A stretch of 32,462 nucleotides of DNA from a virus. Positions within the stretch are counted from its first letter, which is position 1; every line of letters begins with the position of its first letter. A program made the translations under genes and the position numbers. Below are positions 1-32,462 of the stretch, piece after piece. The DNA lies in the IMG/VR virus record IMGVR_UViG_3300021373_000485, positions 1 to 32,462 of that record; one strand, 5' to 3'. A model generated the notes under the pieces. That model worked only from the letters and a program-made list of their open reading frames with translations. It ran no database searches and was not told the DNA's origin.

Positions 1-405
1 CATAGAGTCAAACGTATTGTAAGCTGCTGCAGCTGCGGCTTTCTCTTGCTCACTTGCACCGTTAAGCCAAGAGAGTTCACCAAGAGTGACTACAGACTGA
101 CCAAAGTTAAACTTACGCATATGATTAACGTATGAATCGACAATCTCTTGACGATCAAACTTGTCTTCAGTCATGCCAAACTTATACTTCATGTAAGGAC
201 TGAGCTTAGCAAAGACATCATCACGAGTAAGATCACGTACACCCTCAGGCGCTGGGCCTTCAGAGGGTACAGCTTCTTCCATCTGTTCAGCTACCTTCGG
301 ACGGTCCGAATCTACAGGAGTGAGGTACTGAGTATAATCAGGTGTAGTACCTGTATCCTCTTCTTGATCTTGAAGAGGGGTGAGGTATTGAGTATAATCA
401 ACCAT
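1..405 (-). CDS. N-terminal 135 residues of a putative internal virion protein (cut by window edge)
   Basis: Seen: an ATG at 405 opens a frame that stays open to base 1, so the gene continues outside the window. An AAGG Shine-Dalgarno lies 7 nt before the ATG and overlaps the stop of the 749-aa gene upstream; only 9 bases separate the two genes. The octapeptide DYTQYLTP occurs twice, at residues 3-10 and 23-30, followed by an acidic linker and then a compact-looking region from about residue 57 (VRDLTRDDVFAKLSPYMKYK) that ends the visible part in an alanine run. Known: in T7-like and many marine podoviruses the last structural genes encode very large internal (ejection) proteins. Inference: this is probably such a protein, from position only; I recognise no enzymatic motif in the visible portion. 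Confidence 0.7.
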   Translation of the reverse strand, partial: MVDYTQYLTPLQDQEEDTGTTPDYTQYLTPVDSDRPKVAEQMEEAVPSEGPAPEGVRDLTRDDVFAKLSPYMKYKFGMTEDKFDRQEIVDSYVNHMRKFNFGQSVVTLGELSWLNGASEQEKAAAAAAYNTFDSM

Positions 406-414
406 AGTCAGGCC

Positions 415-2664
415 TTATCGTTTATTCAGTCCGTCACGTAGATTAAATAGAGACATAATTAATCGTTGTCTAGATGAAGTCTCAGGTAGCTTTCTTGTAG
501 CTTTTAGTAATCGTGTAACATCTGCAGCTGTCAGTTTACCTGAGGATACCTTTTTGTTGAACGCTTCTGCTGCTTTAGAAGATCCATGTACACGTTGAAT
601 AAGATCGCCAAACTCTGCTTGTCCCAATTTAGGTGCACTCTCTCTGTTAGGTGTCATCAAGCCACGAGGTGTAGCATTAATACCTCTCGTAGTAAAGTTT
701 TCTACAGCCATGTTACGAGGCATTTCTGCAGGAAGATCATCTTCTTCTGGAGAAGCGCCACGAGCTAGGCTTGCAGCACGATCAGGAGCCTCTCCACGAG
801 GAGGACGTACATCATCTGTAGTATCACGTAGACCTAGATCACGAGAACCTACTGTGCCAATAGCACGTGGGTTGTACTCTGTTTCTCCGTCAGAAGTATA
901 GAAGTTCCAGATGTCATCTAGTTTTTCTACTAAAGTTTTACCTGAGATAGGACCACGATACAGTTCATCTGTAGATGTGTCGATTAGTTGCTCCTGCTCT
1001 AGAATAGTCTTTAGTTTTTCTGCCTCTTCTCGTGATGGAGTTCTTCCCATCTCGTCCATCTTCTGTACATAACCTAGCATAGCTTGATCTACTTCGAGTT
1101 CCTGTACTTTTTCTACAACCTTTTTAGCCTTTTTAGCTGGTATGTTTTTGCGCTCTTGAATTAACTCTTCTAGCTGTTTATACGCAGGCGTGTCTGACGC
1201 TCTGGTGAAAACATTAGTGAATGTCTCTAGGTCTTCTGTTGTTTCTGCAGCCTCACCTAAAGTGTCTACCATAGCACCTACTATCATAAAGCCTAAAGTG
1301 TTAGACGGTGTATCTGTTAGCTGGCGCTGGGATAGAGGTCTAGATGGCATAGTGTAGCTATACTCGTTTACTGCTTTGGTAAACTTACGCCACGCATCCA
1401 TGCCTTGAGTTCCTAGTTTTTCTAAGTGATCAGGTAATCTATTTAATGCAGCATCTATGTCGGGTGCAACTTCAGGCATAGCCACAGCCACAGCTTCAGG
1501 TATATCATCACGCTCACGGAACCCAGGAGCACCACTCATATCGACTTTAAGTTCACCTTCAGCTACCTTTACTTTAGGTTTAAGTTTAAATGCAGGGCCA
1601 TCCTTACCTATTTTCACAAGTTGATCTTTATTAATCTCACCTTTTTCTGCGGCAGCAATAGCCTCTTCTTGACTATTAAAGGTAATCACTGTTGGTTCAG
1701 TAGGTAAGCCTAGATCGTCATCAGTTAATCCTTGAGCAGCTTTAGTTTTAACTTCAGGTTTTTTCTCTTCAAAGTAATCATTGAACGCACTCTCAAAGCC
1801 ATATAAGAATCCGTTGTTTACGATACTACCTGGAGTGTCTTCGTTTAAGGCTTTAGCATACTCAAAGATACTAGGGTCTAACTTAGCATAAGTGGCAATA
1901 CCGTCATAGCCTCTTCCTTTTAGTGTCTCTAATGCATCAATTTGTTCTTCAAGAGCCTCCTTATCTGACCCTTCTTTAGTCCAGTCACTCTTAAGCAATG
2001 CAATACGTGCATCAATACCAGACTCCATTTGATCAAGCATAACATCAGCATACAGCTTCTGTGCAGTAGGACTAAGAGGCTCAGTCGGTAGGTCTAACTG
2101 TAGTGCGGCACCAGCTCTAGGCCCAGCGCTACCCATAATACGATAGATGTCACGCCCTGTGTAGCCATTGATGTACATATCATCAAGTACTTCGTCCTCA
2201 AGCATAGCATTATCGAAGCCAAGGATAGCAGAGAAAGCATTACGGTCACGTTTAACAGGGTTAGCCTCAGACTTGTATAGGCCAAACGCACGTCTGATTA
2301 CAGTTTGCATATCTTCATCAGGGTTCTTCGATACGTAGTCAGCAGCTTTAGTTACAATACTGTCAATCTCATCTTTAGTAATATCAGTACGCTTTGAGGC
2401 TGTGTCCTGTAGCTCCATCAGTCCAGTGATACCATTGTTATCTAGGACATAGCGTACAGTACTAGGCTTAAACCCACGAGTTTGTAGGTTATTAACTACA
2501 GCCATAACAGAATTAGCTTTATCTTCACGGTCAGTTACAGCACGTGTACCGTAGGTCTGGATATAGTCTTTCGTCTTAGCAGCCTGTTCACGGAAGTACT
2601 GCCTATCTTCTTCCATAAGTTTAGCGAAGTTAGTGCCAAACCCTGCCATAAATCCTGCTGCCAT
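415..2664 (-). CDS. 749-aa putative internal virion / ejection protein
   Basis: I do not recognise a named family. The protein is long, mostly helical in character and charged, starts with a Gly/Met/Phe-rich segment (MAAGFMAGFGTNFAKLM), and has no signal peptide or clear membrane span. An acidic, Lys-Pro-rich central part (about residues 305-375) looks like a linker, and the last 80 residues are basic. A GLM tripeptide in TPRGLMTPN lies near residue 668 and matches tags in neighbouring proteins. It follows the 188-aa gene by 4 bases and precedes another long virion-type gene by 9 bases. Position after the nozzle, fibres, holin and lysozyme-like genes suggests one of the proteins ejected ahead of DNA. 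That role is inferred from synteny; the reading frame itself is certain. Confidence 0.75.
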   Translation of the reverse strand: MAAGFMAGFGTNFAKLMEEDRQYFREQAAKTKDYIQTYGTRAVTDREDKANSVMAVVNNLQTRGFKPSTVRYVLDNNGITGLMELQDTASKRTDITKDEIDSIVTKAADYVSKNPDEDMQTVIRRAFGLYKSEANPVKRDRNAFSAILGFDNAMLEDEVLDDMYINGYTGRDIYRIMGSAGPRAGAALQLDLPTEPLSPTAQKLYADVMLDQMESGIDARIALLKSDWTKEGSDKEALEEQIDALETLKGRGYDGIATYAKLDPSIFEYAKALNEDTPGSIVNNGFLYGFESAFNDYFEEKKPEVKTKAAQGLTDDDLGLPTEPTVITFNSQEEAIAAAEKGEINKDQLVKIGKDGPAFKLKPKVKVAEGELKVDMSGAPGFRERDDIPEAVAVAMPEVAPDIDAALNRLPDHLEKLGTQGMDAWRKFTKAVNEYSYTMPSRPLSQRQLTDTPSNTLGFMIVGAMVDTLGEAAETTEDLETFTNVFTRASDTPAYKQLEELIQERKNIPAKKAKKVVEKVQELEVDQAMLGYVQKMDEMGRTPSREEAEKLKTILEQEQLIDTSTDELYRGPISGKTLVEKLDDIWNFYTSDGETEYNPRAIGTVGSRDLGLRDTTDDVRPPRGEAPDRAASLARGASPEEDDLPAEMPRNMAVENFTTRGINATPRGLMTPNRESAPKLGQAEFGDLIQRVHGSSKAAEAFNKKVSSGKLTAADVTRLLKATRKLPETSSRQRLIMSLFNLRDGLNKR

Positions 2665-2668
2665 AGTA

Positions 2669-3235
2669 TTAACCTCTCGCCATCAAGCCACGAGCTACAG
2701 GCTGTTCCTGTGGTTCTGGCATCATTTGTTCTTCTTCTTGGGGCATCTCTGGTTGAGAGCTTTCCAGTGCATCTGCAGTTTGACGCATTAGTTCTACTCC
2801 TGCATCATCTTCTTCTGTGTTAGACATAGCGTCGATCTGCTTACGAACCATCGCTGCAATAACTTCATCTTCAGTCTCTTTACGTTCTATCTCAGAAGGT
2901 TCATCACCCATCTTGTAATCTAGTCCAGCCTCTTCTGCGATAGTCACAAGCTCTTCTGTAATAACGTCTTTAATTACAAGGCTTACATCTACGGTATGTA
3001 TACCTTCCATCTGTGCTTGGGTTAAGATAGTTTCTGCTAGAGGCTTAACAGGTACGCCGAGCTGCATGAGTTGCAGGATATTGTCTAGAGCTTCTGGACT
3101 GTTGATACCCTCTACGTGATACTTAACAGCCTCACGAGGTGAAGAGATCTCTGCAGGACGTTCCCACGGATAGTTCTTAGGCGTGTCTGTAAGAGACTGA
3201 CCTGGGATAGGTGCTGTAAATAGTTTATCTTTCAT
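2669..3235 (-). CDS. 188-aa acidic virion-associated protein, PIPGQSLT type
   Basis: The N-terminus carries PIPGQSLTDTPKNYPWERP (residues 9-27). I recall similar openings in structural proteins of marine phages, including cyanophage myoviruses; a search was not possible here. The middle is helical and acidic, the C-terminal third is Glu/Met/Pro/Gln-rich, and the protein ends in VARGLMARG, a GLM-type tag shared with other proteins in this window. Starts 2 bases after the lysozyme-like gene and ends 4 bases before the 749-aa gene, so it is co-transcribed with the ejection-protein cluster. Likely role: small virion or internal core component. Function is not known to me. Confidence 0.7.
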   Translation of the reverse strand: MKDKLFTAPIPGQSLTDTPKNYPWERPAEISSPREAVKYHVEGINSPEALDNILQLMQLGVPVKPLAETILTQAQMEGIHTVDVSLVIKDVITEELVTIAEEAGLDYKMGDEPSEIERKETEDEVIAAMVRKQIDAMSNTEEDDAGVELMRQTADALESSQPEMPQEEEQMMPEPQEQPVARGLMARG

Positions 3236-3237
3236 AG

Positions 3238-4077
3238 TTACTCCTGTAACATCAATAGGTCTAAGAACTCAGTAGCTCCAAACTTAGCTTTGTTTCCTGC
3301 TATACCTTTGTAGTAGCTGTCACCCTTCTTGAGTTTTCTGCTAGGTATATCATAAGGTACAGGAATAGAGGCAAACTCTTTCGCCAAGTTAAGCTGGAAT
3401 CTTTGTGCTGCTTTACGTTTAACTTCTGTAGGTGCGTTAGAGTTTATTACTGTTTGGAATGATTCATAACCTCGTTTCTTTATGAGGTAATTAAATGCTT
3501 TTCTCTGTGCCGCTTCATCAAAAGTCTCAGCACCGCTAAGTACTCCTTTACTAACAAGCTCATTAAGGGTACTCTGAATAATCTGGTTCTTACCTACGGC
3601 TGTTGATTTAGATCCCGCATCTAGCATTTGAATTTGGAAAGCTCTAACTTCGTCTACACTCATAGAGGTTATAGGCTTAGGTGGTTGCACTTTAGACCCA
3701 TTATATATTACATCATAGCCTGATGCTTCTTGTGAAGTTACTAAATCTATAAGCTCAGGAAAAGGCTCTGGACGTGTAGCTCTTGCGTCTTCTCCGTAGT
3801 CATCTTCTAGGTCAGAGTAGTCTAGCTCAGCTACTTCATACTCTTCTTTTTTAGGTAAGAACGAAGAACGGTTACTACGAATCTCATCTTTGTAGAAAGA
3901 CATAAGCTCAGGCGTATACTGGTCAATCTCATCCTGTACTTGCGCAATGGTATAAGTCTCTTCTTTTGCTTTAGACATAAGCCCTTGAGATCTACGGCGA
4001 CTACTATCTAAAGAAGGACCACTAGTTGCCTGTCCTACTATTGCATCTGCTAGACTGAATTGATCACTGAGTGCCAT
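3238..4077 (-). CDS. Virion-associated lysozyme/transglycosylase-like peptidoglycan hydrolase (279 aa)
   Basis: Residues about 105-272 read as a lysozyme-like fold: ELIDLVTSQEASGYDVIY at 108-125, with E117 as the candidate catalytic acid, then ITSMSVDEV (136-144), the core STAVGKNQIIQSTL (158-171), and a C-terminal SYYKGIAGNKA segment (255-265). The E...AxGxxQ arrangement is that of phage muramidases and lambda-type transglycosylases (GH104-like); the exact family is uncertain. About 100 N-terminal residues are a polar, acidic extension, longer than in free endolysins, with a GLM tag at 32-34. The gene sits among internal virion proteins and its ATG overlaps the stop of the 645-aa gene (TAATG). 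Inference: it travels in the particle and opens the cell wall during DNA entry; it could also be the lysis enzyme because a holin-like gene is nearby. Confidence 0.75.
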   Translation of the reverse strand: MALSDQFSLADAIVGQATSGPSLDSSRRRSQGLMSKAKEETYTIAQVQDEIDQYTPELMSFYKDEIRSNRSSFLPKKEEYEVAELDYSDLEDDYGEDARATRPEPFPELIDLVTSQEASGYDVIYNGSKVQPPKPITSMSVDEVRAFQIQMLDAGSKSTAVGKNQIIQSTLNELVSKGVLSGAETFDEAAQRKAFNYLIKKRGYESFQTVINSNAPTEVKRKAAQRFQLNLAKEFASIPVPYDIPSRKLKKGDSYYKGIAGNKAKFGATEFLDLLMLQE

Positions 4078-6014
4078 TATTCATCTGTCCCTGTGTTAGT
4101 CGGAGTACCAAAAATCTTATTACCGATCCATTTTAGTCCGTTATATAGTAGACTACTTGTAAGAGTACCTTTACCCATTTGGTCTGCTAGATCAGCTTTA
4201 CTTTCTGCGCTTAGTTTTTCTAATAATACGGAGGCTACACGATCTGCTGCATTCTCTGCTGAAGTAAATGCAAAACTCATAATGTCACGCTCACGTTGCC
4301 AGTACGCATCTAGATTAGTAGCTGTGAAACCATTCATAGTTTTAGCAAACAGCATGTTGCTTTCGTTTTGTGCGGCTGTGTCTAGCGTTGCAACATTCTG
4401 CCGCCATACTGCATTAGCTTGTGCTACAATCAAACCATTCTGTGCATTAAACTGGTCACGTTGGTTTTGCATAGAAGCATTAAAGTTACGTACAGAGTTT
4501 ATAGCACTAGCGTCAAACTGTGACATAGCGTTAGCTTGAGTTGCATTAAACTGAGACACTTGAGATGCAAGGCTTGAAAAGAACTGATTAGTCTGGTTCT
4601 CACTAGAGGCGTTAAACTGAGCTGCCGCATTCTGAGAAGCAGCGTCATTAAACAGAGCTTGTATATTCTGCTGAGCCTTGAACAAAGATGTTTGCTGTTC
4701 ATTAGATAGGTTAGCTAAGTCCATCTGCAAGAAGTTCTGAGCATTTTGTACTGCTGCCTGCTGACGGTTACTTAGGTTTGCCATGTCCAAGTTAGACAGT
4801 GCAGCTGCCTCTGCCATAACCATAGCTTGAGCATTGCTGAGATTGGCAAGGTTCATACTATTAGCAATACGTGAGTTTTCTAATGCAACCTGCTGCTCAG
4901 CTGTAAAGTTCATGTTAGCTACGTCAGAAATCTTAGCTGCGTTAGCAACACGAGCCTGGAAAGCTTGGCTGAACTCTAGTCCCATAAAGTCTGCACGTTG
5001 CTTCGCTGCAAGCATAGCACGTTGTTGACGGTTTGACAAGTTCTGAGATTCAAAAGATGCCATAGTAGCTGCATCAGCTTGGGCAATCGGTAGCGCAGAC
5101 TCCATTGCAGCTTGTATAACAGCCTGTCCTGCCATAGAAGATGCCCCTAATCCACGTGAAGATAGGCTAGCTAGGGCTGAGCGCATTGCTCCTGAAGCCC
5201 AAGGAGGAGTTTCGCCATCATCAAAGTCCTGCATTAGTCCTTCTAGTTGACCCGCTACAGTAGCTTTCTTTGAGGGAGAGGCCGTAGCCGCTTCAATCTG
5301 TTCTGTAAACTTAGCTGCTTTAGCTGCATCAGCTGCCCCACTAATAAGCTCACCGTCTTGGATCTGACGCTGTACAGGATTATCCATTAGTATGGCTTCA
5401 CCTTGTGCAGCTTCTAGTCCAGACACAGAAGATTCAGTTTGTTGGGCTGCGTCTATCTCTTGACTAACTGTACCCTTAGCTGCATCTAGTGTTTCTGTTT
5501 CAGCCTTAACGCCCTGTTTTACAGTTTTAGCATCATATGTTTCAGCATCTGTTTTAGTTACATCGTCTGCTTTCTGTGCATCACCTACTGTTTGTGCTTC
5601 TATTGTAACAGCATCACCCGCCTGCCCTTTAGAGGGGTCTATAAGCTGCTGGTCTGATGTACTAATCTTTTCTACGTCAGACTGTGTGGGGTCCATAGTA
5701 CCAGAAATAAGATCTTTAGTCTGTCCAGCTAGTTCAGATGTAAAAGGGGTAAGTTCAACATTTTCCTCAGCTGCATCTTCCTCAGCTTCAGGATCTTCCC
5801 CGTCTTCTAAACCGCCAGGAGCATAAGCTTTAATGTAACCCCCTTTAGCTAGACTTAGACGAGTCTTAGCCATTTCGTGAAGTCTACCCACACGTGCAGC
5901 GGCAGCGGGGTTAGAAGCTAAGAACTTTTCTTGCTCATCTGCCTGCATACCTTTTAGTTCTGGAATTATTCTTCCTAGCTGTTCTGGTGTAAATCCTGCA
6001 AAGTCTAACGCCAT
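4077..6014 (-). CDS. 645-aa internal virion protein with 11-residue (hendecad) repeats
   Basis: N-terminal part: EQLGRIIPEL and a KGG segment with a basic patch (LAKGGYIKAYAPGGL, 55-69), then an acidic, Ala/Thr/Val-rich linker to about 200. From residue 323 to 542 the sequence falls into an unbroken 11-residue register of 20 units; the best units are LANLSNAQAMV, MANLSNRQQAA, LANLSNEQQTS, QFNASSENQTN, QFNATQANAMS and NFNASMQNQRD, with Asn most often at position 3. NLSNxQQ/QFNA repeats of this kind are, to my knowledge, present in virion proteins of marine phages. No signal peptide; the C-terminal 100 residues are a non-repeating helical region. Position between the holin-like and lysozyme-like genes suggests an ejection protein. 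Start chosen at the ATG 3 bases after the holin-like stop. Confidence 0.8.
   Translation of the reverse strand: MALDFAGFTPEQLGRIIPELKGMQADEQEKFLASNPAAAARVGRLHEMAKTRLSLAKGGYIKAYAPGGLEDGEDPEAEEDAAEENVELTPFTSELAGQTKDLISGTMDPTQSDVEKISTSDQQLIDPSKGQAGDAVTIEAQTVGDAQKADDVTKTDAETYDAKTVKQGVKAETETLDAAKGTVSQEIDAAQQTESSVSGLEAAQGEAILMDNPVQRQIQDGELISGAADAAKAAKFTEQIEAATASPSKKATVAGQLEGLMQDFDDGETPPWASGAMRSALASLSSRGLGASSMAGQAVIQAAMESALPIAQADAATMASFESQNLSNRQQRAMLAAKQRADFMGLEFSQAFQARVANAAKISDVANMNFTAEQQVALENSRIANSMNLANLSNAQAMVMAEAAALSNLDMANLSNRQQAAVQNAQNFLQMDLANLSNEQQTSLFKAQQNIQALFNDAASQNAAAQFNASSENQTNQFFSSLASQVSQFNATQANAMSQFDASAINSVRNFNASMQNQRDQFNAQNGLIVAQANAVWRQNVATLDTAAQNESNMLFAKTMNGFTATNLDAYWQRERDIMSFAFTSAENAADRVASVLLEKLSAESKADLADQMGKGTLTSSLLYNGLKWIGNKIFGTPTNTGTDE
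4389..5048 (-). repeat. 20-unit hendecad repeat array inside the 645-aa protein
   Basis: Codes for residues 323-542 of the 645-aa virion protein. Unit starts fall at residues 323, 334, 345 and so on in steps of exactly 11 with no insertion or deletion. Units 1-12 favour NLSN(R/E/A)QQ and units 14-19 favour QFNA. At the DNA level the 33-base units are diverged, so this is a protein-level periodicity and not a recent tandem duplication. An 11-residue period is what a long amphipathic helix or right-handed coiled coil gives. Confidence 0.85.
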
Positions 6015-6016
6015 AA

Positions 6017-6271
6017 TTATTTATTCCCTATTTGCATCCACACAGACGCAGCTATGAATGATAGCAATGCTACTGTAGATATTTTTACTACTGTGTTCCA
6101 TATACTTTTCTTTGTATCACGATAAGCTTCGAGTAGAGTACGCATCTCTATAATGTCTTTGTGTGCGTCTTCATCTTGCAGACCCATAGACTTTAACGCC
6201 TCACAAGCACCACGCCTTGCTGCACGGTCAAGCATAGCCTCTAGCTCTTCTGGTGTCAAGTTAATACTCAT
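6017..6271 (-). CDS. Holin-like small membrane protein (DUF6127-like, 84 aa)
   Basis: Soluble N-terminal part with repeated charged helices (LTPEELEAMLDRAARRGACE; later IEMRTLLEAYRDTKKSIWNT at 41-60), followed by one hydrophobic segment at about 60-80 and a short polar tail. The pattern AR(R)GAxEAL...G...EDAxxDIxExRxLLExxRDxKKxxW is what I associate with the DUF6127 family of phage and prophage proteins, often listed as putative holins. With a single membrane span it would be a class III type holin or simply a membrane accessory protein. Its start overlaps the stop of the glycine-rich adhesin gene by 4 bases and it is followed after 2 bases by the 645-aa gene. Function is inferred from size, topology and context. 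Confidence 0.65.
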   Translation of the reverse strand: MSINLTPEELEAMLDRAARRGACEALKSMGLQDEDAHKDIIEMRTLLEAYRDTKKSIWNTVVKISTVALLSFIAASVWMQIGNK

Positions 6272-7527
6272 GCTACTGATCCGTAAACTGTGCCGTTGTT
6301 AGTGTATGTAGCAATAGCTGTACCAGAGATAGCTGCGCCACCTGCACCGCCACTGTCGCCACCTGCTGCACCCCAGCCGCCACCGCCGCCTGTACCATTA
6401 TTACATCCTCTGGAACCTGCCTCGCCACCGACGCCACCAGCACCACCGCCATAACCGTATGTACCTGGATTACATATACCGCCGCCATCTGCTCCATCAC
6501 TGCTTAAAATACGACCACCGCCTGACCCTATTGGGTATGTGTAATCGCTACTAGAATTGTTTTTAAAGTTACCGCCTGAACCACCGTGATAAGCGTTACC
6601 GCCACCATTGCCTATCTGACCTGCTTGACCTATAGCACCGCCATACCTAGTCCCGTATGTACTAATAGAGTTACCACCACCAGCACCGCCGCCGCCTGTT
6701 GCCCCACGACCACCACCGCCGCCACCAGCGATATACGCACCTGATGCATTTGTTAATGTAACGCCAGTAGCATTATTTACAAGGGCAGGGCCACCATCAT
6801 TATTACCGCTATCGCCGCCTCGCCCGATGATGTACCCGTTGTTAGTAATGGTAACTAAACCATTCATGCTGCTAGGTATAGTCAAGCCACCTACGGAAGT
6901 ATCATCTGACCATAAATAGACACCAGAAGAAATAGTTGCACTTACAGGGTCAGTACCATTCCAACCTGCTGCAGTAGCTAATGTACTTAAATCTGCTTCT
7001 TGTGTGTTCGTAGAAATAGTAAAACTAAATAATAATGCTGTGCCGTAAAAGTCCTGAAAGTCTATAGTGCCAGACGTAGGTACACTTGTATTATTACCTG
7101 TTACATAAGAGCCATCGCGATAGAAATCTGAGAAGCTAATTGAACCTGTAGCACCAGAGTTAAACTCATCCCTGATACGGCGTAGAGACATACATGGACC
7201 GTTGTTGGATGTCTTACTTAGTGTACCTTGCGTAGACTCAGGATCGTAATAGCTTAATACCTCTATAAAGTGATCCCAGTTATCACTTGTTGGACCGATG
7301 TCTTGATCTGTTGGATCAATGTGTTTTAGCATTGCTAAGACATCTGCAAGATCGCCGTTATCTCCATCTAAATCTATGTCACAAAAGTTATACCCCGTAG
7401 ACAGCACAGTAGTACTAGCAGACGTATAATAAATACCAGTATTACCACTGTTTACATTTAAGATGTCATCTTTGTACTTTTCGCTCAGGTCATCCCAACC
7501 GCGTATATTATCAGTAGGTAAAGCCAT
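6268..7527 (-). CDS. Glycine-rich tail adhesin (419 aa, gp38-like polyglycine tip)
   Basis: Residues 1-165 are a globular module with Asp-rich loops (DIDLDGDNGDLADVL) and two copies of an ISFSDFYR/IDFQDFYG segment (130-137 and 155-162). Residues about 170-235 are a beta domain ending in NNGYIIGRGGDSG. From about 235 to 410 the protein is dominated by Gly runs separated by short Asn/Ser/Tyr spacers, and it finishes in a short beta strand segment. Known: distal adhesins of T4-like phages such as S16 gp38 use parallel polyglycine-II helices linked by variable loops to bind receptors. Inference: this is a tip adhesin of that structural type, encoded just after the 720-aa fibre (TAATG overlap). 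No sequence-level homology to gp38 is claimed. Confidence 0.7.
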   Translation of the reverse strand: MALPTDNIRGWDDLSEKYKDDILNVNSGNTGIYYTSASTTVLSTGYNFCDIDLDGDNGDLADVLAMLKHIDPTDQDIGPTSDNWDHFIEVLSYYDPESTQGTLSKTSNNGPCMSLRRIRDEFNSGATGSISFSDFYRDGSYVTGNNTSVPTSGTIDFQDFYGTALLFSFTISTNTQEADLSTLATAAGWNGTDPVSATISSGVYLWSDDTSVGGLTIPSSMNGLVTITNNGYIIGRGGDSGNNDGGPALVNNATGVTLTNASGAYIAGGGGGGRGATGGGGAGGGNSISTYGTRYGGAIGQAGQIGNGGGNAYHGGSGGNFKNNSSSDYTYPIGSGGGRILSSDGADGGGICNPGTYGYGGGAGGVGGEAGSRGCNNGTGGGGGWGAAGGDSGGAGGAAISGTAIATYTNNGTVYGSVA

Positions 7528-9689
7528 TATAAACTCGTATCAAATGCTACTACGTTGCCACGTACTGTTAGGTTGCCTGAACTATCTAATTCAAATAACC
7601 TAGTTGAACCATAATAAATATTTAGCTCATTAGATGCGCCTACCTCTACTTTCCAGTCAGATGCACCTTTAGATAAAACAAGATCACCGAATACATCTGT
7701 TGTTGTACCTTCTAACTTTACGTTTGTTGTTGCATCTATTCGTATGTCTGTACCAGTTAGTCGTAAATCTGTTTGGGCAGATATAACCTGAGAACTACTG
7801 TTTGGAGTAAAGGTAAGTGTACCTGTTCCAGCAGAGTTAGTCATAGCTGTTGTACCAGCTTTAAGTGATATATTTCCCACACCTGATTGAATTATTGTGG
7901 ATTGTCCACCGCCAGCACTAAACACTTCAAGGTCATTAGCACCATCATCACTTACAGTCATAACAAAACTACCGTCACGTTGAGCAGAAGTGGGATCTAA
8001 AATTTTACTCTTAAAGGATGCGTAGTCAACGGGGTTACCAGCATCGTCTTCAGCAATAAACCTAAACTCACCAATAAGCATATCTGCAGCAGTAGTTGTG
8101 GCTGTATTCTTTATGTTTAACTGAGGTGGTTTGGAAGTACTTGTTGAGCTTGTATGCTGGAAATTAAATATAGGCTTACCTACGTTTGATGTATCTGCAG
8201 ATTTAAACACCATTACTTCATCAGTAGAAAGAGTTAAATCAGAAGAGGAAGCTGCAGTTACGTTGCCTGTAAGCGCACCCTCAAATGTACCTGCTACAAT
8301 AGTACCTGCAGTACCTGAGAACACCTCACTTGTATTAGTTGCATCTGGAATAAAGGTAAACTTACCTACGCTATCGTCAAAACCAAAGAAGCCTACTTTA
8401 GCATCTGTACCGTCATGCCAGTTAAACTCAATACCACGATCTTTATTGTCATCACTCTCTGGGGCTGTATCACCACCTAGAGTAAAGATAGGATCATCAA
8501 CAGTCACAGTAGTACTATTGACTGTAGTAGTTGTGCCTCCTACAGTTAGGTTACCATCAACGGTAACGTTATTGAATTGAACATTTGAGTTTGTTTCAAC
8601 CGCCTGACCAATAGCAATAGTAGGGCTAGAACCTTCAGCAGGAGTATGTGTAACCGTGACACCTGTACCTGCAGTGACATCATTTACATAGTTACCTGTA
8701 GTGTCGGTACCCAGCGCAACAGAGTCTGCAGCTATAGTAGTAGCAATACTAATGTCAGCAGTACCATCCACGCCTGTTACAGTACCTGTGACATCCCCTG
8801 TGAGTGAGATTTCACGTGCATTTGCCCATCCAGTAGCTGAGGTTGCGTTACCATCTACAGCACCTGTAAATGTAGCATCTGAACCATCTGTTCCATTTTC
8901 AAGTACAACGCTACCGTCAGTAGCTTTTATGTCGCCTATAACATCGCCTGTAATATTACCAGATACGCCTGATACAGTAAGACTTCCGTCAATGTCTACA
9001 CTACCACCAATATTAACATCTTTAGCAATGCCTACGCCGCCATCAATAATTACAGCACCTGTTGTATTAGATTCACTTTGTGTAGTATCATTAAAGTTAA
9101 CTACATCTTCCACGTCAAGCGTACCTGATACAAGTGTATTACCTGCAAATGTAGCATCTGCATCAGAGAAGGTAATAGCCGTAGTAGGTGTAGCACCTGA
9201 CTTAATTAATGTCTGACCTGAAGCATTTGATATACCACCAAACGTAGTGCCATCATCCTTTAACGTAATGTCACCGCCATTAGCATCAATAACAATGTTA
9301 CCCTCTACATCAATAGTAAGATCGCCATTAGATACATCAAGCTCGTTATCTGTCAAAGTCATGTATCTGTTGGTGCCAGCTTTAACTGCTGTCTCACCTA
9401 CAAGAGTACCTTGAAAGTAGCCATCCTTAAACTTAACACCCGCTGAAACACCAAGGTCTAGCGTGTTAGTTGTCTTAGGATTGACATTTGTTGCTGATAC
9501 AATGATGTCTTGGCTTGGGCCTACCTTTGTAATAGGTGCACCTTCACCTGCTGTACCATCGTGTTTGTGTCCTGATGATGCGTTAAAGGCAGCTTCGACA
9601 GCGTTGTACTCTGCATCGAAGTCATCTGCATCAATAACGTTACCGTTAGCAATGTTGTTTGCTGTATCTTGACGTGTATAACCTGCCAT
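7527..9689 (-). CDS. Tail fibre protein (720 aa)
   Basis: Opens with MAGYTRQDTANNIANGN and continues DADDFDAEYNAVEAAF...GHKHDG, an N-terminal attachment segment I recognise from marine podovirus-type fibres. The remainder is beta-rich, poor in Cys, with repeating Gly-Asn-Val/Thr turns (GNITGDVIGDI, VDGNLTVGG, GALTGNVTAA) typical of a trimeric fibre shaft, and a C-terminal region with NVKLEGTTTDVFGDLVL and a terminal strand-rich segment. There is no recognisable intramolecular chaperone (peptidase S74) at the C-terminus. It starts 1 base after the stop of the nozzle-like gene, consistent with attachment to the tail, and is followed by the glycine-rich adhesin that could cap it. Confidence 0.8.
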   Translation of the reverse strand: MAGYTRQDTANNIANGNVIDADDFDAEYNAVEAAFNASSGHKHDGTAGEGAPITKVGPSQDIIVSATNVNPKTTNTLDLGVSAGVKFKDGYFQGTLVGETAVKAGTNRYMTLTDNELDVSNGDLTIDVEGNIVIDANGGDITLKDDGTTFGGISNASGQTLIKSGATPTTAITFSDADATFAGNTLVSGTLDVEDVVNFNDTTQSESNTTGAVIIDGGVGIAKDVNIGGSVDIDGSLTVSGVSGNITGDVIGDIKATDGSVVLENGTDGSDATFTGAVDGNATSATGWANAREISLTGDVTGTVTGVDGTADISIATTIAADSVALGTDTTGNYVNDVTAGTGVTVTHTPAEGSSPTIAIGQAVETNSNVQFNNVTVDGNLTVGGTTTTVNSTTVTVDDPIFTLGGDTAPESDDNKDRGIEFNWHDGTDAKVGFFGFDDSVGKFTFIPDATNTSEVFSGTAGTIVAGTFEGALTGNVTAASSSDLTLSTDEVMVFKSADTSNVGKPIFNFQHTSSTSTSKPPQLNIKNTATTTAADMLIGEFRFIAEDDAGNPVDYASFKSKILDPTSAQRDGSFVMTVSDDGANDLEVFSAGGGQSTIIQSGVGNISLKAGTTAMTNSAGTGTLTFTPNSSSQVISAQTDLRLTGTDIRIDATTNVKLEGTTTDVFGDLVLSKGASDWKVEVGASNELNIYYGSTRLFELDSSGNLTVRGNVVAFDTSL

Positions 9690-9690
9690 A

Positions 9691-11238
9691 TTACTGCCTA
9701 TCGTTTTGTCTAAATTCTAATAACGCTGTGTCGAGCGTAAAGGTTGGGTTTGTTGAATTGTCCTCAATTCGTATTGCTACTGTTTTACCAGAGCCTATAA
9801 CATTAGAGTCATATACTGTGTCTAATTCGCCACCATATGTAGCTGTACCAAAAGTAGAGTTAGATGCACCAAACTGGAAAACGGTATTACCTGTACTAGT
9901 GATGTTAAATGTAGCAGGTTGTACTTTCTTTGTGTTAGTAGATGATGCGAAGTCGTACTTCAGGTTAACATCTAAGTTCATACTGCCTGTAGGTTCAGCA
10001 TACAAAGTCATCTTGTAGAATGTCTTACGTACCTGTGGATCAGAGATAGGCATAAAAGGTGATTCATAGATAGCTTCAATGATATCTGAATCAAAAGTAT
10101 TACCTGTGTTTAAGATATAGATGTAGCCATCCTCATTAGCAAACGCTACAGTCTCTTGATCATTAGCATATCTACTATCAGCTACATATGCTTTGATGCC
10201 CTTAGTCGTAGCCCACGATAAACCTGAAGCACCCTGAGAGATAAACTTTGTAGCAAGCAAACCTTTAGATGTGTCACTACGCTCAGATGAAACATAGGCA
10301 AAGATACGATACTGTGCGCTCTCTCTGAATATGACAGAAGAAAAGATTGATGCAGTGTTAAGAAATGCCACAACATCTTTTTGTATCTTATCTGATGCAA
10401 CATCTAGAGCAAAGTCACCAATACGATCAGTAGCACTTAGTAGGCGTAGACCATCAGGTGCTAGGTAGATAATATCACCGCCGACTTCCTGAATAGTGTC
10501 ACCATTAATACAACCAATACGATCCGTAATAGGTGACATCTGGAAGTCAGCAGAGGTATTACCAGTTAAACGTTTAATACTGTTCGTAGTAAATACAATA
10601 AGTTGATCACGGAAGACTGCTAATCCTGTGACATCACTACCTACGTTAATACTACCTGCGCCGTTAGCAACATCGAAGTCATCTACTGTAAAAGGTGCAG
10701 TAAAGAATATATTGTTACCTTTACTGTAGAACGCTGTGTTCTTAAATATAGCTACATGTTCTGCACCGCTTACATCTGCGCTATCTGTAGCGTCTAATAA
10801 GTCAATAACATTACCCGAAGTGTTATATATTACAGGAAAGTTAGTACCATCTACAAAAACTACTTTGTCATCGCCATCTAAATTAAACTCTACATGTCGT
10901 ACTTTACCACCGTTAGTACCAACGGTATTGCCCATACTAATCCAGTTAGTTCCTGTACCGTAGTAGTATTCTGTTTCGTTACTAGCATTCTTACGCGCTA
11001 CAATAATACGACCTGAAGAGATAACTTTAAGAGCTAGTATAGGCCCACTACCTGTAACCTCAGTAGTGCTAAACTTTTCATACCCTTTGATCTTAGAGTA
11101 GCCACCTTCTTTGTTTGGCTCAAAGTTCTGTAGAATAGTAGCAGAACCCACAGCATTAGTACCGTGCTGCAAGGCTGATAAGTTAGAGATCAAACCACCT
11201 CTAAACTCAATAGGAAAGGTAGACCATTGTGTAGCCAT
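9691..11238 (-). CDS. Tail nozzle / head-tail stabilization-like protein (515 aa)
   Basis: The first 55 residues include FRGGLISNLSALQHGTNA and then ILQNFEPNKEGGYSKIKGY (36-53), the N-x-x-P-x-x-x-GG-x-x-K-x-x-G signature seen at the start of podovirus nozzle and P22 gp10-like stabilization proteins. The rest is almost all beta strands, with repeated I/V-x-x-ALKV, DKVVFVDGTNFPVIY and DIIYLAPDGLRLL segments that fit a propeller-like repeat. Its ATG overlaps the stop of the adaptor gene, the usual adaptor-nozzle pair. Function: extends the tail channel below the adaptor. Family placement rests on the motif, length and order of genes. Confidence 0.75.
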   Translation of the reverse strand: MATQWSTFPIEFRGGLISNLSALQHGTNAVGSATILQNFEPNKEGGYSKIKGYEKFSTTEVTGSGPILALKVISSGRIIVARKNASNETEYYYGTGTNWISMGNTVGTNGGKVRHVEFNLDGDDKVVFVDGTNFPVIYNTSGNVIDLLDATDSADVSGAEHVAIFKNTAFYSKGNNIFFTAPFTVDDFDVANGAGSINVGSDVTGLAVFRDQLIVFTTNSIKRLTGNTSADFQMSPITDRIGCINGDTIQEVGGDIIYLAPDGLRLLSATDRIGDFALDVASDKIQKDVVAFLNTASIFSSVIFRESAQYRIFAYVSSERSDTSKGLLATKFISQGASGLSWATTKGIKAYVADSRYANDQETVAFANEDGYIYILNTGNTFDSDIIEAIYESPFMPISDPQVRKTFYKMTLYAEPTGSMNLDVNLKYDFASSTNTKKVQPATFNITSTGNTVFQFGASNSTFGTATYGGELDTVYDSNVIGSGKTVAIRIEDNSTNPTFTLDTALLEFRQNDRQ

Positions 11239-11927
11239 TAGTAGTAAACTCTTGTATCACCTAAATAGTCGGTACGGTTAATATGGATACTGCGTAGGTA
11301 TTTAATACCTTGCTCAAACTTATTTAAAGCTAATTGTGCCGCTTGCATATCGCCACGGAATTGATAAACATAATACATAGCACCATCTACAATAACATAC
11401 TTATATTGCTCAGGCAGGTTAGGTACATCTGTAGCATTCTCTAAGTCGAAACCTACATTGTAATACTCATACACAATCTCATAGGCTGCGTCTGGGCTAG
11501 GGTATAACATAAATTCACGGCTAGGTGCACGTGCTACATGAGTAGGTGTGCTTCTGTTACTGGTATTAGTGTCATACTCTAAGTCAGCATACTTATTAAG
11601 ATACTCTTCATAGGATATAACTTTTAGCTTACGTGTAGATACGTTAAGAGAATTGTCACGCTTAATTCTAAACGTGTTCATATTAACTGTCTTAGCGTCA
11701 TACGGAAAGCCGTATCTTACTACGCCAGGTACAAGGGCTTCAATCTCTTCTACGTGATTCCAAGGCCACTCATACTCTTCTTGCTGGATGTGACGTAGAG
11801 AAGCGTTTACTGCATCCTTAGCAAAGCTGTAGTAGCCTGTAGTAGAAGCGAAGTTTGCTGTAGTTAATTCTACTTCGTTTAGTCTACGGTTAACATCATT
11901 AACTAAACCTAAATAATCATACGCCAT
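11238..11927 (-). CDS. Head-tail adaptor (tail tubular A-like, 229 aa)
   Basis: Starts MAYDYLGLVNDVNRRLNEVE, followed by a helical region (AVNASLRHIQQEEYEWPWNH) and a beta section rich in Tyr (YPSPDAAYEIVYEYYNVGF), then a helix with a Met/Gln-rich segment. This helix-beta-helix layout, the short VNDVNRRLNE opening and a length near 200-230 residues match podovirus adaptor proteins that dock onto the portal (T7 gp11 / P22 gp4 functional class). It directly precedes the nozzle-like gene and follows the 109-aa gene by 3 bases. No membrane segment or catalytic motif is seen. Confidence 0.75.
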   Translation of the reverse strand: MAYDYLGLVNDVNRRLNEVELTTANFASTTGYYSFAKDAVNASLRHIQQEEYEWPWNHVEEIEALVPGVVRYGFPYDAKTVNMNTFRIKRDNSLNVSTRKLKVISYEEYLNKYADLEYDTNTSNRSTPTHVARAPSREFMLYPSPDAAYEIVYEYYNVGFDLENATDVPNLPEQYKYVIVDGAMYYVYQFRGDMQAAQLALNKFEQGIKYLRSIHINRTDYLGDTRVYY

Positions 11928-11930
11928 CTT

Positions 11931-12260
11931 TTACTTTTCCTTAACACGCAAATAAATAGAACGCTCAAAGTATCCATTATCTGATGTATTTATTCTGCAT
12001 ACGATTCTGTAGCGTACATTATTTGTACCTAGTGATAGTCTAATAGTAGCAACAGTGTTTGCTGTGTTAGTAGTGCTAGTAACATATTGCAACCCGTTGA
12101 CTACATCAGAGTCAGATAATGCACTACCTTTGTTTCCATCTGCATCATAGATATACCAGTCAACAGAAGATATAGTGTCATCGCCTAGAAAGCGTGACCA
12201 ATCAACACTGTAGTCTACGTTCTGTTCATCTGGATCTTTGTTGGGCCACTTATAAGACAT
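11931..12260 (-). CDS. Ig-like small virion protein (109 aa)
   Basis: Begins MSYKWPNKDPDEQNVDYSVD with SRFLGDDTISSVDWYIYD, followed by alternating beta strands and a C-terminal ERSIYLRVKEK strand. KDPDE-x-x-DYxVDWS openings occur in small phage structural proteins of this kind as far as I recall; the all-beta pattern suggests an Ig-like or jelly-roll fold. It lies between the repeat protein and the adaptor, so it probably belongs to the neck or tail. Function unknown. Confidence 0.65.
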   Translation of the reverse strand: MSYKWPNKDPDEQNVDYSVDWSRFLGDDTISSVDWYIYDADGNKGSALSDSDVVNGLQYVTSTTNTANTVATIRLSLGTNNVRYRIVCRINTSDNGYFERSIYLRVKEK

Positions 12261-12269
12261 GTCTAGTCC

Positions 12270-13019
12270 TTATGCTGCAATATACACAGTTCTGTTTTGT
12301 GTATCTTTTTCTATATAAACTGTTCTGTTCTCTTCAACAATATGCACAGTGTAATTTTGAGGGTAGGCATCTATATAAACTACTCTGCTTTCTTCAGTTA
12401 CATGTACAGTATCACTACCACCATACGAAACCAGATAAACAATTCTACCTCTGTCATAACTATCAGCGAACGGACCAAAATCAAACCTAACAGCGGTAGG
12501 ATTATCTAAGTTAGTAGCTGTAGTTAGCAACACTGAAGGTGAGGTTACAAAAGCTAACCCAGTTACTTCTTCGAGTGCGTTGCTACTTAAAGTAGCTGTG
12601 ATTGCGCTGGGTTCTATATTAGCAGCACCTCTAACGCTATCAAAGTCTGAAGCTGCTAACGTTGCTGAAACTGAACCACCAATACTTGTATTAGCTTCAG
12701 CATCAAAGTCTATGTCTAATTCAAATAAAGCTGTAACAGCGTCTGGTGTAATATTTGCTGTAAGCAGTATATCATCAAAATCGCTAATACTAAAAGTAGA
12801 TGCTATACTACCTGTAGTTATACTTGCTTGTGCGTCAAAGTCAAGTGATGATATTGAAAACGAAGAAGATACATCTGTAGTAGTTACATTTGCTTTAGCA
12901 TCAACACCAAATACAGATAAGATAAAAGCTGCCGTAGCTGCTGGCATATCTATAAAAGGTGCCAGTGTAGTAGCCGATTGACTAAACGTTGTCTGAGAAA
13001 AGGTGCTAAAGCCTAACAT
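12270..13019 (-). CDS. Repeat-containing virion protein (249 aa)
   Basis: No family recognised. N-terminal 30 residues are Phe/Ser/Thr-rich (MLGFSTFSQTTFSQSATT). Residues about 41-146 hold four to five loose repeats of 22-24 residues built on (A)N(I/V)T..., S(F/A)(S/T)(I/L) and DFD motifs. Residues 191-249 form six exact 10-residue units with a V-(Y/H)-(I/V/L) core: GRIVYLVSYG, GSDTVHVTEE, SRVVYIDAYP, QNYTVHIVEE, NRTVYIEKDT and QNRTVYIAA. No Cys and no membrane span. It is placed between the tail-assembly-chaperone-like gene and the Ig-like/adaptor genes, so a tail or neck structural role is likely but unproven. Confidence 0.65.
   Translation of the reverse strand: MLGFSTFSQTTFSQSATTLAPFIDMPAATAAFILSVFGVDAKANVTTTDVSSSFSISSLDFDAQASITTGSIASTFSISDFDDILLTANITPDAVTALFELDIDFDAEANTSIGGSVSATLAASDFDSVRGAANIEPSAITATLSSNALEEVTGLAFVTSPSVLLTTATNLDNPTAVRFDFGPFADSYDRGRIVYLVSYGGSDTVHVTEESRVVYIDAYPQNYTVHIVEENRTVYIEKDTQNRTVYIAA
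12273..12449 (-). repeat. Six 10-residue beta repeats at the C-terminus of the 249-aa protein
   Basis: Residues 191-249 fall into a perfect 10-residue register. VYL/VYI units alternate with VHV/VHI units for the first four copies, then two VYI copies close the protein. The matching 30-base units are partly visible in the DNA but have diverged. The alternation suggests paired strands of a beta hairpin stack or beta solenoid. Confidence 0.75.
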
Positions 13020-13023
13020 CTAA

Positions 13024-13452
13024 TTACTCTGGTTTGATGGGCCAAGTTATGTTGTACAGTTCTTGTGTTTGTGGTAACTCCCTAAGAGCTTGCCTATAAT
13101 CCTTTAGCGCTTGCGTAACAGCACCACTTGATTCTAGCTGTTTTATAACATCAATATCAGAAGATTGAAGCAACTCATCTCTTTCTCTTCTTACGCCATT
13201 CCACACAACATCGTCGTACTTTACTATTTCATCTTCTGTTTTATCTAAAAGCTGCCAAGAAACAGTCTCACTATCCCAAAGAACCTTTTGGGTACGCTCT
13301 TCGTAAGTTTGTGTAAAAGGCTCCACATAAACATACCCTGCATCAGCTATTTCAGCATCTGTAAAGCTTGATTTATCTGTTCTAGTCATACCATTAGAAA
13401 GCCTTATTCTTTCAGGTAACGGTGCTGGTGTGCTGCCTTGATGTGAGTACAT
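13024..13452 (-). CDS. Phage tail assembly chaperone-like protein (142 aa)
   Basis: The C-terminal half matches the pattern of the tail-fibre assembly chaperone family (Phage_tail_APC / gp31-like): W84 followed by VRRERDELLQSSD (87-99), then a linker and DYRQALRELP (118-127) and a terminal WPIKPE. The N-terminal half has the SNG...T...D(A/S)...AGYV(Y/F) pattern common in fibre-assembly proteins. The conserved Trp often found after the SD motif is not evident. It lies directly after the 343-aa adhesin, as expected for a helper of fibre folding or attachment; in myo/siphophages related proteins assist tail assembly. Confidence 0.7.
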   Translation of the reverse strand: MYSHQGSTPAPLPERIRLSNGMTRTDKSSFTDAEIADAGYVYVEPFTQTYEERTQKVLWDSETVSWQLLDKTEDEIVKYDDVVWNGVRRERDELLQSSDIDVIKQLESSGAVTQALKDYRQALRELPQTQELYNITWPIKPE

Positions 13453-13463
13453 GATCCCTCTCT

Positions 13464-14495
13464 TTATACTATAAGCTCTGGGCTAAATAGCCAAAAGTAT
13501 GTTGGGTTGGTTGTGTTAGGGCTACTAGCCTCTGTGTAAAGATAATATCCAGAGCCATTGTAGCCTGATGATGGCCCTGTGCCAGTGCTTGGTGTTGCCC
13601 CCTGGTTTCTGTTCCAGCGGCTTCTGACCGCAGTAGTTGATGTAGGCACCTGAGAGGAGTTAAGAAAAGCAGTACTTATGCTAGTAGTGTGTGCTGTTGT
13701 TGTCAGCCAACCAGTAGCATTAGCGTCAAAGTTATAAGTTGTGCCAGTAATATTCACCTGATCTATTGCATAATCTCCCGTGAAGCCTGTGTTGCCTTTA
13801 TTGTGAAGCCATGCAACTCTATATCTTGTCCCAACCGCCATGTTGGGATATCCCGACCCTGACCTTGAAACCCAAAGATTACTACTATTACCTGACGCTG
13901 TATAAACAGAAGTGGTGAAGGCGATTGATGACCCTGTGGAGTTCATCTGGCAAAAGAATACTGTTATTGCACCTATGTCATTTCCATTACGTTGCTCCTG
14001 AAAGGATAAAGAAAGCGTTGGCGGTGCGGTAGAAGTATCAGTAATTGTAACATTGCTACTTGTTGCTAAAAGCGTTGTGGCTGGGGTTGGGCCTCTAACC
14101 TCAACCTTAAAAGTTTCTGTGTCAGGTGTTTCATCAGTCGCGTCTGCAACAACAGATAAAGTTGTGTTTCCTGTGGCTGAGGCTTCATTTCCTGAAACAG
14201 TCACAGTGCCGCTATAAGGGTTCATGTCAGAACTAGAGAAGTTAGAAACATTAACTGCCTCTACGCTAAACTGTGTTCCGCTTGCATAACCTGTTGTATT
14301 AAGCGTAACAACAAGGTCTTTGTTTGTAGTTTCGTTTAAAGATGTTGTGCTTAAACTGACCTCAACGGTTGGGGAGTATACCCATTCGCCTAATAGCTTA
14401 TAATTATACTGGTCAAAGCTATCGTGAACACCGCCTGCCGACGAAATATTAACGGTCTGATAAGGGCCAATTATTCTTCCGTTAGTCTTTGTCAT
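13464..14495 (-). CDS. Tail adhesin with Calx-beta-like and permuted MAM-like domains (343 aa)
   Basis: Domain order: a short N-terminal module (1-40, MTKTNGRIIGPYQTVNISS...LLGEWV) probably for docking; a beta domain at about 42-155 resembling Calx-beta (VSLSTTSLNE ... DETPDTETFKVEV); then a MAM-like domain in two halves. Residues 160-251 look like the C-terminal half of a MAM fold (NGNDIGAITVFF, NLWVSRSG, TGDYAIDQVNITG). Residues 254-343 look like its N-terminal half (YNFDANATGW, RWNRNQGATPSTGTGPSSG, GSGYYLYTEAS, LFSPELIV). Known: MAM domains are adhesion modules and occur in phage and bacterial surface proteins. Inference: a receptor-binding or decoration protein of the tail. Its ATG directly abuts the stop of the 257-aa gene. 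Confidence 0.7.
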   Translation of the reverse strand: MTKTNGRIIGPYQTVNISSAGGVHDSFDQYNYKLLGEWVYSPTVEVSLSTTSLNETTNKDLVVTLNTTGYASGTQFSVEAVNVSNFSSSDMNPYSGTVTVSGNEASATGNTTLSVVADATDETPDTETFKVEVRGPTPATTLLATSSNVTITDTSTAPPTLSLSFQEQRNGNDIGAITVFFCQMNSTGSSIAFTTSVYTASGNSSNLWVSRSGSGYPNMAVGTRYRVAWLHNKGNTGFTGDYAIDQVNITGTTYNFDANATGWLTTTAHTTSISTAFLNSSQVPTSTTAVRSRWNRNQGATPSTGTGPSSGYNGSGYYLYTEASSPNTTNPTYFWLFSPELIV

Positions 14496-15269
14496 TTAGC
14501 TTTCCCTTGAGATAGCCAAAAACGACGTTTGGCCGTTTGGTGTGTAGGTAGGTTGAGGCACTGTTACTGTGCCGCCAGAAAGTTGATCTTGGTAAGCCAA
14601 TAAGACATATTCACTTGAACCTGCGTCGAAAGAGTGGGCCACTGTATAGCCTGGTACACTGCTAGTTGTTGGTACGGTAGAGTTTTGCGCTATTGCTCCG
14701 TACAACACAAACCCACCAGGCGATGATGATACACTACCCGCCGAACCCCAGCCCGTACCCGATACGCCATAGGAATCAACATTTGATAAAGCTGTTGGGC
14801 CTGTCGTAAAAGCAAAAACGCCCGTATGAACCTGCGTAAGATTAAAGGTAATCGTGTATGAAGCTGAAGTGCCTAAAGAACCATTGTCCACGTATCTAAA
14901 AAACGCAACGCTACTTGAATTGGTAGTAGTGCTTTGAGCTGTTTGGGCAAGTAAAGAAAAAGAATTGCCCCCTAAAGATACTGTAGCAACTGGTGATGTA
15001 CTTGAGGCTGTACCCGTTTTCATAGTTGCTACGGCAATATATATTTCCCTATCTGAATACGCAGTACCTAAACCTATAGTCGATGTGACTGAGGTACTGC
15101 TGTGGCTGGCATGTGCGACACTGCCCTGATAACCATACACCTCAACGGCAGGTGATGTTTTTAAATAAAGCCTTTGAGATGTAGTATCAGCAACGCCACT
15201 TGATATAGAATTTTCGTTCTTTGCAGAAACGCCAATAATACCAAGATTTCTCTGTATCTTCGCTGTCAT
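14496..15269 (-). CDS. Beta-rich tail adhesin candidate (257 aa)
   Basis: No named family recognised. The sequence is Ser/Thr/Gly-rich with alternating hydrophobic strands (REIYIAVATM, FSLLAQTAQ, YTITFNLTQVHTGVFAF, GGFVLYGAIAQ) and almost no charged residues, like phage adhesin or fibre-tip domains. The N-terminal ~35 residues (MTAKIQRNLGIIGVSAKNEN) differ in composition and may be a docking segment. It sits between the 120-aa beta-sandwich gene (2 bases) and the MAM-like adhesin gene (0 bases) in a cassette of fibre genes. Base composition is less AT-biased than in the long fibres, which may reflect exchange of receptor-binding genes; this is an impression, not a measurement. Confidence 0.65.
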   Translation of the reverse strand: MTAKIQRNLGIIGVSAKNENSISSGVADTTSQRLYLKTSPAVEVYGYQGSVAHASHSSTSVTSTIGLGTAYSDREIYIAVATMKTGTASSTSPVATVSLGGNSFSLLAQTAQSTTTNSSSVAFFRYVDNGSLGTSASYTITFNLTQVHTGVFAFTTGPTALSNVDSYGVSGTGWGSAGSVSSSPGGFVLYGAIAQNSTVPTTSSVPGYTVAHSFDAGSSEYVLLAYQDQLSGGTVTVPQPTYTPNGQTSFLAISRES

Positions 15270-15271
15270 GT

Positions 15272-15634
15272 CTATGCGTCATCAAGTTCTTCGTAAGAAA
15301 TTATAATTTGTAGTGAGCTGTTAGCGCTTGCGTGTGCGTTAATTTTAGTACCTTCTTCTAAAAAAATTGGGTTATCCTTGCCCAAAAGAACTATTGTGCT
15401 GTCCTCAGGAACAACTATAGTTCTAGCTATTGCAAAAGAAGAACCACCGCTGGTTTCGTAGTTGACATTAACATCAACGTTACCTGAGCTTATATTTCCA
15501 ACCATTATTGTGTTAACTTTTAACAGCTTATCGGTAGCACAAGTCAGGTATGCAGTACCAAATGTTGTATTGAGAGTGGCTGCTGTTGTCTTTCCATATA
15601 TGCTTGTAGCATTTAATATGTTTGGATTTGCCAT
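15272..15634 (-). CDS. Small beta-sandwich virion protein (120 aa)
   Basis: Pattern of alternating strands: LKVNTIMVGNISSGNVDVNV, then IARTIVVPEDSTIVLLGKD, then PIFLEEGTKINAHASANSS and a terminal LQIIISYEEL strand. This spacing parallels that of the 138-aa protein encoded at 30752-31168 (ITYLHIHNTTGNTNITIEWF ... DLVLQQGDKLQITPDTAAH ... DTILTVTE), so the two may be distant paralogues. It follows the 1335-aa fibre gene by 3 bases. Role likely structural (fibre accessory or decoration); no enzyme motif. Confidence 0.65.
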   Translation of the reverse strand: MANPNILNATSIYGKTTAATLNTTFGTAYLTCATDKLLKVNTIMVGNISSGNVDVNVNYETSGGSSFAIARTIVVPEDSTIVLLGKDNPIFLEEGTKINAHASANSSLQIIISYEELDDA

Positions 15635-15637
15635 GTC

Positions 15638-18600
15638 TTATCTTCCTAAAAAGTTTGCTATTGCAGCAGTTTTTGCTACGTTAATATCAGTGTCCAATAG
15701 AACGGTACCGCTGGCATCTGGTAAATTAATGGTTCGATCAGCCGTAGGGTTAACAACATTTAAGATTGTTTCAGAGCTATTAGAGCTTGAACCTTCGAAT
15801 TGAATTCGCTTATTTGTCGGTAAGTATATTCCAGTCGTATTAACAGTAACGCTGTTTGTTCCATTTGAATAAAGCTGTAGGGTGCTGTTTTCGTTATATT
15901 GCAGTATCCATTCGTTATTCTGGTCATCGTACAGGCCAAAATCGTCTTGATCTCCCATAATAGACCAGAACGCTGTAGAACTTGCCTGAATAGAAAATCC
16001 ATTCCAGCCAACTGCGGAGTTGGATACTTCCAGCAAGGTATTTCGGTTTGCGCCAGTTCCTAATACGTTTTGCCCAATCGTGAGGCCACCAAAAGTAGGA
16101 CTGTCTGTTGTGGCAACGCCTTGATCTAGGGCTTTAACAGATGCTTCACTTGTAAGCTCACTATCCATCAAGGCACCAGCGGCTGTAACGTTAGTAGTAT
16201 CAGTTACATCAGCGGAAGCTTCTATACCATCTAGCTTTGTACCATCAGCCGCAACATCACGCCCATCCACAGTACCGCCAACAGTAATATTATTAGTGAC
16301 TGACAGGTTCCCACTTGTTACCTCAAAGCCGCCACTGCTATCGCAACCAGCAACGTCACTACCATTGTAACGCAGCTTTACGCCGCCAGTACCTTCAAAG
16401 TTACGTATGCCGTTGCCCTGCTGGCTGTTGATAATTTTATAATCACCTGCTCCGTCATTGCGTATTTGGATTGCGTCACTGTCACCAACAAAACTAGCAA
16501 TCAGCGCATTGTTGCCATACCCGCCTGAATTTGTAACAGAAAGAGATGCTGTCCCTGCCGTACCTTGGCTAATAGACAAAGCACCTGTCATGCTGTCGCC
16601 AGTGACACCAACATAATCGGCGCTATCAAACGCTTTAACTTGTGCAAGGTTTGTTACCTCACTGTCCATTAATGCGCCAGCAGAAGTCACGTTAGCCGTG
16701 TCAGTTACATCTGCACCTGTTTCAATACCATCTAATTTTGTCTTGTCAGCAGACGACATAAGACCAGATGTAGATGTCGTTGCATTCGAATAGGTAACTA
16801 TGTCACTTGTAAGAGCTACTGTACCTGTAGCATCAGGTAGTGTAATCGTGCGAGCTGCGGTTGTACTGCCTTTTTGTAAGGTAGTTTCGTTGTCAGTACC
16901 TGTTGTTGGATCACCAAATATGGCTTTATTTGTTTGAAAATAGGGATCTACACCGACAGCTAAATAGTCACTCCCACCCTCGAACAAATAAAGAAACCTT
17001 GTCCCGCCTGCATAAAACGACATTTGATCGCCAGTGCCTAAGGACGAGCCGAACTGAATATATGTGTTGGTGTCGCCATCGTGGACGAGCTGTCTGCCCA
17101 TATAGATGTCACGATCCACGTAGAAATCACCAAATTCGGTAAATTTAAAGTCGTCTAAGCCCTCATAGCTAATAACAAGGTCATTATTGTTAGCAAGTGT
17201 ATCAACAAAAACATTCCAGTAACCTGTGCTATTAGCTATCTCTATGCCAGCAGCCAGATCGTAATTGTTTTCTACCTTTAAAATGGATTTCTTTGCGCCA
17301 GAATTATAGCTATCTTGCAAAGTTAATGCGATTTGAGAGCCTTGATAGGTAACAGTATCACCACCGCGCTTGATGTAATTATTGTCGAGATTTACAGTAT
17401 CTAGCCCAGTAACATGTCCATAGGTATCAAGTGTGACATCTTGGATTACAATGCCACCGTTGTTTGCTACTGATGATTGGCTGGAAGTGTTTGAGTGACT
17501 AAACGTGGTGCCAGACAGCGAAATCCCAGAGCCAGCAGAATAAGTTGTGTTTGTATCAGTCCAAGGAACATTAACAAACATTTTCTCACTGGATAACTCA
17601 ACAGGATAGTTCTTTCCGTTTTCAGTGTAGCCAACTTTAACACCACCACGCACAGATGATGTAGCTAAAGGCAATGAGTAGTTGTTTGCACTTGTAGCAA
17701 CACCATCTAGCTTTGTCTTATCTGTTGATGACATAAGGCCATCTGTAGATGTAGTCGCATTTGAGTAAGTTGTATTAGTATCTGTAGAACTAATAGTTCC
17801 ATCGGCAGCAATAGTTACATTTGTGCCAGCGGTTAATGCTGCGACAACATTATTAGTGTCAGTTACATCAGCCCCTGTTTCAACACCATTTAGCTTTGTC
17901 TTATCTGACGATGACATCAAGCCATTCGCTGAAGTAGTGGCTACGTCATTGAAAGCAATAGTACCTGTGGCATCTGGGAAGGTTATTGTCCTATCGGCTG
18001 TAGGCTCTGTAACTCGAAGCGTCGTTTCATAGGCATCGGCTGTGTTCCCTTCAAAACGAATACGATCTCCAAACGCTCCATTAATAGAAACAAGTCCATG
18101 TAACTCAGTGGAACCATTAGATAATTTTAATCTATCTGCACTGTTTGTTTGTAAGACAATCTCACCGCCAACACCATCTACATTTATAGTAAAGCTATCA
18201 CCAGCTACAGTAGAAAGGGTGGTATCAGCAATACTGCCTGAAATAGTAAGTCCAGCAAACTCAGGGCTTGCTGTAGTGCGAATATCCTGTACGGTATCGA
18301 AGGTAGTACCTGTAAGTGTTAGGCTATCTCCTGCGCTGTATACGGCTGTCTCAGCAATAACTGTGAATGTGATAGCAGTAGTACCAAATGTAATAACACC
18401 ACTAGTGTTCATCACATATAGTTCACCAGCACCTGTGTCACCTTCTTTAACGAAGTATGCATCACCTTCACCTAGGGCATTAGGGTCAGAGGCACCATAG
18501 CTATCTGCGTCTGTAGCACGAGTAAGTACCCAGTTAGTAGAAGCTGAACCTGTGTTAGTTACTGTATAAACACCGTTTTCATAGGCATTAGTTTGGCTAT

Positions 18601-19645
18601 AAATAAGTACACGATCATTAGTGTTAAGTGTTACACCATCAATAACAAGTGCCGCTTGTGTGCCAGCATTGGTAAGGGTAGCACCTACACCTGATGAACC
18701 GTTGTCATACGTAGCGTTTAGGTTACCTGCACTATCAGGTGATTCAACACGTACAGGTGTGTGGTAGTGTATACCTGCTGCAGCAATCGTGTCCACGTAC
18801 TCTTTAGTTGCGGCTCCTAATGCGGTAGTGGGATCAGCATTCAGGATAAGGTTACCAGTCATTGTACCGCCCGACTTAGGCAGTGCTGCATCTGCTGTAA
18901 TACCTTGAGCCGCTGTGGCATAGTCACTACTGTCAAAAGCTTTAACTTGAGCGAGATTAGTGACTTCGCTGTCCATCAACGCACCAGCAGCAGTTACATT
19001 TGCTGTATCGGTTACGTCTGCTGATGCCTCTATACCGTCAAGTTTAGTTTTATCACCATCAACAAAAGCCCCCTCTGAGGGAGGTTGTTGTGCGCTATCT
19101 GCTAAAGCACCTTGTGCGGCTGTAGCATAATCTGAACTATCAAATGCCTTAACTTGAGCGAGGTTAGTAACCTCACTATCCATCAAAGCACCTGCCGCTG
19201 TGACGTTTGTAGTGTCTGTTACATCAGCACCACTTTCAATACCATCTAGTTTAGTACCGTCTGCAGCTACATCTCTACCATCTACTGTACCTGTTACAGT
19301 AATATCTGCAAATGTAACATCCTCTCCTGACACTACAGCTTTATTTGCAGGGTAGGAAATAAATATATCTTTATCACCACTGCTGAAGTTAACAGCAGAA
19401 GTGCCGTTAGAGCCAGCATAGATAGTTGTACGTGTTAAGGTGTTACCCGTGTTCCACGTACCTAGTCCTACTTCCCACTCATCTACGCCTGACTCTTTAG
19501 TTACAATGACATAAAAAGTTGTATCTCCATTTGACATAACACTTTGGAATGTGTCAAACGTTTCGGAAGAGCCGCCTAAAGATACATCACCTGTACCTGT
19601 AACAGTCGTAGACTCTTTGATACGATCCTTGAGAATTAATGCCAT
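15638..19645 (-). CDS. Large tail fibre protein with internal repeats (1335 aa)
   Basis: Residues 1-105 form the fibre N-terminal module common in marine phages (MALILKDRIKESTTVTGTGD ... WNTGNTLTRTTIYAGSNG ... DIFISYPANKAV). From 119 on, a TVDGRDVAADGTKLDGIE / ADVTD(T/A)NVTAAGALMDSE / VTNLAQVKAFDSSDY block recurs, complete or partial, at least five times. It is separated by shaft-like beta segments and by PTADRTI(T/N)(F/L)PDA(T/S)GT motifs that recur three or more times. A Gly/Asp-rich region at about 255-430 contains a more globular insert with NDRVLIYSQTNAYENGVYTV. No S74 chaperone domain is seen at the C-terminus, which ends in DTDINVAKTAAIANFLGR. Role: long trimeric host-recognition fibre. 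It is the largest gene in the window. Confidence 0.85.
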   Translation of the reverse strand: MALILKDRIKESTTVTGTGDVSLGGSSETFDTFQSVMSNGDTTFYVIVTKESGVDEWEVGLGTWNTGNTLTRTTIYAGSNGTSAVNFSSGDKDIFISYPANKAVVSGEDVTFADITVTGTVDGRDVAADGTKLDGIESGADVTDTTNVTAAGALMDSEVTNLAQVKAFDSSDYATAAQGALADSAQQPPSEGAFVDGDKTKLDGIEASADVTDTANVTAAGALMDSEVTNLAQVKAFDSSDYATAAQGITADAALPKSGGTMTGNLILNADPTTALGAATKEYVDTIAAAGIHYHTPVRVESPDSAGNLNATYDNGSSGVGATLTNAGTQAALVIDGVTLNTNDRVLIYSQTNAYENGVYTVTNTGSASTNWVLTRATDADSYGASDPNALGEGDAYFVKEGDTGAGELYVMNTSGVITFGTTAITFTVIAETAVYSAGDSLTLTGTTFDTVQDIRTTASPEFAGLTISGSIADTTLSTVAGDSFTINVDGVGGEIVLQTNSADRLKLSNGSTELHGLVSINGAFGDRIRFEGNTADAYETTLRVTEPTADRTITFPDATGTIAFNDVATTSANGLMSSSDKTKLNGVETGADVTDTNNVVAALTAGTNVTIAADGTISSTDTNTTYSNATTSTDGLMSSTDKTKLDGVATSANNYSLPLATSSVRGGVKVGYTENGKNYPVELSSEKMFVNVPWTDTNTTYSAGSGISLSGTTFSHSNTSSQSSVANNGGIVIQDVTLDTYGHVTGLDTVNLDNNYIKRGGDTVTYQGSQIALTLQDSYNSGAKKSILKVENNYDLAAGIEIANSTGYWNVFVDTLANNNDLVISYEGLDDFKFTEFGDFYVDRDIYMGRQLVHDGDTNTYIQFGSSLGTGDQMSFYAGGTRFLYLFEGGSDYLAVGVDPYFQTNKAIFGDPTTGTDNETTLQKGSTTAARTITLPDATGTVALTSDIVTYSNATTSTSGLMSSADKTKLDGIETGADVTDTANVTSAGALMDSEVTNLAQVKAFDSADYVGVTGDSMTGALSISQGTAGTASLSVTNSGGYGNNALIASFVGDSDAIQIRNDGAGDYKIINSQQGNGIRNFEGTGGVKLRYNGSDVAGCDSSGGFEVTSGNLSVTNNITVGGTVDGRDVAADGTKLDGIEASADVTDTTNVTAAGALMDSELTSEASVKALDQGVATTDSPTFGGLTIGQNVLGTGANRNTLLEVSNSAVGWNGFSIQASSTAFWSIMGDQDDFGLYDDQNNEWILQYNENSTLQLYSNGTNSVTVNTTGIYLPTNKRIQFEGSSSNSSETILNVVNPTADRTINLPDASGTVLLDTDINVAKTAAIANFLGR
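18902..19288 (-). repeat. Two adjacent copies of the TKLDGIE...FDSSDYATAAQG fibre repeat
   Basis: Codes for residues about 120-179 and 200-248 of the 1335-aa fibre. The two protein copies are nearly identical over some 49 residues, whereas their codons differ at many third positions, so the copies are old and the protein sequence is held. Further partial copies lie near 17845-17920, 16605-16755 and 16130-16275. The repeat probably forms a repeating knob or hinge in the fibre shaft. Confidence 0.8.
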
Positions 19646-19660
19646 TGCTTATGCCTTAGT

Positions 19661-20098
19661 TTAGCTAATACGGATTACTGCGCTAGAAGAATCATTATTT
19701 GGGAATACAATAGTAAAATCACCTGCTGTTGCAGTAACAGTAGTCCCAAAATTAAAAACTGCAATAGCTTTGTCGCTAACACTACTGTTGTAGATAATAG
19801 CACCATCAGCAGAAATAGTTAAGTTGCTAAATATTTCGTCTTCAAAGTCAACGTAAGCCACACCATTAGTAAGGCTAACAGTAGGGCTACCTAGTGCTTG
19901 ACCACCTGCAGTGTAGTTAGTACCTGACGCTTCGTCGAGGTTACCTGTAACGTCAGTATAGTTTGTTGTACCAGCACCATAGGTTCCTGATGGTGTAGCT
20001 TTAATCAAGGCAACTTTTAATGTGTGGTTGTCTAAATCATGCTCACCCTGCAGTAATTCCTGTTTAAAGCTGTTACACATTGCTGTAGTAATTGCCAT
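19661..20098 (-). CDS. Head decoration / virion protein following the capsid gene (145 aa)
   Basis: Pattern MAITTAMCNSFKQELLQGEH (1-20), HTLKVALIK, NYTAGGQALG, VAYVDFEDEIF, GAIIYNSSVSDKAIAVFNFG and FTIVFPNNDSSSAVIRIS. This combination, starting with a helix containing SFKQELL and ending in an F-P-x-N...IR(I/L) strand, is a frequent small phage structural protein; I know it as an uncharacterised virion protein usually placed after or near the major capsid gene. Here it follows the capsid gene across the terminator-like hairpin at 20111-20149, by 64 bases, and is followed by the 1335-aa fibre. Decoration or tail-side role is inferred. Confidence 0.65.
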   Translation of the reverse strand: MAITTAMCNSFKQELLQGEHDLDNHTLKVALIKATPSGTYGAGTTNYTDVTGNLDEASGTNYTAGGQALGSPTVSLTNGVAYVDFEDEIFSNLTISADGAIIYNSSVSDKAIAVFNFGTTVTATAGDFTIVFPNNDSSSAVIRIS

Positions 20099-20110
20099 AA
20101 GATTATCCTC

Positions 20111-20149
20111 TTTTTAAAGCACAAAGGGGCCAGCACATAGGCCAGCCCC
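20111..20149 (-). terminator. Hairpin terminator after the major capsid gene
   Basis: On the minus strand the 64-base gap after the capsid stop contains GGGGCTGGC, a 6-base loop and GCTGGCCCC, giving a 9-base-pair stem if two G-U pairs are allowed, followed by TTTGTGCTTT. The G-U pairs work only in RNA read from the minus strand, which supports that direction. The U tract is interrupted, so this may be a partial terminator that lowers expression of downstream genes relative to capsid. Confidence 0.55.
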
Positions 20150-20162
20150 AAAGTTAAGGTAA

Positions 20163-21230
20163 TTATGCTACGTTGTAAATCGCAGATACCATCGCTTCTG
20201 GGCGTAGTACTTTGCGACCATATAGGTGCATACCACGTACAATATCAGCGAATGAATCTGGGTCACGATATGTTTCAACTTTGTTGATCTGCTCAGCAGC
20301 AGCAACAGCTGTATCATGTCCAGCGACAATAACACCGTAGTTTGTAGACTGAGGGGCTGCTGTTGACGCAGATGGGCCTGTACCCGCAGCAGGTAGGTTA
20401 TTTGAAACGTAAACACGGAAGCCGTGTAGGTTGTTCAATACCAAGCCATTCTGTAGACCTGAACCACCGAAATCAGAATTTAGGAGGCGTGAGTCTTCGT
20501 CTTTAAGCATCTCTACAAATACGGGGTCAACTACGAGCCAACGCCCATTTGAGTCAACGTTCTGTACGTCTTGCAAACGAGCCATACGTGCTACGATCTG
20601 CAAAGGAGATACAGTTGAGTCTGACAATGATTGTGCGCCTGGAAGACGAGGTGCAACTGGAATAGAATCACCAGCAGCTTCACCTGTTACGCCTGTTAGC
20701 TGACCTGTAAAGGTGAAAGCTGACATAACGTTTGAGTCTAGGTATTCACCAGTTGTGGCACCACCAGACTGATCACCAGTACCAGTACCTGAAATAGCAC
20801 CGTCACCAATACGAACACCAGCAGTTGTGTAACCAGATGCATAAGACAATACGTCTGAGTCAAACGCATCAGCCATTTTATAAGCTGCACGGTTTGACGC
20901 TAGAGCCATAAAGTCTACGTTAGCAAACTGGTCTTCGATGTCATCCATTTTGAATGCGAAGTAGTTTGCTTTGTCAATCTCTAGAGAGAATTGAGCATCT
21001 GCTAGCTTCTCAACGCTAATACCTGTGTGACGCTCCAATGCAGTAACTGCTACATCTGGTTCTTTCTGGATGCGAACAGTGTCACCTTGGTTTGCAATCT
21101 CACCGTAGTAAGAAGAGTTAGTAATAGCACTTGCTACTGACGCTTTACGTAGAGCAATCTGTGCTTGTTTGGAGTAAATAATAGGGGACCAGTTTCCTGT
21201 GAAACCCCCTGATGCGGAAGTAATAGCCAT
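20163..21230 (-). CDS. Major capsid protein (HK97-fold-like, 355 aa)
   Basis: Features: N-terminal MAITSASGGFTGNWSPIIYS, a region with DTVRIQKEPDVAVTALERH, then NRAAYKMADAFDSDVLSYAS resembling the spine helix, a Gly/Thr-rich insert (about 144-190), NGRWLVVDPVFVEMLKDED, a segment LHGFRVYVSNNLPAAG, and the C-terminal HLYGRKVLRPEAMVSAIY. The pattern and length fit HK97-fold capsid proteins of short-tailed marine phages. It lies between a scaffold-type gene and a terminator-like hairpin, has its own promoter-like element 200 bases upstream and a good Shine-Dalgarno (AAAGGA, 7 nt from ATG), all in keeping with a very highly expressed gene. Identification is from sequence pattern and gene order; no alignment was run. 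Confidence 0.85.
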   Translation of the reverse strand: MAITSASGGFTGNWSPIIYSKQAQIALRKASVASAITNSSYYGEIANQGDTVRIQKEPDVAVTALERHTGISVEKLADAQFSLEIDKANYFAFKMDDIEDQFANVDFMALASNRAAYKMADAFDSDVLSYASGYTTAGVRIGDGAISGTGTGDQSGGATTGEYLDSNVMSAFTFTGQLTGVTGEAAGDSIPVAPRLPGAQSLSDSTVSPLQIVARMARLQDVQNVDSNGRWLVVDPVFVEMLKDEDSRLLNSDFGGSGLQNGLVLNNLHGFRVYVSNNLPAAGTGPSASTAAPQSTNYGVIVAGHDTAVAAAEQINKVETYRDPDSFADIVRGMHLYGRKVLRPEAMVSAIYNVA

Positions 21231-21286
21231 AGTAAAGTTCCTTTCAATTAAGATATGGCGTTAAAACGAAACACTACATATCCACT

Positions 21287-21340
21287 GAAAGAGGCCAATC
21301 GTAATAGGGTAGTCAGCTATGCACATCAGAATGGCCTTTC
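21287..21340 (-). other. Hairpin in the long leader of the capsid gene
   Basis: In the minus-strand transcript GAAAGGCCA (21340 to 21332) can pair with TGGCCTCTTTC (21297 to 21287) with a two-base bulge, enclosing 34 bases. It lies about 90 bases downstream of the putative start of transcription and 57 bases before the capsid ATG. It could be a processing site or a stabilising leader hairpin, by analogy with the RNase III sites of T7-like phages. No U tract follows, so it is not a terminator. Confidence 0.4.
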
Positions 21341-21430
21341 TTTAGTGCGCTGGGCCTTTACTCTTGGGTAGTTCTTATAGTGTGGCGTTAGTGTAATAAT
21401 AGCACATATTGTATTGTACTATACATGCTA

Positions 21431-21461
21431 ATAGTTATACGTAGCAATTAAGCTATGTCAA
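21431..21461 (-). promoter_or_regulatory. Sigma70-like promoter for the capsid gene, with the shared TATAACTAT element
   Basis: Minus strand: TTGACA at 21461-21456, a 16-base spacer, TATAAC at 21439-21434. This is a full -35 consensus hexamer with a close -10 match (5 of 6). It begins immediately after the stop codon of the scaffold gene and predicts an about 195-base leader before the capsid ATG. The -10 lies inside the 9-base element TATAACTAT, also found upstream of the scaffold and DUF1127 genes. Confidence 0.65.
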
Positions 21462-21462
21462 G

Positions 21463-22410
21463 CTATTTTTTGGTTACATCATAGATGAATTTACCAGTAC
21501 GCATAGCTTCCATAATCTCGTCTTGTTTTGCTTCGTATTGCTTATAGGTCAGCTTATTAACTTTGCTCTCTGACCATAGAGAAGCGCTGTCATCTGACCT
21601 GGGTGTATTACGACCCTTAGATTTTACTGAAGAGGCTGCAGACTTATCGTCTGAGGTAGTCTTCTTGGCTGGGGTAGTAATTCCTTTGTCTGCCTTATAT
21701 AGATCAATAGCACGAGCTACAGATTTAGCATCATCTGGATCTTCATATAAAGCAGTCTGTATCCAGTTAGGCTGTTGTTCTGCCCAATCGTGGAACTCAT
21801 CGTCTGCACGAATCTGCTGGAAGTCAGGATGTAGCTGCAGTAGTTCTGCTTCTGCTTTTTCCCGACGAGCTTCAACTCGTAAAGACTCAATCTCACTTAG
21901 TCGTTTATCTAAATCAGAAGAACGTTCATTAGCTTTACGATCTGCAATAGCTTCTACAATACCAGCTACGTCAGGGTACTTCTTGGTCCAAGCTTCAATC
22001 TCTTCTTCTGACTTAGGCAATACTAACTCATTACGTGCAGCTTTGTCAAGTTGTGCTTCTAGCTTTTCGTACTTTAGTTTCCACTCTTGCTCTTTATCTT
22101 GTAGCAAGCGACGAATATCGCCGTACCGTTTCTTAAAAGTTTTCTCTTCACCTGTTAGCTCAGCATCATCTTCTTGTGCTTCGGCTTTAGGTTCTTCTTC
22201 TTGTTCGGTACTACTCTCTGCCTGTACTGGCTCTGCGACAGGCTCTTCGCTACTGGGTTCAGCTTCAGCAGTTTGTTCTTCTTCGTCTTCATTGCTGTAG
22301 CCTGCCTGTTTTAATAGAGCTTGTAGCTCTTCTTCGTCTTTCTTAATACGAGCTTCGTTTATCTTAGGCGCAAATGCCTTAGTTTGCATTACTTGAACTT
22401 CTTGTTGCAT
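21463..22410 (-). CDS. Capsid scaffolding protein (315 aa)
   Basis: Highly charged and acidic, with a Glu/Ala/Gln-rich low-complexity region (about 40-85), then predicted long helices (LTGEEKTFKKRYGDIRRLLQ, DKEQEWKLKYEKLEAQLDKA, ERSSDLDKRLSEIESLRVEA) and a basic C-terminal part (TYKQYEAKQDEIMEAMRTGK). Lack of Cys and Gly/aromatic richness, coiled-coil character and placement immediately upstream of the capsid gene fit a scaffold. No separate prohead protease is found nearby. An AAGGAAA-type Shine-Dalgarno precedes the ATG. The initial MQQEVQVMQ also offers a later ATG at residue 8; the upstream start has the better ribosome site. Confidence 0.75.
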   Translation of the reverse strand: MQQEVQVMQTKAFAPKINEARIKKDEEELQALLKQAGYSNEDEEEQTAEAEPSSEEPVAEPVQAESSTEQEEEPKAEAQEDDAELTGEEKTFKKRYGDIRRLLQDKEQEWKLKYEKLEAQLDKAARNELVLPKSEEEIEAWTKKYPDVAGIVEAIADRKANERSSDLDKRLSEIESLRVEARREKAEAELLQLHPDFQQIRADDEFHDWAEQQPNWIQTALYEDPDDAKSVARAIDLYKADKGITTPAKKTTSDDKSAASSVKSKGRNTPRSDDSASLWSESKVNKLTYKQYEAKQDEIMEAMRTGKFIYDVTKK

Positions 22411-22431
22411 TTTAGTTTCCTTATGTTGGGG

Positions 22432-22445
22432 CCAGCCGTAGCTGG
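22432..22445 (-). other. Small hairpin in the scaffold gene leader
   Basis: CCAGC / loop TACG / GCTGG on the minus strand, a 5-base-pair stem with a tetraloop, placed between the TATAACTAT element and the scaffold ribosome site. No U tract follows, so a terminator is unlikely. It shares the 9-mer GCTGGCCCC with the terminator after the capsid gene. Confidence 0.3.
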
Positions 22446-22453
22446 GTAGCCTT

Positions 22454-22462
22454 ATAGTTATA
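22454..22462 (-). promoter_or_regulatory. TATAACTAT promoter-like element upstream of the scaffold gene
   Basis: Minus-strand TATAACTAT in the 67-base gap between the 482-aa gene and the scaffold gene, 43 bases before the scaffold ATG. It contains a -10-like TATAAC and continues into AAGG. No TTGACA-like -35 is present at the usual distance, so it would need an activator or be read by a phage polymerase. Called because the same 9-mer recurs in two other gene-free gaps. Confidence 0.45.
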
Positions 22463-22477
22463 TGGTAAAGTTAGTGT

Positions 22478-23926
22478 TTACTTCTTATTTTTCTTTTTCA
22501 TCAAGCCGCCTTTGTTCATACCGCCCCATCCAGAGCCTTTAGATACAGAACCTTTTCCTCCTGTAGCTTCATCTGCAGAAGATTTTGTACCATATCCTTT
22601 AGACCCTGTTTGAGTTTGTGCAGCAATAGTTGTCCCTGCGTCAGCAGCCTTTTGAGCAATCTTCTGAGCCTTCTGAATAGCAGCTAATTGTGCAGCGTTA
22701 TCGGCGTTGCTTGCTTTATCTGCTAGAGATTTTGCAGCAGTTGCTGGACTTCTATTAGACTGAGATTTCTTAGGCTTTGCAGTAGGTGTTGTAGTTGAGG
22801 TAGTTTTTACTGCAGGCTCTTCACGACCTATACTAGTTCTAATCTTCTCACTCATTATAGGGTCTTTAGCAATACTCTTAATATAGTCTTTCATTGCATC
22901 ATCTTTAATGCCGCTAGGAATCTCAATACCGATAGACTCAAAATACTCTCTAGTATACCAGTCGCCATCTGCGTAGTTTCCAAAAGCGTCAGCAGCTATC
23001 TTAGTAGCAAGCCCTTGTCCTTGTATATACTTCGCAATATTATCTCTTAAATTTTTTGCTCCTGTTGCGTCACCTGAGGCTTCTAGAATATTAGCTTTAG
23101 CATACTGTTGTGCAACATTAGTCATACTAACAACAGTACCTACGCCTGGTACTACACTAGTTATAAAACTTTCTAATGCACCAGGCTGAGCAATATCTGT
23201 AGTTGTCCAATCAACACCTTCATACCAAGACTTGCGTTCTGGTGTAGGAGCTGGACCTGAGCCGCCGCTCTCTCCGTCTTTATATTGAGGCTGTATAGTT
23301 ACTGCAGAAGGAGGAGTGGTTGTATAACCCTGTGCAATAAGAGAGTCATACTTCGCTTGATCAGTAGGCAGAGTAAGCTTTACTGTCTCTCCGTTAGGAC
23401 CATAGAGTGTAACCTCTGTAAGAGGAGCTACAGCAGGTGCACCCATAGTCTGGTCTAACAGATAGCCAGGAGCAAACATAGCTCCCATACCACTAGTAAA
23501 CTGTGGAGTATAAGGATCTAAGTCAACACCATCAGCAGCGTACACTTTCTTCCTAGCCATACCACCGCCGTACATACCAGTCACTTCATCAAGTAGCGCT
23601 TTCTCTTCGTCTGACAAATCAGCATCGTCATAATCAAGAAGAACTTCACCCTCAACTGGAACAGGCTCACCACCAATACGACCATTAGCTTCCATATTAG
23701 CTAAGCCCATCTTAGCTTCTGCACGTAGGTCTTCAAAGAACTTAACACCAAAAAATCGAACAACATCAGCAGGTACTACGTACTCACCTTCACTTAGTTG
23801 CGCTGGGATGTCATCCCGTACCTCGCTAGCCATTGAGCCTGGGGGAATCTCATTGCCACTTACGGGATCTACGTCCATGCCATCGTCCTGCATGAATGCC
23901 ATTTCCATTTGTTCTTCAGTTGCCAT
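22478..23926 (-). CDS. 482-aa virion-type protein with conserved EGEYVVPADVVRFFG module
   Basis: The N-terminal 90 residues carry a module I recall from many marine phage proteins: DPVSGNEIPPGS (20-31), EVRDDIPAQLSEGEYVVPAD (35-54), VVRFFGVKFFEDLRAEAKMG (55-74) and NGRIGGEPV (81-89). Its function has not been established to my knowledge. The middle (about 240-370) is a helix-rich globular part (ESFITSVVPGVGTVVSMTN). The last 110 residues are low-complexity Lys/Ser/Ala/Gly, ending NKGGLMKKKNKK, a basic tag similar to tags on neighbouring proteins. Encoded between the 65-aa gene (11-base overlap) and the scaffold gene, so it is expected to be a head-associated or internal protein. Confidence 0.7.
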   Translation of the reverse strand: MATEEQMEMAFMQDDGMDVDPVSGNEIPPGSMASEVRDDIPAQLSEGEYVVPADVVRFFGVKFFEDLRAEAKMGLANMEANGRIGGEPVPVEGEVLLDYDDADLSDEEKALLDEVTGMYGGGMARKKVYAADGVDLDPYTPQFTSGMGAMFAPGYLLDQTMGAPAVAPLTEVTLYGPNGETVKLTLPTDQAKYDSLIAQGYTTTPPSAVTIQPQYKDGESGGSGPAPTPERKSWYEGVDWTTTDIAQPGALESFITSVVPGVGTVVSMTNVAQQYAKANILEASGDATGAKNLRDNIAKYIQGQGLATKIAADAFGNYADGDWYTREYFESIGIEIPSGIKDDAMKDYIKSIAKDPIMSEKIRTSIGREEPAVKTTSTTTPTAKPKKSQSNRSPATAAKSLADKASNADNAAQLAAIQKAQKIAQKAADAGTTIAAQTQTGSKGYGTKSSADEATGGKGSVSKGSGWGGMNKGGLMKKKNKK

Positions 23927-24113
23927 TAACTTCTTCCCTCATAAGTTTTAATCTACGTAGTGCAGCTACTTCTCCTTGCACTCTATAGATTGCGTCGATG
24001 TCGGTTGATTGTTCTAATCGGGTATGTGCAGAGCTTATTTTATTGTTGATATACTCTAAGTATGCATCCCATAGTGGCTTGTCGTTAACAAGCTTCTTTA
24101 GTTGTCCGTTCAT
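23916..24113 (-). CDS. Small coiled-coil protein between portal and scaffold (65 aa)
   Basis: MNGQLKKLVNDKPLWDAYLE, then helix-forming KISSAHTRLEQSTDIDAIYR and VQGEVAALRRLKLMREEV. Very short, charged, all-helical, no Cys. Small proteins of this form are common in the portal-capsid interval of marine phages, in my recollection. Its start overlaps the 471-aa gene by 4 bases (ATGA) and its stop overlaps the 482-aa gene by 11 bases, so it is translated in a coupled series. Possibly an assembly or portal-associated factor; unproven. Confidence 0.7.
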   Translation of the reverse strand: MNGQLKKLVNDKPLWDAYLEYINNKISSAHTRLEQSTDIDAIYRVQGEVAALRRLKLMREEVNGN

Positions 24114-25525
24114 TTAGTTCGTCTTTCTACTAGTCCACCTTTGTTGAACCGTAGTTTAATGTTTGCTGGATCAATAGTCAAGTTAGAAATATCTAGTAAC
24201 ACACCTTGCGTTTTATCAACAGCATCTTTAAAAGTGGTTCTATAAATAAGGTCTTTTTTACCTATCTTAATTTGATCACCTAACTCAGCTTTTAACTGCT
24301 TAAGAACTTTATTATATGCTGCTACATAAGTGTTATGAAAAGCAGAACCCTTTGCAATCTTTTTAGCTATCTCATTTTGAGCAAACCGTTTCTCTGCTAA
24401 CTTTTCTACAGGGGGTAATACAATCTGGTTAATATTTCTTGATTTAGCGTCAGATATAATGCCTGTTAAAGTAAGTCTGATTGCATCAGTAAGCTTTTGT
24501 ACAGGTAGATCTTTTTTGTTTGTAGCTGCCTTAAGATTAGCAATATAAGTACCTACCCTATTATGCATAGAATCTGTAATCATTCCTAACTGCTCGTCTG
24601 GAACATCGTCAAACTCTTTACTTAGTATATTAAACGTAACATTTGATATACTCCCGCTATCACCAAAGATAAGGTCTTCAGGAACATCAATATCTTTTAC
24701 AGCTTTTTTAAATATATCTTTACGTTCTTCTTTAGTTAGCTTTGTATCAAGCTGTGTAGGTATAACTACATCATCAATATAGCTTTTAACTTTATCCATA
24801 GGCGCATCAGGAAAACCGCTACCCTCCGTATTAATCATATACTCTAGATCTTCATAGCTATAATTTAAAAGTACATCTAATTCTGATCTTTGTTTATTTT
24901 TAAACTTAGGTAAATCGTCAACAATATTCTGTAAAGGGTCAGACTGAAGCTCTTCTATTAGAATGTATTTATTTTGTCCTGGTTTATCAGGGAGAGACTC
25001 CCCCTTACGAATGCTATAACGACTATGTGCTAAATTAGAAGAACCGAAGTGTGTCATCAAACCTAGATCATCTTCAGACTCAATGCTTAGTTCTACATAA
25101 TCAAACTCTGGATCAATTAGATCACTTTGCCGTTGCTGTAAGCGGTATGTATCCCCCTTCTTGATTGCTTTTATAGGCATTTCACCACCTATTAAAAACT
25201 TAACGTCATCAGAACGATACTTCTCACTTGGGACCAAAGCACCTCTTAAGCCCCGATACTCCATCTCACCTTGTGTGACTTTAGGTGCACGTTTACGTAC
25301 ATACGCTTCGATGTTCTCGCCACGTGTACCTTCTTTGCCTATAGGTGCTTCATCAATAGCACTCTCTAGAGGACTGTAGAATCGTGCCACTGTAGGGTCA
25401 TTAGGATCAGCTACATCAGTTAGTGCTTCATCTGTTTGTTTGAACATAGGGTTGTACTTAGGGTTGTCAATGATACCCAGCGCTGAGCTTAGCTCTTTAG
25501 CTATCATACGAGAGATGCCTGACAT
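24110..25525 (-). CDS. 471-aa protein with FYSPL / HFGxxNLAHxRY / EELQSD motifs, function unknown
   Basis: Contains ARFYSPLESAID (47-58), GEMEYRGLRGAL (86-97), MTHFGSSNLAHSRYSIR (157-173), YILIEELQSDPLQN (187-200) and, further on, NQIVLPPVEKLAEKRF. I recognise this set from domains within very large phage and mobile-element proteins, where it is uncharacterised; here it stands alone. The central 200 residues are helical and Lys/Asp-rich. It ends RFNKGGLVERRTK, a basic KGG tag. The ATG overlaps the portal stop (TAATG). Possibly an internal virion protein delivered to the host. I would not name an activity. Confidence 0.65.
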   Translation of the reverse strand: MSGISRMIAKELSSALGIIDNPKYNPMFKQTDEALTDVADPNDPTVARFYSPLESAIDEAPIGKEGTRGENIEAYVRKRAPKVTQGEMEYRGLRGALVPSEKYRSDDVKFLIGGEMPIKAIKKGDTYRLQQRQSDLIDPEFDYVELSIESEDDLGLMTHFGSSNLAHSRYSIRKGESLPDKPGQNKYILIEELQSDPLQNIVDDLPKFKNKQRSELDVLLNYSYEDLEYMINTEGSGFPDAPMDKVKSYIDDVVIPTQLDTKLTKEERKDIFKKAVKDIDVPEDLIFGDSGSISNVTFNILSKEFDDVPDEQLGMITDSMHNRVGTYIANLKAATNKKDLPVQKLTDAIRLTLTGIISDAKSRNINQIVLPPVEKLAEKRFAQNEIAKKIAKGSAFHNTYVAAYNKVLKQLKAELGDQIKIGKKDLIYRTTFKDAVDKTQGVLLDISNLTIDPANIKLRFNKGGLVERRTK

Positions 25526-27633
25526 TATTGTACGTTCCCGCTAAATCCTTGCTCTCCTGGTTGAGGAGCAGTTCCTACACCCATAGTACCACCACCAGAC
25601 CCAGTAGTGTCTTCTACTTGTACTCCTGCAGGCGCTCCCTCTTCTGGAGCAGCACCCTGTGCAGGGGCAGGCTGTGGTGCAAACTTCTTAAACAACTCAG
25701 CTTGTACTGCAGCGTCTGCCATAGAGTTAGTCACCTTGTCTGGGTCAAGGTCCATACTCTTAGCAATCTCACGAATGATGTAATCCATTTTAGCAAACGG
25801 AGCAAGGACTGGGTTCTGTGCTACCTGTAAGAACTGCATTAGGCGCTGGGAGCGAATCTCGTTAGACATCAAGCTCTCTGTACCAGATGCTTTGACTTCT
25901 AAGTCGCCCTTGATTGACTCATCAAAGTCAAACTGCATGTTAAAGCTAAAGAATGCCTTACCTAGAGGTCCAAGCAGATAGTCATCAACGTTCTTAACTA
26001 CGGAGCGTATAGAACCATTAGCAGCAGACATAAGCATAGAAATACCAGAGGCAGTCCGACCAACGCCGCTGACTCCAGTTTGACCGTGAGCAAACGAAGG
26101 AAAGCCTGTACTTTCATCAGCCAAGACACGAGCCTTGTCGAATAGCTGCATATTTTCTTGTGCAACATTAGGAAACTTAGTTCCAAATATAGCTTGACCA
26201 GGTGCACCGCCTTGTCTACGGAAAACTTTTCCTGGATATACACTGAGGTCTTGACCAGGTACAAGGTTAGTCTCGTCAACTTCAATGATCAAATTTCCTG
26301 ATAGTGCAGCGTTGTCAATAGCCATACGCATAAAGCCATTCATCAACGTCTGCGTGTCGTCCATGTTTTCAGCAATACCAATACCAAAGAAGCTGTACGG
26401 GTTATGCTCGTAAGGTGTTGCGTAGTAAGGGATACGTGCAGGCTTGAATGGGTTCAATACCATACGCATTACTTCACCGTTACAGATCCAGATGTTACAG
26501 TTAACTTCGTCTAGGTTACGCAACTCACGTGGAATCTTTACGCCATTCTCTTGTAGAATATCTACATCAACAAAACCCCAGAACTCCATAACCTCCCAGC
26601 GCTCGGATTCTGGTTGAGCATCGTCATCCTCCATGCTCATTTCCCAGTGCTTCTGCACATAGTCTGGGCCTTTAGAGATTGCCATCTCTACAGCCTCATC
26701 ACGGAAGTAAGGACGATTCTTCAATCCACGTAGTTGTGTGCGTGACATCTTATGACGCTCAACAACATATTCTGCATCATCCATTGAAGTAGCTTCTGGA
26801 TCAGGATAGAAGTTCCATATAGATACGTGATTACACTCTGGTACAGTTTTGATTAATGGATCGTATGAACCTGAGCTATCCCAGTTAGGATATTCTTTAT
26901 CTACAGCAAACGGACCTTTCATAACACCCGTACCTAGTAGTGCCATCTCAAAAGCCATAGAGCGTAGATGCTTAGATGCACCTGACTCGTTCAACTGATC
27001 GTGGATCTTCTTTTCCATCTTCTTAGCTGCAACCATTGCAGGATGGAAAGTAACATTAGCTGCTGTAGTGCCTGGACCTTCAATTACTTTTTCAGTAACA
27101 GGTGCTAGTTTGTTTTGCATACCAGCTAGACGTTCTTGAAGATCTCTTAGAGTTTCTCCTGGAAGTAGCTTGCCATCGTCGCCTAGAAGAGCTGTAGGGG
27201 CTGCTGGAGAAGCGGAAGCATTTTTTAGCTCCTCCCCTGCCATATCAGCGTTAGGGTCAATATTGACGTGTACAGAGTCTGCTACGCCATCTGGAAGTAC
27301 TGTAGGATCTACAGATAGAGGGAACTTGTTGTTACCAAACAGTACGTCGATGATCTGTCCGTATGCAGCTAGAGTCTTAGTCTTAGTTACCTTAACAAAT
27401 ACACGAGACTTCTCTGAGTCTGTGAACTGTACCTCTGAGCTATACAAACCCCTGTAGTTACGATAAGCACGTAACCAGCGCTGTTCGTCGCCATAACGTG
27501 CATCTTCTGCCCGTTTATAACGTTCATTAACATACGTCACTACACTACTGACAGAATCGAATAGTTTGTCACTACCGTCTTCTGCAGCAACAACTTCGTC
27601 TGTTTCGAAATTTAGATCATCAATATCTGCCAT
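25525..27633 (-). CDS. Portal protein (702 aa)
   Basis: Immediately follows the large terminase (3-base gap) and is the only long gene in the packaging cluster with portal-type features. These are an N-terminal helical region with RYGDEQRWLRAYRNYRGLY, a beta/helix core (ASKHLRSMAFEMALLGTGVM; SIWNFYPDPEA; DAEYVVERHKMSRTQL), the stem-like HNPYSFFGIGIAENMDDTQT, an aspartate/asparagine-rich loop and a long C-terminal helical part (NEIRSQRLMQFLQVAQNPVL). The C-terminal tail is Pro/Gly/Gln-rich and disordered. It forms the dodecameric DNA gate at the capsid vertex and docks TerL. Length is at the upper end of podovirus portals, close to P22 gp1. Confidence 0.85.
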   Translation of the reverse strand: MADIDDLNFETDEVVAAEDGSDKLFDSVSSVVTYVNERYKRAEDARYGDEQRWLRAYRNYRGLYSSEVQFTDSEKSRVFVKVTKTKTLAAYGQIIDVLFGNNKFPLSVDPTVLPDGVADSVHVNIDPNADMAGEELKNASASPAAPTALLGDDGKLLPGETLRDLQERLAGMQNKLAPVTEKVIEGPGTTAANVTFHPAMVAAKKMEKKIHDQLNESGASKHLRSMAFEMALLGTGVMKGPFAVDKEYPNWDSSGSYDPLIKTVPECNHVSIWNFYPDPEATSMDDAEYVVERHKMSRTQLRGLKNRPYFRDEAVEMAISKGPDYVQKHWEMSMEDDDAQPESERWEVMEFWGFVDVDILQENGVKIPRELRNLDEVNCNIWICNGEVMRMVLNPFKPARIPYYATPYEHNPYSFFGIGIAENMDDTQTLMNGFMRMAIDNAALSGNLIIEVDETNLVPGQDLSVYPGKVFRRQGGAPGQAIFGTKFPNVAQENMQLFDKARVLADESTGFPSFAHGQTGVSGVGRTASGISMLMSAANGSIRSVVKNVDDYLLGPLGKAFFSFNMQFDFDESIKGDLEVKASGTESLMSNEIRSQRLMQFLQVAQNPVLAPFAKMDYIIREIAKSMDLDPDKVTNSMADAAVQAELFKKFAPQPAPAQGAAPEEGAPAGVQVEDTTGSGGGTMGVGTAPQPGEQGFSGNVQ

Positions 27634-27636
27634 AGA

Positions 27637-29094
27637 TTAGTACCCGAAAGTTGCGTCTGACACTTGAAAGCCAGAACGTTGAGATTTAGATGGGTCATAG
27701 TCCCAAATAGAACTGCGTGGTCTTGTCATTATGCCATACCTTAAAGCATCATACAAGTGATCTTCTGAGTTTGTGTCTACATCCTCTGGATTCTTTTTAT
27801 CTAGAGGTATAGACGGTAACTGAGAGATTGTGTTTGTGCAGGTAGAGAAAAATACGAGTCTTGGCTCCTCAGTAAATTCATCTACCTGTAAGCGGCGGTG
27901 TATCTCGTTTTTGCCTGAAACACGGGAGCCTCTTGAGCGATCAGAAGGACGCCATCGACATCCTTTCATGTTCATCTGCTCTGCCAAGGAAGGGCCAGTA
28001 TCACCCCTGTTGTGCCAAAGTGACGAGTCTAACACGCCGTATCTGATTGTCCCATCATCTGACTCTGCATCTAGAATCATATCAGCTAGGTCAGAGGCTG
28101 TCACTTTACTACAGTAAAGCTCTCTATAGACAACCAGTTGTTCTGCAGGTGTTACTGCAATCCATACAACGCCTGTATGAGAACCATATCCATAATCGCA
28201 AGCTCTAAACTTAGTCCAGGACTGAGGTATGTCGTAAGGTTCAACAACGTGTATCTTTCTGTTAAACTCAGGGAAAGCTGCTCCTTCATTGACATCCCAG
28301 TTACCCTCAAGAAGCTGTTTCCTTTGATGTTCTGGCAGTGACAAAAGCATTGCTTCATAGTCACCACTCTCTGCTAAATATGGATTATCGAACAAACTGG
28401 CTGGAATAAACCTACGTTTAAATAGAGGTTCTCCTGCTTTACTATGACCATTAGGATAGGTCAGTGTCTCTCCTGTTTCAATGTCTGTAGCCCAGAACGG
28501 TTGATTAGCAGGCGATGGGTCAATAAACATTTTCTTAACCCAAGAGTGACCTGGACCACCAGGGTTAGTTGTAGCTCTCATGTAAAGTCCTAACTCTTTA
28601 GAGCTACTACGTAGACGTGAACGCATATAGTTCCACGCATACGGAGTGTTCCACTGAGTAAGTTCGTCAAAGGCTACATAGTTAAAGGCCTGACCTTGGT
28701 AGCGCATAACGTCTGTATCTTTGTCTAGGTAAGACATCCACAGCCTGCCGCCCCTTGGTGTAGTCCATTGCGACTTACGTTCAGACCACTTAATACCTGG
28801 TATAGCTTTAGGGTATAAGTCCTGACTCTTTTGTATAAGCTCACGAAGTTCTTCAGTTGTGTGACGAACTAGTAGTCCACTAAACGCTTCGTTACCTAAA
28901 TCACGTAGAGGATCGGCTAGAGTCGCATAAGACTTACCGCCTCCTGCTGCACCACCATATAGTACTTCTCTTTCAGAAGATGCTAGATATTGTGTTTGTG
29001 GACCTGGGTTAGGCTTAAATACTACGTTCTGCGCCTCTATAGGGTCAAACTCAGCAGGTTTAACTGTGGCAGCTACTACTTCTACTTCAGGCAT
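27637..29094 (-). CDS. terL: Terminase large subunit (485 aa)
   Basis: ATPase motifs: Walker A GGAAGGGKS (residues 47-55), Walker B with catalytic Glu in VAFDEL (140-145), and a TTNPGG coupling motif (175-180). Nuclease acids: D300 in CDYGYGSHTGVV, D356 in VLDSS and D449 in LYDALRYG. Together these show a complete packaging motor subunit. Start: the frame stays open upstream to an ATG at 29220, which would give 527 residues but overlap the preceding gene by 134 bases with a Lys/Ser-rich extension; the ATG at 29094 overlaps it by only 8 bases (ATGCCTGA) and opens with MPEVEV before the conserved region, so I prefer it. The portal gene follows after 3 bases. Confidence 0.9.
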   Translation of the reverse strand: MPEVEVVAATVKPAEFDPIEAQNVVFKPNPGPQTQYLASSEREVLYGGAAGGGKSYATLADPLRDLGNEAFSGLLVRHTTEELRELIQKSQDLYPKAIPGIKWSERKSQWTTPRGGRLWMSYLDKDTDVMRYQGQAFNYVAFDELTQWNTPYAWNYMRSRLRSSSKELGLYMRATTNPGGPGHSWVKKMFIDPSPANQPFWATDIETGETLTYPNGHSKAGEPLFKRRFIPASLFDNPYLAESGDYEAMLLSLPEHQRKQLLEGNWDVNEGAAFPEFNRKIHVVEPYDIPQSWTKFRACDYGYGSHTGVVWIAVTPAEQLVVYRELYCSKVTASDLADMILDAESDDGTIRYGVLDSSLWHNRGDTGPSLAEQMNMKGCRWRPSDRSRGSRVSGKNEIHRRLQVDEFTEEPRLVFFSTCTNTISQLPSIPLDKKNPEDVDTNSEDHLYDALRYGIMTRPRSSIWDYDPSKSQRSGFQVSDATFGY

Positions 29095-29515
29095 CTTCTT
29101 CGTAGGTGTAGTAACCGAGCCTTTCTTTTTCGAGGATCTCGTACTGCTTGATCGCTTTTTCGTACCTTTCGGCAAGCTTGCGTTTAATTGCAGCAAGTGA
29201 TTTACGTTTTCTTTCGACATCTATTCTTTTTCTAAGTCCTGAGTGTGATATTTTTCTACCTGATTGTGTAGACAGCCAAGCAGCCACTTCCCTATAACTA
29301 TACTGCTTTAAGTGTTTCTTTGCAAGCTCTAATAGTTCTAGTTCTTTAGGTATTGGCTTTAGCCACTCATTATCTTCAGGATCTATCTCATAACCAAAAG
29401 GTACTTGGTGTGTTAGTCGAGGAACTCGTTCCCACTTTTTTATCTTAAAGTCTGGCTTAGGAAGCATCCAATAACCTAAGCTCTGTCTTTCTTTTTGTTT
29501 AGTTATCCGTATCAT
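29087..29515 (-). CDS. Helix-turn-helix DNA-binding protein between terminase subunits (142 aa)
   Basis: The core HQVPFGYEIDPEDNEWLKPI, followed by PKELELLELAKKHLKQYSYR, EVAAWLSTQSG and KISHSGLRKRI, resembles the DNA-binding Recombinase domain of large serine recombinases (PFGY...P..E...+..S.R.IA.WL...G...S..G...+), but there is no catalytic resolvase domain. The C-terminal 50 residues are a basic coiled coil (RKRKSLAAIKRKLAERYEKA). It lies between the small-terminase-like and large terminase genes and overlaps both, so a packaging or DNA-recognition role is likely; it may be a second terminase small component. Start chosen at the ATG at 29515, which overlaps the previous stop by 17 bases; a later ATG (before LPKPDF) is possible. 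Confidence 0.7.
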   Translation of the reverse strand: MIRITKQKERQSLGYWMLPKPDFKIKKWERVPRLTHQVPFGYEIDPEDNEWLKPIPKELELLELAKKHLKQYSYREVAAWLSTQSGRKISHSGLRKRIDVERKRKSLAAIKRKLAERYEKAIKQYEILEKERLGYYTYEEDA

Positions 29516-29873
29516 CAGACTCTTTAGGAGGTAGAATAAACAGCCCACCTGATGACTGAACTTCTACACGCTCTGTTTTTACTACGCCTGCACGGTCTAG
29601 TACTTCTTTAGCTGCCTGCATTTTTTCTTTTACCCCTAGCTCTGTAGGATCTACAAGTGCATTACCAAAAGCTACAGCTGCCTTAGGTCCAATACGTGCC
29701 ATATAAGACTTTGTACCATCAAAGATCTCATCTTTAAGGGATTCTACAATAGTACGAGTAGGTGTGGAATCGCTGTAGCCAGCAAGCTTCTTCGCCTTAA
29801 CTACATCACCGCCTGCTTCATCGAACAGTACTTCGAGAAACTTTACTTGATTTTCTGTTAGATTTCTTGCCAT
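29499..29873 (-). CDS. Terminase small subunit-like protein (124 aa)
   Basis: N-terminal helix-turn-helix-like region: LTENQVKFLEVLFDEAGGDV, VKAKKLAGYSDSTPTRTIVE. It is followed by a helical oligomerisation-type part (KAAVAFGNALVDP; KEKMQAAKEVLDRAGVVKTE) and a beta-type C-terminus EVQSSGGLFILPPKE. The pattern LDRAG(V/L)VK.E.VEV.S.GG.FILPPK is what I associate with marine phage small terminases. A good Shine-Dalgarno (AGGA, 8 nt) precedes the ATG. It is the gene two upstream of TerL. It would recognise the packaging site and load the motor on DNA. Confidence 0.75.
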   Translation of the reverse strand: MARNLTENQVKFLEVLFDEAGGDVVKAKKLAGYSDSTPTRTIVESLKDEIFDGTKSYMARIGPKAAVAFGNALVDPTELGVKEKMQAAKEVLDRAGVVKTERVEVQSSGGLFILPPKESDDTDN

Positions 29874-29997
29874 TGTATTTCCTATAGACGTTTTCAGCTA
29901 TTCTCTTGTAAGTAGTAATAATAAGTATGTTGCCGTTCTTATCAAAAGCATAGTACTTATTGTTTAACTTTGTTACACAGTCAGATAAAGTACGAAT
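29818..29997 (-). pseudogene. Open frame without a usable start, possible gene remnant
   Basis: In the 97-base gap between the coiled-coil membrane gene and the small-terminase-like gene, the minus-strand frame reads CVTKLNNKYYAFDKNGNILI then ITTYKRIAENVYRKYNGKK, which looks like protein (aromatic and beta-branched residues in strand-like spacing). It ends with a TGA at 29818 inside the next gene. No ATG or GTG lies in frame; the only candidate is a TTG at 30045 with no ribosome site, deep inside the upstream gene. It may be the end of a decayed gene or chance coding. It could in principle be read as a -1 extension of the upstream gene, but I see no slippery heptamer. Confidence 0.3.
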
Positions 29998-30428
29998 CCT
30001 AAAACACCAAACCCTACCACTAAAAGAGTACCAGACACTGCCCAAGTTATGATAGCTTCTTGAAGTTCAGCTTTACGGTACTCATGTTCCTTTTTTTCTT
30101 TACGTATCCTGGCCTCAGTAGCAACAAGAGAATCCCATGCTGAAGGACCATACACAAAAGATATATGAGAGCGAAGCTCTTCCCGCATCGCATCTGCCTT
30201 ACGCTTTGCATTCCAAACTTCGAGAGCTTCTGCTTCTACAGACCCGCCAAGGGACTTCCACCAAGGAGGGTTGTTTGCTTTTTGCTCAGCATAAGATAGA
30301 TCACTCATAGCACCAGCCCACTGAGTTAATTGGCTGGACATATCTTGTAAGTCCTTGCCTATAGCAAAGCCTTTCTTAAGTGCGTTAAAGGCGACAGTGG
30401 CCCCACTGATTATTGTTACTGGGTCCAT
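29973..30428 (-). CDS. C-terminally membrane-anchored coiled-coil protein (151 aa)
   Basis: Residues 1-25 form a mildly hydrophobic helix (MDPVTIISGATVAFNALKKG). The middle is charged helix with an NNPPWWKSLGG break at 52-62 and a conserved-looking FVYGPSAWDSL segment (91-101), then a basic coiled coil (RIRKEKKEHEYRKAELQEA). A single transmembrane segment closes the protein (about 126-150, ITWAVSGTLLVVGFGVLGFV). I recall this architecture in uncharacterised marine phage proteins, including cyanophages. Placement before terminase does not fix a role; a lysis or membrane-remodelling role is possible. It has a strong Shine-Dalgarno (GAGGAGG). Confidence 0.7.
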   Translation of the reverse strand: MDPVTIISGATVAFNALKKGFAIGKDLQDMSSQLTQWAGAMSDLSYAEQKANNPPWWKSLGGSVEAEALEVWNAKRKADAMREELRSHISFVYGPSAWDSLVATEARIRKEKKEHEYRKAELQEAIITWAVSGTLLVVGFGVLGFVLYLTV

Positions 30429-30452
30429 ACTGCCTCCTCAAACAAGTATAGA

Positions 30453-30665
30453 TCACTTAATACCTTCTTGGACAACACGTTTAATATCGCCACGTCCAAT
30501 ACCAATATCGTTTAGTTCACGATCTGACATACGATACAGATGCATTTCCGCAATACGACGATTTGCTTCTGCTTGACGTGCTTCAATTAATGCCTGTAGC
30601 CCACGAGCAAACCATGCTTTAATGTCATGCGCCCACTTAGATGATTGATTTATTACTAGTTCCAT
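30453..30665 (-). CDS. DUF1127-like small protein (70 aa)
   Basis: Residues 46-61 read MSDRELNDIGIGRGDI, the hallmark of DUF1127 (YjiS-like) proteins, preceded by a helix with EARQAEANRRIAEMHLYR. Known: DUF1127 proteins are small Arg-rich proteins abundant in alphaproteobacteria; CcaF1 of Rhodobacter sphaeroides is reported as RNA-binding, and DUF1127 proteins influence RNA turnover and phosphate responses in Agrobacterium. In this copy the usual Arg run is weaker than typical. It is the first gene after a TATAACTAT element and has an excellent Shine-Dalgarno (AAGGAG, 8 nt), so it should be well expressed. Inference: a captured host-type RNA-binding regulator acting on host or phage mRNA. Confidence 0.75.
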   Translation of the reverse strand: MELVINQSSKWAHDIKAWFARGLQALIEARQAEANRRIAEMHLYRMSDRELNDIGIGRGDIKRVVQEGIK

Positions 30666-30699
30666 TATATGTACTCCTTATGTGTTAACGGAAACATAT

Positions 30700-30708
30700 A
30701 TAGTTATA
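30700..30708 (-). promoter_or_regulatory. TATAACTAT promoter-like element upstream of the DUF1127-terminase cluster
   Basis: Minus-strand TATAACTAT in the 86-base gap, 34 bases before the DUF1127 ATG. A TTGAAC lies further upstream in the same gap (30737-30732), but its spacing of 23 bases is too wide for a normal sigma70 promoter. Called because the 9-mer is shared with the gaps before the scaffold and capsid genes. It would start the transcript carrying DUF1127, terminases and portal. Confidence 0.45.
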
Positions 30709-30751
30709 CTAGATTAATCACCTATTTAGTAGTTCAATTTTGGAATACCCG

Positions 30752-31168
30752 CTACCCTACAGGAACAAAGGTTTCAGTTACTGTAAGTATGGTATCAATG
30801 TGTGCTGCTGTGTCAGGTGTGATCTGTAGCTTATCACCTTGTTGTAGCACAAGGTCCATATCAGCAAAGGTAACATACTCACCTGCACCTAAGTTCTTAC
30901 CCTCTAGATAGTGTGAGGTATACCCTGATGTTTTCCACGTAGAGTAATCAGCATTTGTCTTATCTGATAGCGCAGAGTCTATATTGTTAGGATGTATAAA
31001 CCATTCAATAGTAATATTAGTATTACCTGTAGTGTTATGAATGTGTAGGTAAGTAATCTCTGCAGTACAGTTGTTAGGGCAAATATACACGTCCTCTGTA
31101 GTCGTGCCTTCATTATGACCGAACAGAGATTTACTACGTGCAGATTTACCCTGATTAAATAGAGACAT
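30752..31168 (-). CDS. Beta-sandwich virion-type protein (138 aa)
   Basis: Polar opening MSLFNQGKSARSKSLFGHNE, then alternating strands: EDVYICPNNCTAEITYLHIH, NTTGNTNITIEWFIHP, LGAGEYVTFADMDLVLQQGD and TILTVTETFVPVG. The two Cys at about 30 and 34 could bind metal or form a disulfide. The strand spacing matches the 120-aa protein encoded at 15272-15634. It closes the small-gene run (TAATG with the gene before) and is followed by an 86-base promoter-bearing gap. Probably a structural or decoration protein; its place before the packaging genes is unusual for such a protein. Confidence 0.6.
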   Translation of the reverse strand: MSLFNQGKSARSKSLFGHNEGTTTEDVYICPNNCTAEITYLHIHNTTGNTNITIEWFIHPNNIDSALSDKTNADYSTWKTSGYTSHYLEGKNLGAGEYVTFADMDLVLQQGDKLQITPDTAAHIDTILTVTETFVPVG

Positions 31169-31491
31169 TAAAGTTTACCTTGTCCGTAGTCACTATCCTG
31201 TACCCACGCCTCATTCTCTGGCGTATTAGGGTCATCCTTAACAAAGTGGCCTTTAGAATTACGTGCACGTTTCATACCTTTAGGTGCAGCTTTTTTAACA
31301 GCTTTCTTTACTTTGGTTACTGTGCTTTCACTTTTCTTAATAATGTTAGCTACATTAGGATCGTGACAATAAGAAGTACCGTGACGATCTGTGTGAGCTA
31401 CACAAAAGTTTCTGTCGTTGTGTACACGTCCGTCTTCACCTACGGTATACCCTGCTGCTTCTAGTTCTTCTTTATACTTAAGATAATACAT
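31168..31491 (-). CDS. Lys-rich small protein with KGHFVKDDP motif (107 aa)
   Basis: N-terminal half: MYYLKYKEELEAAGYTVGED, NDRNFCVAHTDRHGTSYCHD. This is followed by a Lys/Ala/Val-rich helix (KVKKAVKKAAPKGMKRARNS) and the C-terminal KGHFVKDDPNTPENEAWV. The last segment, (A/S)RN-x-KG-x-F-x-x-DDP-x-TP-x-NEAW, recurs at the end of small basic marine phage proteins that I recall as uncharacterised. The Lys/Ala helix resembles histone-H1-like tails, so DNA binding is possible. The start shares a base with the previous stop (TAATG). Confidence 0.65.
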   Translation of the reverse strand: MYYLKYKEELEAAGYTVGEDGRVHNDRNFCVAHTDRHGTSYCHDPNVANIIKKSESTVTKVKKAVKKAAPKGMKRARNSKGHFVKDDPNTPENEAWVQDSDYGQGKL

Positions 31492-31667
31492 TACACTGAC
31501 CTGCTTGCTGGGTTAGATGCACCACACTTAGCCATGCCTCCGTGAGCATAGCCTCGTTTCTTAGTCATACCACCCTTACTCATCTTTGTTTTAGGCTTAC
31601 TGTGATACCCTGTACCACCACAATGGCTACAACCTTTTCCACCACAATTTGGACATTTGGTTTTCAT
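31491..31667 (-). CDS. CxxCGG zinc-knuckle small protein with KGGM repeats (58 aa)
   Basis: MKTKCPNCGGKGCSHCGGTG is a compact double CxxC-GG knuckle like one zinc site of DnaJ (CxxCxGxG). It is followed by a basic tail holding MSKGGMTKKRG and AHGGMAKCG, two GGM repeats. The ATG at 31667 is preferred over an upstream TTG at 31703 (12 residues longer) because it has an AAAGAGAAC ribosome site and removes an artificial overlap. A zinc-binding, nucleic-acid-binding or protein-binding role is inferred. Coupled to the next gene by TAATG. Confidence 0.65.
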   Translation of the reverse strand: MKTKCPNCGGKGCSHCGGTGYHSKPKTKMSKGGMTKKRGYAHGGMAKCGASNPASRSV

Positions 31668-31948
31668 GCTGTTCTCTTTCTGCCTGATGCTGTTGTTGAC
31701 CAATTAACTTTAGTTGGTCCTGTCTTTTTCGCCGCTTCTTCTTTGGATATTTTTGAGGCAACAGCCTCTGGTCTACACGCTGGATAGGGACGACTCGATT
31801 TACTGGCTGAACTACGCCCACACTTTTCGCCTGTCTTAACATCTGTCCATTTTTCGTCAAACCACTGACCTAAGCCTCCTTTAGAATATCCTCTTCGACT
31901 TTCTAGTAAGGGAGAAGCCTTACGTGACTTTGTTCTTTGTCGTGCCAC
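31664..31948 (-). CDS. Basic small protein with GLGQWFDEKWTDVKTG motif (94 aa)
   Basis: Starts at a GTG (31948) preceded by GGGAGG at 8 bases, a strong ribosome site; an in-frame upstream ATG at 32020 would overlap the 95-aa gene by 101 bases and has no such site, so GTG is preferred. Core: SRRGYSKGGLGQWFDEKWTD (16-35) then GEKCGRSS and YPACRPEAVASKISKEEA, a pattern of (K)GGLG-x-WF-x-E-x-W-x-D-x-K...CGR...YP-x-C-RP known to me from small phage proteins (sometimes labelled DUF5872; not certain). C-terminus is Ser/Thr/Lys-rich. Basic and Cys-containing, it may bind nucleic acid. It overlaps the 95-aa gene by 29 bases. Confidence 0.65.
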   Translation of the reverse strand: MARQRTKSRKASPLLESRRGYSKGGLGQWFDEKWTDVKTGEKCGRSSASKSSRPYPACRPEAVASKISKEEAAKKTGPTKVNWSTTASGRKRTA

Positions 31949-32207
31949 TATACTTACCTCCCGCTTTCTTGTACTCTTTAACAACCCAAGCAGAAGCATA
32001 TGCGCTGGGCCAAACATCAAACTTTTTCTTAGCTAAGGCTACCTTGCTGTTGTATAGCTTCTTATTAGTTGGAGTAGGGGTACTGCCGCCTATACTGTAA
32101 CCACTTGCATAGATTGCTTTACCTTGACGTTCAGCTGCAGCTTTAGTTTTGTAGACTTTACCTGTCTTACCCCAACGATAACCGCCTGCTACTTTTTGTA
32201 CTGGCAT
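31920..32207 (-). CDS. Basic small protein, GGYRWGKTGKVYKTKAAAERQG type (95 aa)
   Basis: N-terminal MPVQKVAGGYRWGKTGKVYK followed by TKAAAERQGKAIYASGY is a very recurrent short phage module (I recall it fused to other phage domains). C-terminal KKKFDVWPSAYASAWVVKEYK and KKAGGKY is a second recurrent module. No enzyme motif; pI clearly basic. The ATG shares a base with the preceding stop (TAATG). Role unknown; the module pair suggests a nucleic-acid-associated or capsid-internal protein. Confidence 0.7.
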   Translation of the reverse strand: MPVQKVAGGYRWGKTGKVYKTKAAAERQGKAIYASGYSIGGSTPTPTNKKLYNSKVALAKKKFDVWPSAYASAWVVKEYKKAGGKYSGTTKNKVT

Positions 32208-32395
32208 TATGCGTTATCACCTTCTACTTTATGACAATGAGGTGTAGCATATGCACCACCCTGACGTATTGTGTTTGTAATTTGTTCTGCTTCCTTTAAG
32301 CAAGCCTCTTCACTGTAGAACGGCTCAGGCTTAGCTATGATCTTACACGATAGTGCCATAGGATCAAAACAAACTAGCAGTATTCCTATCCACAT
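32207..32395 (-). CDS. Small Cys-containing protein (62 aa)
   Basis: Starts at an ATG (32395) with AAGG 9 bases upstream, giving MWIGILLVCFDPMALSCKII, then PFYSEEACLKEAEQITNTIR and AYATPHCHKVEGDNA. A GTG at 32452 would add 19 residues, but that stretch is better explained as the end of another gene. Cysteines at 9, 17, 34 and 57 and a His-containing tail suggest disulfides or metal binding. The first residues are hydrophobic but too short for a confident signal peptide. Similar MWIGIL... short proteins are, to my recollection, frequent in marine phages. Function unknown. Confidence 0.55.
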   Translation of the reverse strand: MWIGILLVCFDPMALSCKIIAKPEPFYSEEACLKEAEQITNTIRQGGAYATPHCHKVEGDNA

Positions 32396-32396
32396 A

Positions 32397-32462
32397 TCAC
32401 CAGGCCTTACAGGACCAGTAACGTGCAGTAAACTTATCCGTTGCTGTATCACAATTATGTCT
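32397..32462 (-). CDS. C-terminal end of a gene entering from the right edge (partial)
   Basis: From the right edge the minus strand reads a frame of 21 codons ending at TGA (32399-32397): CDTATDKFTARYWSCKAW is the visible end. The stop lies one base from the ATG of the 62-aa gene, the same tight packing as elsewhere. Too short to name; it could be chance, but the composition (Cys, Trp, Tyr) is protein-like. Confidence 0.4.
   Translation of the reverse strand, partial: RHNCDTATDKFTARYWSCKAW

Follow-up and report, generated by a model that had tools for sequence, protein, structure and literature searches.

Why would one 9-base word, TATAACTAT, stand on the minus strand in three gene-free gaps of a phage genome: before the capsid gene, before the gene at the scaffold position, and before a small DUF1127 gene? 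The window (the whole stretch of DNA that was analyzed, 32,462 nucleotides) is a 32-kb virus record from which the early region is absent. Matches to its capsid, portal, and terminase identify it as part of the genome of a podophage of the HMO-2011 type, close to Roseobacter phage CRP-2. CRP-2 is the closest complete genome that we found (74% identity for the capsid). Its gene order matches that of the window, and the capsid gene, the scaffold position, and the DUF1127 position are preceded by 221, 67, and 81 bp of gene-free DNA. HMO-2011-type phages are a dominant and broadly distributed group of marine viruses (PMC9038755). The words "promoter" and "RNA polymerase" do not appear in that paper, and our literature search found no published promoter or transcription map for the group.

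All three copies that an earlier note had reported are present (Table 1). As that note claimed, an exact scan found no other copy on the minus strand; there is a fourth on the plus strand. The DUF1127, scaffold, and capsid gaps (86, 67, and 232 bp) do total 385 bases, and among the gaps between genes the capsid gap is the largest, the DUF1127 gap the third largest, and the scaffold gap the fourth largest (the second largest is 99 bp). The capsid copy is indeed the only one of the three with a TTGACA -35 element, which lies 16 bp upstream. The note was also right that the other two have none.

Table 1. Features of the window that are discussed in the text.
Feature	Position	Strand	Evidence
Major capsid (coat) protein gene	20163..21230	-	phrog_267, E 6e-51; 74% identity to CRP-2 coat protein
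Capsid gene's predicted structured leader RNA, with a hairpin at the 5' end and then a long multi-helix domain	21231..21430	-	covariation, covariance model
TATAACTAT copy before the capsid gene, putative -10 element plus extension	21431..21439	-	exact match
Predicted capsid promoter: TTGACA 21461-21456, 16-bp spacer, TATAAC 21439-21434; conserved CTA extension to 21432	21434..21461	-	
Gene upstream of capsid, scaffold position	21463..22410	-	phrog_13678, E 4e-59; the PHROGs matched are of unknown function only
Predicted leader hairpin GGCUACCCAGC-UACG-GCUGGCCCC with CUAC/CC internal loop	22428..22451	-	conserved, compensatory stem changes
TATAACTAT copy ahead of the scaffold-position gene; lacks a -35, may or may not be a promoter	22454..22462	-	exact match
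Fourth TATAACTAT copy, inside minus-strand genes, no -35, background	29293..29301	+	
Small DUF1127 protein gene	30453..30665	-	PF06568, E 7e-8
TATAACTAT copy ahead of the DUF1127 gene; probably a -10	30700..30708	-	exact TATAACTA in 48/56 relatives

Could an AT-rich word simply recur by chance in gaps that are themselves AT-rich? The window has just four copies, and allowing one mismatch gives only a weak excess (24 observed, 17 expected; 6 of 100 shuffles were as high). Because this excess is weak, the exact core matters. Dinucleotide shuffling gives an expectation of 0.81 copies on both strands, and 1 of 100 shuffles had four or more. The placement of three of the four copies within the window's six gaps has a chance probability of about 2e-5. 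Also, all three gap sites are orthologous and conserved in relatives, which number in the dozens. These comparative data already contradict a chance origin, which we consider hardly credible. Instead, sequence comparison indicates that the word is a promoter core, conserved in a sigma70-type class that is specific to these phages. This is best shown for the capsid copy and likely for the DUF1127 copy, and it may hold for the scaffold copy.

A probable promoter class in HMO-2011-type phages

The capsid copy is the clearest member of the class. Among 87 non-redundant regions upstream of capsid genes, from related contigs and isolates, 84 contain TTGACN-N16-TANAACTA, and no spacer other than 16 was seen. 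All 84 have C rather than T at -7, so they lack a feature of the general bacterial sigma70 consensus, and the T-6 A-5 that follows is invariant; since homologous sites share ancestry, counts of conserved columns overstate the independent evidence. To our knowledge, the T-6 A-5 extension is not part of the sigma70 consensus and is not explained by known sigma70 contacts. It is the best argument for an extra factor. TTGACA, 16 bp, and TANAACTA open the capsid gap in CRP-2, CRP-603, CRP-207, CRP-13, CRP-1, CRP-9, CRP-345, and HMO-2011, and the promoter is kept even in isolates with 58-60% capsid identity. The capsid gap of CRP-738 has no such promoter, and ctYwJ313 has an 18-bp spacer and a location upstream of an inserted gene.

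In the window and ten isolate segments together, we found 21 instances of TTGACA-N16-TANAACTA, versus about 0 expected (from 12 replicates of a first-order Markov model). Other spacers were rare: four instances of N17, and one for N14, N15, N18, and N19 combined. The sigma70 arrangement of a TTGACA-like -35 at 16-18 bp from a TANNNT-like -10 is present at the capsid site and at 21 sites in the isolates plus the window, and is absent from the scaffold site and from the window's DUF1127 site. The earlier note's promoter reading would have been undermined by an equal density of the motif inside genes. We found 33 of 48 copies of TATAACTA in noncoding DNA and 15 in coding DNA, even though noncoding DNA makes up 6.2% of the sequence (p = 6e-29 over the isolates).

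The class recurs after the DNA polymerase gene (at its 3' end, on the plus strand) and, reading leftward, at the right end of the isolates' genomes. At the end of the DNA polymerase gene, the promoters (L085 12686, L091 5022, and equivalents, on the plus strand) read into the next replication genes. One of the right-end promoters overlaps a gene start on the minus strand (L090 49079, L091 47899, L093 49124, L086 2945, and L088 48526). There, TTGACA runs straight into ATG, and the -10 is TAAAACTA or TACAACTA within codons; the peptide coded at this -10 is a conserved (V/I)(K/Q)LY, of the SVKLY type. The right-end promoters are mixed at -7, so we rejected T versus C at this position as a marker of early or late promoters. 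We also rejected an extension of the -7C class to pelagiphage HTVC103P, which has TTGACA-N16/17-TATAAT instead.

To quantify specificity, we called a viral contig HMO-2011-type if it encoded a protein that was at least 50% identical over 150 amino acids to HMO-2011-type isolates. When 2.9 million viral contigs were scanned for TTGACA-N16-TATAACTA, 75 of the 80 matches listed were HMO-2011-type, versus 2 of the 80 listed for a wrong-spacing control (N22). TTGACA-N16-TAWAACTA occurs in 1 of 198 genomes from the host family. Given these results, the full motif marks the phage group and not the hosts. The TANAACTA class was also absent from 760 kb of low-GC Rhodobacteraceae DNA, which is a weak test, and from two host 16S upstream regions; in both, the host consensus was too noisy to define. 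The idea that the element was imported along with a host DUF1127 gene was rejected: TATAACTA is upstream of 0 of 56 host loci.

We conclude that TATAACTA(T) is probably the -10 region of an HMO-2011-type promoter class, with the consensus TTGACA-N16-TANAACTA, that is read by the host's RNA polymerase with the housekeeping sigma70.

The DUF1127 and scaffold copies

Before DUF1127, TATAACTA is exact in 48 of 56 relatives. This copy is probably a -10 of the same kind as the capsid's, and its -35 is weak or missing. In the window, as in relatives with AAAGGCCCA upstream, this site has just one copy and lacks a -35. In one DUF1127 subgroup, AAAGGCCCA lies at a fixed distance from TATAACTA. The sequence AACGGG(T/G)(A/T)T(T/G)C(C)A is conserved where the gene preceding DUF1127 reaches its stop codon (about 30725-30751 in the window).

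Another arrangement, in one subgroup, is TTGCAW-N17-TATAACTA-N6/7-TATAACTA. Both copies hold (the second is occasionally TAAAACTA) and the 6-7 bases between them drift. A scan of viral contigs for the N6 tandem found at least 80 loci; among the matches listed, 41 of 80 have TTGCAW 17 bp upstream. Tandem copies 14-15 bp apart are found at L090 47111-47096, L092 44592-44578, L093 46231-46216, and in many contigs. The second copy is near +3 of the predicted transcription start. When a -10-like element lies just within the transcribed region, it can make the polymerase pause in a sigma70-dependent manner (PMC7876045), and in this respect the subgroup resembles promoters of the lambda pR' type. However, the two elements are 14-15 nt apart (start to start), versus 11 bp for the E. 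coli figure (PMC7876045). Also, unlike at lambda pR', in some phages the second copy and the region around the start codon base-pair with each other, and the resulting hairpin would hide the ribosome-binding (SD) site (fold z of -5 to -7 in a subset).

Alternatively, TATAACTA might be bound by a phage activator or repressor, so that its likeness to a -10 is secondary and the DUF1127 tandem is a double operator. The conserved 8 bp exceed the sigma70 hexamer, the tandem copies are invariant while the bases between them drift, and the full motif is practically limited to the phage group among the matches listed, all of which would suit such a regulator. But in 21 cases the element is exactly 16 bp behind a perfect TTGACA, and copies 14-15 bp apart sit on different faces of the helix. 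Furthermore, we did not find a conserved regulator: a protein with a winged helix (HTH_39) was rejected as a candidate because it is present in just 3 of 9 isolates (CRP-2, CRP-603, and CRP-207). We therefore view a regulator's binding site as unlikely, and we prefer the -10 reading for the capsid and DUF1127 copies.

The scaffold copy is different. TATAACTA is exact in 45 of 94 relatives, and the constraint at this site, [T 69%]-A-T(93%)-A-A-C(87%)-T(75%)-A-T-A-A-G-G without a -35, is unlike the pattern at the capsid promoters. Directly 3' of the element is GGCUACC-stem-loop-stem-GGCCCC, with compensatory changes in the stem. So the scaffold copy may be a promoter without a -35, or it may be an RNA-level element that is joined to the hairpin. 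For instance, it could be the AU-rich 5' flank of the leader hairpin, such as an endonuclease site before a protective stem-loop, with no promoter at all. That the sequence upstream is coding and variable, that the first T is conserved in just 69% while a strict ATAAGG-CUACC hairpin is next to it, and that CRP-9 and CRP-13 retain the hairpin while TATAAC is gone, all fit an RNA element. On the other hand, TATAACTA is exact in nearly half of the relatives, and the hairpin starts where a -10 at this position would place the start of the transcript. We regard the RNA element without a promoter as a serious contender, if somewhat short of probable; for this copy, we give a promoter and RNA processing roughly even odds.

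Leader RNAs

All three gaps are predicted to encode folded leaders. For the capsid leader, 16 of the 36 predicted pairs have changed on both sides, with 68 such cells versus 17.4 in shuffles, and the covariation score is 0.252, whereas slid controls reach no more than 0.090. When genomes are searched with a covariance model, each yields a single copy, at the capsid position. The window, as a member of the training set, scores 160.8 bits, and matches outside the training set include HMO-2011 (E 0.004), CRP-9 (2e-6), and ctYwJ313 (8e-4). A search of the gaps against Rfam found nothing at E values of 1 or below; the one sub-threshold match, to an sRNA, is inside a gene. Strongly covarying and conserved across HMO-2011-type phages, the leader of the capsid gene is a previously undescribed RNA and a candidate regulatory RNA.

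The first helix of the capsid leader and the scaffold hairpin both begin within about 2 nt of the start that is predicted from TANAAC. By eye, a CUAC/CC internal loop between two helices occurs once in the scaffold leader and twice in the capsid leader, in reversed and nested forms. A helix, CUAC/CC loop, and helix can also be seen, again by eye, twice before the scaffold-position gene of pelagiphage HTVC103P (L589, about 42435-42535). Just past the capsid gene (20099-20162 of the window, minus strand), GGGGCTGGCC-TATGT-GCTGGCCCC followed by TTTGT looks like an intrinsic terminator.

What would read the promoters

The earlier note proposed phage-controlled promoters with a special -10-like core. 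The promoter core, its restriction to a lineage, and the special -10 are borne out; a special reader is not, given the perfect TTGACA at fixed spacing. In particular, a MotA-like activator had been suggested. Perfect -35 elements at fixed spacing at the capsid, post-DNA-polymerase, and right-end sites make these look like sigma70 promoters that need no such activator. The DUF1127 and scaffold copies do resemble the T4 middle promoters (MotA/AsiA) in having a -10 without a good -35. However, there is no -30 box that is common to all of the sites (no conserved box upstream of scaffold, and AAAGGCCCA upstream of one DUF1127 subgroup), and the -35 of the capsid copy is perfect. When 29 CRP-2 proteins were scanned against PHROGs and Pfam, there was no relative of MotA or AsiA among the 25 families listed.

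The other reader that had been suggested was a single-subunit polymerase of the T7 type, with ACTATAAGG, which superficially resembles the end of a T7 promoter, as the initiation region. This resemblance is explained by the conserved hairpin before scaffold, which starts at GG. A T7-type polymerase gene (PF00940) was absent from all eight complete relatives, while the same search detected T7's own at E 1e-109. Also, no T7-like recognition block is conserved upstream, and several kinds of sites have TTGACA at fixed spacing. These observations already contradict a T7-type promoter, which is very improbable. A phage sigma factor was rejected too, as nine isolates had no sigma-70 region 4.

Over 60% of the sigma70 promoters in alphaproteobacteria, as identified from maps of start sites, lack the T at -7, and CarD was proposed to compensate (PMC8407463). 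Because most alphaproteobacterial promoters lack -7T and we found neither a T7-type polymerase nor a phage sigma factor, the host's sigma70 polymerase is the simplest reader. Points that weigh against it are the invariant T-6 A-5, the rarity of the full motif in host-family genomes, its absence as a class from the 760 kb of low-GC Rhodobacteraceae DNA, and the lack of a -35 at two of the window's three copies. The CarD domain was not found in nine phage isolates; CarD-domain proteins are present in the genome of Shimia (Rhodobacteraceae). The likeliest reader is host RNA polymerase, perhaps with help from CarD. CarD's involvement would be a further step beyond these comparisons.

The alphaproteobacterial promoters without -7T (PMC8407463) share with the phage class a TTGAC -35, a TANAAC -10 that lacks T at -7, and the class of host. 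The phage promoters differ in their fixed spacer of 16, their invariant CTA extension, their near-consensus strength, and their restriction to one group of phages, and the link to CarD in the alphaproteobacteria is itself a proposal. The strong early promoters of T5 and T7 (A1-A3) are similar in their near-perfect -35 and in the expected reading by host sigma70, but the HMO-2011-type class also stands before a structural gene (capsid).

We infer that the host's sigma70 holoenzyme would bind TTGACA-N16-TANAACTA, that CarD may compensate for the base other than T at -7, and that the first transcribed base would be some 7 nt past -7. Folded leaders would then form the 5' ends of the transcripts and might stabilize the mRNA or control translation. 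More speculatively, these phages might have a private promoter code, in which -7C with an obligatory T-6 A-5 is read by host polymerase with a dedicated factor or CarD, the second TATAACTA before DUF1127 acts in pausing or as an RNA switch, and the leaders with CUAC/CC loops on late mRNAs make up a new family. This is possible, and we hold it tentatively.

The motif is specific enough to pick HMO-2011-type phages from millions of viral contigs, so it could be a marker for fragments of their genomes. The promoter signature would provide the first predicted transcription map for these phages, and the capsid leader is a new candidate regulatory RNA. With the motif, one can also ask directly whether the -7-less promoter code of alphaproteobacteria is one that phages exploit.
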